From the NCBI RefSeq assembly GCF_900167455.1, contig NZ_FUWJ01000003.1:62001-126000 (forward strand): DNA of 64,000 nt. Direction: 5' to 3'. The translations under genes and the position numbers were made by a program. This document shows, piece by piece, positions 1-64,000 of the stretch (the first letter of the stretch is position 1; each line of letters opens with the position of its first letter). This DNA comes from Enhydrobacter aerosaccus (lineage in GTDB: Bacteria > Pseudomonadota > Alphaproteobacteria > Reyranellales > Reyranellaceae). The notes beneath the pieces are model-generated. The model saw only the letters and a program-made list of their open reading frames with translations. It did no database searches and was not told where the DNA came from.

Positions 1-947
1 ATCGCCACCGCCCCGGTACCGGTCATGGCGTGGTGCAGCACCCCCATCGAGAAGATGCGCGCCAGCAGGTCGATCGATCCGGCTTCGACGCTGCGACCGT
101 CGGAGGCGGTATAGGGCGCGGGCCGAGCGACGAAGGCGAGCTTGGGCGTGTGCTGCCGCTTTGCCGCCTCGTCGAGACTCTTGATCAGCCCCATCGCCAG
201 CGCGCCCTGCGCTCGTATCGTCTCTGCCCGCGCCAGCAGCTCGGCCTTGCCGTTGATGTCGCCCTGCAGCTCGGTGCCCTTCAGCCCGAGGCAGGCAGCG
301 TCGATGAAGATGGTGGGATTGCCGGCGGTGATCAGCGTCGCCTCGATCACCCCGATGCCCGGGACATCGAGCGTATCGACGCGGCGACCGGTCGGGAACA
401 TCGCCCCGCCACCGCCTTCGTCGTCCTCCGCCGCGGGATCGAGGAACTCGAGCTTCACCTCGGCGGCGGGAAAGGTCACGCCGTCGAGCTCGAAGGCCCC
501 CAGTTCCACCACCTCGCCATCCTGCATCGATACATGGCTGACGATCTTCTTGGCGATGTTGGCCTGCCAGATGCGGACCGTCGCCGTGCCGTCCTTGGGA
601 CCTTGCACCAGCCCCGTCTCGAGGGCGAAGGGACCGACGGCCGTGGTGAGATTGCCGCAATTGCCCGACCAGTCGATCATCGGCTTGTCGATCGCGACCT
701 GGCCGAACAGATAGTCGACGTCGCAATCGGGCCGCGTCGATTTCGACAGGATGACGATCTTGCTGGTGCTCGAGGTCGCGCCGCCCATGCCGTCGATCTG
801 CTTGCCGTAGCGATCGGGGCTGCCGATCACGCGCAGCAGCACCCGCTCGCGCTCGGCCCGATCGGACGGCAGGTCGTCGGCCAGGAAGAACACGCCCTTG
901 CTGGTGCCGCCGCGCATATAGACAGCGGGAATGCGGAGTTGTGTCAT
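1..947 (-). CDS. PrpF-family isomerase (2-methylaconitate cis-trans isomerase-like), 3' end cut by window edge
   Basis: Reading leftward from an ATG at 945-947, the protein begins MTQLRIPAVYMRGGTSKG and stays open for 315 codons to the window edge, so the C-terminus is missing. The RGGTSKG start, the DGMGGATSSTSK segment near residues 52-63 and the W-S-G-N-C-G-N stretch with the candidate active-site Cys97 are hallmarks of the PrpF/DUF453 family, which has a diaminopimelate-epimerase-like fold. Members isomerise aconitate-type substrates: 2-methylaconitate in propionate breakdown, or oxalomesaconate in gallate breakdown. Which substrate applies cannot be told here because no prp or gal genes are in view. 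It is transcribed divergently from the glycosidase gene, 71 bp away. The family call is firm; the substrate is open. Confidence 0.9.
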   Translation of the reverse strand, partial: MTQLRIPAVYMRGGTSKGVFFLADDLPSDRAERERVLLRVIGSPDRYGKQIDGMGGATSSTSKIVILSKSTRPDCDVDYLFGQVAIDKPMIDWSGNCGNLTTAVGPFALETGLVQGPKDGTATVRIWQANIAKKIVSHVSMQDGEVVELGAFELDGVTFPAAEVKLEFLDPAAEDDEGGGGAMFPTGRRVDTLDVPGIGVIEATLITAGNPTIFIDAACLGLKGTELQGDINGKAELLARAETIRAQGALAMGLIKSLDEAAKRQHTPKLAFVARPAPYTASDGRSVEAGSIDLLARIFSMGVLHHAMTGTGAVA

Positions 948-1009
948 TGCGGTAGCCTAGTCCTTTCCGACGGCGTTCTCACCTTGGCCGAGGCGGCGGC
1001 GATTGCTAG

Positions 1010-2494
<1,485 letters not shown>

Positions 2495-2515
2495 CGGCCG
2501 CTGTCTCATAAAAAT

Positions 2516-2595
2516 TTCCTCGCGAGGAATCGCCTGCAACGCTGGCCCGGCCGCATCGGAGACGATTCCTCGCGAGGCTCGCGAGCCTCGCGAGG
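2516..2595. repeat. CTCGCGAG palindrome cluster (nested inverted repeats)
   Basis: The 8-bp palindrome CTCGCGAG occurs four times, at 2519, 2569, 2578 and 2587; the last three are at an exact 9-bp period and together make a perfect 28-bp palindrome at 2568-2595. A smaller perfect palindrome, TTCCTCGCGAGGAA, lies at 2516-2529. The 15-mer CCTCGCGAGGAATCG at 2518-2532 is exactly inverted at 2563-2577, so the block could also fold into one long hairpin with a 30-nt loop. No T-tract follows on either strand, which argues against a standard intrinsic terminator. Confidence 0.8.
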
Positions 2596-2806
2596 GGCCG
2601 ATGCCATTAAATAAATGGAAAAATAATGGACGCGTGCGCATGAGAGGACTCCTTCTCGGCGCGCAAGCATAAGCCCGATACCGTCCAATCGACGATTATG
2701 GTCGTTTAAGCGACCGAGCCTGCTCCACCCTTCGAGACGCCCGCTGGCGCGGCCTCTTCAGAGTGAGATATTTCTGTCCACGCCCGGATAAAGCCTCATA
2801 GGAGCG

Positions 2807-2856
2807 CGCCACTCCAGTGGCGCTCATCTGTGTGAATGCGCAACTGGAGTTGCGCG
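2807..2856. repeat. Pair of matched 18-bp hairpins (GCGCCACT.. and GCGCAACT..)
   Basis: Two perfect inverted repeats with 8-bp arms sit 14 bp apart. The one at 2807-2824 is GCGCCACT-CC-AGTGGCGC and the one at 2839-2856 is GCGCAACT-GG-AGTTGCGC. They are variants of the same design, differing at one arm position and in the 2-nt centre. The left element's flank (17 bp at 2802-2818) recurs exactly, inverted, at 37967-37983 inside the end of the GrdB-like gene, which marks this as a dispersed repeat family. Confidence 0.75.
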
Positions 2857-3022
2857 CTTCCCTGAGGCGCCAAGCGGCGCCCGACGAGTTGGCCGAACCA
2901 CCTACCACCTCATCCCGGGGGAACTCGGGCTTTCTTCCAGACGACCAAAGGAGATGGCTGACAGCGTCGCCGCGCTCTGCTCATATCCCGCCCAACAAAT
3001 CGATCAGGGCAGGAAGCGAGAG

Positions 3023-4885
3023 ATGCAGATCCGTACACACGCAGACATTGTGGCGCTCGAACAGGTGCCGGTCACCGAGCGCATAAGCGCGGGCAATGTG
3101 TTCGAACTCCTGAAGGAGACTGCCGCCGCCAATGCCGGGCGCGTCGCCATCCGCTATCTCGCCGGCACGGGCGACAGCGATACCGTGCGTGATGTCAGCT
3201 ACGAGGCGATGCTGCGTCACACGATCCAGGCCGCGAACCTGCTGCGCGCCGAGGGCATCGTCCCCGACGATACGGTGACGCTGCTGATGCCCGGCCTGCC
3301 CGAGACCTTCTTCGCCCTGTGGGGGGCGGAGATCGCGGCCGTCGCCAATCCGGTGAACTACTTCCTCGATGCCTCGCAGATCGCCGGCATCATGAAGGAG
3401 GCTGGCGCCAAGGCGCTGATCGCCGCCGATCCCTCGATCTTCCCCGACATCTGGCCCAAGGTGGAGAAGATCCAGGCGGCGCTGCCCGGGCTGAAGGTGT
3501 TCCGTGTCGGCGGCGCGGACAGCGCGCCGCTGCCGGGCGTGATCGAGTTCGAGGGGGCGGCGGCACGGCAGCCCGGCGACGCGCTGGTGGCGCCCAAGAC
3601 CCTCGAGCGCGACACGGTGGCAGCGCTGTTCCATACCGGCGGCACGACCGGCCTGCCCAAGCTCGCCCAGCACACGCACGGCGCGCTGGCGCTGGCGGCG
3701 TGGACCAACGTGCTGGTGTTCGATCTCGGGCCGGGCACAGTGATGATCAACCCGCTGCCGCAGTTCCATGTCGGCGGCTCGATCGTGGGCGCGCTGTCGC
3801 CGATCGCCAATGGCTGGACGATCCTGATCCCGACGCCGCTCGGCGCCCGCAATCCCAACGTGGTGCGCGACTGGTGGCGGCTGGTCGAGCGTCACAAGGT
3901 GACGGTGGGCGGCGCGGTGCCAACCTCGCTGGCGGCAATCATGAACGTGCCGCGCAACGGCCACGACCTCTCCTCGCTCAAGACCTTCGTCAGCGGCGGC
4001 TCGACCGTGCCGGTGGAGCTGATCCGCCGCATCGAGAGCGAGATCGGTGTGCCGGTGGTCGAGGGCTACGGCATGACCGAGGTACATTGCTATTCGACGA
4101 TGAACCCGCTGCATGGCGAGCGCCGGCCGGGCTCGGTCGGATTGCGCCTGCCCTACACCGAAGTGCGCATCGCCGACGTGGCGCCCGACGGCACCATCCG
4201 CCGCGATTGCGACATCGACGAGATCGGCCATGTGCTGATGCGCGGACCGCAGGTGACGCCGGGCTATCTCAATCCCGGCCACAACAAGGGCGCGATGCTG
4301 GCCGACGGCTGGCTCGATTCGGGCGATCTCGGCCGGCTCGACGCCGACGGTTACGTCTGGCTCACCGGCCGCTCCAAGGACCTGATCATCCGCGGCGGTC
4401 ACAACATCGACCCGCTGGTGATCGAGGAGGCGCTGACGCGCCATCCCGCCGTCGAGACCGCCGCCGCGGTCGGCCTGCCCGACTCCTATGCCGGCGAGCT
4501 GCCGATGGCCTTCGTGCAGCTCAAGCCCGACAAGGTGGCGACGCCCGACGAGCTGCGCGAATTCTGCCGCCAGGAAATCCCCGAGCGCGCCGCCGTCCCG
4601 GTGCAGGTGGTGCCGATCCCCGTCATGCCCGTGACCGGCGTCGGCAAGATCTTCAAGCCGGCGCTACGGCTGGAAGCGGCCCAGCGTGCGTTCGATGCGG
4701 CGCTGGCACCGCTGCGAGCGGAGGGCGTGAAGGCGCAGGTGGTGGTGCGCAACGACACGACGCACGGCACGCTGGCCGAGGTCCGCATCGAGGATGCCGG
4801 CACGCTCTCGAGCGAGGCGATCGTGAAGCGCTGCGCCGAGCTGCTGGGCGCATTCCAGATCAGGCACGCGGTGGAATTCGGATAG
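3023..4885 (+). CDS. AMP-dependent acyl-CoA synthetase
   Basis: A 620-residue ANL-superfamily ligase that activates a carboxylic acid to its acyl-CoA through an acyl-adenylate. The phosphate-binding motif TGGTTGLPK, the G-Y-G-M-T-E motif and the SGDLGR..GRSKDLIIRGG hinge region are all present in order. The C-terminal extension of roughly 60 residues after the K-I-F-K-P lysine loop is longer than in short-chain enzymes. I prefer the ATG at 3023, preceded by AGGAAG at a good distance. An in-frame ATG at 2954 would add 23 residues, but its AAAGGAG directly abuts the start codon. The substrate (medium/long-chain or aromatic acid) is not evident. No partner genes adjoin, and a repeat-bearing gap follows. 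Confidence 0.92.
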   Translation: MQIRTHADIVALEQVPVTERISAGNVFELLKETAAANAGRVAIRYLAGTGDSDTVRDVSYEAMLRHTIQAANLLRAEGIVPDDTVTLLMPGLPETFFALWGAEIAAVANPVNYFLDASQIAGIMKEAGAKALIAADPSIFPDIWPKVEKIQAALPGLKVFRVGGADSAPLPGVIEFEGAAARQPGDALVAPKTLERDTVAALFHTGGTTGLPKLAQHTHGALALAAWTNVLVFDLGPGTVMINPLPQFHVGGSIVGALSPIANGWTILIPTPLGARNPNVVRDWWRLVERHKVTVGGAVPTSLAAIMNVPRNGHDLSSLKTFVSGGSTVPVELIRRIESEIGVPVVEGYGMTEVHCYSTMNPLHGERRPGSVGLRLPYTEVRIADVAPDGTIRRDCDIDEIGHVLMRGPQVTPGYLNPGHNKGAMLADGWLDSGDLGRLDADGYVWLTGRSKDLIIRGGHNIDPLVIEEALTRHPAVETAAAVGLPDSYAGELPMAFVQLKPDKVATPDELREFCRQEIPERAAVPVQVVPIPVMPVTGVGKIFKPALRLEAAQRAFDAALAPLRAEGVKAQVVVRNDTTHGTLAEVRIEDAGTLSSEAIVKRCAELLGAFQIRHAVEFG

Positions 4886-4927
4886 CCCGAGCATATCCGG
4901 AGGAGTGAAGTCCACACCACCGGTCGA

Positions 4928-5002
4928 GGTGTCATCCCGAGCGAAGCGAGGGACCTTTCCTCGAAACTGACAAAGATCCCTCGCTTCGCTCGGGATGACA
5001 CC
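4928..5002. repeat. REP-like inverted repeat (GTCATCCCGAGCG family)
   Basis: A perfect inverted repeat with 26-bp arms: the left arm at 4928-4953 (contains TGTCATCCCGAGCGAAGCG) and the right arm at 4977-5002. It is a 75-bp hairpin-forming element sitting in the 271-bp gap between the acyl-CoA synthetase and the cyclase gene. Sequences starting GTCATCCCGAGCG are widespread intergenic repeats in many bacterial genomes. It could also act as a transcription-stalling or mRNA-end structure for the upstream gene, but no T-tract is present. Confidence 0.85.
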
Positions 5003-5156
5003 GAAATCCTATGCCTGACATGAGGAGGAAGATCCCGCCTCCGGCACACGCCTTGCTTCGTTCGGCGTAACGTCGTCGAAGGGATAAGGAACCTCGCCGG
5101 GAAGAAGCGCACACGGCGGCCGCTTGGATCGATCTTGAACCGGCCAGGAGGAAGCC

Positions 5157-6128
5157 ATGTGCGCACTGTGCTACGTCGACGAGGCGATGAAGGCGAAGAT
5201 CATCGCCTACAACGCCGAATTCCATAAGGTCTCGAAGAGTCCGTTCGGCAGCGACGACCAGATCGGCATGCTGAACCTGATCGATGCGCAGTCGCGCTCG
5301 GCGATCCTGAGTCGGGCCGATGCATCGAAGGTGTTCGACCTGTCGGTCGATCATTTCATGGGCATGCCGGGCTGGTTCGGCGCCGGCGATCCGACCTATC
5401 AGATCTGGATGACGCATACGCCGGGCGGCGAGATCGTCGACAACAGCATGGGCGTCAGCCTGGAGGCCAACCGGCTGGTCGGCTACTCGGGCGATGCCAT
5501 CTCGATGTACACGCATTGCGGCACGCACATCGATACCTTCAACCACTTCGGCTACGGCGACCTGATCTTCAACGAGTTCAACACGTCGGAGCATCTCGGC
5601 AGCCGCACCTGGCGCAAGTGCGGGGCGGAGACCTTCCCGCCCATCTTCGCCCGCGGCGTGCTGCTCGACGTCGCCGGCCTGCACGGCGTGCCGACGCTGC
5701 CGCCCAGCCACGCCATCGGTGAGGCCGACCTCACCGCCTGCCTGAAGCGGCAGGAGATCGCGCTCAAGCCGGGCGACGTGGTGCTGATCCATACCGGGCA
5801 GATGAAGCTGTGGCCCGACATGGCGTTCGTGAAGAACACGCCCGGCCTCAACCGGCAGGGCGCGGAGTTCCTGGCCAAGAACGGCGCCATCATGATCGGC
5901 GCCGACAACCTGACGCTGGAGCAGACGCCGACGGTCGAGCCGCTGAACTTCTTTCCCGTCCATACCTACCTGCTGGCCGAGGCCGGCGTGCCGATCCTGG
6001 AGATGGCCTATCTCGACGAGCTGGTCGGGGAAGGCATCCACGAGTTCGCCTTCTTCGGCGCCTGCATCAAGCTCAGGGGCGCGACCGGGTCACCGATGCG
6101 GCCGGTGGCCATGCCGCTCGCGGACTGA
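5157..6128 (+). CDS. Cyclase-family metal-dependent hydrolase (PF04199, kynurenine-formamidase-like)
   Basis: A 323-residue member of the cyclase family, which hydrolyses amide or ester bonds using a metal held by an H-x3-T-H-x-D motif; here it reads H120-C-G-T-H124-I-D126. The family includes bacterial kynurenine formamidase (about 210 residues) and longer catabolic hydrolases; the length fits the latter group. AGGAGG lies six bases upstream of the ATG at 5157. It stands alone, with a repeat-bearing gap upstream and an unrelated gene downstream, so its substrate cannot be inferred from context. It carries no signal peptide. Confidence 0.88.
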   Translation: MCALCYVDEAMKAKIIAYNAEFHKVSKSPFGSDDQIGMLNLIDAQSRSAILSRADASKVFDLSVDHFMGMPGWFGAGDPTYQIWMTHTPGGEIVDNSMGVSLEANRLVGYSGDAISMYTHCGTHIDTFNHFGYGDLIFNEFNTSEHLGSRTWRKCGAETFPPIFARGVLLDVAGLHGVPTLPPSHAIGEADLTACLKRQEIALKPGDVVLIHTGQMKLWPDMAFVKNTPGLNRQGAEFLAKNGAIMIGADNLTLEQTPTVEPLNFFPVHTYLLAEAGVPILEMAYLDELVGEGIHEFAFFGACIKLRGATGSPMRPVAMPLAD

Positions 6129-6237
6129 GCCGGACGGGCGACCTTCATCGCCGCCCCTTTCGTGCGGCGATGCCAGCGGGCTTGGCGCAGGACGTCCGGC
6201 CTCGCTATCCTCCGGTGCCACAGGCTTGGAGGAAAAG

Positions 6238-6738
6238 ATGGCGCTCGTTCTCACCAGCAACAGCTTCAAGGAGGGCGAGACCCTCGCGATGGAGCATGTC
6301 CTGTCGGCCAACTTCGGGTTCGGCACCGATGGGGGCAACAAGTCGCCGCATCTCGCCTGGTCAGGCGCACCGGCGGGCACCAAGAGCTTTGCGGTCACCT
6401 GCTTCGATCCGGATGCACCGACGGGTTCGGGCTTCTGGCACTGGGGTGTGGTGAACATTCCGGCCAGCACGACCGAACTCCAGTTCGATGCCGGCAATCC
6501 CAAGGCCGGCCTGCTGCCCAAGGGGGCGATCCAGACACGGACCGATCTCGGCCAGACCGGCTATATCGGCCCCGCCCCGCCGCCGGGCCACGGTCCGCAT
6601 CGCTATGTCTTCACCGTCTTCGCTGTGAAAGAGGAAAGCCTGCCCGTGACGGCCGACACATCGGGCGCGGTCGTCGGCTTCTTCCTGAACTTCAACACGC
6701 TCGAGAAGGCGACGCTGACCGGCATGTTCCAGCGTTAG
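6238..6738 (+). CDS. YbhB/YbcL family (PEBP/Raf kinase inhibitor-like) protein
   Basis: A 166-residue phosphatidylethanolamine-binding-protein fold. The recognisable blocks are SPHLAWSGAPAGTKSFA near residue 37, the D-P-D-A-P motif, HWGVVNIP and GPHRYVFTVFAV near residue 122. The cellular role of the bacterial members is unknown. The start is the ATG at 6238, because GGAGG lies at 6228-6232 just upstream; an in-frame TTG at 6226 would precede that ribosome-binding site. It has no evident signal peptide and no operon partner. Confidence 0.9.
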   Translation: MALVLTSNSFKEGETLAMEHVLSANFGFGTDGGNKSPHLAWSGAPAGTKSFAVTCFDPDAPTGSGFWHWGVVNIPASTTELQFDAGNPKAGLLPKGAIQTRTDLGQTGYIGPAPPPGHGPHRYVFTVFAVKEESLPVTADTSGAVVGFFLNFNTLEKATLTGMFQR

Positions 6739-6861
6739 ATCGTCCGCACATGGTCAGGCCAGGTCGGTCAATCGACCTGGCCCGCGCCGACGGCGGCGAC
6801 CGTGGGTAAGAAGCTCGATGCGGAGCGACCCTGCCGCTCGGTGGCGCACCGCGCAAACGAA

Positions 6862-6889
6862 ACGGGCGATCTCTTGCGAGATCGCCCGT
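6862..6889 (-). terminator. Intrinsic terminator of the OmpA-like gene
   Basis: A perfect 12-bp stem (ACGGGCGATCTC / GAGATCGCCCGT) with a 4-nt loop. On the minus strand it is followed by a T-rich run (TTTCGTTTG). It lies 44 bp beyond the stop of the porin gene at 6934. The plus-strand side has no T-run, so it serves the minus-strand gene. Confidence 0.85.
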
Positions 6890-6933
6890 CCGGTCTGCCC
6901 CTTGAGGGTGGGGCGGTAAGTCTTGCGGATCGC

Positions 6934-7905
6934 TTACTGGAGAACGATCACGACGCGGCGGTTCTGCGGCTCGCGGACGCCGTCGGCGGTCGGAACCAGC
7001 GGATCGGCCTCGCCCTTGCCGACGACCGAGATCGCCGTGGCCGGCACGCCGTCGCGCACCAGAGCGTCCTTGACCGCGTTCGCACGACGCAGCGACAGCG
7101 CCATGTTGTAGCTCTCCGGGCCCGACCGGTCGGTATGGCCGGTCGCCGTGATGCGAGCGTTGCCCTTGGTCTTGTAGGCGTCAGCCGCCTGCTGGATGGT
7201 GGCCAGGGCCTGCGGCGACAGGTTCGCGCGGTCCCAATCGAAGAACACCATGTAAGACGGCGCCTGGACCGGCGGCGGCGGCGGCGGAGCAGCTTCAGCC
7301 GGGGCGCCGAACTTGACCTGCAGGCCCAGCATCACGCTGAAGTTGTTGTTCGACCAGTTGGTCGAATAGACCGTCGGGTTGGTCGTGCCGTAGTAGCGGC
7401 CGTCGAGGTTGACACGGAAGTTGGTGTCGATGTTCCAGCCGAGACCGATGATGCCCTGATAGGCGAACACCGTGCTGCCCAGAGCGGACTGGCTGTCGAC
7501 GAAGCCGACACCGGCACCGGCGCCGATATACGGGGTGATGGTCGCGCCCGGCGCGAAGTCATACAGCAGGTTGGCAAGGATGCCGAGCTGGTTGACCTTG
7601 TTGTTCAGGGCAGTGCCCGGGACGTTGGCATTGGTCGGGTTCTGGCGGAACACGCCTTCCAACTCGACGCGCGGACCGACGAAGTCATAACCGACGACGC
7701 CGCCCGCGGCCCAGCCGGTGGTCGGCGTCAGGCCGAACGACGGAGAGCCCGGCAGGCTCGGCGCGGTCACGGTGGTGTTCAGCATCCAGTTCAGACCACC
7801 TTCGGCACCGATATAGAAGCCGGAAGACGGGGTTTGAGCCTGGGCAACGACGGGAAATGCAGCGAGGGCGGCGGCTGCAATGACAAGTCTCTTCTTCACG
7901 ACCAT
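6934..7905 (-). CDS. OmpA-family outer-membrane protein (beta-barrel plus OmpA C-terminal domain)
   Basis: A 323-residue protein with a cleavable signal peptide (MVVKKRLVIAAAALAAF, cut after AQA). A beta-barrel follows, resembling the OmpA/Omp25 eight-strand type up to about residue 210, then the Pro-rich linker APPPPPPVQAP. Last comes a peptidoglycan-binding OmpA domain (YMVFFDWDRANLSPQA, then ATGHTDRSGPESYNMALSLRRA) near residues 220-323. It should tether the outer membrane to the wall. The ATG at 7903-7905 is chosen because GAGGGAGAT precedes it and the signal peptide starts there; longer open frame upstream has no signal character. A strong terminator follows, suggesting a monocistronic, well-expressed gene. 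Confidence 0.93.
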   Translation of the reverse strand: MVVKKRLVIAAAALAAFPVVAQAQTPSSGFYIGAEGGLNWMLNTTVTAPSLPGSPSFGLTPTTGWAAGGVVGYDFVGPRVELEGVFRQNPTNANVPGTALNNKVNQLGILANLLYDFAPGATITPYIGAGAGVGFVDSQSALGSTVFAYQGIIGLGWNIDTNFRVNLDGRYYGTTNPTVYSTNWSNNNFSVMLGLQVKFGAPAEAAPPPPPPVQAPSYMVFFDWDRANLSPQALATIQQAADAYKTKGNARITATGHTDRSGPESYNMALSLRRANAVKDALVRDGVPATAISVVGKGEADPLVPTADGVREPQNRRVVIVLQ

Positions 7906-8294
7906 ATCTCCCTCAAAAATGACGCCCCCCGTATACGCTCGGTGATTTGTCGGGACAATGCACCGCCGGACGATCCCCCGAGGCCTGAGGCATTTGGGCA
8001 ACACACCGGTTAGGCGGCGCAAACCGCCGCAAATGCAGCTCCCAATGCCCGCCAGGAACGGCCAGGCGCCGGAGCCGAGCGGGATTTCCCGCCAGCAATG
8101 CGCAAACGCGCCCAATTTCCAATATTGAATTGTAATTTAACGGCCAGCCTGGCGTCGACGGCAACAGGCGTTCGTCTTGATCCGCATCAAGGTCGCGCCC
8201 CGCCCATCCTGCGATCGATTGGGCAGCCAAAGCCTGCCTCACGCACTCGAGGCTTTGTGCGCACCGCGTTCGTTCACCGCCCAGGGAGAGTAGC
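7906..8294. other. 389-bp divergent regulatory gap between ompA-like and adhP
   Basis: This gap separates two divergently transcribed genes and must hold both promoters. The only confident site is an FNR/FixK-type palindrome at 8177-8190. An AT-rich patch (about 8115-8145, containing AATTTCCAATATTG) is the best candidate for core promoter DNA but no clear -35/-10 pair could be assigned. A GC-rich inverted repeat (GGCGG..CCGCC) lies near 8013-8031. No gene is supported. Confidence 0.55.
8177..8190. promoter_or_regulatory. FNR/FixK-type binding site upstream of adhP
   Basis: The sequence TTGATCCGCATCAA is a perfect match to the TTGAT-N4-ATCAA palindrome recognised by FNR, Anr and FixK regulators. 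It lies 104 bp before the adhP start and 271 bp before the ompA-like start. It suggests oxygen- or redox-dependent control, most likely of adhP, though the regulator gene is not in the window. Confidence 0.75.
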
Positions 8295-9320
8295 ATGCCC
8301 GGCACCATGAAAGCCGCCGTCGTCCACACGCTCGGCGCCCCGCTTGTCATCGAGGACGTCCCGGTGCCGGAGCCCGGCCCGCACCAGATCCTGGTCAAGA
8401 TTGCCGCCACCGGCGTCTGCCACACCGATCTGCACGCGGTGAAGGGCGACTGGCCGGTGAAGCCGTCGGTGCCATTCATCCCCGGCCACGAGGGCGTCGG
8501 CATGGTCGCCAAGGCCGGGCGCGAGGTCAGGCGGGTCAAGGAAGGCGACCGGGTCGGCGTTCCCTGGCTTCACACGGCCTGCGGCTACTGCCCGCACTGC
8601 CGCACCGGCTGGGAGACGCTGTGCGGCGCGCAGAAGAACACCGGCTACTCCATCAACGGCACCTTCGCCGGCTACACGCTTGCCGACCCCGATTATGTCG
8701 GCCGCCTGCCCGACACGCTGGACTGGGGGCCGGCGGCGCCGGTCCTGTGCGCCGGCGTCACCGTCTACAAGGGGCTGAAGGAAACCGAGGTGAAGCCCGG
8801 CGAATGGGTGGCGATCTCGGGCATCGGCGGCCTCGGCCACATGGCCGTCCAGTATGCCAAGGCGATGGGCATGCATGTCGCGGCCATCGATGTGCACGCC
8901 GACAAGCTCGCCCTGGCCAGACAGCTCGGCGCCGACATCGCGATCGATGCGCGCGCGGCTGATCCGGCGCAGGCGCTGCAGGCCCAGCTCGGCGGCGTGC
9001 ACGGCGTGCTGGTCACGGCGGTATCGCCCAAGGCGTTCGAGCAGGCGTTCGGTGCGCTGCGGCCGCACGGCACCATGGCGCTGGTCGGCCTGCCGCCGGG
9101 TTCCTTCGCCATGCCGATCTTCGACACGGTGCTGAAGCGGATCACGGTGCGCGGCTCGATCGTCGGCACGCGCCAGGATCTCGAGGAGGCGCTGGAGTTC
9201 GCAGGCGACGGCGCGGTCGCCGCCCACTTCTCCTGGGACCGGCTCGAAAACATCAATGCCATTTTCGCGCGCATGGAACAGGGCGGCATCGACGGCCGCA
9301 TCGTCCTGCAGATGGATTAG
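8295..9320 (+). CDS. adhP: Zinc-dependent alcohol dehydrogenase AdhP
   Basis: A 341-residue medium-chain NAD(P)-dependent alcohol dehydrogenase converting primary alcohols such as ethanol to aldehydes, or the reverse. Catalytic-zinc ligands are visible as C42 in G-V-C-H-T-D and H65-E66 in G-H-E-G-V-G; the structural zinc is held by C96, C99, C102 and C110. The Rossmann glycine motif is GIGGLGHMAVQ. The start ATG at 8295 follows GGGAGAG; a second ATG at 8307 would remove four residues. The FNR/FixK-type box upstream suggests induction at low oxygen, where ethanol or aldehyde turnover helps redox balance. Its 3' end lies 2 bp from the end of the convergent oxygenase gene. Confidence 0.93.
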   Translation: MPGTMKAAVVHTLGAPLVIEDVPVPEPGPHQILVKIAATGVCHTDLHAVKGDWPVKPSVPFIPGHEGVGMVAKAGREVRRVKEGDRVGVPWLHTACGYCPHCRTGWETLCGAQKNTGYSINGTFAGYTLADPDYVGRLPDTLDWGPAAPVLCAGVTVYKGLKETEVKPGEWVAISGIGGLGHMAVQYAKAMGMHVAAIDVHADKLALARQLGADIAIDARAADPAQALQAQLGGVHGVLVTAVSPKAFEQAFGALRPHGTMALVGLPPGSFAMPIFDTVLKRITVRGSIVGTRQDLEEALEFAGDGAVAAHFSWDRLENINAIFARMEQGGIDGRIVLQMD

Positions 9321-9322
9321 AC

Positions 9323-9979
9323 CTACACGGCGAGATTGAAGGCGATCGAGATGCGCTCGGTGCGGCCGCGATAGGGCCTGACCTGATGCAGAAGCCAGGC
9401 GGGAAAGATCACCATACGGCCTGGCTTGGGTTGGATCCGCTCGGTGGTGCCGGCAGTGAGGCTGCCCGACATGCGCAAATGCGGCGCGTTCATCACTGGC
9501 AGGGGGCCGCGCGGATCGATGAATTCGAGCTCACCGCCCAACGAGGGATCGGCGGCGATACCGCCATCGTCGACATAATAGACGCCGGACCAGTAGGCGC
9601 CCGGATGGGAATGGAGGTCGTTGGCATCGCCGCTGCGATTGATGTTGGCCCACATGTTGCCGAGCCATGTCACGGCAAAATGGCCGGGATAGGGGCCCTG
9701 ACCGCTCGTTCCGTTGATGTCCGTCGTCATGCGATTGGCGACGTTGCGGGCAAAGGCAAGAAGCTGGATCGCGGCCGGTCCGCCCCAGCGATCCATGTCC
9801 CAGCTCGACTGCCAGCCGCCTATGTTGGTTTTCTGTGTCGTAGGATGCGTGCGCGAGCGCTGCTCGATCACCTGACGCAGCTCGGCATTGAGCTTGGGCG
9901 CATCCGGGACCTCGAACATCACGATAGGCGTGGAGAATAGCGGGACGATCTGAGGAGCAGGCGCAGCACTCATAGGCAA
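9323..9979 (-). CDS. Putative 2-oxoglutarate/Fe(II) oxygenase (TIGR02466 type)
   Basis: A 218-residue protein matching the putative 2OG-Fe(II) oxygenase family. The signature region is WANINRSGDANDLHSHPGAYWSGVYYVD near residue 112, offering the first iron-ligand histidine. A second histidine is in W-L-L-H-Q-V, and the arginine in T-E-R-I-S-I-A-F-N would hold 2-oxoglutarate. These match a double-stranded beta-helix oxygenase. Its substrate is unknown; related genes occur in phage and bacterial genomes. It is a single gene, convergent with adhP. Either ATG at 9979 or 9973 could be used. Confidence 0.8.
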   Translation of the reverse strand: MPMSAAPAPQIVPLFSTPIVMFEVPDAPKLNAELRQVIEQRSRTHPTTQKTNIGGWQSSWDMDRWGGPAAIQLLAFARNVANRMTTDINGTSGQGPYPGHFAVTWLGNMWANINRSGDANDLHSHPGAYWSGVYYVDDGGIAADPSLGGELEFIDPRGPLPVMNAPHLRMSGSLTAGTTERIQPKPGRMVIFPAWLLHQVRPYRGRTERISIAFNLAV

Positions 9980-10162
9980 CTCACGTGAGGATTGCCTGTT
10001 ATTTTACAATGGGCTGCGTTTCCGAGATGCTGGACGCAACATCAAAGCAGCCATGCTTTCTCAACGCGAACTTTCACGCTCTTGTGAGTCGCGCAGATAC
10101 GCTGCAGATCGGTCATGCGCAAGCGCGCTGCAGCATCACCCTGTCGTGAAGAGACCAAGTAT

Positions 10163-10194
10163 GTATCGACGTTACTTACTCGTGTCGTCGATAC
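10163..10194. repeat. Inverted repeat GTATCGACG..CGTCGATAC
   Basis: Perfect 9-bp arms at 10163-10171 and 10186-10194 with a 14-nt loop, 16 bp beyond the stop of hyuB. It could form an mRNA-end hairpin for the long minus-strand hyu operon, but no T-run follows on that strand. The rest of the 230-bp gap (9980-10209) shows nothing else recognisable. Confidence 0.5.
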
Positions 10195-10209
10195 CGTGTC
10201 GTCCTCACA

Positions 10210-11958
10210 TTACTCCGCCGCTATCCTGGTGCGCAGCTTCGCTGTCTCATCGACATCGACCTCGAAGTCCGCCGTTATGACCACACCGTACAGGTCGCGC
10301 GCCCTGTCGCGCGAGACGAGTCCCTTCTCGACATCCTGCACGACCTTGTCGACGGGCCGCTTCATCGGGTCACCATAGCCACCGCCACCCGGCATCGACA
10401 CGCGCAGCCGCTCGCCGACCGGTATGGAGGAATGCGCCTTGGGCGAGAGTTCCTTGCCCGATACCAGCTCGACCCGACCGGTCGTGCCATCCCGGCCGCC
10501 GTGCCGTCCGCGCGGCGGGAAGACAACGCGGTCGAACGAGGTCGAGATCGCGAACGGCTTGTTCTCCGCTGTCTCGATCTCCATCACCTGCCCCAGGCCG
10601 CCGCGATATTCGCCGGCGCCGCCCGAGTCGGTGCGATACTCCTTGCTCCAGATCAGCACCGGCGCATTGGTCTCGGTGATCTCGACCGGCACGTTGCGCA
10701 CGCCGCTGGGGAAAGCCGTGGCCGACAGGCCATCGAGCTTGGGTCGCGCGCCGGTGCCGCCGGAATGAAAGCCGGTGACGTTGAACGACGTCGCGTCCTT
10801 CAGCACCTCCGGATCGGCATCGACGCGGCCCATGCCGCCCATCAGCCGCACGTTCCACAGGCACGACGTGCCCTCTGCCGGCACGCCATTGGGCAGCGCC
10901 TGCGCCAGGCAGCCGAACACGACGTCAGGCAGCATCTGGCCGATGATGCTGCGCGCCGCCACCGGCGCCGGATGCTTGGCATTCAGGATGCTGCCTTCGG
11001 GCGCGGTGACGCGAATGGTGGCGAGCGAGGCCGCATTGTTCGGCACGTGCGGCGCCACGATGCACTTCACGCCGAAGGAGGTGTAGGCCTCGGTGTAGCA
11101 GAGCGGCACGTTGATGCCGAGCTGCACCATGCCGGGCGACCCGGCGAAATCGACGTCGATGCCATCGGGCCCGATGGTGAGCTTGGCCTTGAGCTCCATC
11201 GTCTTGCCGTTGATGCCGTCGACCCACATCGTGTTGTGATAGGTGCCGTGCGGCAGCTTGTTGATGGCGGCCAAGCTTGCCTCGCGCGAATGATCGAGGA
11301 TGTGCTCGGCGAGATCATCGAGATGCTCGAGCCCGAACTCGTCCATCATCGCGACCAGACGCTTGCCGCCGACCTCGTTGCTGGCGATCTCGGAATAGAT
11401 GTCGCCGATCACCTGCACCGGCTCGCGCACATTGGCTTTGATGATATCGATCAGCCACTCGTTGATCTCGCCGCGGTCGACGATCTTGGTGATGGGGATA
11501 TAGAGCCCTTCCTCATAGACCTGGTTGGCAGCGCCCATGATGCCGCGACCACCGATATCGACGACATGCAGCGTGCAGGCGAACAGTCCGACCGGCTTGC
11601 CACGCCGGAAGGTCGGCGTGACGATCACGATATCGTTGAGATGGCCGGTGCCCTGCCACGGATCGTTGACGATGAAGGCATCGCCCTCGTTCATCTTCGC
11701 GAGCGGAATCTTGTCGAGCACGTAACCCGTGCTCATGGCCATCGAGTTGACGTGGCCCGGCGTGCCGGTGACGGCCTGGGCCAGCATGCGGCCCTTCGTG
11801 TCGTAGACACCGGCCGAGAGATCGCCCGCCTCGCGCGTGGCGGTGCCGAAGGCGGTACGCACCAGTGTCTGCGCCTGCTCCTCGACAACGGAGATCAGGC
11901 GGTTCCACATCACCTGGTATTCGATGCGGCTCAGCGGATGATTGGACCTGCTGCTCAT
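10210..11958 (-). CDS. hyuB: Hydantoinase B / oxoprolinase family subunit
   Basis: A 582-residue HyuB-type subunit. Together with HyuA it forms an ATP-dependent hydrolase that opens five-membered cyclic amides such as hydantoins, N-methylhydantoin or 5-oxoproline. The N-terminus (Y-Q-V-M-W-N-R-L-I-S-V-V-E-E) and the stretch GHVNSMAMSTGYVLDKIP followed by DAFIVNDPWQGTGHLND near residues 75-105 are characteristic. The C-terminal GGGGYGDPMKRPVDKV block is also typical. It overlaps hyuA by 4 bp (start inside the ATGA stop), indicating translational coupling. It is the last gene of a seven-gene operon that begins with a peptide-type ABC importer, so the imported molecule is probably its substrate. 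Confidence 0.93.
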   Translation of the reverse strand: MSSRSNHPLSRIEYQVMWNRLISVVEEQAQTLVRTAFGTATREAGDLSAGVYDTKGRMLAQAVTGTPGHVNSMAMSTGYVLDKIPLAKMNEGDAFIVNDPWQGTGHLNDIVIVTPTFRRGKPVGLFACTLHVVDIGGRGIMGAANQVYEEGLYIPITKIVDRGEINEWLIDIIKANVREPVQVIGDIYSEIASNEVGGKRLVAMMDEFGLEHLDDLAEHILDHSREASLAAINKLPHGTYHNTMWVDGINGKTMELKAKLTIGPDGIDVDFAGSPGMVQLGINVPLCYTEAYTSFGVKCIVAPHVPNNAASLATIRVTAPEGSILNAKHPAPVAARSIIGQMLPDVVFGCLAQALPNGVPAEGTSCLWNVRLMGGMGRVDADPEVLKDATSFNVTGFHSGGTGARPKLDGLSATAFPSGVRNVPVEITETNAPVLIWSKEYRTDSGGAGEYRGGLGQVMEIETAENKPFAISTSFDRVVFPPRGRHGGRDGTTGRVELVSGKELSPKAHSSIPVGERLRVSMPGGGGYGDPMKRPVDKVVQDVEKGLVSRDRARDLYGVVITADFEVDVDETAKLRTRIAAE

Positions 11959-14111
11959 TGCGCGGCCTCCTGGAGCGTGGCGGATTTGGGCGCGGCCTTG
12001 GCGGTAAGACGAATCGCGCCCGACGGATCGAGCGCGGCGGTGAAGCCCGCCGTGACGATGGTGGTGGTCTCGTCCTCGGCGATGACGGCGGGCCCGGCAA
12101 TGGAATCGCCCGGCCGGAGCTTCGAACGGCGGTGGACCGGCACGGATGCGAACTCGCGCAGCAGCGGATTGAACAGGTCGCGGACCTCGTCGGCGCGCGG
12201 CGCTGCGCTCGACCCGACTTCCGCGCCGGAGGCTTGCGGACCGGCGGTGGCCTGATCCGCGGCTCGTCCCGGCGCCGGCGCCTCGGCCCGCAGGATCCAG
12301 CCCACCACTTCGACATCGAGGGCCGGCACGACGCGGCTGAACAGGGCGCGATAGCCAGCTTCGAAACGACGCTTCAATTCCGCAACGGATTCCGAGGTGA
12401 AGGGACCGTCCGGCAACGGGACGAGGATCTCGTGACCTTGGCCGGCATAGCGCATGTCGGCGCTGCGGGTGATGGTGATCGGCGCATCGCCCGACCCCAG
12501 CTTCACGACGTCGGTCGCCTCCTTCTCCATCGCGGCGAACATGGCGTTCACCTCGCCTGCATCGAACGCCGAGAGTCGCACGAAGCGGCTGCGCACGACT
12601 TCAAAGGCGATCGGAGCGCGCAGGAAGCCGACCGCCGAGCCGACGCCGGCGCTGGCCGGAATCAGCACATCCGATATGCCGAGCTTCTCGGCCAGGCGCG
12701 CGGCATGCAGCGGCGCGCCACCGCCAAAGGCGATCAGCGTGCGTCCCTCGAGTTCGGCGCCGCGCTCGACCGCGTGGACACGGGCGGCATTGGCCATGTT
12801 CTCCTCGACAACCTCGGAGATGCCGAAGGCGGCGAGAGTCGTGTCGAGCTCGAGCGGCTGGCCGACATGACTGTCGATGGCGGCCCGGCTCAGTCCGGCA
12901 TCCAGCGCGATCGTCCCGCCGGCGAAGCGATCGGGGTCTATGCGGCCCAGAACGACATTGGCATCGGTCACGGCCGGTCGCGTGCCGCCCAGCTTGTAGC
13001 AGGCCGGGCCCGGCTCGGAGCCCGCACTCTCGGGGCCGACGGTGATGCGCTTCATGGCATCGACGCCCGCCAGCGAGCCGCCGCCAGCGCCGATCTCGAC
13101 CATCTCGATCACGGGGATGCGAACCGGCAGGCCGCTGCCCTTCATGAAACGGTAGCGACGATCGACCTCGAAGCTGCGCGAGGCCATCGGCTTGCCGTCG
13201 TCGATGATGCAGATCTTGGCCGTCGTGCCGCCCATGTCGAAGGACAGGATGCGATCGATGCCGAAGCGCTCGGCAATCCAGGTCGACAGGATGACGCCGC
13301 CGGCGGGCCCGGACTCGACGAGGCGAATGGGAAAGCGGATCGCCGTCTCCAGCGTGGTGAGGCCGCCACCCGAGGTCATCAGCAGCACCGGGCAGCGGAA
13401 GCCCGCCTGCTCCATGCGGCTGCGCAGGCGCTCGAGATAGTCGGCCATCAGCGGCTGCACATACGCATTGGCGCAGGTGGTCGAGAAGCGCTCGTACTCG
13501 CGCACCTCGGGGCAGACTTCGGACGACAGCGAGAGGCGAACATGTGGCAGCCTGCGCGCCAGGATTTCGCCGGCCCGCTTCTCGTGCGCGTCATTGGCGT
13601 AGGAATGCAGGAAGCCGACGGCAACGGCCTCGATGCCCTTCGCCTTCAGCGTGTCGGCCAGCGCCTCCACAGCCTTCTCATCGAGCGGCAGGCGGACGCC
13701 ACCCTTGGCGTCCATGCGCTCGGGCACCGTAAAGCGCAGCGTGCGCGGCACCAGCGGCTCCGGCTTCTCGATGAAGATGTCGTACTGTTCGAAGCGGTTC
13801 TCCTGCGCCATCTCGATCGAATCGCGGAAGCCCTGCGTCGTCACCAGCGCCGTTCGCGCACCCTTGCGCTCGATGATCGCATTGGTCGCCAGCGTGGTGC
13901 CGTGCACGATCAGCCCCACCTGGCCCGGCTCGATCGCCGCCAGCTTGAGGGCGCGCAGCATGCCCTCCAGCACGCCATCCTCAGGGGCGGCCTTGGTCGT
14001 CAGCACCTTGGCGGAAAAACGCGCCTCTCCCGTCTCCAGCACCACGTCGGTGAAAGTGCCGCCGATATCGACGGCAAGACGGATCGACTCAGGCGTAGTG
14101 ACAGGCGGCAT
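11955..14111 (-). CDS. hyuA: Hydantoinase A / oxoprolinase family subunit
   Basis: A 718-residue ATP-binding subunit of the hydantoinase/oxoprolinase family. The N-terminal sugar-kinase/Hsp70-like phosphate loop reads RLAVDIGGTFTDVVLE at residues 10-25. A second nucleotide-binding signature (ILSFDMGGTTAKICIID) sits near residue 290, and a glycine-rich FGGGAPLHAARLAE segment near residue 460. It works with HyuB, whose start overlaps its stop. Its own start overlaps the end of the upstream ATPase gene by 23 bp, so it belongs to the transporter operon. Candidate substrates are hydantoins, 5-oxoproline or related cyclic ureas; the sequence alone does not decide. Confidence 0.93.
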   Translation of the reverse strand: MPPVTTPESIRLAVDIGGTFTDVVLETGEARFSAKVLTTKAAPEDGVLEGMLRALKLAAIEPGQVGLIVHGTTLATNAIIERKGARTALVTTQGFRDSIEMAQENRFEQYDIFIEKPEPLVPRTLRFTVPERMDAKGGVRLPLDEKAVEALADTLKAKGIEAVAVGFLHSYANDAHEKRAGEILARRLPHVRLSLSSEVCPEVREYERFSTTCANAYVQPLMADYLERLRSRMEQAGFRCPVLLMTSGGGLTTLETAIRFPIRLVESGPAGGVILSTWIAERFGIDRILSFDMGGTTAKICIIDDGKPMASRSFEVDRRYRFMKGSGLPVRIPVIEMVEIGAGGGSLAGVDAMKRITVGPESAGSEPGPACYKLGGTRPAVTDANVVLGRIDPDRFAGGTIALDAGLSRAAIDSHVGQPLELDTTLAAFGISEVVEENMANAARVHAVERGAELEGRTLIAFGGGAPLHAARLAEKLGISDVLIPASAGVGSAVGFLRAPIAFEVVRSRFVRLSAFDAGEVNAMFAAMEKEATDVVKLGSGDAPITITRSADMRYAGQGHEILVPLPDGPFTSESVAELKRRFEAGYRALFSRVVPALDVEVVGWILRAEAPAPGRAADQATAGPQASGAEVGSSAAPRADEVRDLFNPLLREFASVPVHRRSKLRPGDSIAGPAVIAEDETTTIVTAGFTAALDPSGAIRLTAKAAPKSATLQEAAQ

Positions 14112-15027
14112 GATGTCCTTCTCCCAGGGGGCGGAGCACGGGCTCCTCGGTCCGGCAGCGATCGGTCGCGGCCGGACAGCGTGAATGGAAGCGGCAACCC
14201 GTCACGTGCTCGGTGGTCACGAGTTCGCCCTTGATCGGCGGTTCGCCGCGCTTGTGCGTCGGGTCGGCTGATGGCAGGGCGGCGAACAGAGCCTTGGTGT
14301 AGGGGTGACGCGGGTCGCGCCACAAGGTGGTGTGCGAGGCGCTTTCCACGATGCGGCCGAAATACATAACGAGGACGCGGTCGGCGAAATAGCGCACGAC
14401 GCTGAGATCGTGGCTGATGAAGAGATAGGCCAGCCCGAATTCGCGCTTGAGATCCACCAGCAGGTTCAGGATCTGGGCCTGGATCGAGACATCCAGCGCC
14501 GAAACCGGCTCGTCGCAGACGATCAGGGCCGGCTGCAGGATCAGGGCCCGCGCGATGCCGATGCGCTGGCGCTGACCGCCGGAAAATTCGTGCGGGTAGC
14601 GATCGAGCGAATCGGGCGGCAACCCGACACGGGCAATGATCTCGACCAGCCGCCGCTCGCGTTCGGCGGCGTCGCCCAGGCGATGCACCTTCAGCGCCGT
14701 GTCCAGCACCGTGCGGATCGTATGACGCGGATTGAGCGAACCGAACGGATCCTGGAAGATCATCTGCATGCGCCGGCGATGCGGCGCCATGGCACTGTCG
14801 CCAAGATGCGTGATGTCGGCGCCGTCGAGTGTGATCGATCCTTCCGCCGAGGGCACAAGCCGCAGGATGGTCTTGCCGAGCGTGGACTTGCCGCAGCCCG
14901 ATTCGCCGACCAGTCCAACCGTCTCGCCACGCCCGACCTCGAAGCTGACCCCATCGACTGCGCGCAGCACCTGCCGACCGACGGCGTAGCGCGTATGGAG
15001 GTCGCGGACAGAAAGGAGAGGCGTCAT
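14089..15027 (-). CDS. Peptide-type ABC importer, ATPase 2 (DppF/OppF-like)
   Basis: A 312-residue nucleotide-binding subunit. Walker A is GESGCGKST near residue 42, the signature is [14 protein letters not shown], Walker B is [12 protein letters not shown], and the switch histidine is in FISHDLSVV. The C-terminal Cys-rich oligopeptide extension ([12 protein letters not shown]) is present. It pairs with the upstream ATPase to power the two permeases of this operon. The ATG at 15027 overlaps the preceding gene by 4 bp. Confidence 0.92.
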
Positions 15028-16049
15028 TGGCGGGCACCCGCCCCCGACAGGGGAAAGGAAGGCCGATTGGCAAGAGGCACCGACGTGGTTACCGGACAGG
15101 CAACCGCCCGTCCCTCACCCAGCGGCGTCAGCGGCGGCACGGCCTGACGGCAGGCTGCCTGCACAACAGGGCATCGCGGCGCGAAGGAACAGCCCGTCTG
15201 CCCTGCCGCCGAGGCAATGCTGCCCGGAATCTCGGTGAGCCGGTGGCTGCCGTAATGCTCGTCAGCGTCGACATCGACGCGCGCCCCGAGCAGGCCGCGC
15301 GAATAGGGATGCATGGGACTGGCGAAGAACGGCTCGATTCCCGCCTGCTCGACGATCCGGCCGGCGTACATGACGGCAATGCGGTCGGCCCATTGCGCCA
15401 CCACGCCAAGATCGTGGGTGATCAGCAGCACCGCCATGCCAAGCCGATGGCGCAGATCGTCGAGAAGATCGAGGACCTGCGCCTGCGTCGTGACATCGAG
15501 GGCCGTGGTCGGCTCGTCCGCGATCAGCAGCTTGGGCTGGCAGGCAACCGCCATGGCGATCATCACGCGTTGGCGCATGCCGCCTGACAGGTTGTGCGGA
15601 TAATCGTCGATGCGGTTGCGGGCATTGGGGATGCTGACAAGATCCAGCAACTCCACCGCTCGTTCCCGCGCCGCCTTGCGCGACACCTTCTCATGGCGGC
15701 GGATCACCTCGGAAATCTGCAACCCAATCGACAGGACCGGATTGAGCGAGGTCATCGGCTCCTGCTGGATCAGCGAAACGCGGGCGCCACGCACCTCGCG
15801 CATTTCGGCTTCGGACAGCGCCAGCAGATCTGTGCCTTCGAGGCTGATCCGCCCCGACGCCACACGGGCATTGGGAGGCAGGAGCCGCATCACCGAAAAG
15901 GCCGTCACCGACTTGCCGCAGCCCGACTCCCCCACCAGCGCCAAGGTCTCGCCAGGAGAGATGGAAAAGCTAGCCTCGTGCACCGCCGTATGGCCCGGAA
16001 AGGCCACCGACAACTTGTCGACGGAAAGCAGCGCAGCGCCCGCCGTCAC
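15024..16049 (-). CDS. Peptide-type ABC importer, ATPase 1 (DppD/OppD-like)
   Basis: A 341-residue ATPase subunit with Walker [10 protein letters not shown], signature [14 protein letters not shown], Walker [13 protein letters not shown] and the C-terminal F-A-P-R-C-P oligopeptide extension. The start is the GTG at 16047-16049, which overlaps the upstream permease stop as GTGA; the frame stays open far upstream but runs antiparallel in meaning through the permease gene, so the longer version is rejected. It works with the adjoining DppF-like subunit. Confidence 0.92.
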
Positions 16050-16945
16050 GGCTCGGTCCTTGGATTGAGGATCTCGTTCAACCCGTCTCCGACGAGATTG
16101 AGGGAGAGCACCGCCATCGCGATGGCGGCGCCCGGCAGCGCGGTCAGGAACCAGGCCGTGCGGAGCTGATCGCGCCCGTCGCCGATCATGCCGCCCCAGC
16201 TGATGACGTTGGGATCGCGCATGTTGAGGAACGACAGGCCGGCCTCCGTGAGAATGGCGTTGGCGATCATCACCGACGCCGCCACGATCACCGGTGGCAG
16301 GGCATTCGGCAGGATCTCCTGCACGATGATACGCAACGGCGAATAGCCCAGGCTGCGCGCAGCCATGACGAAATCCGTCTCGCGTAACGAGCGAAACTGG
16401 GCGCGGACCAATCGTGCCACGGTCGGCCAGGAGGCCAGTCCGATCGCCATCGCAATGGTCGGAATGGTCGGCTCGGTGATCGATACGATCACGATCACCA
16501 GAATGAAGGTCGGCGTGGTCTGGAACAGTTCGACCAGGCGCATCAGCGCGGCATCGACCCGGCCCCCGAGGAAGCCGGCGAAAGCCCCCACCACCATGCC
16601 GATGGCAAGCCCGATCGCAGCCGCCGCGACGCCCACCAGCAAGGAGGCGCGCGTGCCATAGACGAGTCGCGCGAGCACATCGCGGCCGAGCGAATCGGTA
16701 CCGAGCGGGAACTCGGCGTCCTGTCCGGGCCACAACAAGGGCGTGCCGACCATGTCCTGCGGATCGGCGGGAAAAAGCAGGCCGGCCGTCAATGCGAGCA
16801 GCACGAGGGCCGTGAGGATCAGGGCGCCAGCAACGAAAGTGGGGTTGCGCAAGAAGGCCCGCAGGCGCCGCCGGCGGCGGGGGATTGCGCGTCCCGGGGC
16901 GGCGGCCCCCGTGACGACGATGGGTTGTTCGGCCTGTACGCTCAT
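16046..16945 (-). CDS. Peptide-type ABC importer, permease 2 (DppC-like)
   Basis: A 299-residue inner-membrane permease. After a basic N-terminus (RRRRRLRAFLRNP) comes one hydrophobic segment. The FPLGTDSLGRDVLARLVYGTR motif and the conserved cytoplasmic loop that contacts the ATPase (MAARSLGYSPLRIIVQEILPNALPP) follow. The ATG at 16943-16945 overlaps the dppB-like stop as ATGA. Six membrane segments are expected for this family. Confidence 0.93.
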   Translation of the reverse strand: MSVQAEQPIVVTGAAAPGRAIPRRRRRLRAFLRNPTFVAGALILTALVLLALTAGLLFPADPQDMVGTPLLWPGQDAEFPLGTDSLGRDVLARLVYGTRASLLVGVAAAAIGLAIGMVVGAFAGFLGGRVDAALMRLVELFQTTPTFILVIVIVSITEPTIPTIAMAIGLASWPTVARLVRAQFRSLRETDFVMAARSLGYSPLRIIVQEILPNALPPVIVAASVMIANAILTEAGLSFLNMRDPNVISWGGMIGDGRDQLRTAWFLTALPGAAIAMAVLSLNLVGDGLNEILNPRTEP

Positions 16946-17931
16946 TCGGTGGCTCCGATGCGCGGATCGAGCCAGGCATGAAGCAGGTCGATCAGCACAT
17001 TGACCACGATGACGACGAAGGAGGAGAGCAGCAGTACGCCCAGCAGCACGGAATAATCGCGCCCCAGCACCGCATCGAGCGTCAGCCGGCCCATGCCGGG
17101 CCATCCGAACAGCGTCTCGACGACGACGGCACCTCCAAGCAGGTTGCCGAGGTTCATCCCGGCGACCGTGGTCACCGGGACCAAGGCATTGCGCAAGGCA
17201 TGCCGCAGCTGGATCAGGAGCGGATGCAGCCCCTTCGCGCGCGCCGTGCGCATGAAATCCTGGCGCTGCACCTCGAGCATCGCGGCGCGGGTGAGGCGGG
17301 CATAGACCGCGATGAAGAAAGAGGCGAGTGCGAGCGCCGGCAGGATGAGATGCGTGAGACGATCGCTCACGAGGGCAAAGCCGGACAGGTTGGCGCCGAT
17401 CGTCTCATTGCCGTCGCTCGGCAGCCACCCGAGTTTCACCGAGAACAGGACCACCGCCATCAACCCGACCCAGAAACCGGGCATGGAATAAAAAAGTAGG
17501 ACGACCACGGAAAGCGCGCGGTCCGGCCACTTGCCTTGCCAGGCCGCCATCACGGAGCCGACGACGATTCCCAACACCAATGCAAGCGTCAGCGCCGATA
17601 CCATGAGCAGCAGGGTATTGGGCAGGCGCGCCATGATCAGGTTGCCGACCGAAGCATTGAATCGCGGCGAATAGCCGAGGTCTAGGCGCGCGAGATGGCT
17701 GAGAAAATTCGCTAGCTGCGTCAGCACAGGCTGATCGATTCCGAACTGATGGCGCAGCGCCGCCACGGTCTCGGCGGTCGCCGAGCCCGCTTCCGTGGCC
17801 ATCACGTCTGCCGCATCCCCCGGCATGAGCTGGAGGAACAGGAAATCGAGCACGATGATGCCAAGCACCGTCGGCAGGGCATGGATCGCCGTCCGCTTGA
17901 GCGTCGAAGCGATGCGGCGGCCCATCCTCAT
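16942..17931 (-). CDS. Peptide-type ABC importer, permease 1 (DppB-like)
   Basis: A 329-residue permease with the family N-terminus (a hydrophobic helix, then L-Q-L-M-P-G-D-A-A-D) and the ATPase-contact loop RQDFMRTARAKGLHPLLIQLRHALRNALVP. It forms the transmembrane channel with the following DppC-like subunit. It lies 57 bp after the binding-protein gene and overlaps the next gene by 4 bp. Confidence 0.93.
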   Translation of the reverse strand: MRMGRRIASTLKRTAIHALPTVLGIIVLDFLFLQLMPGDAADVMATEAGSATAETVAALRHQFGIDQPVLTQLANFLSHLARLDLGYSPRFNASVGNLIMARLPNTLLLMVSALTLALVLGIVVGSVMAAWQGKWPDRALSVVVLLFYSMPGFWVGLMAVVLFSVKLGWLPSDGNETIGANLSGFALVSDRLTHLILPALALASFFIAVYARLTRAAMLEVQRQDFMRTARAKGLHPLLIQLRHALRNALVPVTTVAGMNLGNLLGGAVVVETLFGWPGMGRLTLDAVLGRDYSVLLGVLLLSSFVVIVVNVLIDLLHAWLDPRIGATE

Positions 17932-17988
17932 GTCAGGCCACCTGCCGCTTCGCCATTGAACAAGGCCGCCAGGCCGGAAGTTGCCGGA

Positions 17989-19590
17989 TCAGGCATCGAG
18001 CCAGACCTGCGCCATATTGGCCTCAACGCCATCAGCGGTAATCGAGTCGTCGTGCACCCGCTTGTTCTTGATGGTGAGATAAAGCGGCTGGAAGAGGCTG
18101 ATGTCGGGTACCTCCTCGGCGATGATCTTCTGGAACTCGACGAACATCGCCTTGCGCTTGACCGGATCGTTCTCGACGGCGGCCCCCTCCAGCAGCGCAT
18201 CGACATTTGGATTGTCGTAATGGGACCCGTTCGAGAACGGCACACCTTTCTTGAAGTTCTTGGACCAGTAGATCCGCTGCACGCCGACGGTTGGATCGAA
18301 CAGGTTCGAATGGCCGTTGTAGGTGAAGTCGAAGTCGCGGTCGGTGTAGATGCGCTTGGCGAACGTCGGCAGATCGGCTGCCCGAATCTCGACGGCAATG
18401 CCAACCCGCGACAGGACGGCGCGCAGGAACTCGCAGGTCCGCCGGCCGTCGTCGCCGACGGGATTGAAGTCCATCGGTACCTTGAACCGGATCTTGTCCG
18501 GACCGCGCTTGAAGCCGGCCTCATCGAGAAGCTGCTCGGCCTTCTTCAGGTCGTAGGCATACGGACTCGGCGTCGGATCGTGGAATTCCTTGAGACCCGG
18601 CGCGATCGGCGAGTAGCTGACGACGCCGTAGCCATAGGCCACGACCTTGAGCAGCGCCGCACGATCGATGCAGTGCGCGATCGCCTGGCGTACCTTGATG
18701 TCTTTGAAGTACTGGCTGTCGAGATTGAACTGCAGCAGCTGCACATTATAGGAGTAGCTCGTGCCGTCGGTCTCGAACACGAGGTTGGGCAGCTTCTTGA
18801 GTCGGTCGAGATCCGCCAGCGCGACCGGCGTGCGGTAGCCTATGTCGCCGGAGCCGTTCTCGAACGCGATCGAACGCGCGCCTGGATCCGTCACGAACTT
18901 GCATACCATCCGGTCGATGCGCGGCAGGTCGGCATTCCAGTAGTTGGGATTGCGCTCGTAGATGACATGGCTGCCGCGCACCCATTCCTTGAAGAGATAG
19001 GGGCCGGTGCCGATCGGCGCATTGCCGTTCTTGTTGGTGACCGGATCGGTCCCCTCGTAGAGGTGCTTGGGCACGATCGGCGATTCCGCCGCCGTCAGCG
19101 CCTTGATGAGATAGGGTGCAGGCTTGCTGAGCACGATCACCGCGGTAAGCGGATCCGGCGTCTGAACCTCGGTGACGTTGGCGAAGGTGTTGCGTCCGCG
19201 CGGATGAACCGTCTTCAGGAGCTGGATCGAGTAGGCAACGTCGGCCGACGTGAACGGCTTGCCGTCGTGAAACTTCACGTTCGGCCGCAGCTTGAAGGTA
19301 TAGGTCTTGCCGTCCGGGCTGATCGACCACTCCGTCGCCAGCGCCGGTCGTGGCTTGATGTCGAAATCGTACTCCAGCAACCCTTCGGTGACCTTGGCAC
19401 TGTTCGTGAGCGCTGATGTCGCCGTGGTCGTCAGCGAAACCAGCGTGTTGGGCTCACTCGTTTGCAGAAAGGTAAGCGTCCCTCCCTTCTTCGGTGTCGC
19501 AGTCTGCGCGAGCGCGCTGCCACCGCTCAGCGCCAGCATCGAAAGTCCGGCGAGCGTCGCGCGACGCGTTGGATGGAATCTCACAGTCAT
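17989..19590 (-). CDS. Peptide-type ABC importer, extracellular binding protein (SBP family 5)
   Basis: A 533-residue periplasmic solute-binding protein that delivers the substrate to the downstream permeases. The ATG at 19588-19590 starts an RRATLAGLSMLAL signal with Tat character ending at A-L-A-Q. The mature part carries the family blocks KKGGTLTFLQTSEPNTLV, VKFHDGKPFTSADVAYS and APIGTGPYLFKEW. As first gene of the operon ending in hyuA-hyuB, it probably recognises a hydantoin, oxoproline or short peptide. A 242-bp divergent gap with small inverted repeats lies upstream and must carry its promoter. Confidence 0.92.
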   Translation of the reverse strand: MTVRFHPTRRATLAGLSMLALSGGSALAQTATPKKGGTLTFLQTSEPNTLVSLTTTATSALTNSAKVTEGLLEYDFDIKPRPALATEWSISPDGKTYTFKLRPNVKFHDGKPFTSADVAYSIQLLKTVHPRGRNTFANVTEVQTPDPLTAVIVLSKPAPYLIKALTAAESPIVPKHLYEGTDPVTNKNGNAPIGTGPYLFKEWVRGSHVIYERNPNYWNADLPRIDRMVCKFVTDPGARSIAFENGSGDIGYRTPVALADLDRLKKLPNLVFETDGTSYSYNVQLLQFNLDSQYFKDIKVRQAIAHCIDRAALLKVVAYGYGVVSYSPIAPGLKEFHDPTPSPYAYDLKKAEQLLDEAGFKRGPDKIRFKVPMDFNPVGDDGRRTCEFLRAVLSRVGIAVEIRAADLPTFAKRIYTDRDFDFTYNGHSNLFDPTVGVQRIYWSKNFKKGVPFSNGSHYDNPNVDALLEGAAVENDPVKRKAMFVEFQKIIAEEVPDISLFQPLYLTIKNKRVHDDSITADGVEANMAQVWLDA

Positions 19591-19832
19591 GATCGTGCAC
19601 CCCAAGACGAAACGCGGCGAACCTAGCTTCAGACCCACCGCAAGCGCAGCAAAATGCAGGCCACGAAGCAAGAATCTTCTTTGCTCGACAAAGATAGCGG
19701 GATCATTCTTCGGAACGAGGAAATCTTGGAAATGATTTCCGCTCACCAAGCCTCAGCAACGGAATATAGAAAAAACGGGACGCGCCTCAGGATGCAACGA
19801 TGCCGGTCTCGGGCGCGAAAGGGGTTTCGACA
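19591..19832. promoter_or_regulatory. Divergent promoter region with two inverted repeats
   Basis: This 242-bp gap separates two large, divergently transcribed ABC-transporter operons. It contains TCTTTG-CTCGA-CAAAGA at 19678-19694 and GGAAAT-G-ATTTCC at 19728-19740, the latter preceded by a partial direct repeat (GGAAATCTT at 19719-19727). These have the size and symmetry of operators for a GntR-, LacI- or IclR-like regulator. No regulator gene lies next to them, and no confident -35/-10 elements were identified. Confidence 0.4.
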
Positions 19833-20675
19833 ATGACACTGCCAGTGCCAACGCTTGATCACGTCGTGATCAATGCGCGTGACGACATGGACCGTGCCGC
19901 CGATATCTATCGACGCCTGGGCTTCACGCTAACGGAGCGTGGCTACCATTCGCTCGGGTCGATGAATCACCTCGCGATGTTCGGGACCGACTATCTCGAG
20001 TTGATCGCCGTGCCCAAGGGTGCAACGTCGGGTCGTCTCGACCTCTTGAACTTTTCCTTTGGACTCAACGGACTGGTGTTCGGCACCGAGGATTCCGCTG
20101 TCACCTATGCCGCGCTGAGCAAAGCCGGTGTTCCGGTCGAGCCGCCGGTCGAGTTCACTCGCCCCGTGAAATTCGCGGGCGGCCAGGGCGATGCCCGCTT
20201 CCGAACCGTGCGCATGAAGGCCGGCATCGTTCCCTACGGCCGCGTCTATTATTGCCATCACTTCACGCGCGAGCTGGTCTGGCGAGACGAGTGGCGTCAC
20301 CACGGGAACGGCGTCGTCGCCATCGCGCGCGCCCTTATCGTCGATCCCGACCCCGTCAAAGGCATTAAACTTTATGAGGATATGTTCGGCACCGAGGCGG
20401 TGCGCGACATCGCCGGCGGCAAGAGCCTCGTAGTCGGCAATTCCCGTTTCGACGTCATCACCGCAGCCGCGCTCGAGGAACAGTTCGGCAATGCTGTGCC
20501 CGACCCCGAAGGCCGGCCGGCTTACATGGCAGGCCTGAGCTTTCGCACCACATCACTCGGCAAAGCGGCCCGCGCCTTGCAGGACGGCCAGATCGCCGGC
20601 GTGATGCGAAGCAAGGATCGCGTCGTCGTTCCGGCCAGGGAGGCCATGAATGCCGTTCTGGAATTCATCGAATAG
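19833..20675 (+). CDS. VOC-superfamily (glyoxalase-like) protein
   Basis: A 280-residue protein of the glyoxalase-like type (PF13468). The N-terminal half begins PTLDHVVINARDDMDRAADIYRRLGFTLTERG and continues NHLAMFGTDYLELIAVP; the second half repeats the paired beta-alpha-beta layout. Such proteins are usually metal-dependent isomerases, lyases or dioxygenases acting on catabolic intermediates; the reaction here is unknown. The ATG at 19833 follows GAAAGGGG; an in-frame ATG at 19800 lacks a ribosome site. It is the first gene of an operon with an acyl-CoA ligase 12 bp downstream. Confidence 0.85.
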   Translation: MTLPVPTLDHVVINARDDMDRAADIYRRLGFTLTERGYHSLGSMNHLAMFGTDYLELIAVPKGATSGRLDLLNFSFGLNGLVFGTEDSAVTYAALSKAGVPVEPPVEFTRPVKFAGGQGDARFRTVRMKAGIVPYGRVYYCHHFTRELVWRDEWRHHGNGVVAIARALIVDPDPVKGIKLYEDMFGTEAVRDIAGGKSLVVGNSRFDVITAAALEEQFGNAVPDPEGRPAYMAGLSFRTTSLGKAARALQDGQIAGVMRSKDRVVVPAREAMNAVLEFIE

Positions 20676-20687
20676 GGCAGCGACGCG

Positions 20688-22187
20688 ATGAAATGGAGCA
20701 ATCAGGGTAATGCGATCGCCCGTGAGGTGCCGGATGACAGTCTGGCGCTGATCGATGTCGGCGGGGACGGCAGCGAGCGAACCTACAGCTATGCCGATCT
20801 GATCCGGCAAAGTGGCGCCGTGGCGCGCGGACTGCTGAAGCGCGGGCTGAAGCGCGGCGATCGGATCGCCATCCTGTCCGCCAACCGGGCCGAATTCCTG
20901 TTCACCTTCCTCGGCACCATGCAGGCCGGTCTCGTCTCCGTCCCCGTGAACTGGAAACTGCCGGCGGAGACGGTCGCCTATATCGTCGGTGATTGCGACG
21001 CCAAGCTCGTGATTGGAGACGATGCCCGCCTGCCGCTCGCGCCGGACACCGTTCCCAAGATCTCCTTCGATGCGGATTTCTCCGCCTTCCTCGACGAGGG
21101 GCCGTTCACGCCGATCGAGATGAAGCCCGACGAGCCGGCGATGTTCCTCTATACATCGGGCTCGACTGGGCGGCCCAAGGGCGTGGTGCTGTCGCACTAT
21201 TCCCACATCTGGGCGATGAGCCAACGGCCGCGGCGGCCTGGGCCCTATGGCGCGCGCTCGCTGGTGGCGGCACCGCTCTATCACATGAACGGCCTGGCCA
21301 TGTGTCAGACCACCTTCAGCCACGGCGACACTGTGGTGCTGCTGCCGCAATTTACCACCAAGGGCTACATCGAGGCTGCCGCCCGGCATCGTGTCGCGTT
21401 CCTGACGTCGGTGCCGACCATGATCGCCATGATGCTGCGCGAGAAGGAGCTGCTGGCCCGGAACGATCTCTCCGCCGTCGAGGCAGTACGCATGGGATCG
21501 GCGCCCATCACCCAGTCTCTGATCGACCAGGTGCGGGCCGTGTTTCCGAAGGCGCAGATCAGCAACGGCTATGGCACAACGGAAGCAGGCCCCGTGGTGT
21601 TCGGCCCGCATCCCGATGGCCTGCCGCAGCCCGAGCTTTCGACCGGCTATCCGCATCCCGCCGTTCAACTCCGCCTCGTGCGCGAGGGACGCGAGGTCCA
21701 GGACGAGGGCGTGCTGGAGATGAAGTGCGGCGCCCTGATGACGCACTATCACAATCTGCCCGAGGCCACCGCCAAGGCGATGACGCCGGACGGATTCTAC
21801 CGCACCGGCGACGTGTTCCGCCGCGACGAGAACGGCTTCTTCTTCTTTGTCGGTCGCGCCGACGACATGTTCGTCTGCGGCGGCGAGAACATCTATCCGG
21901 GTGAAGTCGAGAAGATGCTGGAGCGTCATCCCGACATCCATCAGGCCGCCGTGTTGCCCGTCCCCGACGACCTCAAGGGACAGAAGCCGGTCGCCTTCAT
22001 CGTGCGGGCCAACGGCACTGTTCTCGACGAGCAGGCAGTGAAAGCCTACGCCCTGGCCAATGCCCCGGCCTACCAGCATCCCAGGCAGGTGTTCTTCGTC
22101 GACGAGATGCCGCTCGCCGGCACCAACAAGATCGACAAACGCGCGCTGGCCAAACAAATCCCAACCGGAGGAGACCTTCAAAAATGA
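20688..22187 (+). CDS. Acyl-CoA ligase (AMP-binding, catabolic type)
   Basis: A 499-residue ANL-family ligase. Motifs in order are LYTSGSTGRPKGVVLSH near residue 152, NGYGTTEAG near residue 292, YRTGDVFRRDENGFFFFVGRADDMFVCGG near residues 370-400 and the catalytic lysine loop TNKIDKRAL close to the C-terminus. It should activate the pathway's carboxylic acid to its CoA thioester. It sits between the VOC gene (12 bp) and the reductase gene, which it overlaps by 4 bp, so the three are co-translated. The acid is unknown; aromatic or branched acids are typical for this length class. Confidence 0.92.
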   Translation: MKWSNQGNAIAREVPDDSLALIDVGGDGSERTYSYADLIRQSGAVARGLLKRGLKRGDRIAILSANRAEFLFTFLGTMQAGLVSVPVNWKLPAETVAYIVGDCDAKLVIGDDARLPLAPDTVPKISFDADFSAFLDEGPFTPIEMKPDEPAMFLYTSGSTGRPKGVVLSHYSHIWAMSQRPRRPGPYGARSLVAAPLYHMNGLAMCQTTFSHGDTVVLLPQFTTKGYIEAAARHRVAFLTSVPTMIAMMLREKELLARNDLSAVEAVRMGSAPITQSLIDQVRAVFPKAQISNGYGTTEAGPVVFGPHPDGLPQPELSTGYPHPAVQLRLVREGREVQDEGVLEMKCGALMTHYHNLPEATAKAMTPDGFYRTGDVFRRDENGFFFFVGRADDMFVCGGENIYPGEVEKMLERHPDIHQAAVLPVPDDLKGQKPVAFIVRANGTVLDEQAVKAYALANAPAYQHPRQVFFVDEMPLAGTNKIDKRALAKQIPTGGDLQK

Positions 22188-23197
22188 AAGCAGCTGTCGT
22201 CCGCGAGCATGGCGGGCCCGATCACCTGAATTTCGAGCCCAACTTTCCCGATCCGACGCCTGGCGAGGGTGACGTGATCGTGGCCGTGAAGGCCTCGTCG
22301 CTCAATTATCACGATGTCTTCACCCGGCGTGGCATGCCGGGCATCAAGGTGCCGATGCCGGCTATCATGGGCCTCGACATCGCTGGCGAGATCGCCGAGG
22401 TCGGGCCAGGCGTCACCGGCTGGAAGAAGGGCGATCGCGTGCTGGTCGATCCCATCAACCGGGTCGAAGGCGGCCTGATGGGCGAGACGGTGCATGGCGG
22501 CCTTGCTGGACTCTGCCGGGCCCGCGCGCATCAGCTCGTGCGCATTCCCGACGGCGTCAGCTACACCGACGCCGCCGCCCTACCCTGTGCCTATGGCACG
22601 GCGCTGCGCATGATGATGACCAACGGTCACGTGGCGAAGGGGGAGAAGGTACTGATCCTGGGCGCCTCGGGCGGCGTCGGCGTGTGCTGCCTGCAGCTCG
22701 CCAAGCTCGCCGGTGCCGAGGTCATCGCCTGTGCCGGCACCGACGCCAAGGCCAAGCGCCTGGCGGAGCTCGGCGCCGACAAGACGATCAACTACGTCAC
22801 TCACGATTTCCAGGACGAGGTCTACAAGCTCTACGGCAAGCCGACCCGGCGCGGCGGCGGCACCGACCGCGGCGTGGATGTGGTCGTGAACTACACCGGC
22901 GGCGATACCTGGGTGAAGTCGCTCAAGGTGCTGAAGGTCGGCGGCCGCCTGCTGACCTGCGGCGCGACCGCGGGCTTCGATCCCAAGGAGGACATCCGCT
23001 TCATCTGGACCTTCGAGCTCAAGGTCCTGGGCTCCAACGGCTGGATGCGCTCGGACATCGAGACGCTCCTGAAGCTGGTACAGGAGGGCAAGCTCAAGGT
23101 GCTGATCGACAAGGTCTACAAGCTCGAGGACGCCCGCGAGGCGCTGCGCGTGATCGAGGACCGCGAGGTGTTCGGCAAGGTCGTGGTGGCACCATGA
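22184..23197 (+). CDS. Zinc-type MDR alcohol dehydrogenase / quinone oxidoreductase family
   Basis: A 337-residue medium-chain reductase. The start MKAAVVREHGGPDHLNFE, the SSLNYHDVFTRRG block and the nucleotide-binding motif GASGGVGVCCLQLAK near residue 155 are clear. The usual catalytic-zinc cysteine is replaced within S-L-N-Y-H-D, so it is closer to quinone-reductase/enoyl-reductase types than to true alcohol dehydrogenases. It could reduce an enoyl or quinone intermediate with NAD(P)H. Start and stop overlap its neighbours by 4 bp each (ATGA), showing tight coupling in the operon. Confidence 0.9.
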   Translation: MKAAVVREHGGPDHLNFEPNFPDPTPGEGDVIVAVKASSLNYHDVFTRRGMPGIKVPMPAIMGLDIAGEIAEVGPGVTGWKKGDRVLVDPINRVEGGLMGETVHGGLAGLCRARAHQLVRIPDGVSYTDAAALPCAYGTALRMMMTNGHVAKGEKVLILGASGGVGVCCLQLAKLAGAEVIACAGTDAKAKRLAELGADKTINYVTHDFQDEVYKLYGKPTRRGGGTDRGVDVVVNYTGGDTWVKSLKVLKVGGRLLTCGATAGFDPKEDIRFIWTFELKVLGSNGWMRSDIETLLKLVQEGKLKVLIDKVYKLEDAREALRVIEDREVFGKVVVAP

Positions 23198-23622
23198 GCG
23201 AGGCAATCAAGCCGATGTCGGCGGCGGAGATGCAGGCGCAGCTCGACCGGTCTCCCTTCATCGCCTTTCTCGGCCTCAAGGTCACGGAGGCCGATCCCGA
23301 AGGGGAGTTGGTCACCATGACCTGCGAGATGAAGCCGGAATTCGAGCGCGGCGCCGGCTCCGGTCAATGGCATGGCGGTCCGATCGCGGCGATCATCGAC
23401 ACGGTCGGCGATTACGCGCTGGTGATGGCGCTGCGGCGGCCCCTGCCGACCGTCAACTTCCGCGTCGATTATCTGCGGCCCGCCATCAAGACCCGGCTGA
23501 TCACGACCGCCAGGGTCCGGCGAGCCGGCAAGAGCGTCGGCCTGGTGGATGTCGATGTGTTCAACGAACAGAAGGCGCTGGTCGCGGTGGGGCGCGCCAC
23601 TTACTCGACGCTTTCCGCCTAG
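23194..23622 (+). CDS. PaaI-family hotdog thioesterase
   Basis: A 142-residue hotdog-fold thioesterase. The QWHGGPIAAIIDTVGDYAL motif near residues 60-78 and PTVNFRVDYLRPA match the PaaI/YigI acyl-CoA thioesterase pattern. It would release CoA from an acyl-CoA made by the ligase of the same operon, or rescue trapped CoA. It starts inside the stop of the upstream reductase (ATGA overlap), and 60 bp separate it from the following transporter gene. Confidence 0.88.
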   Translation: MSEAIKPMSAAEMQAQLDRSPFIAFLGLKVTEADPEGELVTMTCEMKPEFERGAGSGQWHGGPIAAIIDTVGDYALVMALRRPLPTVNFRVDYLRPAIKTRLITTARVRRAGKSVGLVDVDVFNEQKALVAVGRATYSTLSA

Positions 23623-23682
23623 GCTTCGCCGCAGGCAGCGTTTGCGTCGCTCATCTTGGTCATGGGGTTCAAGGAGGGTGTG

Positions 23683-25287
23683 ATGAGCCAGATCTCGCGT
23701 CGCGTATTTGGGAGCGGCATCCTCGCAACCGGCCTGACCGGCACCATGGCTCAACGTTCATGGGCGCAAGGGGAACCCCGCCGTGGCGGCACGCTGGTCG
23801 CCACGTGGGGTGGCGGCGAACCGCAAGCCTGCTACGTGCCGGCCGGCGGCGGCTCGAGCCCCACCTTCTCCTCGTCCAAGCTCTTCGAGCGGCTTGCTAA
23901 TCGCCAGATGAGCGGCGAGTTCGTGGGCGAACTGGCCGAATCGTGGAAGCCCGCACCCGACTTCAAGTCCTACACGGTCAAGATCCGCCAGGGCGTGACC
24001 TTCCACGACGGCAAGCCGATGACGGTCGACGACGTCATCTACTCGGTCAACGAGATCTGGAAGAAGTACGCCGCGGCGCCGGCGCTCAGTGACTTCGCCG
24101 GGATCGCGGCGTCCGCCCCGGATACCGTCGTGATGACGTTCAACAACCCGACGCCGGAATTCTTCTTCGCCTCCCTGCTGTGCGGCGGCGTGAACTACAT
24201 CGTGCCCAAGCACGTCTACGAGGGCAGCGACCCCGTGACCAATCCCGCCAACAACGCGCCGATCGGCACGGGCCCGTGGAAATTCAAGGAATGGGTGCGG
24301 GGCAGCCATTTCGAATACGTGAAGAACGAGTCCTATTGGCGGCCGGGCTTTCCCTACATGGATCGCCTGATCATCCGCTACGTCCGCGATCCGGCCGGCC
24401 GCGCCGCCGCCATAGAGGCCGGAGAGATCCATATCGGTGTGTTCAATCCCGTCGCTCCGCCGGATATCAAGCGGCTGACAGCGACCGGGAAATTCGTCGC
24501 CACTTCGAAGGGCTACGAGGAAAGCGTCTGGTCGACGACGCTCGAATGCAACATGCGCAATCCGATCTTCGCCAAACGCGAGGTGCGGCAGGCCATGTTC
24601 CATGCCATCGACCGCAACCTGATCGGCAAGACCGTCTATTACGGCTATGCGCGACCGGGTACCGGTCCGATCTATTCGCCGAACACCGCCTTCTTCACCC
24701 CGGACACGTACAAGACCGAGTTCGATCCGAAGAAGGCGGCGGCGCTGCTCGACGGCGCCGGCTTCGCGAAGAAACCGGACGGCAAGCGATTCACGCTCAA
24801 TCTGCTGGCGGCCGGCTGGTTTGCCGAGAACGGCAAGATCGGTTCCTACGTGAAGCAGGCGCTGGAGGATATCGGCGTCGGCATCAATCTGTCGGTGCCC
24901 GACCGCCCGACCTCGTTCAAGCGCATCTATACCGATTACGACTTCGATCTGGCGATCTCCAACCAGTCGAACCCATCGGAGCCGGTGCCGGCGACCACCC
25001 AGTACTACACCAGCGACGGCATCAAGAAGGGCATTCCCTTCCGCAATGCCTCGGGCTTCCACACCGACGAGGTCGATGCCCTGGTGGACAGGATCAAGGT
25101 CGAGACCGATCCCGCCAAGCGCAAGGACATGGTGGTCGAGTTCCAGAAGATCATTACGAGAGAAGCGCCACTGTTGCCGTTGCTGGAGCTCGAATCCATC
25201 ACGATCGCCAGCACCAAGGTGCAGGACCACTCCAACGACCCCAACTATCTGGCGGCAAGCTGGCACGACATATGGCTGGCCAGCTGA
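23683..25287 (+). CDS. Second peptide-type ABC importer, binding protein (SBP family 5)
   Basis: A 534-residue periplasmic binding protein. The ATG at 23683 follows AAGGAGGG and opens a Tat-like signal (S-R-R-V-F-G-S-G-I-L) that ends at W-A-Q. The mature part has the family blocks RRGGTLVATWGGGE, VTFHDGKPMTVDDVIYS and APIGTGPWKFKEW. It is the first subunit of a complete five-gene importer joined to the catabolic genes upstream, so it probably binds the acid or amide those enzymes process. Confidence 0.92.
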   Translation: MSQISRRVFGSGILATGLTGTMAQRSWAQGEPRRGGTLVATWGGGEPQACYVPAGGGSSPTFSSSKLFERLANRQMSGEFVGELAESWKPAPDFKSYTVKIRQGVTFHDGKPMTVDDVIYSVNEIWKKYAAAPALSDFAGIAASAPDTVVMTFNNPTPEFFFASLLCGGVNYIVPKHVYEGSDPVTNPANNAPIGTGPWKFKEWVRGSHFEYVKNESYWRPGFPYMDRLIIRYVRDPAGRAAAIEAGEIHIGVFNPVAPPDIKRLTATGKFVATSKGYEESVWSTTLECNMRNPIFAKREVRQAMFHAIDRNLIGKTVYYGYARPGTGPIYSPNTAFFTPDTYKTEFDPKKAAALLDGAGFAKKPDGKRFTLNLLAAGWFAENGKIGSYVKQALEDIGVGINLSVPDRPTSFKRIYTDYDFDLAISNQSNPSEPVPATTQYYTSDGIKKGIPFRNASGFHTDEVDALVDRIKVETDPAKRKDMVVEFQKIITREAPLLPLLELESITIASTKVQDHSNDPNYLAASWHDIWLAS

Positions 25288-26285
25288 GCGGCGCTGTCTC
25301 GACAAGGAGTTCTTCGCGCCGCGCGGCCACGCTGCGCCTCCTGAGGCGCCGGCTGATCCAGGCCGTGCCGCTGATGCTGGGCGTGGTCGTGATCAACTTC
25401 GTGCTGATCCATCTGGCGCCCGGCAATTTCCTCGACGTGATGACGGCCGAGAACCAGGTCAGCGATCCCGCCACGGTCGAACTCCTGCGCCGCACTTACG
25501 GGCTCGACGATCCGACATGGCTGCAGCTCGTGAAGTATGTCTGGGCGCTGCTGCATCTCGATTTCGGCTTCTCCTATCGCCAGAACATGCCGGTGCTGCA
25601 GGCGATCTGGGTGGGCCTGCCGGCCACTCTTCTGCTCATGCTGTCGAGCATCACGCTCGCCTTCGCGGTCGGCGTTTCGGCGGGAGTCGTCGCCTCGACC
25701 AAGGTACGCACCCTCTGGGACACGGTGGTGTCGGTGGCCGCCATGTTCTTCTTCGCCGCGCCCTCCTTCTGGCTCGGCATCATGATGATCGTGCTGTTCG
25801 CGGTGAAGCTCGGCTGGCTGCCGGTGGGTGGCATGGCGACGATCGGCGGTGGCGGCGGCCTTCTCGACATCCTGCATCACCTGATCCTGCCGACCCTGGC
25901 GCTGGGCCTGTTCTACGCCGCCATCTATGCCCGCGTGATGCGGGCCTCGATGCTGGAAGTGGCGCAGCTCGACTTCGTCCGCACGGCACGTGCCAAGGGC
26001 CTGTCGCGCACTCGCGTTACCCTGTCCCATGTCTTGCGCAACGCCCTGCTGCCGGTCGTGACCATCCTCGGCGTGCAGATGGGCACGATCCTCGCCGGCA
26101 GCGTCGTCATCGAGAGCGTGTTCAGCTGGCCCGGCATCGGCTCGCTGCTGTTCGACAGCGTCAGCTCGCGGAATTACCCGGTCGTGCTGGGCATCATGGT
26201 GCTGGGCTCGCTGGTGGTGATCGCGGCCAACATCGCCGTCGACCTCGTCTATATGTGGCTCGATCCGCGCATCGAGATCCGGTGA
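25272..26285 (+). CDS. Second peptide-type ABC importer, permease 1 (DppB-like)
   Basis: A 337-residue permease. The family N-terminus (RLIQAVPLMLGVVVINFVLIHLAPG), the V-K-L-G-W-L-P-V-G-G segment and the ATPase-contact loop LDFVRTARAKGLSRTRVTLSHVLRNALLP are present. The ATG at 25272 overlaps the binding-protein gene by 16 bp; a later start inside the basic N-terminus is possible. Its stop overlaps the next gene's start (TGATG). Confidence 0.91.
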   Translation: MAGQLSGAVSTRSSSRRAATLRLLRRRLIQAVPLMLGVVVINFVLIHLAPGNFLDVMTAENQVSDPATVELLRRTYGLDDPTWLQLVKYVWALLHLDFGFSYRQNMPVLQAIWVGLPATLLLMLSSITLAFAVGVSAGVVASTKVRTLWDTVVSVAAMFFFAAPSFWLGIMMIVLFAVKLGWLPVGGMATIGGGGGLLDILHHLILPTLALGLFYAAIYARVMRASMLEVAQLDFVRTARAKGLSRTRVTLSHVLRNALLPVVTILGVQMGTILAGSVVIESVFSWPGIGSLLFDSVSSRNYPVVLGIMVLGSLVVIAANIAVDLVYMWLDPRIEIR

Positions 26286-27124
26286 TGGAACGCTTCGCCT
26301 TCCTGCGCCGGTTCACCCGAAATCGAGGCGCCTTGATCGGCGCACTTCTGATCCTGCTGGTGACAGTCACCGCGCTGGCGGCACCACTTCTCTTTCCGAC
26401 CGACCCGCTGCGCATGGTCGGTCCGCCGGAGCTCTGGCCGGGCGAGGATCCGGCCTTTCCTCTTGGCACCGATTCGCTTGGCCGCGACATGCTGGCCATG
26501 CTGGTGCATGGCGCCCGCGCCACCCTGCTGATCGGCCTGTTCGCCTCGGCCATGGCGACGCTGATCGGCGTCAGTGTCGGCGCCATCGCGGGCTATTTCG
26601 GCGGCTGGATCGACGAGGCGGCGATGCGCGCGGTGGAACTGTTCCAGACCATTCCCAATCTGATCTTCGTGCTCACCATCGTGGTGATCCTGGGCTCGAC
26701 CCTGCACAACATCGTCATCGCCATCGGCATCGTCAGCTGGACGCCGATCGCGCGCATGACACGAGCGGAGTTTCTGGCGTTGCGCGACCGCGAGTTCGTC
26801 CAGGCCTGCCGCAGCATGGGCATGCACGCCCCCGGCATCATCGTTCGTGAGATCCTGCCCAACGCCCTGCCGCCGGTAATCGTCCTGTCGTCGCTGGTCG
26901 TGGCCAGCGCCATCCTGTTCGAGTCGGCGGTGTCTTTCCTGGGATTGGGCGATCCGAATGTCGCAAGCTGGGGCCGGCTGGTCGGCGACGGACGTCAGCT
27001 CATCCGCAGCTCCTGGTACATCTGCGCGATCCCAGGGATCGCAATCATGGTGACGGTCCTCTGCCTCAACCTGATCGGCGACGGGCTGAACGATGCCCTC
27101 AATCCCAAGCTTCGCGATCGCTGA
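26285..27124 (+). CDS. Second peptide-type ABC importer, permease 2 (DppC-like)
   Basis: A 279-residue permease with FPLGTDSLGRDMLAMLVHGAR, AGYFGGWIDE and the contact loop QACRSMGMHAPGIIVREILPNALPP. The start at 26285 shares its A with the preceding TGA stop. It forms the channel with the upstream DppB-like subunit. The next gene begins just after its stop. Confidence 0.92.
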   Translation: MERFAFLRRFTRNRGALIGALLILLVTVTALAAPLLFPTDPLRMVGPPELWPGEDPAFPLGTDSLGRDMLAMLVHGARATLLIGLFASAMATLIGVSVGAIAGYFGGWIDEAAMRAVELFQTIPNLIFVLTIVVILGSTLHNIVIAIGIVSWTPIARMTRAEFLALRDREFVQACRSMGMHAPGIIVREILPNALPPVIVLSSLVVASAILFESAVSFLGLGDPNVASWGRLVGDGRQLIRSSWYICAIPGIAIMVTVLCLNLIGDGLNDALNPKLRDR

Positions 27125-27125
27125 C

Positions 27126-28105
27126 ATGACGGCTATTCCGCTCGAGGTTCGCGATCTCCGCACGACCCTGTTCACGCGACGCGGTGAGATGAAGGCCGTC
27201 GATGGACTGAGCCTTTCCGTCGGCGCCGGCGAGACAGTCGCCCTGGTTGGCGAATCCGGCTGCGGGAAATCCCTTTCCGCCCTCTCGATCATGCGGCTGT
27301 TGCCCGACCCGCCGGCGCGCATCGTGGGCGGCGAAGTGAAGCTGAACGGCCAGGACATCGTGCCGCTCGACGAGGAGGCAATGCTCGACATCCGTGGCAA
27401 GGAAATCGGCATGATCTTCCAGGACCCGATGAGCGCCCTCAATCCCGTGGTCACGATCGAGAAGCAGATCGCCGAAGTGGTCATGGCTCATAGCGGCCTC
27501 GGCCGCTTCCAGGCACGGGCCCGTGCTCACGAATTGCTGGAACAGGTCGGCATGCCCGACGCGGGGCGCCGCCTCGATGCCTATCCGCATCAGCTTTCCG
27601 GCGGCATGTGCCAGCGCGTGGTGATTGCGATGGCGATCGCCTGCCGCCCGTCCGTGCTCATCGCCGACGAGCCCACCACGGCGCTCGATGTGACGGTGCA
27701 GGCCCAGGTGCTGGCGCTGCTCAAGCGGCTGCAGGCGGAAGCGGGCATGGCCATGATCTTCATCACCCACGACCTGGGAGTGGTGGCCGAAACCGCGGAT
27801 CGCGTCGTCGTGATGTATGCCGGCCGCAAGGTCGAGGAGGCCGCCGTCGATGACCTGTTCGAGGAACCGCTTCATCCCTATACCGCCGGCCTGATCGGCG
27901 CGACGCCGGTGCCGGGAGCGACACGGGGCGACCGCCTGGCCGATATTCCCGGCATGGTGCCGGCGCTCAATGCGCTCCCCGGGGGATGCGCCTTCGCGCC
28001 GCGCTGTTCCAGGGCGATGGAGCGGTGTCGTCGGGAGAAGCCGAGTCTGACGGTACCAGTGGCCGGCCGGCTGGTCGCCTGCTTCGCGGTCGCCGGCGAA
28101 GCCGC

Positions 28106-28109
<4 letters not shown>
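27126..28109 (+). CDS. Second peptide-type ABC importer, ATPase 1 (DppD-like)
   Basis: A 327-residue ATPase with Walker [10 protein letters not shown], signature [14 protein letters not shown] (Cys instead of the common Arg after the second Gly), Walker [13 protein letters not shown] and the C-terminal F-A-P-R-C-S-R-A-M oligopeptide extension. The start is the ATG at 27126, one base after the permease stop. It is coupled by a 4-bp overlap to the second ATPase. Confidence 0.92.
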
Positions 28110-29050
<941 letters not shown>

Positions 29051-29097
29051 GTCCCCGTCTCCGCTAGGGTGCCGCCGCTTGAATCGGGGAGTGGCAG

Positions 29098-30375
29098 TTG
29101 GTCAGGCGGTGGTTTCTCGCCCTTGTTGGCGTCGGCGGCGTCGCTGTCCTGGCCTATCTGGCCGTGGCCTGGCGCCCGGCCATCGCGCCGATCGACCCTC
29201 CCGTCGCTTCGTCTTTCCCCACCGAGCTGGTAGCAAGAGGACAGGCACTGGCGAGTGCCGGTGGATGCATCGACTGTCATACCATTGGCAACGGCCCGGT
29301 CGGCGCGGGCGGCGTTCCCTTCCAGCGCAAGTTCGGCACCATTTTCTCGACGAATATCACGCCGGATCCTGAGGCTGGCATCGGGCGCTGGTCGCTGGCT
29401 GCCTTCGCGCGCGCCCTCCGCGACGGCGTGGCCCGCGATGGCAAGCACCTGTTCCCGGTCTTCCCGTTCGTCCACTTAACCAAGCTCAGCGACGCGGATG
29501 TCGGCGCGCTCTATGCCTATCTGATGACTCTGCCGCCCGTGAAGGCGCCAGCGCGTCCGAACACCATCCCGTTCCCATTGGATGTTCGCGCCCTGCAGGC
29601 GGCCTGGAAAGCGATCTATCTCGAGCCCGGCCCCTACAGACCTGACCCGACACACGACGCCGAATGGAATCGCGGCGCCTATCTGGTCGAAGGCCTCACG
29701 CATTGCGCCGACTGCCATACACCGCGCAACTTGCTCGGCGCCGAGGAGCGCGGCCACCCTTACGCCGGTGCTCTCTTCGGGATGTTGTGGGCAACGCCGC
29801 TCGACATCACGCCGTCGCCCGCGCCGTGGCGCCGATCGGAACTCGCCCATTACCTGCGGGATGGCCAGAGCGAGACGCATGGCACAGCGCTCATGGCGAT
29901 GCAGAAGGTCGTCCGCAGCCTGCGCGCCCTGCCCGACTCCGATATCGATGCCATCGCCCTCTACATGAGTGAGCTGATGACGACTCGGCCCAACCATGAG
30001 CGGGGCATTGTCAAGGCGCTCGCCTCGCCCGAGCCGCGCGACGAGGCCGAGCGCATCGGGTCGAGGGCGTATATCGCGGCCTGTGGCCGGTGCCACGAGC
30101 AACCTGGCGCCACACCGGAGGCAGCGCGCTCGCCCATCGGGCTCAGCTCGGCGCTGTGGATGCCAGTACCGAACAACCTCCTACATATCATCCTGGACGG
30201 CATCCATCGCGCAGAAGGCGTTCCCGGCCCGACGATGCCGGGCTTCCGCGACACGCTCAACGATGTCGAGATCGGCACGATTGCCCAGTACCTGCGCAAG
30301 ACGCGCACGACCCTCGAGCCGTGGGGTGAGATGCAGGTGATGGTGCCGAAGATGCGCGACGTGCCGATGCCCTAG
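29098..30375 (+). CDS. Tri-heme cytochrome c (alcohol/gluconate dehydrogenase cytochrome subunit type)
   Basis: A 425-residue cytochrome with three c-heme sites: C57-I-D-C60-H61, C203-A-D-C206-H207 and C329-G-R-C332-H333. An uncleaved or cleavable N-terminal hydrophobic helix (WFLALVGVGGVAVLAYLAVAW) anchors or exports it. This three-domain layout is typical of the membrane cytochrome subunit that passes electrons from periplasmic PQQ or flavin dehydrogenases to ubiquinone or oxidases. No dehydrogenase partner gene lies beside it. The start is a TTG at 29098 preceded by GGGGAG, since no ATG or GTG gives the membrane helix. Confidence 0.88.
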   Translation: MVRRWFLALVGVGGVAVLAYLAVAWRPAIAPIDPPVASSFPTELVARGQALASAGGCIDCHTIGNGPVGAGGVPFQRKFGTIFSTNITPDPEAGIGRWSLAAFARALRDGVARDGKHLFPVFPFVHLTKLSDADVGALYAYLMTLPPVKAPARPNTIPFPLDVRALQAAWKAIYLEPGPYRPDPTHDAEWNRGAYLVEGLTHCADCHTPRNLLGAEERGHPYAGALFGMLWATPLDITPSPAPWRRSELAHYLRDGQSETHGTALMAMQKVVRSLRALPDSDIDAIALYMSELMTTRPNHERGIVKALASPEPRDEAERIGSRAYIAACGRCHEQPGATPEAARSPIGLSSALWMPVPNNLLHIILDGIHRAEGVPGPTMPGFRDTLNDVEIGTIAQYLRKTRTTLEPWGEMQVMVPKMRDVPMP

Positions 30376-30385
30376 CGGGCACCGG

Positions 30386-31309
30386 CTAGAGTACCGAGCC
30401 GGGCTCCGTGTTCGCGCCACAAACGAGCGTCGCCAGCCGTTCGCCGGCCACGGGCCGGTAGGCACCGGACAGGAGAGCTGCGAGGCCGGTCGCACCCGCT
30501 GGCTCCGCAATGATCCGCAGCTCGTCCCACAGCGCGCGTTGGGCGGCGCGAACTGCATCGTCCGTGACCAGGATCGAATCGGCGACGAGTTTCTGCGCGA
30601 TCTCGAAATTGGGTGCGCCGATGCGGCTCGCTCCGAGCGCATCGGCCGCGATCCCGGAGATCTTCACCTCGACCGGCTGACCGGCGCGCCGCGCCTCGTA
30701 CATTGTCGGCGTGCCTTCGGTCTCCACCGCGACGACCTTCACCTTATCGCCGACGGCAGCGGCACAGCCCGCAATCAACCCGCCGCCTCCAACCGCCACG
30801 AGCAGAGTGTCGAACGGCGCCTGCTCGGCAAATTCGAGCGCCACGCTGCCAGCGCCGGCGAAAACCTCCGGATCCTCGTAGGCGTGGACGGCCAAAGCAC
30901 CCGTTTCGGCGGCGCGCTTCTCCGACGCGGCACGCGCTTCCGCATAGACCGCGCCCACCTGATGCACGACCGCGCCATAGCTCTTCAGCCGCGCCACCTT
31001 GGTTGGTGCCGAGATCGTCGGCACGAAGATTTCAGCGCGATGGCCAAGCGCTCGTGCAGCGTAGGCAACGGCGGCGCCATGGTTGCCACCCGACGCCGCG
31101 ATCACGCCGGCCTCCGGCACCTTCGAGACCAGAAGTTTGTGAAAGGCGCCGCGTCCCTTGAAGGACCCGCTCACCTGTAGCGATTCCAGCTTCAGAGCCA
31201 GCGGCTCGGCGAGGCCGAAGGTGCCTGCGGTCAGTTCGAGCGCTGGCGTACGGCGCACATGGGGCCGGATGCGGACCCAGGCCGCCTCGATATCGCGGCG
31301 AGAGATCAT
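30386..31309 (-). CDS. Threonine/serine dehydratase-like PLP enzyme
   Basis: A 307-residue fold-type II pyridoxal-phosphate enzyme. The cofactor lysine is K51 in V-S-G-S-F-K-G-R-G-A-F, and the phosphate-cup loops are ASGGNHGAAVAYAAR near residue 75 and VAVGGGGLIAGCAAA near residue 170. It should deaminate serine, threonine or a hydroxy-amino acid; it lacks the regulatory C-terminal domain of biosynthetic IlvA. It overlaps the HD-domain gene upstream by 4 bp, so the two are probably co-expressed. Convergent with the cytochrome gene, 10 bp away. Confidence 0.9.
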   Translation of the reverse strand: MISRRDIEAAWVRIRPHVRRTPALELTAGTFGLAEPLALKLESLQVSGSFKGRGAFHKLLVSKVPEAGVIAASGGNHGAAVAYAARALGHRAEIFVPTISAPTKVARLKSYGAVVHQVGAVYAEARAASEKRAAETGALAVHAYEDPEVFAGAGSVALEFAEQAPFDTLLVAVGGGGLIAGCAAAVGDKVKVVAVETEGTPTMYEARRAGQPVEVKISGIAADALGASRIGAPNFEIAQKLVADSILVTDDAVRAAQRALWDELRIIAEPAGATGLAALLSGAYRPVAGERLATLVCGANTEPGSVL

Positions 31310-31857
31310 TGCAGGCGGCAGGCCTCGACATGACGCAGGAAGTGATCGAAATCCGCGGTCGAAGCTTGCGGATCCTTGGCGCCCTCGTCGTAACGGCGCA
31401 GCCGGACTGCTTCGGCATGATGCGGAAGAGCCCGGAAATCATCGACCTCGTCTGGTGACATCAACCCGCCCTGCAGCTCCAGACTGCGCACCGAATCAGG
31501 GGCGAGCTTGGAAAAGTAATCCGCCTCGACGGTGCAAAGGTACCGCTTCGCCGCGACATGCAGGCGGACGGGCTCACTCACCTCTGGGCCGAAGCGCTGG
31601 GCCAGCCACTTGGCCCCCAGTTCCTCGTGCACGTCATCGACGCCGCGCGCGGCGGGATCCTCTCCCAGCTGATGGATCATGTGGCCGACATCGTGCAGCA
31701 GCGAAGCCAGCACGGTCGCCGGCGAAGCGCCATCGGCTTCGGCCAGCGCGGCCGCCTGCAGCGCGTGCTGTAGTTGATTGACGTCGCTCAGGCCGTAACG
31801 CCGTGTCGCACGGCCGACGAAAATCTCCAGGAGCTCCTGGCGCAGAGTATCGCTCAT
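31306..31857 (-). CDS. HD-domain protein resembling PhnZ-type phosphonate oxygenases
   Basis: A 183-residue HD-domain protein. Metal ligands are visible as H31 (QLQHALQAA), H55-D56 (L-L-H-D-V-G-H), H77 (D-D-V-H-E-E-L) and H100 (R-L-H-V-A-A-K-R-Y-L). The layout, length and motifs match the HD-domain oxygenases of phosphonate degradation (PhnZ, TIGR03276), which use a mixed-valence di-iron centre. PhnZ carries a Tyr followed three residues later by Glu ahead of the first His; here Tyr21 is kept but the Glu position is Ser24. The substrate may therefore differ. No phosphonate genes are nearby; the downstream partner is a PLP dehydratase. Confidence 0.75.
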   Translation of the reverse strand: MSDTLRQELLEIFVGRATRRYGLSDVNQLQHALQAAALAEADGASPATVLASLLHDVGHMIHQLGEDPAARGVDDVHEELGAKWLAQRFGPEVSEPVRLHVAAKRYLCTVEADYFSKLAPDSVRSLELQGGLMSPDEVDDFRALPHHAEAVRLRRYDEGAKDPQASTADFDHFLRHVEACRLQ

Positions 31858-32930
31858 ACCCTCTTCTTAGCACGAGCCGGCGGCTCGGGCTTCGATGGAA
31901 TGGTCTGCTCGTAGCCCGGAATCATCGACAGCGCCTGCTTCACAGGATCAGCCGTCCAGGCGCGTGTAACAAAATCGCCATGAAGATCGGCGCCGCCGCA
32001 AGAGACGAACGCCATCGTGCCGGGCGCCAGGCTGGGCGGCAGTGCGCTGACATACCGAATACGGCGCTTGGCGAGCATATTCTGCAGCGCTGCATTGTCG
32101 TCGCGCGTCGAGTCGGTGTAGGCACTCAACAAGAAGCCGAGCTGGCGCCGCGCTGCGGCCCAGCCTGCGAACTTGTCCTCGTCGCCGTAAAGCGAGTCCA
32201 TCAGGATCACGCCCTTCACGCGGTAGACCGCGCCTCCGCGCTCAAGCGCGTAGGCTGTCGACAGATAGCCGCCACTATAGGAGATGATCACGACCGGCGC
32301 CGCGTTGAACCGGGGGCCGGCCCGCTTGTCGCCGTAGAGCCGCATCAGTCGCTCGGCCGCTTCGTCGATGTAGGCGGCAAAATGGCCAGGCCGCCAGAAA
32401 TTGCCGGCGCTCGAATCGGCAGCGTCGACCGCGAGCTGAGGCGCCACCAGCGCCACGTTCTTTCCGGATTCCGAAACCTGGCGCGGCACTCCCTGGCGCT
32501 GCATCACATCGCGCTCGAGCGTGGCCCCCTGGCCATGCAGGAACATCACGATCAGCGACGGCAGTTCCGGGTTGAAGCCGGCCGGAAGATACAGCAGCGA
32601 GCGACGATCCGAGTAGGTCGTGTCTTCCCAGCAGATATCGCCGCGCAGGGTTGTGTGGCCGCGGCGCTTGCCGTCGCGCACATCGAGGAACGGCTTGTTG
32701 GTGCCCGGGATGAAGCCGCGATAGGGAAACGGCGAGGCATTGAAATCGACCAGCTGGGTCTTCGCCTCTTTCAAGGGCTGCAGCCCGGCGCTCGACCGAA
32801 CGGCGGGCGCCGGGGGCGCCGGCTTAGGTGCCGGACGCGCCGATTGCTTCTTGGAGGCTTGCTTGGTCGTTCGCGCGCGCGCTGCCGTGGGCAAGAGCAG
32901 AAACCCTAGCAGCAGCGCCCGGCGCTTCAC
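31854..32930 (-). CDS. Exported alpha/beta-hydrolase-like protein
   Basis: A 358-residue protein with a signal peptide (MKRRALLLGFLLLPTAARA), a low-complexity Lys/Ala/Pro stretch to about residue 50, and a hydrolase-like domain. The core shows SLIVMFLHGQGATLERDV and the candidate nucleophile elbow I-I-S-Y-S-G-G-Y-L near residue 215. A late aspartate or histidine completing a triad is plausible (GGADLHGDFV near residue 315) but not proven. Substrate unknown. It overlaps its neighbours by 4 bp on both sides, linking it to the membrane spermidine-synthase-like gene upstream and the HD gene downstream. Confidence 0.7.
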   Translation of the reverse strand: MKRRALLLGFLLLPTAARARTTKQASKKQSARPAPKPAPPAPAVRSSAGLQPLKEAKTQLVDFNASPFPYRGFIPGTNKPFLDVRDGKRRGHTTLRGDICWEDTTYSDRRSLLYLPAGFNPELPSLIVMFLHGQGATLERDVMQRQGVPRQVSESGKNVALVAPQLAVDAADSSAGNFWRPGHFAAYIDEAAERLMRLYGDKRAGPRFNAAPVVIISYSGGYLSTAYALERGGAVYRVKGVILMDSLYGDEDKFAGWAAARRQLGFLLSAYTDSTRDDNAALQNMLAKRRIRYVSALPPSLAPGTMAFVSCGGADLHGDFVTRAWTADPVKQALSMIPGYEQTIPSKPEPPARAKKRV

Positions 32931-35581
32931 GCGACCGCAAGCCGCTTCTCACTGAGCGGCTTCAGCACGGAGAAGAACGCGGGCAAGGCGACGAGATAGG
33001 CAATCGCCCCCACCAGCACCACGGCCGGCAGACCGAAACTCGTCGCCACGATCGGCACGAGGGCCGCGCCGATGACGGAGAAGCAGCCGTTCACGCCCCA
33101 GGCCCACAGGAACATATGATCCTTGCCCAGGCGCCCCAGCGCGGTCATCGCCGTGGGCATGGGGAAACCCATCAGGAAGGCCGGCGGCAGAAGCAACAGC
33201 AGGCAAAGCGCGATGCGCAGCAGATAGGGCAGCGTGCCGACCCAGTCGAGCGCGTAGTCGATGGCAAAGGCGTAGAGCGCCAGGATCGCGAAGATCGCCA
33301 GGAACACGCGCGGCATGAAGCTGCGCGCCCGCTCGAAGAAGCGCTCCGAGGCGAAGCTGCCGAGGCCGGAGAACACCAGCATGCCGGTGATCAGCACCGA
33401 GGCGGAAACGGTGGCGTTGGAGAGAGCCAGCACGAAATGGGAGATCATGCCCACTTCGACGGTGATGTAGCCTAGCCCCAGGCAGAGGAAATACACCATG
33501 GTGCCGAACTTGCCGGGATAACGGCTGAAGATCGTGCGCCAGCCGAAGATCACGGGAAAGAGCACGAGGGTGAAGGCGAAGATTGCGGCAATGCCAAGCG
33601 TCGCCCACAGCAGCAGATAACCCCACTCGTCCTGCACCAGCTCCAGGCGGTCGAGGAAATTCAGCAGATCCTTCACCTTGATATAGGCGGCGAAGTACGG
33701 CTGGTGATTGGTGAGGATGCGCGTGTCGAACACATACTGGTCCGCCACCTTGTCCCAGCCGCCATTCACCAGGAAGTACCAGGCGAGACGGCCCATCGTG
33801 GTGGCCGGAACCAGAGGCGGCGGCGGCGCGCCGTCATCCTTGGCACCGGACGCGTTGGCGAGTTCCGGCGGCGGCTTGTCGTGCGGCTCGTCGCTGGCCG
33901 CCTTGTCCGACGGCGCCGTCGGATCGGCCGGCGGTCCGGCATAGAAGAACTGGTCGCGGTAATCCTGCAGGATCTGGGAAAGCCCGGCCGTATCGATCTG
34001 GATACCCGGATAGTAGATCTCGTCGAACGACATCGCCTTGGTGTGCTCGTTGAGCTTGGCGATATCCTCCGGCGTGAACCCGCCGCGCTTGTAGAGCACC
34101 GTCGAGGTCGAGAGATAGGCGGCCGCGACGTAGAAGTTCTTGGCGACGTCCTGGCCTTCGATCTCACGCGCCGCCGCTACCATGGTCGCGTAGAGCTTGA
34201 GCACCGACTTGGGCGGTTCTTCCTTGTTCCAGAGCGTGACCGACAGGATGCCGCCGGGCTTCAAGGCCCGCATATAGGCGGCCATCGCCTCGCGGGTGTA
34301 GGAGTACTTCTCCACGATCGCGAAGCCGCCCGGGCTCGACAAGCCCGCCGAATCGGCCAGCGAGAGGTCGATGACGTCGTAGTGGTTCTTGGTGTGCGCG
34401 AGGTAGAGGCGGCCGTCGTAATCGACGACCGTCACTTTCGGATTGTTGAGGATATCGCCGGTGAAGGCGCGCAGTCCCTTGTCCTCGCGGAATGCCGTCA
34501 GGATGGCCGGATTACCCTCAGCCACCGTCACGTGCTCGGACCCTTCCTTCAGCGCCACCGCCGTCGAGATGCCGCCGCCGAACTGGACCACGAACGTGTC
34601 GGGCTTCTGCTTCAGCACATAGGGATAGTACATCGGCAGGTAGCGGAAATAGGCGACCTCGTCCTGCGTCAGGTCCTTGATAATGCCCGACGGTCCGTCC
34701 GAATCGATATACAGACCGAGATAGGCGTTCTCCGGCATCGTCTTCAGGTTGAAGGCGGCGTTGTCAGAGAGACCCGGCGCGAAATGCAGGTACGAGCTCG
34801 AATAGACCTCCATGTAGCCGAACGGCGAGGCGCGCTCGTAGGTCCGCTGGTTGTCCGGGAACTTGCGGGCATAGGCGACGCCCTTGTAGTCCGACACGGC
34901 GAGCTTGGGGATGCCAAGCGCATCCGGCAGCAGATAGTGAGCGCCGGCCGACAGCACGGCCACGACCACGATGGCGACGAGGCCGCCACGATCGCGCATC
35001 GACACGAACCACAGCAGGCCGCCGGCCAGCCACAGCAGCAGCGGCGCCATGATCAGGTTCTCGGGATTGAAGACGTACATGGCCAGCAGCACGGATAGAC
35101 CGCACAGGCCCGAGCCCGCCATGTCGGCGAAGTAGACGCGATTGAACGTCTTCTTCGCCTTCAGGAAGACGACACCGAGATAGAGCGCGCCGGCCAGGAA
35201 CGGCAGGAAGTAGAGAACGAAGTTGGCCAGCAGACGCCACTTCTGCATCGGATCGGACAACAGGAAGATGGCGTTGAACGGCACCTGCTGGGCAGCGAGG
35301 TTGCAGGCCACCATCAACGGACCGAACGCCAGCAGCGCGACCTTGACCGCGCCCAGCCAGCGCCGCTCGAACCAGCCCTTGCCCACGCACATCACGGCCG
35401 AGGTCAGGCCGAAGCCGAACATGGCCAGGCTCACGACCAGCGAGCCGAAATGGGCCCAGCTGCCGACCGAGAAGACGCGCATGATGCCGATTTGCAGCGC
35501 GATGATGCTGCCGGCCACCAGTCCGACGGAGAGATAGAAAGAGAGAGGCGGCCGATTGTCGAGATCGACGGAGACGGTCAA
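32927..35581 (-). CDS. Large membrane protein with spermidine-synthase-like methyltransferase domain
   Basis: An 884-residue polytopic protein. Several hydrophobic helices occupy about residues 15-215. A soluble spermidine-synthase/Rossmann-like domain follows with a degenerate SAM-type loop (VVQFGGGISTAVAL near residue 335) and V-T-V-V-D-Y-D-G-R. A Pro/Asp-rich linker near residue 580-610 leads to another block of seven or so helices (about 655-880). The organisation matches fused MFS/spermidine-synthase-like proteins, whose function is mostly unknown; the polyamine-type active site is not convincingly conserved. Start is TTG at 35579-35581 with AGGAG eight bases upstream. A terminator separates it from the methyltransferase gene upstream. 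Confidence 0.75.
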   Translation of the reverse strand: MTVSVDLDNRPPLSFYLSVGLVAGSIIALQIGIMRVFSVGSWAHFGSLVVSLAMFGFGLTSAVMCVGKGWFERRWLGAVKVALLAFGPLMVACNLAAQQVPFNAIFLLSDPMQKWRLLANFVLYFLPFLAGALYLGVVFLKAKKTFNRVYFADMAGSGLCGLSVLLAMYVFNPENLIMAPLLLWLAGGLLWFVSMRDRGGLVAIVVVAVLSAGAHYLLPDALGIPKLAVSDYKGVAYARKFPDNQRTYERASPFGYMEVYSSSYLHFAPGLSDNAAFNLKTMPENAYLGLYIDSDGPSGIIKDLTQDEVAYFRYLPMYYPYVLKQKPDTFVVQFGGGISTAVALKEGSEHVTVAEGNPAILTAFREDKGLRAFTGDILNNPKVTVVDYDGRLYLAHTKNHYDVIDLSLADSAGLSSPGGFAIVEKYSYTREAMAAYMRALKPGGILSVTLWNKEEPPKSVLKLYATMVAAAREIEGQDVAKNFYVAAAYLSTSTVLYKRGGFTPEDIAKLNEHTKAMSFDEIYYPGIQIDTAGLSQILQDYRDQFFYAGPPADPTAPSDKAASDEPHDKPPPELANASGAKDDGAPPPPLVPATTMGRLAWYFLVNGGWDKVADQYVFDTRILTNHQPYFAAYIKVKDLLNFLDRLELVQDEWGYLLLWATLGIAAIFAFTLVLFPVIFGWRTIFSRYPGKFGTMVYFLCLGLGYITVEVGMISHFVLALSNATVSASVLITGMLVFSGLGSFASERFFERARSFMPRVFLAIFAILALYAFAIDYALDWVGTLPYLLRIALCLLLLLPPAFLMGFPMPTAMTALGRLGKDHMFLWAWGVNGCFSVIGAALVPIVATSFGLPAVVLVGAIAYLVALPAFFSVLKPLSEKRLAVA

Positions 35582-35628
35582 GTCCTGGGCTCCTGCTGGG
35601 GCGCGCTACGGCGATGCGCGATGACGAT

Positions 35629-35656
35629 GAAAAAGACGCGCGACCGAGGTCGCGCG
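35629..35656 (-). terminator. Intrinsic terminator after the Tat-exported methyltransferase gene
   Basis: A 9-bp GC-rich stem (CGCGCGACC / GGTCGCGCG, 35637-35656) with a tight loop. On the minus strand it is followed by TCTTTTTCATC. It lies 15 bp past the stop at 35672 and should end that transcript, making the downstream membrane-protein operon separately initiated or read-through dependent. Confidence 0.85.
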
Positions 35657-35671
35657 CCCCCAGCAATGGGT

Positions 35672-36553
35672 TTAGCGGTTGTGCGTGCCGACGATCTTGT
35701 CGCCTTCGAGCTTGGTGAAGGGCACGAACGGCACGATCTTGCCGCCGTAGATGTCCTCACGCGTCGTCGTGATCGACCCGTCGGCGCCCTGGATCTTGGC
35801 CACCTTGAGCACCCGCTGGGCGCCCGGGGGGCCAACCGGGATGACCATGAGACCGCCGGACTTCAGCTGCTGCAGGAGCGGCGGCGGCACGTGATCGATA
35901 CCGCAGGTCACGATGATCTTGTCGAAGGGCGCCGCCTCTTCCCAGCCATAGTAGCCGTCGGCGTTCTTGCTCTTGATGTGCTGGTACTCGGTGTAGCCCT
36001 TGTCGATCAGCTTGTCGTAGAGCGCGCGGGTGCGCTCGGCGAGCGGCTTGATGATCTCGATCGTGTAGGCGTTCTCGGTCAGGTTGGCGACATAGGCCGA
36101 TTGCACGCCCGAGCCGGTGCCGATCTCCAGCACCTTGTCCGTACGCTGGATCTCGAGGACGTTGGTCATGCGGCCTTGCAGATGCGGGCCGGACATGGTC
36201 ACGCCATACCCGATATCGAGGAAGTTGTGCTCGTAGGCGCGCTTGTGGATCGCCGGATTGACCGAGGCGAATTCCTCGCGCGGGGTCAGCAGGAAGGCGC
36301 GGATCGTCGCCGCACTCCAGATGTCTTTGTTCTTGAGCAGCGCCTGGAAGCGGTCCCAGCGCTGGCCGAGGAAGAACGGATCCTCGCCGCGAGCCTTGCC
36401 CCATTCGATGAAATGCTCGCGGGTATCGGTCGGGGGATTGAGATCCCAGCTGTAGGGTTTGATGGTGGCAGCCGACGCTGGCGAAACCCAGCCCGCTGCG
36501 ACGCTGGAAGCGGCCAGGGCCGCCGTACCGGAGACGAAGTCGCGTCTCTTCAA
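35672..36553 (-). CDS. Tat-exported protein-L-isoaspartate O-methyltransferase-like protein
   Basis: A 293-residue protein whose C-terminal two thirds match Pcm (PIMT). The SAM loop is VLEIGTGSGVQSAYVA, and PFDKIIVTCGIDHVPPPLLQQLKSGGLMVIPVG follows. PIMT methylates isoaspartyl residues in aged proteins and is normally cytoplasmic. Here the N-terminus is a clear twin-arginine signal (K-R-R-D-F-V-S-G-T-A-A-L-A-A) with cleavage likely after S-P-A-S-A-A. A spacer of about 90 residues precedes the catalytic core. Start is a TTG at 36551-36553 because AAGGAGGA sits just upstream and the Tat signal then begins at residue 1; an upstream in-frame start at 36604 would put 17 extra residues before it. 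Confidence 0.85.
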   Translation of the reverse strand: MKRRDFVSGTAALAASSVAAGWVSPASAATIKPYSWDLNPPTDTREHFIEWGKARGEDPFFLGQRWDRFQALLKNKDIWSAATIRAFLLTPREEFASVNPAIHKRAYEHNFLDIGYGVTMSGPHLQGRMTNVLEIQRTDKVLEIGTGSGVQSAYVANLTENAYTIEIIKPLAERTRALYDKLIDKGYTEYQHIKSKNADGYYGWEEAAPFDKIIVTCGIDHVPPPLLQQLKSGGLMVIPVGPPGAQRVLKVAKIQGADGSITTTREDIYGGKIVPFVPFTKLEGDKIVGTHNR

Positions 36554-36710
36554 GATGTCCTCCTTGGCGCGGGCCCCGCGACGAGGGGAAAGGGGCAGCC
36601 GCACGGCGACTAGATACGGGAATTGTGGCAGATTTGCCAGTGCGGTTCCTACGCGTCAGACTGTCCCGCGATAGTCGCTCGATGAGACTGCGGCGGCCCG
36701 ATCGGGAGCG

Positions 36711-37904
36711 TCAGACGACCTGCGCCTGCCGGATGGCCGCGATCTCCGCCGGTGAGTACCCGGCCTCGCCCAGGACCTCATCGGTATGCTGGCCCAGCGT
36801 TGCCGGCGGACGCTCGACCGACCCGCCACCATGCTCCAGCCGGAAGCCCGACCCGACCACCTTGATGGGACCATGCTCGGTTTCGACCGTCTGGAGCACC
36901 GTCCGGTGCTGAAACAGGTCGAGCTGGGCGGTCTCGGGAATACTGAGAACCCGGCCGGCGGGGACGTCGGCCTTCTCGAACCGCTCGGACCAGACGGCCG
37001 AGGTCTCCTTCTTCAGGGCCTCCTCGACGATCTCGTGCAGCGCCTTGTTGTTCTGGATCCGGGTCGGCCAGTCGACGAAGCGCGGGTCAGCCAGCGCGTC
37101 GTCGCGTCCCAGCACCTTCATCAGGCGCTGGAACTGCGGGTCGGTCATCACGGCCAGCACGATCCAGCCGTCCCGGGTCTTGAACAGGTTGCCGGTAGGC
37201 TTGCGGGTCACCGACAGGTTGGCACTCTGCTCGTGCACCCGGCCGGTGATCATGTGCTCGGTAAATTGCTGGGCCAGATACGCCATCACGGCATCGATCA
37301 TGGCCACGTCGACGAGCTGGCCCTTGCCGGTATGGGTACGTTGATAGAGGGCCGAGGCGACGCCCAGGGCGGCCGTCGCTCCCGACATGACATCGGCGCC
37401 GGCGAAGCCGACACGGGTCGGGCCGTTTTGGGGGAATCCCGTGATCGACATCAGGCCCGACATGGCCTGGATCATGCCGTCGAAGGCCGCGGTCTTGGCC
37501 GCCGGCCCGACCTGGCCGAAGCCTGAGACGGCGCAATAGATGAGGCGGGGATTGATCGCCTTCAGCGTCTCGTAGCCGATGCCGAGCTTGTCCATGACGC
37601 CGGGCCGGAAATTTTCCATCACCACATCGGCCTGGGCGGCCAGGCGCTTCACGATCTCGATCGCCTTGGGCTTCTTGAGATCGAGCGTGATCGACCGCTT
37701 GCCGGCGTTGACCGCGATCCAGGGCGCCGCAAGGCCGCGCTTCTCCCACTCGTTGGCGCGGGTGCCGTAGCGCATGTCGTCGCCCTCGCGCGACTCCACC
37801 TTGACGACGTCGGCCCCCAGCAGCGCGAGCTGATAGGAACCGTACGGGCCCGCCAGGACGCGGGTGAAATCGAGGACCTTGATGCCGGTAAAAGGTTTGC
37901 TCAT
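36711..37904 (-). CDS. Family III CoA-transferase (CaiB/BaiF type)
   Basis: A 397-residue CoA-transferase. The N-terminal block KVLDFTRVLAGPYGSYQLALLGADVVKVE and the catalytic-aspartate region VGFAGAD171VMSG are typical of formyl-CoA/carnitine-CoA transferases. It moves CoA between two carboxylic acids without ATP. The ATG at 37902-37904 lies within the stop of the GrdB-like selenoprotein gene (ATGA), so the two are translationally coupled; the acid pair is unknown. This coupling makes a shared pathway likely. Confidence 0.92.
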   Translation of the reverse strand: MSKPFTGIKVLDFTRVLAGPYGSYQLALLGADVVKVESREGDDMRYGTRANEWEKRGLAAPWIAVNAGKRSITLDLKKPKAIEIVKRLAAQADVVMENFRPGVMDKLGIGYETLKAINPRLIYCAVSGFGQVGPAAKTAAFDGMIQAMSGLMSITGFPQNGPTRVGFAGADVMSGATAALGVASALYQRTHTGKGQLVDVAMIDAVMAYLAQQFTEHMITGRVHEQSANLSVTRKPTGNLFKTRDGWIVLAVMTDPQFQRLMKVLGRDDALADPRFVDWPTRIQNNKALHEIVEEALKKETSAVWSERFEKADVPAGRVLSIPETAQLDLFQHRTVLQTVETEHGPIKVVGSGFRLEHGGGSVERPPATLGQHTDEVLGEAGYSPAEIAAIRQAQVV

Positions 37905-38920
37905 GGCTCGGAGGGCGCGACTCCAGATGCGCTCATGGATTGTTGAAACAGAGGAGAGACGCGTCCCTGGAGTGGCGCGCTCCCAGCAAGGACATCACCC
38001 CCCCCTGCCTGCTTGCGCTGGGCGAGCGCCACCTGCTTCACCTTGTCGAACTCGGCGCGACGCCTCGCGACCTCTTCGGCCGGCATGCGCTCTATGTTGT
38101 TGTAGTCCTGCTTCCAATCGCCGTCGTCGTTCCAGCGCAGTGGCGACTGCACCGTCGTACGCGGGCCGACGGCACTCTCCAGGACCTTCAACGCCAGATC
38201 GAGGGTGAAGCGCTGGGTGTCGGGCTCGTGCGGCTTGCCACAGGAATTGCCAAGCGGGAAATCGCTGAACAGGAAGCGCGGCACGCCGGCCCATTCGACG
38301 ATGTCCTTCGCCGCCCCCATGATCACGGTGGGGATGCCGTTTCGTTCCAGATATCGAGCGGTCAGACTCACGGTCTGATGGCAGACGGGTCACGTAGGCA
38401 CGAGCAGGGCGGCATCGACCTGATCCTGACGGCAGCGCGCCAGGATCTCCGGTGCATCGGTCTCGAGCGTCACCCGATGGCTACGATTGGTGGGTGCGCC
38501 ATGGAACCGCGGCGCCAGCTTGAACCGGCCCTGCTGCGCAAACTCGCGCATCAGCGACAGAGGAAACCAGGTATTGCTGTCCGTCGCCGTGGTGTGCTTG
38601 CGATCGTAGCCGATATGGCTGATGCGCGTGTCGTGATCGACCGCCGTGTCACCGGAATAGACGGTGTAGAACTTCGCCGCCGCGTTGTAGGCGGCTCCTG
38701 GTCCCTGGTCGCCCTTGTCGGGCTGATAGGGTGCGGCTGTACTGATGAGCGCGAGGACGCTGTCCTTCAGCGGCTTCCTGAGCGGCTGGAACGGCGCATC
38801 GACATAGTGCGCCCAGCGATAGGGATTGTCGTAGCCCAGCGCGAGATAGTACTCGCGCGTGCGCCGCATATACTCGATCGGCGCATCGAATTCCGGCGCA
38901 AAATCAATCGTATCGACCAT
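37901..38920 (-). CDS. GrdB-family selenoprotein candidate with in-frame TGA (Sec177), UxxC motif
   Basis: Read through one TGA at 38390-38392, this is a single 339-residue protein of the glycine/sarcosine/betaine reductase component-B family. Landmarks before the TGA are LALISTAAPYQP, then SHIGYDRKHTTATDSNTWFP and LSLMREFAQQGRF, and the run-in D-A-A-L-L-V-P-T. After it come P-V-C-H-Q-T-V-S, YLERNGIPTVI and F-P-L-G-N-S-C-G-K-P. The TGA falls exactly where GrdB has selenocysteine, and C180 gives the same U-x-x-C spacing. Both halves are in one frame with uniform coding quality, which argues against decay. Start: ATG at 38918-38920 after CTGGAG; an in-frame TTG at 38981-38983 is an alternative. 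A SECIS-like hairpin follows the TGA, and the last 25 codons overlap a dispersed repeat. No selA/B/C/D genes are in view. Confidence 0.85.
37912..37983. repeat. Dispersed repeat copies inside the end of the GrdB-like gene
   Basis: The 17-mer CTGGAGTGGCGCGCTCC at 37967-37983 is the exact reverse complement of 2802-2818. A second, degenerate copy (GCGCGACTCCAGATGCGCTCAT, about 37915-37936) lies closer to the stop and resembles the sequence around 2806-2828. They encode the tail S-A-P-L-Q-G-R-V-S and M-S-A-S-G-V-A-P-S-E-P of the selenoprotein, which has no family counterpart. Confidence 0.6.
38362..38378 (-). promoter_or_regulatory. Candidate bacterial SECIS hairpin
   Basis: On the transcript, TCAGAC-CGTGA-GTCTGA forms a 6-bp stem with a 5-nt loop. 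Seventeen bases lie between the UGA and the loop, and the second loop base is G. Both fit the published bacterial SECIS rules (loop 16-37 nt from UGA, a G in the first two loop positions). A competing 5-bp hairpin (GTCTG-CCAT-CAGAC, 38373-38386) shares the CAGAC arm. Confidence 0.55.
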
Positions 38921-39081
38921 TTCTCCAGCCTGCGGCGACCGCTTTCCGAAGTCAAACGCGCCTTCCGCAGAGAGGTCCCGCAACCCGACCGACCTGAACC
39001 ATGCTTAATCTGGCAGCCATAGTGCGGCCCAACTCGGCCGCGTTATATAGGTTGCGAAACGCACGAACTGGAGTGCAGGGC

Positions 39082-40929
39082 ATGGCCATCGGACGGCGCA
39101 AGGTACTGGCGGGGGGCGCGGCTCTCTGGGTGGGGGCACCGGCGATCCTGCGGGCCCAGACGTCGTCCAAGATTCACGTCGGCCATGGCATCGCCATGCA
39201 CGGCGAACCCAAATATGGCGCCGATCCCGGGCCACTGGACTTCCTCAATCCCGCTGCGCCGAAGACGGGCGCGGTCAAGTTCGGCACGCTGGGCACCTAC
39301 GACTCCCTGCATCCGTTCACACTCAAGGGCGTCCCGGCAGCCGGACTGGGCTCGCTGTGGGAGACGCTGTGCTGGCACAGTCCGGAGGAGGCCTTTACCG
39401 CCTACGGCTTGATTGCCGAAACCATCGAGTGGCCCGAGGACCGGTCCTGGGTCGCCTTCACCTTGCGCGCCCAGGCCAAGTGGCACGATGGCACGGCCAT
39501 CACGCCGGAGGATGTCGTGTTCAGCTTCGACATCCTGAAGAGCAAGGGCCGGCCGACCTACGCCGCCTATTACGCCGATGTCATCAAGGCCGAGAAGACC
39601 GGTGATGCCAAGGTGCTGTTCACGTTCCGCAACGACAAGAACCGCGAGCTGCCGCTGATCCTCGGGCAGCTGCCGATCCTGCCCTCGACGTGGTGGAAGG
39701 GGAAGGATTTCGAGAAAGTGTCGCTGGAGCCGGCGCTCGGCAGCGGACCGTACAAGGTCGATTCGGTCGATGTGGGACGCTCGATCACCTATCGCCGCGT
39801 CCCCACCTGGTGGGCCAGGGACCTGTGGTTCAACCGCGGACGGAACAACTTCGAGACCATCCGCTACGACTACTATCGCGACAACACCATCATCTTCGAA
39901 GCCTTCAAGGGCGGAGACACCGATATCCGGCGCGAGAATTCGGGCCGCAACTGGATGATCGGCTACAAGGATCTGCCGGCCATCGCCGATGGCCGCATCC
40001 AGCGGGCCGAGATTGCGCATGAGAATCCGGCGCCGATGCAGGGCTTCGTCTTCAATACGCGCCGTGACATCTTCAAGCATCGGAATGTACGCGAGGCCAT
40101 TGGCCTGATGTACGACTTCGAATGGCAGAACAAGAATCTGAGCTACGGCTTCTATCAGCGCACGCGTTCCTACTTCGGCAATTGCGAGCTCGAGGCCAAG
40201 GGCCTGCCCTCGCCGGAAGAACTCAAGATCCTGGAGCCCCTGCGCGGCAAGATTCCCGACGAGGTCTTCACTGCCGAATACAATCCACCCAAGACCGACG
40301 GCTCAGGCAATATCCGCGAGCAGGTGCGCAAGGCCATCCCGCTGCTGAAGGAAGCCGGCTGGGAGATCAAGGACGGCAAGATGACCGACAAGAACGGTCG
40401 CAAGCTGGCCTTCGAGATCCTGCTGAACGACGCGGCGTTCGAGAAGATGGCCTTGCCGGTGAAGCAGAACCTCGAGCGGCTGGGCATCGACATGACGATC
40501 CGGACCGTCGACACCTCGCAATATCAGCGGCGTACCGACAACTACGATTTCGACATGGTGATCGACCTGTGGGCCGAATCGCTGTCGCCCGGCAACGAGC
40601 AGCGCGACTTCTGGGGATCCAAGGCCGCCGATATTCCGGGCGGGCGCAACACCATCGGCATCAAGGATCCGGCGATCGACCAACTGGTCGAGCTCATCAT
40701 TGCCGCGCCGGACCGCGAGAGCCTAGTCACGCGCACACGCGCGCTCGACCGTGTCCTGTCCTGGCACATGTTCGCCATCCCGCAATTCTATTCGGGCAAG
40801 GCGCTGGTGGCGTACTGGAACCGCTTCGGCCGGCCGTCGAAGACGGCCAAGTACGAACCGCTGGCCTTCGATACCTGGTGGGTCGACGAAGCCAAGGATC
40901 GGGCGCTGACGCGCGGAGAGAAGAAGTGA
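39082..40929 (+). CDS. yejA: YejA-like extracellular binding protein (SBP family 5)
   Basis: A 615-residue periplasmic binding protein of the YejA branch, recognised by HGIAMHGEPKYGADPGPLDF followed by NPAAPKTG and FGTLGTYDSLHPF near the mature N-terminus. In enterics the YejABEF importer takes up peptides, including the microcin C antibiotic. The ATG at 39082 opens a Tat-like signal (G-R-R-K-V-L-A-G-G-A-A-L) ending at ILRAQ; GGAG lies upstream. First gene of a four-gene importer on the plus strand, divergent from the selenoprotein gene. Confidence 0.92.
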   Translation: MAIGRRKVLAGGAALWVGAPAILRAQTSSKIHVGHGIAMHGEPKYGADPGPLDFLNPAAPKTGAVKFGTLGTYDSLHPFTLKGVPAAGLGSLWETLCWHSPEEAFTAYGLIAETIEWPEDRSWVAFTLRAQAKWHDGTAITPEDVVFSFDILKSKGRPTYAAYYADVIKAEKTGDAKVLFTFRNDKNRELPLILGQLPILPSTWWKGKDFEKVSLEPALGSGPYKVDSVDVGRSITYRRVPTWWARDLWFNRGRNNFETIRYDYYRDNTIIFEAFKGGDTDIRRENSGRNWMIGYKDLPAIADGRIQRAEIAHENPAPMQGFVFNTRRDIFKHRNVREAIGLMYDFEWQNKNLSYGFYQRTRSYFGNCELEAKGLPSPEELKILEPLRGKIPDEVFTAEYNPPKTDGSGNIREQVRKAIPLLKEAGWEIKDGKMTDKNGRKLAFEILLNDAAFEKMALPVKQNLERLGIDMTIRTVDTSQYQRRTDNYDFDMVIDLWAESLSPGNEQRDFWGSKAADIPGGRNTIGIKDPAIDQLVELIIAAPDRESLVTRTRALDRVLSWHMFAIPQFYSGKALVAYWNRFGRPSKTAKYEPLAFDTWWVDEAKDRALTRGEKK

Positions 40930-40968
40930 TCGCACGGCCCGGGGTCCAATGAAGAAGACCCGCTCCTG

Positions 40969-42069
40969 ATGCTCGGCTACATCCTGCGGCGCCTGATCCT
41001 GATCGTGCCGACCCTGTTCGGCATCATGGTGCTCAATTTCTTCATCATCCAGACGGCGCCGGGCGGACCGGTGGAGCAGATGATCGCCCAGATCCAGGGC
41101 ACCGCCGTCGGCGCGACAGAGCGCTTTTCCGGCAGTACGTCCGGCGGCGAGCTGATGCAGCGCGGTCAAACCGATGCCGGCAACAGCACCTATCGCGGCG
41201 CCCGCGGCCTGCCGCCCGAACTGATCAAGCGCATCGAGAAGATGTACGGCTTCGACAAGCCGATCTACGAGCGCTTCTGGCTGATGATGAAGAACTACGC
41301 CGTCTTCGATTTCGGCGACAGCTTCTTCCGCAACCAGCGCGTCGTCGACCTGGTGCTCGACAAGATGCCGGTCTCGCTGTCGCTCGGCCTGTGGACCACG
41401 CTGCTGGTTTATCTGGTCTCGATCCCGCTCGGCATCGCCAAGGCGGTGCGCGATGGCAGCCGGTTCGACATTTCGAGCTCGACCGCGCTGATCGCCCTCA
41501 ATGCCATCCCCGGCTTCCTGTTCGCGATACTGTTGGTCGTGCTGTTCGCCGGCGGCCGCTATTTCCAATGGTTTCCCTTGCGCGGGCTGGTTTCGGACGA
41601 CTGGCACAGCCTCGGCCTGCTGGGGAAGATGACCGACTATCTCTGGCACATGGTGCTGCCCATCGCGTCGATGGTCGTCGGCGGTTTCGCCGGACTGACA
41701 TTCCTGACCAAGAATTCGTTCGTCGAGGAGATCGGCAAGCAATATGTGATGACCGCGCGTGCCAAGGGCCTGGTCGAGAGCCGGGTGCTCTACGGCCATG
41801 TCTTCCGCAACGCCATGCTGATCGTGATCGCGGGTTTCCCGGCGGCCTTCGTCGGCGCCTTGTTCACCGGCGCGCTGCTGACAGAAGTGATCTTCTCGCT
41901 CGACGGCCTCGGACTGCTGGGCTTCGAGGCGGCGATCAATCGCGACTATCCGGTGATCTTCGGAACGCTCTATTTCTTCGGCCTGCTCGGGCTGGTCATG
42001 AACATCGTCGGCGACCTCATCTATACGGTCGTCGATCCGCGAATCGACTTCGCGGCGCGGGCTGCCTGA
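40969..42069 (+). CDS. yejB: YejB-like peptide ABC permease
   Basis: A 366-residue permease. It carries the family N-terminus LGYILRRLILIVPTLFGIMV. The long periplasmic insert typical of YejB (PGGPVEQMIAQIQG, then LPPELIKRIEKMYGFDKP) and the ATPase-contact region YVMTARAKGLVESRVLYGHVFRNAML follow. It pairs with YejE. It starts 39 bp after yejA. Confidence 0.93.
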   Translation: MLGYILRRLILIVPTLFGIMVLNFFIIQTAPGGPVEQMIAQIQGTAVGATERFSGSTSGGELMQRGQTDAGNSTYRGARGLPPELIKRIEKMYGFDKPIYERFWLMMKNYAVFDFGDSFFRNQRVVDLVLDKMPVSLSLGLWTTLLVYLVSIPLGIAKAVRDGSRFDISSSTALIALNAIPGFLFAILLVVLFAGGRYFQWFPLRGLVSDDWHSLGLLGKMTDYLWHMVLPIASMVVGGFAGLTFLTKNSFVEEIGKQYVMTARAKGLVESRVLYGHVFRNAMLIVIAGFPAAFVGALFTGALLTEVIFSLDGLGLLGFEAAINRDYPVIFGTLYFFGLLGLVMNIVGDLIYTVVDPRIDFAARAA

Positions 42070-42079
42070 GGATCCGCCG

Positions 42080-43099
42080 GTGAGACCCGCCAATCGTCGA
42101 CGCCTGGCCCAGTTCCGCGGCAACCGCCGCGGCATGATCTCGCTGGCCGTGTTCGCCACGATGTTCTTCCTGTCGCTGTTCGCCGAGTTCCTGGCCAACG
42201 ACCGACCGATCCTCATCCGCTATGACGGCCACTTCTATTCGCCGGTGTTCCACGACTACCCCGAGACGACCTTCGGCGGCGACCTGCCGACCAACGCCGT
42301 CTACACCGATACCGAGCTGCAGCATCTGATCGAGGCCAAGGGCTGGATGCTGTGGCCGCTGATCCCCTACCGCTACGACACCACCGTGACCGGCGAAGCC
42401 CGCGGCTCGCTGCTGCCGCCGTCGCTGGCGCATCCCCTCGGCACCGACGATCAGGCACGGGATGTGCTGGCCCGGGTGATCTATGGCTTCCGCATCTCCG
42501 TGCTGTTCGGCCTAGCCCTCACGATCCTGAGCTCGATCGTGGGGATCGCGGCTGGCGCGGTGCAGGGCTATTTCGGCGGTTGGGTCGATCTGTCTTTCCA
42601 GAGATTCCTCGAGATCTGGTCGAGCATGCCGACGCTCTATCTGCTGATCATCCTGGCCAGCCTGGTCCAGCCGGGCTTCTGGATCCTGCTCGGCATCATG
42701 CTGCTGTTCAGCTGGATGGCGCTGGTGGGCTATGTGCGGGCGGAGTTCCTGCGCGGCCGCAATTTCGACTATGTGCGCGCCGCCCGGGCGCTCGGAATGC
42801 TGGACCTGCGCATCATGATCCGGCACATCCTGCCCAACGCCATGACCGCGAGCCTCACCTACCTGCCCTTCATCCTGGCCGGCTCCGTGACCACACTGAC
42901 CTCGCTCGACTTCCTCGGATTCGGCCTGCCGCCGGGCTCGCCGTCGCTGGGTGAGCTGGTGCTGCAAGGCAAGAACAACCTGACGGCGCCGTGGCTCGCC
43001 TTCACGGCCTTTTCGATCATCGCCCTGATGCTGTCGCTTCTGGTCTTCATCGGCGAAGCGGTGCGCGACGCCTTCAATCCGCGCAAGGCGCTGGCATGA
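42080..43099 (+). CDS. yejE: YejE-like peptide ABC permease
   Basis: A 339-residue permease with the YejE-specific periplasmic insert after helix 1 (NDRPILIRYDGHFYSPVFHD, then TFGGDLPTNAVYTD) and the HPLGTDDQARDVLARVIYGFR motif. The ATPase-contact loop is RAARALGMLDLRIMIRHILPN. Start is a GTG at 42080, 10 bp after the yejB stop. Its stop overlaps yejF (ATGA). Confidence 0.93.
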   Translation: MRPANRRRLAQFRGNRRGMISLAVFATMFFLSLFAEFLANDRPILIRYDGHFYSPVFHDYPETTFGGDLPTNAVYTDTELQHLIEAKGWMLWPLIPYRYDTTVTGEARGSLLPPSLAHPLGTDDQARDVLARVIYGFRISVLFGLALTILSSIVGIAAGAVQGYFGGWVDLSFQRFLEIWSSMPTLYLLIILASLVQPGFWILLGIMLLFSWMALVGYVRAEFLRGRNFDYVRAARALGMLDLRIMIRHILPNAMTASLTYLPFILAGSVTTLTSLDFLGFGLPPGSPSLGELVLQGKNNLTAPWLAFTAFSIIALMLSLLVFIGEAVRDAFNPRKALA

Positions 43100-44706
43100 G
43101 CGAACCCGCCCTGCTCGAGGTCCGCGACCTGGCCGTGATCTTCGGCTCCGGTCCCGGCGCCGTGGCCGCCGTGAAGGGCGTGAGCTTCGACATCCGCCGC
43201 GGCGAGACCGTGGCGCTGGTTGGCGAGTCCGGATCGGGCAAATCGGTGACCGCCCTGTCGGTGCTGCAGCTCCTTCCCTATCCGACTGCGCGTCATCCAC
43301 GCGGCTCGATCCGATTCCGGGGCCAGGAGATGATCGGGGCGCCGGCACGCGACTTGCTGCAGGTTCGCGGCAATCGGGTCTCGATGATCTTCCAGGAACC
43401 GATGACCTCGCTCAATCCGCTGCACACGATCGAGCGACAGGTGAATGAAGTCCTGATCCTGCATAAAGGATTATCGCGCATGGCGGCGCGCAAGCGCACG
43501 CTCGAGCTGCTGGAGCAGGTCGGCATCCCCGATGCCGCCCGACGCCTCGACGCCTATCCGCACCAGCTCTCCGGCGGCCAGCGCCAGCGCGTGATGATCG
43601 CCATGGCGCTCGCCAACGAACCCGACCTCCTGATCGCCGACGAGCCGACCACGGCGCTGGACGTCACGATCCAGGCGCAGATCCTCAAGCTCCTGAAGAG
43701 CCTGCAGGCCAAGTACGGCATGGCCCTGTTGTTCATCACCCACGATCTCGGAATCGTGCGCAAGGTGGCGGACCGCGTCTGCGTGATGACGCAGGGCGAG
43801 ATCGTGGAGCAAGGGGCCGTCGGCGACGTCTTCGACCGGCCGCAGCATGCCTATACCCGGCATCTCCTGTCCGCCGAGCCCAAGGGCAAGCCTGTGGCGG
43901 TCGATCCCGCCGCCCGGGAGATCGTGCAGCTCGACGACCTCAAGGTTCACTTCCCGATCAAGCGCGGTTTGCTGCGCCGGACGATCGGCTATGTGAAGGC
44001 GGTCGACGGCGTGACCCTGACGCTCAAGGCGGGCCATACGATCGGGCTCGTCGGCGAATCGGGCTCGGGCAAGACGACCATCGGTCTTGCCCTCCTGCGA
44101 CTGGAGAGGAGCGAGGGCGGCATCCGCTTCGACGGGCAGGACCTGCAGGCGCTCAGCCAGCGCGAGATCCGGCCGCTGCGGCGGCAGATGCAGATCGTCT
44201 TCCAGGATCCGTTCAGCTCGCTCAGCCCCCGCATGACGGTGGCCGAGATCGTGGGCGAAGGGCTGGAGGTCCACGGCATCGGCACCGAGGCCGAGCGGGT
44301 GCGCCTGATCGACGAGGCCTTGCGCGAGGTCGGGCTGGATCCTCGCGTCCGCGACCGCTATCCGCACGAGTTCTCCGGCGGCCAGAGGCAGCGCATCGCC
44401 ATTGCTCGCGCTCTGGTCCTCAAGCCCCGATTCATCGTGCTCGACGAGCCCACCTCAGCGCTCGATATGAGCGTGCAGGCGCAGATCGTCGACCTGCTGC
44501 GCGACCTGCAGGCGCGCCACAAGCTGGCCTATCTGTTCATCAGCCATGACCTGAAAGTGGTGCGTGCACTCGCCGACGAAGTCGTGGTGTTGCGGCAAGG
44601 CCAAGTGGTCGAGCGGGGTTCTGCCGAACAGGTATTCACGACGCCGCAGACTCCCTATACCAAGGCGTTGATTGCGGCGGCCTTCAATCTCGAGACAGTC
44701 GCGTAA
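43096..44706 (+). CDS. yejF: YejF-like fused double ATPase
   Basis: A 536-residue protein made of two complete ABC ATPase domains in tandem. The first has Walker [10 protein letters not shown] and Walker [13 protein letters not shown]; the second has GESGSGKTT and [12 protein letters not shown]. Signatures [14 protein letters not shown] and [15 protein letters not shown] are both intact, so both sites should hydrolyse ATP. It powers YejB/YejE. The ATG at 43096 overlaps the yejE stop. Twenty bases after its end, ghrA begins. Confidence 0.93.
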
Positions 44707-44726
44707 GCGTTCACAAGGGGGACTTC

Positions 44727-45665
44727 ATGGCGGGAGCCATTGCCTATATCAGCCGCGATACCGACGGCGTGGCGTGGAAGAAGGTGCTCGAGGCCGGATT
44801 GGGCCCGCTCGATTTCCGCACGCTCAAGGGTGGGCTGGGCAATATCGACGAGATCGAAGTGGCGCTGGCCTGGAAGCCGCAGCCCGGACTGCTGGCCACC
44901 TTCAAGAACCTCAAGATGATCGTCTCGCTCGGCATGGGCGTCGACCATCTCCTGGCCGACGACAAACTGCCGGCGGGCGTTCCCATCACCCGCATCATGG
45001 ATGACGGGCTGGTGGGCCAGATGAGCGAGTACGCCATCTTCTGGGCCCTGCGCCACCATCGTGACATCGACAAATACGAGGCGTCGCAGCGCGCCAAGGT
45101 GTGGAAGCCCGAAGACTTCATCGACACCATCCATCGCCGCATTGGCGTCATGGGCCTCGGCACGATCGGTCAGGACACCGCCAGGAAGTTCGCGATGCTG
45201 GGCTTCCCGACCGCCGGCTGGAGCCGCACCGCCAAGTCGATCGACGGCATCGAGACGTTCCACGGAGCCGATGGCTTCCGGAGTTTCCTCGGCCGCACCG
45301 ATATCCTGATCGACGTGCTGCCGCTCACGCGCGACACCCGAAACCTCCTCGATGCCGCGGCTTTTGCGGCTTTGCCCAAGGGCGCCTACTTCATCAACAT
45401 GGCGCGCGGCGGCCACGTGGTGGATGCGGACCTGCTGGCGGCGCTGGAGTCCGGCCACGTCAGCGGCGCCGCGCTCGACGTGTTCAATACCGAGCCGCTG
45501 CCGGCGGATCATCCTTACTGGACCCATTCCAAGGTCCATGTGACGCCGCATATCGCGGGCGCCACCAACCCCCGCACGGCCTCACCCGGCGTGATCGAAA
45601 ACATCAAGCGGCTGCACTCGGGGCAGCCGCTGATCAACCGCGTCGATCCAAAAACCGGATACTGA
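44727..45665 (+). CDS. ghrA: Glyoxylate/hydroxypyruvate reductase A
   Basis: A 312-residue D-2-hydroxyacid dehydrogenase reducing glyoxylate or hydroxypyruvate with NAD(P)H. The cofactor loop is GVMGLGTIGQDTARKFAMLGF near residue 138, and the catalytic Arg-Glu-His set sits in INMARGGHVVDADLL, DVFNTEPLPADHPYW and V-T-P-H-I-A. AAGGGGG precedes the ATG at 44727. It lies 20 bp after yejF and may ride on that transcript, though its function is not obviously linked to peptide import. Confidence 0.9.
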   Translation: MAGAIAYISRDTDGVAWKKVLEAGLGPLDFRTLKGGLGNIDEIEVALAWKPQPGLLATFKNLKMIVSLGMGVDHLLADDKLPAGVPITRIMDDGLVGQMSEYAIFWALRHHRDIDKYEASQRAKVWKPEDFIDTIHRRIGVMGLGTIGQDTARKFAMLGFPTAGWSRTAKSIDGIETFHGADGFRSFLGRTDILIDVLPLTRDTRNLLDAAAFAALPKGAYFINMARGGHVVDADLLAALESGHVSGAALDVFNTEPLPADHPYWTHSKVHVTPHIAGATNPRTASPGVIENIKRLHSGQPLINRVDPKTGY

Positions 45666-45672
45666 GAATCGT

Positions 45673-45717
45673 CGGCTTCACCGGAAGCCGGTCGGACGCG
45701 CCGCTGCGAGCGGCGCG
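45673..45717. terminator. Two hairpins between convergent genes
   Basis: CGGCTTC-ACCG-GAAGCCG at 45673-45690 and CGCGCCGCT-GCG-AGCGGCGCG at 45697-45717 lie between the ghrA stop and the cupin stop. They could act as a bidirectional transcript end, but neither strand carries a T-tract, so this is a weak call. Confidence 0.4.
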
Positions 45718-45730
45718 CCGGCGGTCACGG

Positions 45731-46249
45731 TCAGGCTGCGACCTTCGACGCGGCCTTGATGTTCGAGCGCTTGACGTGATCGAGGTTGGCGCCCTCGATG
45801 CGGATGAGCTTGGTCAGCGTGTCGCGCTTCGGTGAATGCACGACGCCGACATCGTAGAAGTGAGCGTCGCCCGGCCTCAGAACATAGCTCTTCTCCGGTT
45901 CGACCAGGGTCGGGTTGGTGCCGTCGCCCTTCTTGACGATGCGCCAGTCGGTCATCTCGGTATCGCCAACGGCAAGGCCATAGATCGCCCAGCTCGAGCC
46001 GTGGTCATGCGGTTCGCCATGCGCCGGCTTCTCATAGACATGACCACAGATGCAGAAGCCCAGCTCCGGATCCTCGTACAACACCTTGCGCGGCTTGCAC
46101 TGGTCGGCTGTCAGGTGCTTGGCGACGAAGTCGTGGTCCACCAGCGCCTTGGAGACGAGCTTGCACACGGCCTGCTTGCCGCCAAGGCCGGGATCCGACT
46201 TCAGGGCGTTGCGGATGTCGCTGCCCAACTGTTCCAGCGTATAGGTCAT
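45731..46249 (-). CDS. Cysteine-dioxygenase-like cupin
   Basis: A 172-residue single-domain cupin. The iron-binding motif G-E-P-H81-D-H83-G-S-S-W-A-I-Y-G and a later D-V-G-V-V-H-S-P match the thiol-dioxygenase (cysteine or 3-mercaptopropionate dioxygenase) group, which oxidises a thiol to its sulfinate with Fe(II) and oxygen. It is a little shorter than typical enzymes (about 190-200 residues), so it may be a divergent member. No signal peptide. It is a lone gene, convergent with ghrA. Confidence 0.7.
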   Translation of the reverse strand: MTYTLEQLGSDIRNALKSDPGLGGKQAVCKLVSKALVDHDFVAKHLTADQCKPRKVLYEDPELGFCICGHVYEKPAHGEPHDHGSSWAIYGLAVGDTEMTDWRIVKKGDGTNPTLVEPEKSYVLRPGDAHFYDVGVVHSPKRDTLTKLIRIEGANLDHVKRSNIKAASKVAA

Positions 46250-46328
46250 GTGATCCTCCAGTGACTGTTAATCGATCTTAGAATGCCCGGCCGCGGGCGA
46301 ACAATGTCGCTCATCGGCCGGAGCGGTC

Positions 46329-47708
46329 TCACTTCTTGGCAACCCGCTTCTCAATCGCAGCGAAAATCGCCCGCGCGGCCTGGGCTTCGCCGCCCTCGGG
46401 CCGGCCCGGCCGAGCAGTATTGTTCCAGGCCATCATGTCGAAATGCGCCCACGGGACGTCATCGGGCACGAATTCCTGCAGATAAAGCGCCGCCGTGATG
46501 GCGCCGCCAAAGGCCACGCCGGGCGCATTGTTGATGTCCGCGACCTTGCTGTCGAGCAGACGACGATAGCCCTTGAACAGAGGCAGTCGCCACATCGGAT
46601 CGGTGACGTCCTTGCCGGCCGCCACGAGCTGATCGGCCAGAGCATCGTCGTTGCAGAACAGCGCCGGCAGATCGGTGCCCAGCGCGACACGGGCGGCTCC
46701 GGTAAGGGTCGCGCAATCGATCATCATCGTGGGCTTCTCCGATGCGCCCTCGAACAAGGCATCGCACAGGATCAACCGGCCCTCGGCGTCGGTATTGCCG
46801 ATCTCGACGGAGATGCCCTTGCGGGTCGGGACGACGTCGAGTGGGCGGAAGGCATTGCCCGACACGCTGTTCTCGACCGCGGGGATCAGCAATCGCAGCC
46901 GCACGCGCAGCTTCAGCGCCATGATCATCGACGCCACCGCCAGCATGGTCGCCGCGCCGCCCATATCCTTCTTCATCATCAGCATTCCGGTCGATGGCTT
47001 GAGGTCGAGACCGCCCGAATCGAAGCACACGCCTTTGCCGACCAGCGTCACTTTCGGATCGCTGTCGCGTCCCCAGGTCATGTCGATCAGGCGCGGCGCG
47101 CGCGCGCTGGCACGGCCGACCGCGTGCACCATGGGATAGTTCTTCTTCAGAAGATCATCGCCGACGATGACCTTGACCTTCGCCTTGTGGGCCTGGGCGA
47201 GCTTTTGTGCGGCAGCCGCCAGCTCCGCCGGCCCCATGTCGGATGACGGAGTCGTGATCAGGTCGCGCGCCAGGCAAATAGCGTCGATGATGGCCGTGGC
47301 ACGCGCCTTGTCGGCCTTCTCCGGCCAGACGATCTTGGGACCGGGCTTGGCCTTCTTGCTGCGATAGCGCTCGAACCGCCAGGCGCCGAGGCCGATGGCA
47401 ATGGCGGCATCGGTCGGCGAGACGGGTGCCGTATCGGTCAGTTTCCAGCTTCCGGGCGGCAACTTGGTCGATAGCGCGCCGAAATCCCACAGCGTCGGCT
47501 CGGCCGAAAGCACCAGTACGGCTCCAGCCGCTTTTCCATCCCGTCCCGGCAGGACGGCAAAATCGCCAGCCGCCCCGGCAAGGCCCAGCGACTCGAGCCA
47601 TCCCTGGCACGACCCGTTCTGCTCCTTGAGCCAGTCCAGCCAGCGCGCCGGGGTCACAAACTGCACGGGCAACGAAGAAGAAGAGCGGTCGACGAAAGGC
47701 AACGACAT
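46329..47708 (-). CDS. Leucyl aminopeptidase family (M17) protein
   Basis: A 459-residue M17 metallo-aminopeptidase. The catalytic block runs VTLVGKGVCFDSGGLDLKPS, then MMKKDMGGAATMLA and the classic N-T-D-A-E-G-R-L. It releases N-terminal residues from peptides using two zinc or manganese ions, and it fits with the peptide importers nearby. The start is the ATG at 47706-47708, spaced correctly from GGTGAG; an ATG six bases earlier is too close to that site. A small GC hairpin (GCCCG..CGGGC near 46285) lies downstream. Confidence 0.93.
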   Translation of the reverse strand: MSLPFVDRSSSSLPVQFVTPARWLDWLKEQNGSCQGWLESLGLAGAAGDFAVLPGRDGKAAGAVLVLSAEPTLWDFGALSTKLPPGSWKLTDTAPVSPTDAAIAIGLGAWRFERYRSKKAKPGPKIVWPEKADKARATAIIDAICLARDLITTPSSDMGPAELAAAAQKLAQAHKAKVKVIVGDDLLKKNYPMVHAVGRASARAPRLIDMTWGRDSDPKVTLVGKGVCFDSGGLDLKPSTGMLMMKKDMGGAATMLAVASMIMALKLRVRLRLLIPAVENSVSGNAFRPLDVVPTRKGISVEIGNTDAEGRLILCDALFEGASEKPTMMIDCATLTGAARVALGTDLPALFCNDDALADQLVAAGKDVTDPMWRLPLFKGYRRLLDSKVADINNAPGVAFGGAITAALYLQEFVPDDVPWAHFDMMAWNNTARPGRPEGGEAQAARAIFAAIEKRVAKK

Positions 47709-47805
47709 AGCCATGCTCACCAAACTGTAGTGTAACGGCCAAGATTGCCGGTCAAACTCAGGGACTGGCAAGCGACCTGAGTAACGACGTGCGTAAGGAG
47801 GGGGT

Positions 47806-48474
47806 ATGGCCGACTTCACATTGGTGATCGGCAACAAGAACTACTCGTCTTGGTCGCTGCGCGGCTGGCTCATGGCCCGCATCGCAGGGATCGACTTCGA
47901 GGAGATCGTGGTGCCGCTCGACCTGCCCGAAACGCAGCCGACGATCCGCAAGTATTCGCCGGCGGGCCGCGTGCCGGTCCTGCTGCACCGCGGACTCGCG
48001 GTTTGGGATTCGCTGGCGATCGCCGAATATCTCAACGACCTGAAGCCCGAAGCCGGGCTCTGGCCGGCTGCGGTCGCTGCCCGCGCCCATGCGCGCTCGA
48101 TCTCGGCGGAAATGCATGCGGGCTTTCCCGAGCTTCGCAACAATATGCCGATGAACATTCGTGCCTCCTATCCCGGCACCGGCATGACGCCGGCCGTACG
48201 GACGGAAATCGAGCGCATCGCCAGCCTGTGGCGTGACTGCCGGAAGCGGTTCGCCGGCGCTGCCCAGAAGGACGAGGGCTTTCTGTTCGGCACCATCAGC
48301 GCCGCCGACGCGATGTATGCGCCGGTCGTAACGCGCCTGCGCACCTACGGTGTGAAACTTGACTCCGACGCCACGGCCTATTGCACCGCGGTCCTCGCCC
48401 ATCCGGCAATGAAGGCCTGGATCGATGCCGCCAAGCATGAACCGTGGCTGATCGCAAAATACGAACTGGCCTAG
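47806..48474 (+). CDS. Glutathione S-transferase family protein
   Basis: A 222-residue GST. The N-terminal thioredoxin-like domain reads LVIGNKNYSSWSLRGWLMAR, with the catalytic serine in S-S-W-S, followed by the cis-proline G-R-V-P-V-L and the glutathione-binding D-S-L-A-I-A-E-Y-L. The helical C-terminal domain fills the rest. It conjugates or isomerises electrophiles with glutathione. AAGGAGGG precedes the ATG at 47806. Divergent from the aminopeptidase gene. Confidence 0.92.
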   Translation: MADFTLVIGNKNYSSWSLRGWLMARIAGIDFEEIVVPLDLPETQPTIRKYSPAGRVPVLLHRGLAVWDSLAIAEYLNDLKPEAGLWPAAVAARAHARSISAEMHAGFPELRNNMPMNIRASYPGTGMTPAVRTEIERIASLWRDCRKRFAGAAQKDEGFLFGTISAADAMYAPVVTRLRTYGVKLDSDATAYCTAVLAHPAMKAWIDAAKHEPWLIAKYELA

Positions 48475-48610
48475 GACGCGTCTCGGTCAAGCGGCCGGAT
48501 ATGGCGCAAGCGCCGCGCCACCTGCGGCGCCGCGCCCGGAGGTACGGCGACCGCCGACGGTTGCCGATAGGCTGGTGACGCGCCACATCGCATCCTAGAA
48601 CGCCAGTGCC

Positions 48611-49528
48611 GTGACCCACGACGTCAGCCTTTCCGCGGATCGCTCCGAGCGCTTGTCGCCTCCGGCCCTTGCGCTGGCCGCGCTGTTGCACGTCGTGGTG
48701 GCCCTGGCACTGTGGTGGATGTCGGCCCACCGCCCACCAATTCCGCCACCGGAAGAAGAAGCGATCGAGATCACGCTCGAGCAGCCCAAGCCGAAACCGC
48801 CCGAGCCCCAGCCCGCTCCTCCCAAGCCACCGAAGCCGACCGAAGTTCCGCCGGAGGGGCTTCGTCCCCCCGCGGCCATTACAGCCGACAAGGCGACGCA
48901 GGTCCCACCGACATCCAACCATCCGACACCCGGTCGACCGACACCGGTGCTTCCGCCACAGCCTGAACAGTCCGTGCCCACTCCGCCGGCGGCTCCGACT
49001 CCTCCGGCCGTGACCGCCTATACAACGCCCACGCCGACCGTCCCGCCGCCGAAGCCGGAAGCGCACGCGGTACCGGTCCCGCCGCCGACGCCAGCGCCGA
49101 AGCCGGCGCCGCGGCAGCCGTCGCGTCCCGAGTGGCGTCCCTCGCCGCTCACGTCGGCGCCGGAACGACGCGCACCCCCCATGGCGCATGCCGAACCACC
49201 AACCAGCTCGCCGTTCGTCAATCCAGCGGACGTCTATAACCGTGCCCGCGTTTCCGACAATTACCTGTGGCAGGTCGCAAACAAGCTGACGGGCTATCGT
49301 TACTACGCCCGCGCCGACATCACGGAGGCGATGACGGTGATCCGGATCGTGATCGCGCGCGACGGACGGTTGCTCGACGCCCGGATCGCGCAGTCGAGCG
49401 GCTTCCCGGTTCTGGACAATGGCGTGCTGGCAGGCGTGCGCGCCGGTTCGCCCTACGCGCCCCTGCCGCCGAGTATCAAAGGGGAAAGTGCGGCCTTCGA
49501 CCTGCCGCTCGTCTCCGTCAATCGTTAG
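48611..49528 (+). CDS. TonB-family energy transducer
   Basis: A 305-residue TonB-type protein: one N-terminal membrane helix (LALAALLHVVVALALWWMS, residues 20-38), a long Pro/Lys/Glu-rich periplasm-spanning stretch (about 45-190), and a C-terminal TonB domain (YYARADITEAMTVIRIVIARDG). It would pass proton-motive force to outer-membrane receptors. No exbB/exbD genes are adjacent. Start is a GTG at 48611. It ends 15 bp from the convergent sulfatase gene. Confidence 0.88.
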   Translation: MTHDVSLSADRSERLSPPALALAALLHVVVALALWWMSAHRPPIPPPEEEAIEITLEQPKPKPPEPQPAPPKPPKPTEVPPEGLRPPAAITADKATQVPPTSNHPTPGRPTPVLPPQPEQSVPTPPAAPTPPAVTAYTTPTPTVPPPKPEAHAVPVPPPTPAPKPAPRQPSRPEWRPSPLTSAPERRAPPMAHAEPPTSSPFVNPADVYNRARVSDNYLWQVANKLTGYRYYARADITEAMTVIRIVIARDGRLLDARIAQSSGFPVLDNGVLAGVRAGSPYAPLPPSIKGESAAFDLPLVSVNR

Positions 49529-49543
49529 CGCGCGGGACGAGCA

Positions 49544-51109
49544 TCACCACACGCCGAAGAAGATGCCGTGCTTCTTGTGCGTGGCGGTACGCGCCTCGAC
49601 ATAGGCATCGTCGACGGTAACCCGCGTCTTACGGCCCTTGAGCCATGCCGAAAGCCGGCCTTCCATCTCGCGGCGAACATGGGCGTAGACATCGTTGCCG
49701 CCAAGATCGCGTTGCTCCCGCGGATCGGCGGCGAGATCGAACAGCATCGGCCGGAAATCCTGCCACCACACATACTTCCACCGGTCGGTGCGGACCATCA
49801 TGGCCCGACACTCCCGCGGCTTCCGTCCGAGGATGAGACGCGCCTCGCGGAAGGAATAGTCCAGCTCGGCGAACACGGCCTCGCGCCACGTCTCCGAGTC
49901 ACCGCCGCGCAGCAGCGGCAACAGCGACCGCCCCTCGACCAGATGCTCATTGGCCGGCAAGCCGAGGGCGGCGAGCGTCGTCGGCACCACATCGATCGCT
50001 TCGACGAAGCGGGTGTCGACCGAGCCGCGGGTCGCATCGGCCGCCGGATCGGGATCGTAGACGATGAACGGCACGCGTAGCGCTTCCTCGTAGAACATCT
50101 CCTTCTCGCCGAGCCAGTGGTCGCCGAGGAAGTCGCCATGATCGGAGGTGAAGAAGATCAGCGTATCGTCCAGACGACCGAGCCTCTCGAGATGAGCAAA
50201 CAGCCGGCCGAGCCAATCGTCGATCTGCCGGATCAAGCCCATGTAGGTCGGACGCACCGTGTCGGAAGCGTCCGGCCGGCTGAAGGACACCGACTCCTCC
50301 TGCCGCCGATAGGCGGCGAGCACGGGATGCTGATCGGCAAGCTCGGCTTCGCTGCGGTTGAGCGGTAGGCAATCCTTCGCCGTGTACATCGCGTGATAGG
50401 GTGCGGGTGCCATGTAGGGCCAATGCGGCTTTACGTAGCTGAGATGAAGGAACCACGGCTTGTCGCCCATCTGATCGATGAAGCGCATCGCCTCGCGCGT
50501 CATGTAGGCCGTCTCGGAATGCTCCTCGGCAACCCGCGCCGGCAGCCTGGCATGCCGCATCTGCCAGCCCGACAACTTCTCGCCGTTCGGCCCGTCGGCA
50601 GCGATCACATAATCGCTCCAGGGATCGTTCGACGTGTAGCCATGCTCGGCGAGATAGGCGGCATAGCCACTCTCGCTGCCCGGTGGGGAATGGCCGTCGT
50701 AACGATCCAGCTCCTCGAAACGGCCGGCGCGCATCAATGCCGCGAGAGCAGAGCCTCCCTCGATGCCGAAGCGCTCGAGACCTTCGGCATCCGGCAGCAC
50801 GTGCGTCTTGCCGGCCAGCGCCACGCGAATGCCCGCCGGCTGCAGGTAGTCGCCGATCGTCTTTTCGCGCAGGGACAGCGGCACACGATTCCAGGTGGCG
50901 CCGTGACTGAAGACATAGCGGCCCGTGTAATAGGACATGCGGGAAGGACCGCAGACGCCGGACTGCACATAGGCACGCGGGAACCGGACGCCTTTTTTCG
51001 CCAGCGCATCGATCGCCGGCGTCTGCAGATGCGGATGCCCGGCACAGGACAGATGATCGGCACGCAGCTGATCGCACATGATGAACAGAACGTTGCGGAC
51101 CTTGCCCAC
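49544..51109 (-). CDS. Type I sulfatase-family hydrolase (formylglycine type)
   Basis: A 521-residue sulfatase/phosphonate-monoester-hydrolase-superfamily enzyme. The formylglycine motif C53-G-P-S-R-M-S-Y-Y-T-G-R is intact, and metal ligands occur in the N-terminal MCDQLRADHLS block and in FFTSDHGDFLGDHWLGEKE near residue 300. It hydrolyses a sulfate or phosphate/phosphonate ester; the exact substrate is not evident. No signal peptide, so it acts in the cytoplasm. The start is a GTG at 51107-51109, with AGGAGG nine bases upstream; the frame is open further upstream but lacks family similarity. Confidence 0.9.
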   Translation of the reverse strand: MGKVRNVLFIMCDQLRADHLSCAGHPHLQTPAIDALAKKGVRFPRAYVQSGVCGPSRMSYYTGRYVFSHGATWNRVPLSLREKTIGDYLQPAGIRVALAGKTHVLPDAEGLERFGIEGGSALAALMRAGRFEELDRYDGHSPPGSESGYAAYLAEHGYTSNDPWSDYVIAADGPNGEKLSGWQMRHARLPARVAEEHSETAYMTREAMRFIDQMGDKPWFLHLSYVKPHWPYMAPAPYHAMYTAKDCLPLNRSEAELADQHPVLAAYRRQEESVSFSRPDASDTVRPTYMGLIRQIDDWLGRLFAHLERLGRLDDTLIFFTSDHGDFLGDHWLGEKEMFYEEALRVPFIVYDPDPAADATRGSVDTRFVEAIDVVPTTLAALGLPANEHLVEGRSLLPLLRGGDSETWREAVFAELDYSFREARLILGRKPRECRAMMVRTDRWKYVWWQDFRPMLFDLAADPREQRDLGGNDVYAHVRREMEGRLSAWLKGRKTRVTVDDAYVEARTATHKKHGIFFGVW

Positions 51110-51150
51110 GCCGGCTTCCCTCCTCTGACACGCGTTCCTATCTAAGCCGC

Positions 51151-51726
51151 ATGAACGACGACACGTCCATCCGCGAGATCCTGGATTTCTGGTTCCTGCC
51201 GCTGGCCGACCCAGGGCATGGCCGGCAGCGCGAGATCTGGTGGAAGAGCACGCCGGCATTCGATGCCGAGATCAGGACACGATTTGCCGCCCTTCTCGAG
51301 CGTGCGATCGGCGGTGCGCTCGATCATTGGATGCAGTCGCCCGACGGCACGTTGGCTCTGATCGTTCTCTGCGATCAATTCTCCCGCAACATGTATCGTG
51401 GCGCGCCTCGCGCCTTCAGCGGCGATGCCAAGGCATTGCAAGCAGCGCGTGTCGCCCTCGCGCGCTTCTATCCCGCGATCTTTCCGGCGGATATGCGCGG
51501 CTTCTTCTATATGCCGTTCCAGCATAGCGAGGCGCTGGCGGACCAAGAATTGTGCTGCGCGCTTTTCTCGGCGCTGGGCGGCGCGGAGAACGTCAAATTC
51601 GCCTTCGGCCATCGCGACATCATCGCCCGGTTCGGGCGCTTTCCGCATCGCAACGACGTGCTGGCCCGGCCATGCAGCCCGGAGGAACTCGACTATCTCA
51701 AGTCGGCCGATCGCTTCGGGCAATGA
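51151..51726 (+). CDS. DUF924 family protein
   Basis: A 191-residue DUF924 protein, recognised by [33 protein letters not shown] and [11 protein letters not shown]. It is all-helical in the family and of unknown function. It diverges from the sulfatase gene 41 bp away, and its last 29 bp overlap the convergent macro-domain gene. Confidence 0.88.
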
Positions 51727-52207
51727 CGGCGCGATAGAGATCGGCCGTCCCCCGGTCGAAGCAGCAGAAGATGATGTGGTCGAGGTAGGCTTGCGCCTTC
51801 ACCACGCGCACTGCGATTTCGGTGGCGGGCTCCTTCGGATAGCCGAAGATGCCGGTCGAGATGGCCGGAAAGGCGATGCTCTTGAGGCCATGCTGCTCGG
51901 CCAGCGTCAGGCAACGGCTGTAGCAGCTCGCCAGCAACTCGGGTTCCTGGTTGCCGCCGCCGCGCCAGACCGGTCCGACAGTATGGATGACGTGACGCGC
52001 CTTGAGGCGATAGCCCTTGGTGATCTTGGCATCGCCGGTGTCGCAGCCATGCAGCAAGCGACACTCGGCGCGCAATTCAGGGCCGGCGGCGCGATGGATC
52101 GCGCCATCGACGCCGCCGCCACCCAGCAGGCTTTGGTTCGCAGCATTGACGATCGCATCGACGTCCAGCTGCGTGATATCGCCCTCGACGACCTCGAGGA
52201 GCGCCAT
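51698..52207 (-). CDS. Macro-domain protein (O-acetyl-ADP-ribose deacetylase, YmdB type)
   Basis: A 169-residue macro domain. The ADP-ribose-binding signature is [20 protein letters not shown] followed by AIHRAAG near residues 16-42, with [14 protein letters not shown] near residue 115. It removes acetyl or ADP-ribose groups from O-acetyl-ADP-ribose or proteins. It starts 4 bp after the DUF882 gene stop, so they share a transcript. Its 3' end runs 29 bp into the convergent DUF924 gene. Confidence 0.92.
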
Positions 52208-52211
52208 GATG

Positions 52212-52967
52212 TTACCAGTAGCGAATCGGCCCGGTATCGAGATGAACGAAACCGGAGCGGGGATAGAAGCCGACGCCGCCCATCTGGAGGGATCGCGCAG
52301 CCTGACGGATCTTGTAGACGGGCACGCCCGGGAAGCGGATATCCATGGCGTTGCCGTTCATATGCTGACTGTCGCGCGCCACGCCGCGGCTGACACTGGC
52401 CAGCCAGGCATTGGTCTCAGGCGAGCGATAGGCCGACAGCACTTCGACGGTGCCGTGATAGTCGCAGAGCTGCATGGTCTGCCACAGCACGTCGAGCACC
52501 AGCGGATCCATCTCGGTCTGCTCGCCCGTCTTCACATCACGCAGGAAGTGATTGAGCTGATCGAGAGCATCGCGGCGGTAGCTGCCGTCCGACCAGTAGG
52601 TCACGCTGATCGTCTCGCCCGAATTGACGTTCACCATGCTCAGTGAACGGGGGCTCGTGGTGTCGAGTTGCGGCGGCTCGATGGGCGCCGAGGGCGCGAA
52701 CCCGCCGTAGCGGGAGCCGCGAAGGCTTTGAGGGGTTGTCGGCTGACGCACCGGCGCCGGCTTGCGGACGACGCTTTGGACGGCAGCAACTTTGTGCACG
52801 GCATGCGAAGCCGACTTGGCCGCCGCCGTCGTTGTCTTGTGGGTCGTCGTGGCCGAGGAGGCGCCACGAACGATTTTTGTTTCAGAGACCCCCGTCGCGG
52901 TGGTTTGCGCGAAGGCCGTGCCGGCAACTGCCAGGGTGATAGCTGCACTTAACAGGATACGACGCAT
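52212..52967 (-). CDS. Exported DUF882/YcbK-like putative peptidase (M15 fold)
   Basis: A 251-residue protein with a signal peptide ([21 protein letters not shown]) and an Ala/Thr/Lys-rich linker to about residue 90. The C-terminal DUF882 domain is related to zinc D-Ala-D-Ala carboxypeptidases. Zinc-type residues appear in [12 protein letters not shown] and in the terminal F-V-H-L-D-T-G. It probably trims or binds peptidoglycan in the periplasm. It heads a two-gene unit with the macro-domain gene. Confidence 0.88.
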
Positions 52968-53014
52968 CCTCGCCCCGAGTTTGTTGCATTTTTGCCACAG
53001 GTGTTTCGCTTGTA

Positions 53015-54421
53015 TCAGAGGCCAACTCGGGACTCAAACCGAATTTCTTTGTCGCGACTGAGGGCTAGACCGACAACTTCACCTAGCACGCACAGCGTCG
53101 GACCGTGCAGTCTGGCGCCCACCGCCTGCTGCTCAATTGTGGCCAAAGTGCCCACAATCCGCCGCTCCTGCTCGGTGGTGCCGCTCTCGATGAGCGCCAC
53201 GGGTGTCGCCGGCGAGAGACCATGCCGCACGAGCTGGCGAGCAACCAGCGGCAGCGTCTCGATCCCCATGTAGACGACGACGGTCTGGCGCGGCCGCGCC
53301 AGCATCGGCCAGTCGAGCGCGATGTCGCCATCCTTCAAGTGAGCCGTCACGAAGACGCAGGCCGGAGCATAGAGGCGATGGGTGAGCGGGATGCCGGCGC
53401 TGGCGGCGCAGCCCAAGGCGGCCGTAATGCCCGGCACAACTTCGACCGTGACACCGGCACGCGCCAACGCCTCGATCTCCTCTCCGCCGCGGCCAAAGAC
53501 CAGAGGATCTCCGCCCTTCAGACGCACCACGTTCTTGCCGGCATGCGCGAGCGCCACCAACCGTCGGTTGATCTCGGCCTGCTGAAGCGACGGCAATGCA
53601 CCGCGTTTGCCGACATAAACACGTTCGGCATCCCGGCGCGCCAAAGCGAGCACCTGGGGCGAGACGAGTTGGTCGTAGACGACGACATCGGCGCCCTGCA
53701 GCAGGCGATGCGCCTTCAGCGTCAGCAAGTCGGGATCGCCGGGGCCCGCCCCAACCAGATGGACCATGCCGACCGGCGAGCTTTCGCCGCGCGCACCATC
53801 CAGCAGGCGGATGAGCTCCCGTCGCGCGGAGATCTCGTCGCCCGCCAGCGCTAAGGCTGCCACTCGGCCTTCGAAAACGCGATCCCAGAAACGGCGGCGG
53901 GATCGCGGCTCTCGTAAGGTGCGCCGCACCTGTTCGCGGAAGATATCGGCAAACAACGCGACACGGCCCAGGGCCGCCGGCAAGGCACGCTCGATCTCGG
54001 CTCGCACCTTGCGAGCGAGCGCAGGCGCCGCCCCTCCGGTGGAGATCGCGACCGTTACCGGGCCGCGATCGACAATCGCCGGCATGATGAAGCTCGACAG
54101 TGCGGGACCATCGACGACATTGACCGGGATGCCGCGCGATTGGGCCGATTGCGACACCCGTGCCTGCAGGCTCTCGTCCTCGGTGGCGACGATGACCAGG
54201 CTGACGCCCAGGAGTTCGTCATCGCTGAAGCAGCTGCCGGCCCAGGTGACGCGCGTATCGGTGATGAGCTGCGCGACTTCACCGGTAACCGTGTCGGCGA
54301 TCAGCGAGACCTGTGCGCCAGCGGAAAGCAGCAGCTCGATCTTGCGCGCGGCCTGATCGGTGCCGCCGACGACCAGGGCGCGACGATCCCGCAACGACAG
54401 GAAAAGAGGAAAGGTCTGCAT
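53015..54421 (-). CDS. cysG: Siroheme synthase CysG
   Basis: A 468-residue fused enzyme making siroheme, the prosthetic group of NirA. The N-terminal part is precorrin-2 dehydrogenase/ferrochelatase (LSLRDRRALVVGGTDQAARK). The C-terminal part is SUMT, the uroporphyrinogen-III methyltransferase (VHLVGAGPGDPDLLTLKA, then V-R-L-K-G-G-D-P-L-V-F-G-R-G-G-E-E). Its ATG overlaps the nasA stop (TGATG at 54419-54423). Being the last gene of the nitrate operon, it matches cofactor supply to nitrite-reductase demand. Confidence 0.93.
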   Translation of the reverse strand: MQTFPLFLSLRDRRALVVGGTDQAARKIELLLSAGAQVSLIADTVTGEVAQLITDTRVTWAGSCFSDDELLGVSLVIVATEDESLQARVSQSAQSRGIPVNVVDGPALSSFIMPAIVDRGPVTVAISTGGAAPALARKVRAEIERALPAALGRVALFADIFREQVRRTLREPRSRRRFWDRVFEGRVAALALAGDEISARRELIRLLDGARGESSPVGMVHLVGAGPGDPDLLTLKAHRLLQGADVVVYDQLVSPQVLALARRDAERVYVGKRGALPSLQQAEINRRLVALAHAGKNVVRLKGGDPLVFGRGGEEIEALARAGVTVEVVPGITAALGCAASAGIPLTHRLYAPACVFVTAHLKDGDIALDWPMLARPRQTVVVYMGIETLPLVARQLVRHGLSPATPVALIESGTTEQERRIVGTLATIEQQAVGARLHGPTLCVLGEVVGLALSRDKEIRFESRVGL

Positions 54422-57039
54422 CACGCTGCCTTTCTCGATTTCACGCCGCGCAGCAGCGCCCGAATTTCCGGGCGACAGGAGCCGCAATTGGTTCCGGCAT
54501 GCGTCTCTGCGCCAATCTCGGCGAGCGACAATGCGCCAGCGCCGATGGCAGCCTCGATGGCAGCACGCGACACGCCGAAGCAGGCGCAGATTTCGCCGCC
54601 GCGGTCGTCGGCTCCGCCGCCTTCGAGCAGGGCAGCCCGCTGGTCGGCCGTCAGCCGCCCCATCGACAGGAAGGGAGACAGCCGATCTCGCGCGGCCTCG
54701 TCATGGTCTTCGCTCAGCGCCAGCACGGCATCGACGACGCCATCAGCGATCACCGCGCCGATCCCTTTCGCTCCGTCGACCCAGGGCCCAGGATTGGTCG
54801 CTCGCACGGCTACCGACAACAGTCGTTTAGCCTGCTCCAGCGACTGCTCACCCGCCATGACATAAGCATGACAGCCAGCGACTCTGACTCGCGCCCCGTA
54901 GGAAACCTCCGGCACCATGATCGGCCGGCGAGCGAGAATCGTGCCATGCCAGCAGACCGGTAGCTTCAGGACTTGAACGGGCGTGTGCTTGAGTTCGGGT
55001 TGACCGGAAAGGCGATCGACCGCCGGATTGACGGCTGCATTTACCTTGCTGCTTCTGGATAATTGCGCGGTCCAATGCATCGGCGCGAAGATATCGCCCG
55101 GCCTCACGGCATCGGATACATGCACCTTGAAGACGGCCCGTCCCCAGCGACTCCTCAACTCGGCGATGTCGCCGGTCCTCAAATTGCGGGCTGCGGCGTC
55201 GAGAGGATGCAAATCGACGGTCGGCTCGGGGCGATGCCCCGCCAAGCGGACTGATTTCCCCGTCCGGGTCATCGTATGCCACTGATCACGCACACGACCG
55301 GTGTTCAATCGCAAGGGATGTTCGGGATCAGGAGCGTGCTCCGGCGGCCGGACCGGCGTGCCGACGAAACGGGCTCGGCGGTCGACATGAAAGAAGTCGC
55401 CACCACCGAAGAAGCGTCCTCCGGTTGCGGCCGCCTTTGTCGGAGCCGGCCAGACGAACGGTGCGAGGCACCCATAACCGGCATCGTCGAGGGTCGCATA
55501 GGCGCCGATATCGAAATCCCGCGTGCCCTCATTCTCGAAGGCCGACAGTGCGGCATGCTCACGAAAGATGTCGGCCGGGCCAGTCCAGGCAAAGGCGTCG
55601 CCATACCCAAGTCGGCGCGCAACCTCGGCGATAATCCACCAGTCCGGCCGGGCCTCTCCCGGCGCGGGCAGAAAGGGCCGTTGCCGGGAGATACAGCGTT
55701 CGGAGTTGGTGACCGTGCCTTCCTTCTCGGCCCAGGCCAGCGCCGGCAGTCGCACGCGGCAGGCATCGACCGTGTCGCTGGCCCGCACCGCCTCGGAGAC
55801 GATCGAGAGGTCGCAGGCTGCGAGGGCGGCGCGCACGGCATCGGCATTCGGCATGCTGGCGACCGGGTTGGTCGCCATGATCCAGAGCGCCTTGATCTCG
55901 CCTCGGCCGACCGCATCGAACAGATCCACCGCCTTCAACCCGGGCTTCGATGCCAGACGCGAAGTGCCCCAGAAGCGGCCGACACGGTCGAGATCGGCCG
56001 GAGCGAAGTCCATATGCGCCGCCAGGGCGTTGGAAAGCGCGCCGACTTCGCGTCCTCCCATCGCATTGGGCTGGCCGGTGATGGAAAACGGCCCCATGCC
56101 GGGCCGACCGATCCGGCCGGTCAACAGGTGACAGTTGATGATGGCGTTGACCTTGTCGACACCCGCCGTCGACTGGTTGACGCCCTGGGAATAGAGCGTG
56201 ACCGTCCGCTCCGTCTTCGCGAACCAGTCGAAGAAGAGAGCGAGGTCGGCCGCGGACAGCCCGCAGGTCCCGGCATCGCCGGCGGAGGCCATCGCCAGCG
56301 CCGCGTCGAGACCGGCCGTGTGCTCGGCGACAAAATCGGCCGCTGTCGCGCCGCGTTGGTGCAGCTCGGTCAGCAGACCATTGAAGAGGGCGACGTCGGA
56401 GCCGGGCCTCAACGCCAGATGCAGATCGGCGATATCGCAGGTCTCGGTGCGTCGAGGATCGATCACCACGACCTTCATCCGGGGCCGCGCCCGCTTGGCC
56501 GCATCGAGCCGCTGGAACAGGACGGGATGACACCAGGCCAGATTGCTGCCCACCAGCACGACCAGGTCGGCCTGTTCGAAGTCCTCGTAAAGACCCGGCA
56601 CCGTATCGCTGCCGAAGGCGCGCTTGTGTCCGGCAACCGAGGAGGCCATGCACAAGCGGGAATTGGTGTCGATATTGGCCGTGCCGAGGAAGCCCTTGAT
56701 GAGCTTGTTGGCGGCGTAATAGTCCTCGGTCAGAAGCTGGCCGGACACGTAGAAGGCCACAGCGTCCGGTCCGTGCTGTGCGATGACCGTCCGCAGCCCG
56801 GCAGCGACGTGATCGAGCGCGGCGTCCCATGAGACGCGCTGCCCGTCGATCTCCGGATATAGAAGACGATCCTCGAGCGACAAGGTCTCGCCGAGCGCGG
56901 CGCCCTTCGAACAGAGCCGTCCCCGATTGGCGGGATGATGCCGATCGCCTTCTATCTTGGCTCCGCCCATGCCGTCGGGAGTGGCCATTACGCCACACCC
57001 GACTCCGCAATAGGGACAGGTCGTCGCGACGACTGTCAT
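54421..57039 (-). CDS. nasA: Assimilatory nitrate reductase, molybdopterin catalytic subunit
   Basis: An 872-residue bis-MGD enzyme reducing nitrate to nitrite in the cytoplasm. The [4Fe-4S] ligands are C8, C11, C15 and C43, and the Mo-ligand cysteine is C130 in S-R-L-C-M-A-S. The C-terminal 50 residues form a BFD-like [2Fe-2S] domain (C-A-C-F-G-V-S-R then T-N-C-G-S-C-R-P), found in NasA/NarB branches taking electrons from NAD(P)H- or ferredoxin-linked partners. No separate NasC reductase gene is present. It overlaps nirA by 4 bp and cysG by 1 bp. Confidence 0.94.
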   Translation of the reverse strand: MTVVATTCPYCGVGCGVMATPDGMGGAKIEGDRHHPANRGRLCSKGAALGETLSLEDRLLYPEIDGQRVSWDAALDHVAAGLRTVIAQHGPDAVAFYVSGQLLTEDYYAANKLIKGFLGTANIDTNSRLCMASSVAGHKRAFGSDTVPGLYEDFEQADLVVLVGSNLAWCHPVLFQRLDAAKRARPRMKVVVIDPRRTETCDIADLHLALRPGSDVALFNGLLTELHQRGATAADFVAEHTAGLDAALAMASAGDAGTCGLSAADLALFFDWFAKTERTVTLYSQGVNQSTAGVDKVNAIINCHLLTGRIGRPGMGPFSITGQPNAMGGREVGALSNALAAHMDFAPADLDRVGRFWGTSRLASKPGLKAVDLFDAVGRGEIKALWIMATNPVASMPNADAVRAALAACDLSIVSEAVRASDTVDACRVRLPALAWAEKEGTVTNSERCISRQRPFLPAPGEARPDWWIIAEVARRLGYGDAFAWTGPADIFREHAALSAFENEGTRDFDIGAYATLDDAGYGCLAPFVWPAPTKAAATGGRFFGGGDFFHVDRRARFVGTPVRPPEHAPDPEHPLRLNTGRVRDQWHTMTRTGKSVRLAGHRPEPTVDLHPLDAAARNLRTGDIAELRSRWGRAVFKVHVSDAVRPGDIFAPMHWTAQLSRSSKVNAAVNPAVDRLSGQPELKHTPVQVLKLPVCWHGTILARRPIMVPEVSYGARVRVAGCHAYVMAGEQSLEQAKRLLSVAVRATNPGPWVDGAKGIGAVIADGVVDAVLALSEDHDEAARDRLSPFLSMGRLTADQRAALLEGGGADDRGGEICACFGVSRAAIEAAIGAGALSLAEIGAETHAGTNCGSCRPEIRALLRGVKSRKAA

Positions 57040-58796
57040 GCCGCCATCGCGTGAACCGTCACCTGGCTTGCGAGGTCGCGCAGCCGTTCGATGTCGTGTC
57101 GGCGGCAGAACTCGAAGAAGGTCTCCGACGCCGTTTCACGGTTCCTAAGCCAGGCCGTCAGCAGCCGCTCGATCAGCGGCGGCAGATCGTCGAACGGAAT
57201 CGATGCCGCATAGTCCCGCGCCATCGCCTGCTCGGCCGTCGCGGCGGCGCCGCCGCCGATATAAACATGGTAGCCCTCGACGCTGTCCTCGTCTCTCTCG
57301 ACCTTGCAGGCGAGCAAGCCGATATCGCCGATATAGTGCTGAGCGCAGGAATGGTGGCAGCCCGTGAGGTGGATATTGACCGGCTGATCGATTGTCAGAC
57401 GCCCCTCGAGATAGTCGGCAAGCTTGAGCGCGTGCCCCTTGGTGTTGGAGGCAGCGAACTTGCAGCCGGCATTGCCGGTACAGGCAATAAGGCCGCGTCG
57501 GATAGCGCTGGCCTCGACGGCGAGGCCGAGCGCCTGTATCGCCGCGATGCAGACGCCGACATCCCGATCCGCCACATCGGAAATCAACAAGTTCTGCCAC
57601 ACCGTGAGGCGCAGCGTGCTGCTGCCGAAGCGCTCGGCGATCTCCGCGAGTCCGCGCATCTGCAGCGTCGTCATGCGGCCGACCGGCAACACGATGCCCA
57701 GATAGTTGAAGCCGGCCTGCTTCTGGGGATGCACGCCGATATGACCGTGCTTGTCGCCAAGCGGACGCGGCGCGATCTCCGCGCCCTTCGCCCGACGCAG
57801 CGGTGTACCGTACAGTTTCTCCACCTCGGCCACGAAAGCCTCGTGCCCCATGCGGTCGAGCACATATTTGAGACGCGCCTTTTGCCGATTGGTGCGATCG
57901 CCGTGCGCGATGAAGGCACGCACGATGGCATCCGCAACCGCGATGCACTCCTCCGGCTTCACCAGAATGCCGGTCTCGGCCGCAAAATCGCGGTGGCCGG
58001 TGATGCCGCCGAGCTGCAGACGGAAATAGACACCAGGCTCGATATTCTCTCCGCCCACGACACGACAGGCCACGAACCCGATATCGTTGGTATCCTCCAA
58101 CGTCGGCACCTTGCCGCCCCCGTCGAAGGCGATATTGAACTTGCGCGGCAGCCCGTAGAGCGGGCGGCTGTTCAGGATGTGCTGATTGAGCGCCGTACAG
58201 AGGGACCGCGTATCGTAGACTTCCTGCGGATCGATGCCGGCCGTCGCGCTGCCGGTGATGTTGCGGATGTTGTCGGCGCCCGATCCCCGCGCGGTCAGAC
58301 CCAGGGACTGGAGCGCCATCAGCATGTCCACCGCGTGATGCGCCGGGATTTCGCGGATCTGCAGGTTGGCCCGCGTGGTGACATCGGCGTAGCCGCCGCC
58401 GAAGGAGTCCGCGGCGTCCGCCAATCCGACCATCTGGCGCACCGACAGGATGCCGTTGGGAATGCGCAGCCGGCACATGAAGGAGTCCTGTGCCGGAGCG
58501 ACATAGAAAAGACCGTGATACTTGGCCAGGAAGACGTCGATACCCTTGGGGAACTGCCCGGTCTCCGCGCGTGCCACCACCTCGGGCCAGCGATCGAGAG
58601 GGTGACGCTGGCGCTTTGCCTTCTCCTCCGCAACGAGCTTACCGCCCTGCTCGACAGTACGGTCCTGGGCCGCCAGCATCGGCGAGTCCGGCCCATCCGC
58701 GGCGGCCGCCGGCGCCGCATTCTGACGCTTGGCGGCGGCGATGCCGGCGCGGAACCCCTCCAGCCAAAGTCTCTGGCGTGCGTCGAGTTCTGTCAT
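57036..58796 (-). CDS. nirA: Ferredoxin-type nitrite reductase NirA
   Basis: A 586-residue siroheme/[4Fe-4S] reductase converting nitrite to ammonium with six electrons. The cluster-siroheme cysteines are the C-T-G-N-A-G-C motif followed by T-G-C-H-H-S-C. It lacks the FAD/NAD domain of the large NirB enzymes, so ferredoxin or flavodoxin is the expected donor. The ATG at 58794-58796 starts MTELDARQRLWLEGF; the longer open frame upstream lies antisense in meaning to nrtC and is rejected. CysG downstream supplies the siroheme. Confidence 0.93.
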   Translation of the reverse strand: MTELDARQRLWLEGFRAGIAAAKRQNAAPAAAADGPDSPMLAAQDRTVEQGGKLVAEEKAKRQRHPLDRWPEVVARAETGQFPKGIDVFLAKYHGLFYVAPAQDSFMCRLRIPNGILSVRQMVGLADAADSFGGGYADVTTRANLQIREIPAHHAVDMLMALQSLGLTARGSGADNIRNITGSATAGIDPQEVYDTRSLCTALNQHILNSRPLYGLPRKFNIAFDGGGKVPTLEDTNDIGFVACRVVGGENIEPGVYFRLQLGGITGHRDFAAETGILVKPEECIAVADAIVRAFIAHGDRTNRQKARLKYVLDRMGHEAFVAEVEKLYGTPLRRAKGAEIAPRPLGDKHGHIGVHPQKQAGFNYLGIVLPVGRMTTLQMRGLAEIAERFGSSTLRLTVWQNLLISDVADRDVGVCIAAIQALGLAVEASAIRRGLIACTGNAGCKFAASNTKGHALKLADYLEGRLTIDQPVNIHLTGCHHSCAQHYIGDIGLLACKVERDEDSVEGYHVYIGGGAAATAEQAMARDYAASIPFDDLPPLIERLLTAWLRNRETASETFFEFCRRHDIERLRDLASQVTVHAMAA

Positions 58797-58804
58797 GGCG
58801 CGAC

Positions 58805-59608
58805 CTAGGCCGCGGCACGCGCCGGGACTCGATGGCGCGCGTAGAGGAACTCCAGCACGGCAGCCCGGCACCGGGCGTATTCGGGATCGGTCGCGAGTTC
58901 CAGCCGGCGCCGCGGCCGCGGCAGGTCGATCGTCAGCACCTCGCCGATCGTGGCAGACGGGCCATTGGTCATCATCACCACGCGGTCCGAGAGCAGCACG
59001 GCCTCGTCGACATCGTGCGTGATCATCATCACGGTGTTGCCGAGCTTGGCATGGATCTCCATGACACTGTCCTGCAGGTGGGCGCGGGTCAGCGCATCGA
59101 GGGCGCCGAACGGCTCGTCCATCAGCAGCACCTTGGGCTGCATGGCGAGCGCGCGCGCGATACCGACGCGCTGCTTCATGCCGCCGGAGATCTCGTGGGG
59201 ACGCTTGTCCCGAGCCTGCGCCATCTGCACCAGCTCGAGATTGTGCATCACCCAGTCGTGCCGCTCGCTCTTGCTCTTGGTCGCACCGAAGACCTTGTCG
59301 ACGGCGATGGCGACGTTGCCATAGACGGTCAGCCACGGCAGCAGCGAGTGGTTCTGGAACACGATCGCCCGGTCCGGACCCGGTTCGTCCACGACCTTGC
59401 TCTCGAGGAATACCTCGCCGCGGGTCGATTTCAGCAGACCGCCCAGGATGTTGAGCAGGGTGGACTTGCCGCAGCCCGAATGGCCGATCAGGGAAACGAA
59501 CTCGCCCTGCGCGATGGTGAGATCGATGTCCCGCAGCACCTCCGTCGCGATCCGTCCGCGGCGGAAGCTCATGCCGATCTGCTCGAACTTGAGGTAGCCG
59601 TTTTTCAT
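58805..59608 (-). CDS. nrtC: Nitrate/nitrite ABC importer, ATPase
   Basis: A 267-residue ATPase with Walker A GHSGCGKST, signature ISGGMKQRVGIARAL and Walker B VLLMDEPFGALD. It is the nitrate/taurine-type NBD without the regulatory NrtA-like C-terminal fusion seen in cyanobacterial NrtC. GGGAGG lies eight bases ahead of the ATG at 59606-59608; an in-frame start 30 bp earlier lacks a better site. Ten bp separate it from the permease gene. Confidence 0.93.
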   Translation of the reverse strand: MKNGYLKFEQIGMSFRRGRIATEVLRDIDLTIAQGEFVSLIGHSGCGKSTLLNILGGLLKSTRGEVFLESKVVDEPGPDRAIVFQNHSLLPWLTVYGNVAIAVDKVFGATKSKSERHDWVMHNLELVQMAQARDKRPHEISGGMKQRVGIARALAMQPKVLLMDEPFGALDALTRAHLQDSVMEIHAKLGNTVMMITHDVDEAVLLSDRVVMMTNGPSATIGEVLTIDLPRPRRRLELATDPEYARCRAAVLEFLYARHRVPARAAA

Positions 59609-59618
59609 CGCTTCCTCC

Positions 59619-60518
59619 CTATTGCGCCGCGACGCCATGAGAAACCAGCTTCCCGACGAAAGCGATCAGACGATCGAGCAGGAAGCCCACGATGCCGATA
59701 TAGACCAGCGCGACGATGATGTCGGAGATGCGCGAGCTGTTCCACGCATCCCAGATGAAGAAGCCGATGCCAACGCCGCCGATCAGCATCTCGGCCGCGA
59801 CGATCGCCAGCCAGCTCAGCCCGACGCCGATGCGCAGACCCGTGAAGATGTAGGGGACGGAGGCCGGCAGGGTGATCTTCCAGAATACCTCCCACCACGA
59901 CAGCCGGATGACGGCGGCAACGTTGCGGTAGTCCTGCGGGATGTTCCGCACGCCGACGGAGGTGTTGATGATGATGGGCCAGATCGAGGTGATGAAGATC
60001 ACGAACAACGCCGAGGGCTGCGCGTCGCGGAAGCCCGCCAGCGACAGGGGCAGCCAGGCAAGCGGCGGAATGGTGCGCAAGACCTGGAAGATCGGATCGA
60101 GGCCGCGCATCGCCCACAGGCTCTGCCCCACCAGCACGCCAAGGGCGACGCCGGCGATGGCCGCCAGCGAGAAGCCGATCGCCACGCGACTCAGCGACTT
60201 GGCGAGATGCCAGAAGATGCCCTTGTCGACGCCACCGTTGTCGTAGAACGGATCGGAGATGAGATCCCACGAATCGGCGAGAACCTTCGTCGGCGCCGGC
60301 AATGAAGAGTTTGGCGCCGAGCACAGGACCTGCCACACGACGATCACCAGCGTCAGCACGATCAGCGGCGGGAGGATCACCGCTGCCACGCGCGCCGCCT
60401 CCTGGCGCAAGCGCTCGATCACGGGCCGGACCGGCGGATGGAAGGTCACGATTTCCGCACTCGTTTCCGGCACCGGCACCGCCGCGGCCACGGAAACGCT
60501 GTTGGCCTTGGCCGCCAT
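59619..60518 (-). CDS. nrtB: Nitrate/nitrite ABC importer, permease
   Basis: A 299-residue inner-membrane permease (NrtB/CmpB type). Hydrophobic helices begin near residue 42 (ILPPLIVLTLVIVVWQVL). The ATPase-contact loop AAVIRLSWWEVFWKITLPAS lies near residues 200-220. The ATG shares its first base with the TGA stop of the binding-protein gene. Confidence 0.93.
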   Translation of the reverse strand: MAAKANSVSVAAAVPVPETSAEIVTFHPPVRPVIERLRQEAARVAAVILPPLIVLTLVIVVWQVLCSAPNSSLPAPTKVLADSWDLISDPFYDNGGVDKGIFWHLAKSLSRVAIGFSLAAIAGVALGVLVGQSLWAMRGLDPIFQVLRTIPPLAWLPLSLAGFRDAQPSALFVIFITSIWPIIINTSVGVRNIPQDYRNVAAVIRLSWWEVFWKITLPASVPYIFTGLRIGVGLSWLAIVAAEMLIGGVGIGFFIWDAWNSSRISDIIVALVYIGIVGFLLDRLIAFVGKLVSHGVAAQ

Positions 60519-61819
60519 CAGGACACCTTCTTGATCTGAAGCGAGGCGAGATAGGCCTTCGGATCCGCAGGGTCGAAGACCTTGCCGTCGAAGAACGTCT
60601 CCTTGCCGCGCGATGTGCTCTTGGGCACATCGCTGTCGGCAGCGGAAATATTCTTGGCCGCCTGCCGCCACAGATCCTCGCGATTGACCTTGGCGATGAT
60701 CGCCTTGGTATCGAGGTCGGCCGGCAGCTTGCCCCAGCGCTGGTTCTCGGTCAGGAACCAGAGTTCATGGCTCTGGTACGGGTAGGAGACGCCGCCCTTC
60801 CAGAACTTCATGAGAAGGTCGGAACCGGTGACCTTGCGGCCGTCGCCGTAATCGATATCGCCCTTGATACGGTTGATGATGTCGGCGGGCGGGACGTTGA
60901 ACCACTGGCGCTTGCCGATGATGGTCGCCATCTCGTCCTTGTTCTCCATCTTCTCGCACCACTGCTGGGCTTCCATCACGGCCATCAGCACGGCCATTGC
61001 GGCTTTCGGATTCTTCTCGACATAGTCGGCGCGCACGCCGAGCGATTTCTCGGGATGATCCTTCCAGACCTCGCCGGTCGTGCAGGCGGTGTAGCCGATG
61101 TCCTGGTGCACGAGCTGGTCGTTCCATGGTTCGCCGACGCAGAAGGCGTCCATGTTGCCGACCTTCATGTTGGCCACCATCTGCGCCGGCGGCACGACGA
61201 TGGTGGAAACATCCTTGTCGGGATCGATGCCGCCGGCGGCCAGCCAGTAGCGGATCCACATGTCGTGGGTGCCGCCCGGGAAGGTCATGGCGCATTTCAC
61301 TTCCTTGCCGGCGGCCTTCTTCTTGGCGAACGCCTCCTTGAGCGGCGTGGCATCGGCCTTGGCGCCGAGCGACTTGAACTCGTTGGAGACGGAGATGCCC
61401 TGGCACTGGTAGTTGAGCCGCGCCAGGATGAACATCGGCGTGGGCTTGTTCTCGGCCGTCACCGTGCCCATCGAGATCAGATAGGGCAAAGGCGTCAGGA
61501 TGTGGGCGCCGTCGATGCCGCCGGCCCCCGAGCCCAGCACGAGATTGTCGCGCGTGGTGCCCCATGACGCCTGCTTGGCGACGTTGGCGTCGGTGATGCC
61601 ATGCTTGGCGAAGAAGCCCTTCTCCTTGGCGATGATCAGGGGCGCGGCATCGGTCAGCGCAATGAAGCCCAGCGTCACCTTGTTCGTCTCGGGCCCGGTA
61701 CTCTGCGCGAAGGCGCCCGACGGAAAGGCGGTGCGGACAGCCGCCATCAGGCCGGCCGTCGCGGTGGCCCCCTTCAACAGGCCGCGGCGGCGGATCCCGG
61801 CTTGGCTGGTCTTGGTCAT
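60518..61819 (-). CDS. nrtA: Nitrate/nitrite ABC importer, exported binding protein
   Basis: A 433-residue NrtA/CmpA-type binding protein that captures nitrate in the periplasm. The N-terminus is a twin-arginine signal (R-R-R-G-L-L-K-G-A-T-A-T-A) cleaved near A-F-A-Q. The mature protein starts VTLGFIALTDAAPLIIAKEKGFF and has the ligand-site block MTFPGGTHDMWIRYWLAAGG. It is the exported paralogue of the cytoplasmic NasS encoded just upstream, which it overlaps by 4 bp. Confidence 0.93.
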   Translation of the reverse strand: MTKTSQAGIRRRGLLKGATATAGLMAAVRTAFPSGAFAQSTGPETNKVTLGFIALTDAAPLIIAKEKGFFAKHGITDANVAKQASWGTTRDNLVLGSGAGGIDGAHILTPLPYLISMGTVTAENKPTPMFILARLNYQCQGISVSNEFKSLGAKADATPLKEAFAKKKAAGKEVKCAMTFPGGTHDMWIRYWLAAGGIDPDKDVSTIVVPPAQMVANMKVGNMDAFCVGEPWNDQLVHQDIGYTACTTGEVWKDHPEKSLGVRADYVEKNPKAAMAVLMAVMEAQQWCEKMENKDEMATIIGKRQWFNVPPADIINRIKGDIDYGDGRKVTGSDLLMKFWKGGVSYPYQSHELWFLTENQRWGKLPADLDTKAIIAKVNREDLWRQAAKNISAADSDVPKSTSRGKETFFDGKVFDPADPKAYLASLQIKKVS

Positions 61820-62970
61820 GCCTCTTCTCCTGAACGCATAAGGGTTGGAAACGGAACCGGCTCGAGTTCGGCCGGAGAAAGCACGGGCTCGCCGTGGCCA
61901 CCCGGCGGCAGGCGATCGCTCTCGGGACAGGCCACGCCCATCTCTTCGGCGGCGGCACGGTAGAGGTCGGTGCGATAGACGCGATTGGACGCGGCCTCGA
62001 TGTCGAGGTCCGGGGCGGCCTGGCCCCATCGCACCATCTGGCCGAGGAACCAGTCGGCGTGGCTGCGCCAGGGGAAGTTGGCGAAGCTGCGATGGAAGAC
62101 ATGGAAGTCGGCGATATCGAGCGTGCGCGCCAGGATCTCCACCGGCGTGTTGAGATAGCGCGGGCTCGACAGCACGCGGGCGGCCTCGGCGCGATTTGCT
62201 GGCTCGTCCAGCCATTGGCTGGCTTCGATCAGGGCCTTGATCAGCGCCTTGAGCGTGTTGGGATGTCGCTCCGCCCACGCCTCGGTGACGCCCAGCACCT
62301 TCTCCGGCATGCCGCGCCAGATGTCTGGACCGGTGAGCACGATGCGTCCGATGCCGAGCGCCACCGCGCGCTGGTTCCAGGGCTCGCCGACGCAATAGCC
62401 GTCGATCACCTTGGCCGACAGATGCGCCACCGTATGCGGCGGCGGCACGACCGTGAGCCGGACGTCGTGATCGGGATCGAGGCCGCCCGATGCCAGCCAG
62501 TGGCGCAGCATGTAGTTCTGGACCGAATAGGGAAACACCGACGCCAGCACGATGCGGGGCGCGCCACGGGCAGCGCGCTGGCGGACCACGGCCGCGAGGG
62601 CGCGCGCCACCAGCGGCGGATGACCGGCCCCGGCGAGATCGGGCGCGGCCTCTTCCATCTCGCGCCACAAGGCCTGCGACAGCGTCAACGCGTTGCCGTT
62701 CAGCTCAAGCGTCATGGCGTTGATCATCGGCACCGTGACGCTGTCCATGCCGAGCGTCAGCGCCAAGGGCAGGGGCGACAGGATGTGCGAGGCATCGAGA
62801 ACGCCGAGCGCCAGCTTGTCGCGCACATTGGCCCAGGACACTTCGCGGCGGATCTCGACCTCGAGCCCCTGTCGCTCGTAGGCGCCGAGCTCGTCCGCCA
62901 GGATGATCGGCGCGCAATCGATGATCGGAATGTATCCGACATTGAGTTTCGTCCGCTCGAGTTCGGCCAT
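61816..62970 (-). CDS. nasS: NasS, cytoplasmic nitrate/nitrite sensor
   Basis: A 384-residue NrtA-like protein without any signal peptide (it starts MAELERTKLNVGYIPIIDCA), so it stays in the cytoplasm. In characterised systems NasS binds and silences the RNA-binding antiterminator NasT, and nitrate releases it. The adjacent nasT gene, the leader RNA between them and the structural genes below fit that role precisely. Blocks shared with NrtA include VLDASHILSPLPLALTLG and V-I-D-G-Y-C-V-G-E-P-W-N. It is the first gene translated after the leader. Confidence 0.92.
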   Translation of the reverse strand: MAELERTKLNVGYIPIIDCAPIILADELGAYERQGLEVEIRREVSWANVRDKLALGVLDASHILSPLPLALTLGMDSVTVPMINAMTLELNGNALTLSQALWREMEEAAPDLAGAGHPPLVARALAAVVRQRAARGAPRIVLASVFPYSVQNYMLRHWLASGGLDPDHDVRLTVVPPPHTVAHLSAKVIDGYCVGEPWNQRAVALGIGRIVLTGPDIWRGMPEKVLGVTEAWAERHPNTLKALIKALIEASQWLDEPANRAEAARVLSSPRYLNTPVEILARTLDIADFHVFHRSFANFPWRSHADWFLGQMVRWGQAAPDLDIEAASNRVYRTDLYRAAAEEMGVACPESDRLPPGGHGEPVLSPAELEPVPFPTLMRSGEEA

Positions 62971-62985
62971 GTCGTACGCGACTCC

Positions 62986-63039
62986 AAAAACAAAAAGCGC
63001 CCCGCTCGGCCGGCAAGATTTGCCGGTCGCTCAGGACGC
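62986..63039 (-). terminator. Leader terminator upstream of nasS (target of antitermination)
   Basis: On the minus strand, GCGTCC (63034-63039) can pair with GGGCGC (62997-63002) around an inner hairpin CCGGCAA-ATC-TTGCCGG (63010-63026). TTTTTGTTTTT (62986-62996) follows at once. It lies 15 bp before the nasS start, so it would stop transcription ahead of the operon unless prevented. The GTCC of its left arm is shared with the third hexaloop hairpin. Confidence 0.8.
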
Positions 63040-63105
63040 CGTTGTCCACGTGCGGACCGCCATTGGTCCGCGTCTAACTCAGGAGAGAACCCACCGTTGG
63101 GTCTC
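63034..63105 (-). ncRNA. ANTAR-target leader RNA with hexaloop hairpins
   Basis: Three hairpins with 6-nt loops follow one another on the minus strand. H1 (63085-63105) has stem GAGACCC/GGGTTCTC with one bulge and loop AACGGT. H2 (63052-63071) has a perfect 7-bp stem GCGGACC/GGTCCGC and loop AATGGC. H3 (63034-63047) has a 4-bp stem GGAC/GTCC and loop AACGGC. All loops carry A at position 1 and G at position 4, the established ANTAR recognition pattern. The leader starts at the predicted transcription start and runs into the terminator, so NasT binding is expected to allow read-through into nasS and the nitrate genes. Confidence 0.85.
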
Positions 63106-63117
63106 GCGGAAGGAGAC

Positions 63118-63132
63118 GCACAAGTCGTGCCA
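63118..63132 (-). promoter_or_regulatory. Sigma-54-type promoter of the nasS operon
   Basis: TGGCACGACTTGTGC on the minus strand contains GG-N10-GC at the -24/-12 spacing and matches the TGGCAC half exactly; the -12 half reads GTGC instead of TTGC. Counting 12 bases on places the transcription start near 63106, one base before hairpin H1. NtrC-dependent nitrogen control would fit. No clear NtrC palindrome was found upstream. Confidence 0.7.
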
Positions 63133-63233
63133 ATCCGGGTCGCACGGCGCGCCTTCCGCTAAGTGTCTGAAATCGCCTCTCCATGCCGACCGACCGCCTA
63201 TCGCAGCAGTGGCTGCCCGAATTCGGGCTGCGG

Positions 63234-63821
63234 CTATTTCTTCAGCACCTTTGCATAAGTAACGAGCTCCTGCGCGACCTCGCCGATGCGCTTGTTCTGG
63301 TCCATGGCGAGCTTGCGCAACAGCTTGTAGGCCGCCTCCTCGCCCAAGCCCCGCTGCTCCATCAGCAGGCCTTTGGCGCGATCGATGGCCTTGCGTTCGA
63401 GCAATGTGAGCCGCGCGCGCTCCAGCTCCTCGCGCATGGCGTGATAACGGTTGAAGTGGCCCACGGCGACATCGAGGACCGACCGGACCCGGTCCTGGGC
63501 CAGCCCTTTCACCACATAGGCCGAAACGCCAGCCTCCATGGCCGCCGCAATCGTGGCCGGATCGGACTGGTCGACGAACAGCGCGATCGGGCGCGGCTGC
63601 TGCTCGGTGCTGCGGCGCATGTCCTCGATGGCATCGCGACTTGGACTGTCGGTGCTGACCACCACGACATCGGGGCTCAGGTCGCGCACCCGGGCCGTGA
63701 GATCCTGCGTGCCTTCCAGCCGGGCAAGAAGGCGATATCCGGCGGCCTGCAGTCCGGCTTCGACGACCTCGGCACGGGCAGGATTATCGTCGATCAGCAG
63801 AACGGACAGGGTCTTCGTCAA
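63234..63821 (-). CDS. nasT: NasT, ANTAR-domain RNA-binding antiterminator
   Basis: A 195-residue protein with a receiver-like domain (about 1-120) and a C-terminal ANTAR domain (about 130-190: LLERKAIDRAKGLLMEQRGL, then EEAAYKLLRKLAMDQNK). The receiver keeps the acidic pocket (D11-D12) but the usual phosphoacceptor position reads V-V-S56-T-D58-S-P, so Ser replaces Asp. That fits control by NasS binding rather than phosphorylation. It should bind the hexaloop leader just downstream of its own gene. The start is a TTG at 63819-63821 with no obvious ribosome site, suggesting low expression. Confidence 0.9.
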   Translation of the reverse strand: MTKTLSVLLIDDNPARAEVVEAGLQAAGYRLLARLEGTQDLTARVRDLSPDVVVVSTDSPSRDAIEDMRRSTEQQPRPIALFVDQSDPATIAAAMEAGVSAYVVKGLAQDRVRSVLDVAVGHFNRYHAMREELERARLTLLERKAIDRAKGLLMEQRGLGEEAAYKLLRKLAMDQNKRIGEVAQELVTYAKVLKK

Positions 63822-63880
63822 AGTCGGCGCGGCTGTTGGAACAAACGAAACCTATGGCCGCAACTTCCATGCCACCGCCG

Positions 63881-64000
63881 CTAAGGTGCTGATTCCACTT
63901 GCTTGCCAGCTTCCCAGCGACCCGGAACGCCCTTGCCGTCGGCACCGAACACCTCGCCGTAGCCCTGGCGCTTGCTGCCCTTGAACTCACCTTCGTAGCG
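63881..64000 (-). CDS. MORN-repeat protein, 5' part cut by window edge
   Basis: Thirty-nine codons enter from the right edge and end at a TAG at 63881-63883. The stretch R-Y-E-G-E-F-K-G-S-K-R-Q-G-Y-G-E-V-F is a typical MORN repeat (YxGxxxxGxxxGxG), and the tail ends KQVESAP. MORN repeats bind lipids or proteins; nothing more can be said without the rest of the gene. It lies 59 bp upstream of nasT on the same strand. Confidence 0.75.
   Translation of the reverse strand, partial: RYEGEFKGSKRQGYGEVFGADGKGVPGRWEAGKQVESAP

Follow-up and report, generated by a model that had tools for sequence, protein, structure and literature searches.

A predicted PrdB/GrdB-like selenoprotein forms a conserved gene pair with a family III CoA-transferase

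The window, the 64-kb stretch of DNA analysed here, encodes a PrdB/GrdB-like protein whose frame contains one internal TGA. The original prediction had taken this codon as selenocysteine (Sec), a reading now strongly supported by the Sec machinery of the host genome, by a Sec/Cys column in the relatives and by a SECIS hairpin. Because the column holds only TGA or Cys, machinery and hairpin are both present and the protein is constrained on both sides of the TGA, decoding of the UGA at codon 177 as Sec, taken by itself, is nearly certain. Conservation shows that the predicted selenoprotein and a family III CoA-transferase lineage of its own constitute a two-gene unit, and this gene pair points to chemistry for which we found no assignment.

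Table 1. Features of the locus, in positions of the window.
Feature	Position	Strand	Basis
Family III (CaiB/BaiF type) CoA-transferase, partner gene	36711..37904	minus	PF02515, 400.7 bits
Frame extension in the host genome	37901..38002	minus	intergenic sequence after a G8 run, with a repeat copy; stop TGA overlaps the next ATG
PrdB/GrdB-like selenoprotein gene (predicted), conserved part	38003..38920	minus	306 codons, ATG at 38920; start and length match relatives of ~309 aa
SECIS hairpin	38358..38382	minus	comparative: core pairs kept in Sec genes, compensatory changes in paralogues
In-frame TGA, predicted Sec codon 177 of the motif U-P-V-C	38390..38392	minus	TGA/Cys column in relatives
ABC importer, divergent: SBP_bac_5 binding protein, two permease-like genes and one ATPase-like gene	39001..44706	plus	ORFs; SBP_bac_5 202.9 bits (first gene)

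The gene and its surroundings

Reading the TGA as U yields a single frame on the minus strand from 38920 to 37901, with one internal TGA (38392-38390) in the context DAALLVPT-U-PVCHQTVSL. This bears out the claim that one TGA splits an otherwise open frame. The extent originally given to the gene, 37901-38920, holds for 38003-38920. Among the homologues whose sequences were printed, the proteins end near residue 309 (...AGVA or similar, followed by a stop), whereas the host frame overruns this end by about 31 codons, past a run of eight G. By this comparison, the segment 37901-38002 is outside the conserved protein. Within it, at 37967-37982, lies a copy of the repeat GAGCGCGCCACTCCAG, which has four matches in the 64-kb window versus 0.16 expected. 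The stop-start overlap with the CoA-transferase gene in the host is due to the extension. A short gene overlap of its own is seen at some other loci, e.g., L150 and L151.

The permeases and the ATPase of the divergent ABC importer were identified by eye from their translations. A relative of its binding-protein ORF occurs at 16 of 39 compared loci (39 of 80 loci were compared, some being too short upstream), and the importer is a possible substrate importer in part of the clade only. Rfam gave no match within the 64-kb window.

Selenocysteine machinery

The host genome (G000; 6.77 Mb in 30 contigs) was searched for selA, selB, selD and tRNA-Sec, the check named in the original prediction, and all four were found above their cut-offs. 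The scores are 578 bits for selA, 457 bits for selB, 434.9 bits for selD and 72.9 bits for tRNA-Sec, which ARAGORN also calls as tRNA-SeC with the anticodon TCA. The genes selA and selB and the tRNA-Sec are grouped on one short stretch of contig C23, and selD is located on C15. In other alphaproteobacteria, a tRNA-Sec nested in selB has been described (PMC8124441). Such nesting is ruled out here, as the SelB frame stops about 90 nt before the tRNA. A second tRNA above the Rfam tRNA-Sec cut-off is found at C17:1383546 (51.6 bits).

A column of selenocysteine and cysteine

We examined the residue at codon 177 in the best 80 of 170 confirmed relatives, all from named loci. TGA occupies the column in 59 of these, TGC in 17 and TGT in four, that is, 21 Cys and no other residue, and none of the 80 carries a further stop inside the matched region. 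The original prediction had asked for this alignment, and the result agrees with its reading. Many of the closest named loci belong to Reyranella. An order-wide search gave a match in 74 of 76 genomes, where all five full-length first copies without a stop have Cys at the column. In a draw of 398 genomes from the phylum, the family is present in 16 (5 of 212 genera): two Reyranella carry TGA, and the fourteen others, without TGA, all carry Cys at the column.

Selection acts on both parts of the protein. In comparisons with 11 relatives, dN/dS ranges from 0.027 to 0.279 before the TGA and from 0.037 to 0.418 after it, so that purifying selection persists downstream of the TGA in these 11 comparisons.

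The tree requires at least four changes between Sec and Cys, three of them forced by well-supported branches, with long branches leaving its deep parts unsure. The Cys labels of the genomes in the tree all hold on checking. Conversion of Sec to Cys through loss of the Sec machinery is not supported. In a selA survey covering 50 of the 80 loci, selA is above cut-off in 19 of 21 Cys-type genomes, the exceptions being G083 and G093 with no match, and in 26 of the 28 genomes that hold the 29 Sec loci tested, the exceptions being G101 with a weak match only and G124 with a partial match at a contig start.

The SECIS hairpin

Numbered from the U of UGA, the two sides of the predicted SECIS stem are positions 14-20 (38379-38373) and 26-32 (38367-38361); the stem is closed by the loop CGUGA and flanked by outer pairs 11-12/34-35. 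In a comparison of 60 Sec genes (the window's included) with 21 Cys genes, the six core pairs are intact in all 60 Sec genes, and the full stem of seven pairs is found in 54 of the 60 Sec genes versus none of the 21 Cys genes. The window's gene is one of six Sec genes in which pair 14-32 is unpaired. Among 288 windows of the Sec genes, the ten codons after the TGA vary least at synonymous sites (0.085 versus a mean of 0.292), while the same ten codons rank 166 of 288 in the Cys genes.

Paralogues provide further evidence. Across 11 rows, paired letter changes occur at 15-31, 17-29, 18-28 and 19-27, i.e., at four of the six core pairs, and pair 14-32 is open in five rows. Of 77 cells, 72 are paired, compared with a mean of 59.5 and a maximum of 66 in 2000 shuffles. 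As three of the 11 rows are identical, we also counted the nine distinct rows, in which 58 of 63 cells are paired, whereas the shuffles average 46.7 and reach 54 at most. In alignment A1 (20 rows), only one pair varies on both sides, which 327 of 500 shuffles reach, and further pair types are fewer than in all 500 shuffles; paired cells, double-change cells and the covariation score all exceed 500 of 500 shuffles. Folding of single sequences from this region was not significant (z of -0.1 to -1.5 in nine sequences, six Sec and three Cys). The evidence for the predicted hairpin is thus comparative, with covariation stronger in the paralogues than in A1.

TGA is a stop in the standard code, and were it a real stop here, the gene would be a pseudogene, a split gene or the product of a sequencing error. 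Set against this are the recurrence of TGA in 59 of the best 80 of 170 relatives with Cys in the rest, a SECIS element that is retained only where the codon is TGA, purifying selection downstream of it and a full Sec machinery. The likelihood of a real stop is therefore negligible, and pseudogene and sequencing error are ruled out by the column, the SECIS element and dN/dS.

Relationship to PrdB and GrdB

The best NCBIfam model for the protein is PrdB of D-proline reductase (TIGR04483), matched at 8e-21 over profile positions 20-221 of 238. The score of 74.6 bits does not reach the equivalog cut-off of 300. The GrdF, GrdH and GrdB models match at 2e-10 to 2e-8, through the C-terminal part of the profiles only, with scores of 33.6 to 40.2 bits against curated cut-offs of 65.45 to 800, again not reached. 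All five PrdB/Grd models are matched by all 46 members of alignment A2 at E 0.001. For the Pfam family GRDB (PF07355), the window protein scores 21.7 bits against a gathering cut-off of 22, and the Cys homologues at loci L181 and L180 score 25.5 and 39.3 bits, respectively. The GrdB motif has been defined as UxxCxxC (PMC13188914). The window motif, U-P-V-C-H-Q-T, is UxxC, without the third Cys.

By these profile and motif comparisons, the protein belongs to the PrdB/GrdB superfamily, is neither PrdB nor GrdB on the tests made, and is nearer to PrdB; it is a stand-alone protein distantly related to PrdB and to the C-terminal part of GrdB. A full-length GrdB is ruled out, the match being limited to the C-terminal part of the profiles. 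The initial description as GrdB-like therefore stands as a statement of superfamily homology, with the qualifications that the PrdB profile fits better, that the match to the GrdB profiles is confined to their C-terminal part and that the third Cys of UxxCxxC is absent. Structure and sequence searches of the PDB gave little: an AlphaFold model of poor confidence (pLDDT 68) retrieved nothing by Foldseek at E 0.001 or better, and a profile search of PDB sequences returned six weak, unrelated-looking matches, the best being a designed protein (4e-4).

The absence of Grd partners, also part of the original prediction, holds for GrdA (PF04723), which gave no match at E up to 1 in the whole host genome; the three control genomes matched, all below the cut-off. 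A whole-genome search with PF09338 (GrdE-type), which we take to cover PrdA as well, likewise gave no match in the host, and the control genomes gave none either, so that for this partner the claim carries less weight. The host had been described as apparently aerobic, and its four haem-copper oxidase genes above cut-off support this.

Since no curated profile fits better than PrdB (8e-21), the protein might serve as PrdB in an ordinary D-proline reductase, with PrdA encoded elsewhere. We consider this very improbable, given a score of 74.6 bits where the cut-off is 300, a host genome with no PF09338 match (though the control genomes had none either) and with aerobic oxidases, and a CoA-transferase as partner.

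The CoA-transferase partner

The coupling to a family III CoA-transferase is confirmed, and its conservation extends far beyond the genus. The PDB sequences closest to the partner are chains of formyl-CoA, CaiB/BaiF, YfdE and succinate-hydroxymethylglutarate CoA-transferases. The Asp of its GADVMSG motif aligns with the Asp of two solved members and is presumably the catalytic Asp of family III CoA-transferases.

Of 87 loci offering 700 nt or more of room, 75 have a CoA-transferase directly downstream on the same strand; as many of the loci come from closely related members of a single genus, these are not 75 independent events. By type, the pairing is found in 53 of 58 loci with TGA (counting the window's own), in 18 of 20 named loci with Cys and in four of nine others. 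Excluded were three loci with too little room and the distant paralogue L184, which falls beyond the E-value limit. The pair occurs across several family-level groups, in Sec and Cys types alike, and is present in loci of Reyranella soli, R. aquatilis, R. massiliensis and Vineibacter terrae. When the partner was searched for in 10 genomes, the neighbour was the best match in nine, at 50-100% identity, and came second in the tenth (G091), with 468.9 versus 475.7 bits. One G091 copy excepted, the other CoA-transferase copies listed show at most 44% identity. Identity has fallen to about 66% and 50% in the two members of the pair. From the neighbour being the best match in nine of 10 genomes, together with its adjacency, it follows that the pair was kept together while the proteins diverged.

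In one genome, locus L180 shows a different arrangement. Here a Cys-type homologue stands in a run of genes on one strand with short gaps, comprising an AMP-binding ligase, the PrdB-like gene, a UPF0261 gene and a PEP-hydrolase-like gene. The AMP-binding (acyl-CoA-ligase-type) gene would be a second, non-homologous link to CoA, as this enzyme type is able to make acyl-CoA.

A possible CoA-linked reaction

As the likeliest of the readings compared, we tentatively infer that the genuine selenoprotein and the CoA-transferase act as a pair in a CoA-linked reductive step, in which the selenolate would cleave the substrate without a pyruvoyl subunit. This mechanism is proposed because a CoA thioester offers an alternative electrophilic activation, and no pyruvoyl-type subunit (in a search without a control match) or GrdA was found. 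The CoA-transferase would load CoA onto a small carboxylic acid that bears a leaving group close to its carboxyl group; in part of the clade, this acid may enter through the divergent ABC importer. The thioester would substitute for the carbonyl group that does the activating in proline and glycine reductase, making the neighbouring carbon electrophilic. The U177 selenolate could then attack the activated carbon or the leaving hetero-atom, and the bond would be cleaved reductively. A selenylsulfide between U177 and C180 would form and be reset by a thioredoxin- or glutathione-type donor. Still more conjectural, though conceivable, is an entire aerobic CoA-dependent selenoenzyme pathway, in which the thioester made by a dedicated CoA-transferase replaces pyruvoyl/Schiff-base activation and a stand-alone PrdB-type selenolate cleaves a carbon-hetero-atom bond.

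Several observations count against a CoA-linked reading. No CoA-transferase is found beside 12 of the 87 genes, five of them Sec-type; the distant paralogues fetched have no adjoining CoA-transferase, and their neighbours differ; and family III CoA-transferases are abundant in these genomes, the host alone having 14 with an E-value no higher than 1e-60. Those 12 loci and the varied neighbours of the paralogues, as well as UxxC being a redox motif, would also suit a true selenoprotein that is a general thiol-disulfide or peroxide-type reductase, with the CoA-transferase sharing its regulon and no reaction. We regard this as rather unlikely, since the pairing with an orthologous partner spans several family-level groups in Sec and Cys forms alike, and the homology is to amino-acid reductase subunits.

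The CoA link of the gene pair would equally fit a role of the selenol as acyl acceptor, whereby the product of the CoA-transferase passes to a U177 selenoester and the reaction is one of transfer, not reduction. The second Cys of UxxC speaks for redox work instead, as it is retained in all of the best 80 of 170 relatives, Sec and Cys, and in at least 90% of the 46 A2 members, paralogues included; a transfer reaction is accordingly given only a slim chance.

Comparison with known systems

The original prediction spoke of an unfamiliar biochemistry. In part this has to be withdrawn, as Sec-containing PrdB homologues of surface sea water have been in print since 2005 (PMC1088965) and Sec is common in aerobes, which make up 40.4% of Sec users (PMC5029168). 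What is new, as far as we found, is the conserved CoA-transferase partner. A literature search, with preprints and most subscription journals outside its scope, found no report joining such a selenoprotein with a CoA-transferase, nothing on 'PrdB-like' proteins and nothing relevant linking Reyranella with selenocysteine. Reviews give PrdB and GrdB their classical roles (PMC9312934, PMC13188914). According to a 2006 survey, formate dehydrogenase was the only selenoprotein of its Sec-decoding alphaproteobacteria (PMC1794560), a statement beyond which the predicted selenoprotein of the window goes.

With clostridial PrdB (TIGR04483), the window protein shares a near full-length profile match and UxxC. 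It differs in scoring far below the cut-off, in its greater length (~309 aa), in its CoA-transferase partner and in the aerobic oxidases of its host, and no PrdA-type partner is seen (in the search without a control match). With GrdB, GrdF and GrdH, component B of glycine, sarcosine and betaine reductase, it has in common the homologous C-terminal part with the Sec region, but it has no counterpart of their N-terminal part, its motif is without the third Cys of UxxCxxC, and the genome has no GrdA match.

The fluoroacetate operon of Cloacibacillus (FarB/FarE) contains a GrdB-like selenoprotein for which cleavage of a bond that is not C-N has been proposed (PMC10838667). This precedent of Grd-type proteins acting on another bond supports the reading of a CoA-linked cleavage. 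The Far operon differs in its anaerobic host, its GrdE-type partner and its radical-SAM and antiporter genes, and no CoA-transferase is among the four genes named in that account (PMC10838667).

Selenoproteins of this kind are already known from marine metagenomes. Sec 'PrdB' was among the commonest selenoprotein families of the Sargasso Sea, with 42 Sec genes in 2005 (PMC1088965), and likewise in the GOS survey of 2008, which counted 235 Sec and 110 Cys 'PrdB', under pfam07355 (GRDB) and with UxxC (PMC2398784). Like the window protein, these are UxxC selenoproteins with Sec and Cys forms side by side, theirs coming from surface waters. They come from metagenomes and were assigned to proline reductase by homology, and the passages describing them give no operon, partner or other role (PMC1088965, PMC2398784). 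If they belong with the window protein, a widespread use of selenium in oxic habitats has been misnamed after proline reductase, an enzyme of anaerobes. The conserved CoA-transferase partner gives a way to approach the actual reaction in named strains that carry the pair, with the natural Cys versions of the operon as controls.

PrdB/GrdB-like genes in the host's family

In the order-wide search, many genomes of the host's family hold 3–6 PrdB/GrdB-like matches each, and among the matches listed most have a single TGA. Judged from sequence, these predicted selenoproteins are expanded in this family. In one genome of the host's genus, two differing PrdB-like Sec genes lie in tandem and perhaps encode two subunits.

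The host genome (G000) contains a second, distant PrdB-like Sec gene, which matches the PrdB (D-proline reductase) profile TIGR04483 at 4.2e-27 and carries the TGA. Its SECIS stem is rewritten, with pair 14–32, the seventh of the stem, open. Its neighbours are GST, TetR and DUF1330. Besides the tRNA-Sec adjacent to selB, another G000 tRNA scores above the Rfam tRNA-Sec cut-off (51.6 bits) and is probably a different long-arm tRNA.

Features in the window, the host genome and related loci
Feature	Location	Strand	Remarks
Short repeat	window 2802–2859 and 37911–37982		GAGCGCGCCACTCCAG
884-residue protein	window 32927–35581	minus	ORF; numerous hydrophobic stretches
PCMT-type methyltransferase	window 35672–36604
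Second PrdB-like Sec gene	G000 C12:219012–219764; L184 9013–9822	minus (C12)
tRNA	G000:C17:1383546–1383631
Tandem PrdB-like Sec genes	L070 778–1518 and 1642–2406
Four-gene run	L180 5719–10295	minus	AMP-binding ligase, Cys-type PrdB-like, UPF0261, PEP-hydrolase-like; an alphaproteobacterium

Surroundings of the selenoprotein gene

The short repeat has 4 matches in the window, with ≤2 mismatches allowed, against 0.16 expected. The extended selenoprotein frame contains one copy, and in a relative (L101) the DNA that separates the selenoprotein and CoA-transferase genes has a stretch resembling the repeat. The 884-residue protein, whose gene adjoins that of the PCMT-type methyltransferase, gives a weak spermine-synthase match under the cut-off. 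The four-gene run in L180 offers a functional lead.
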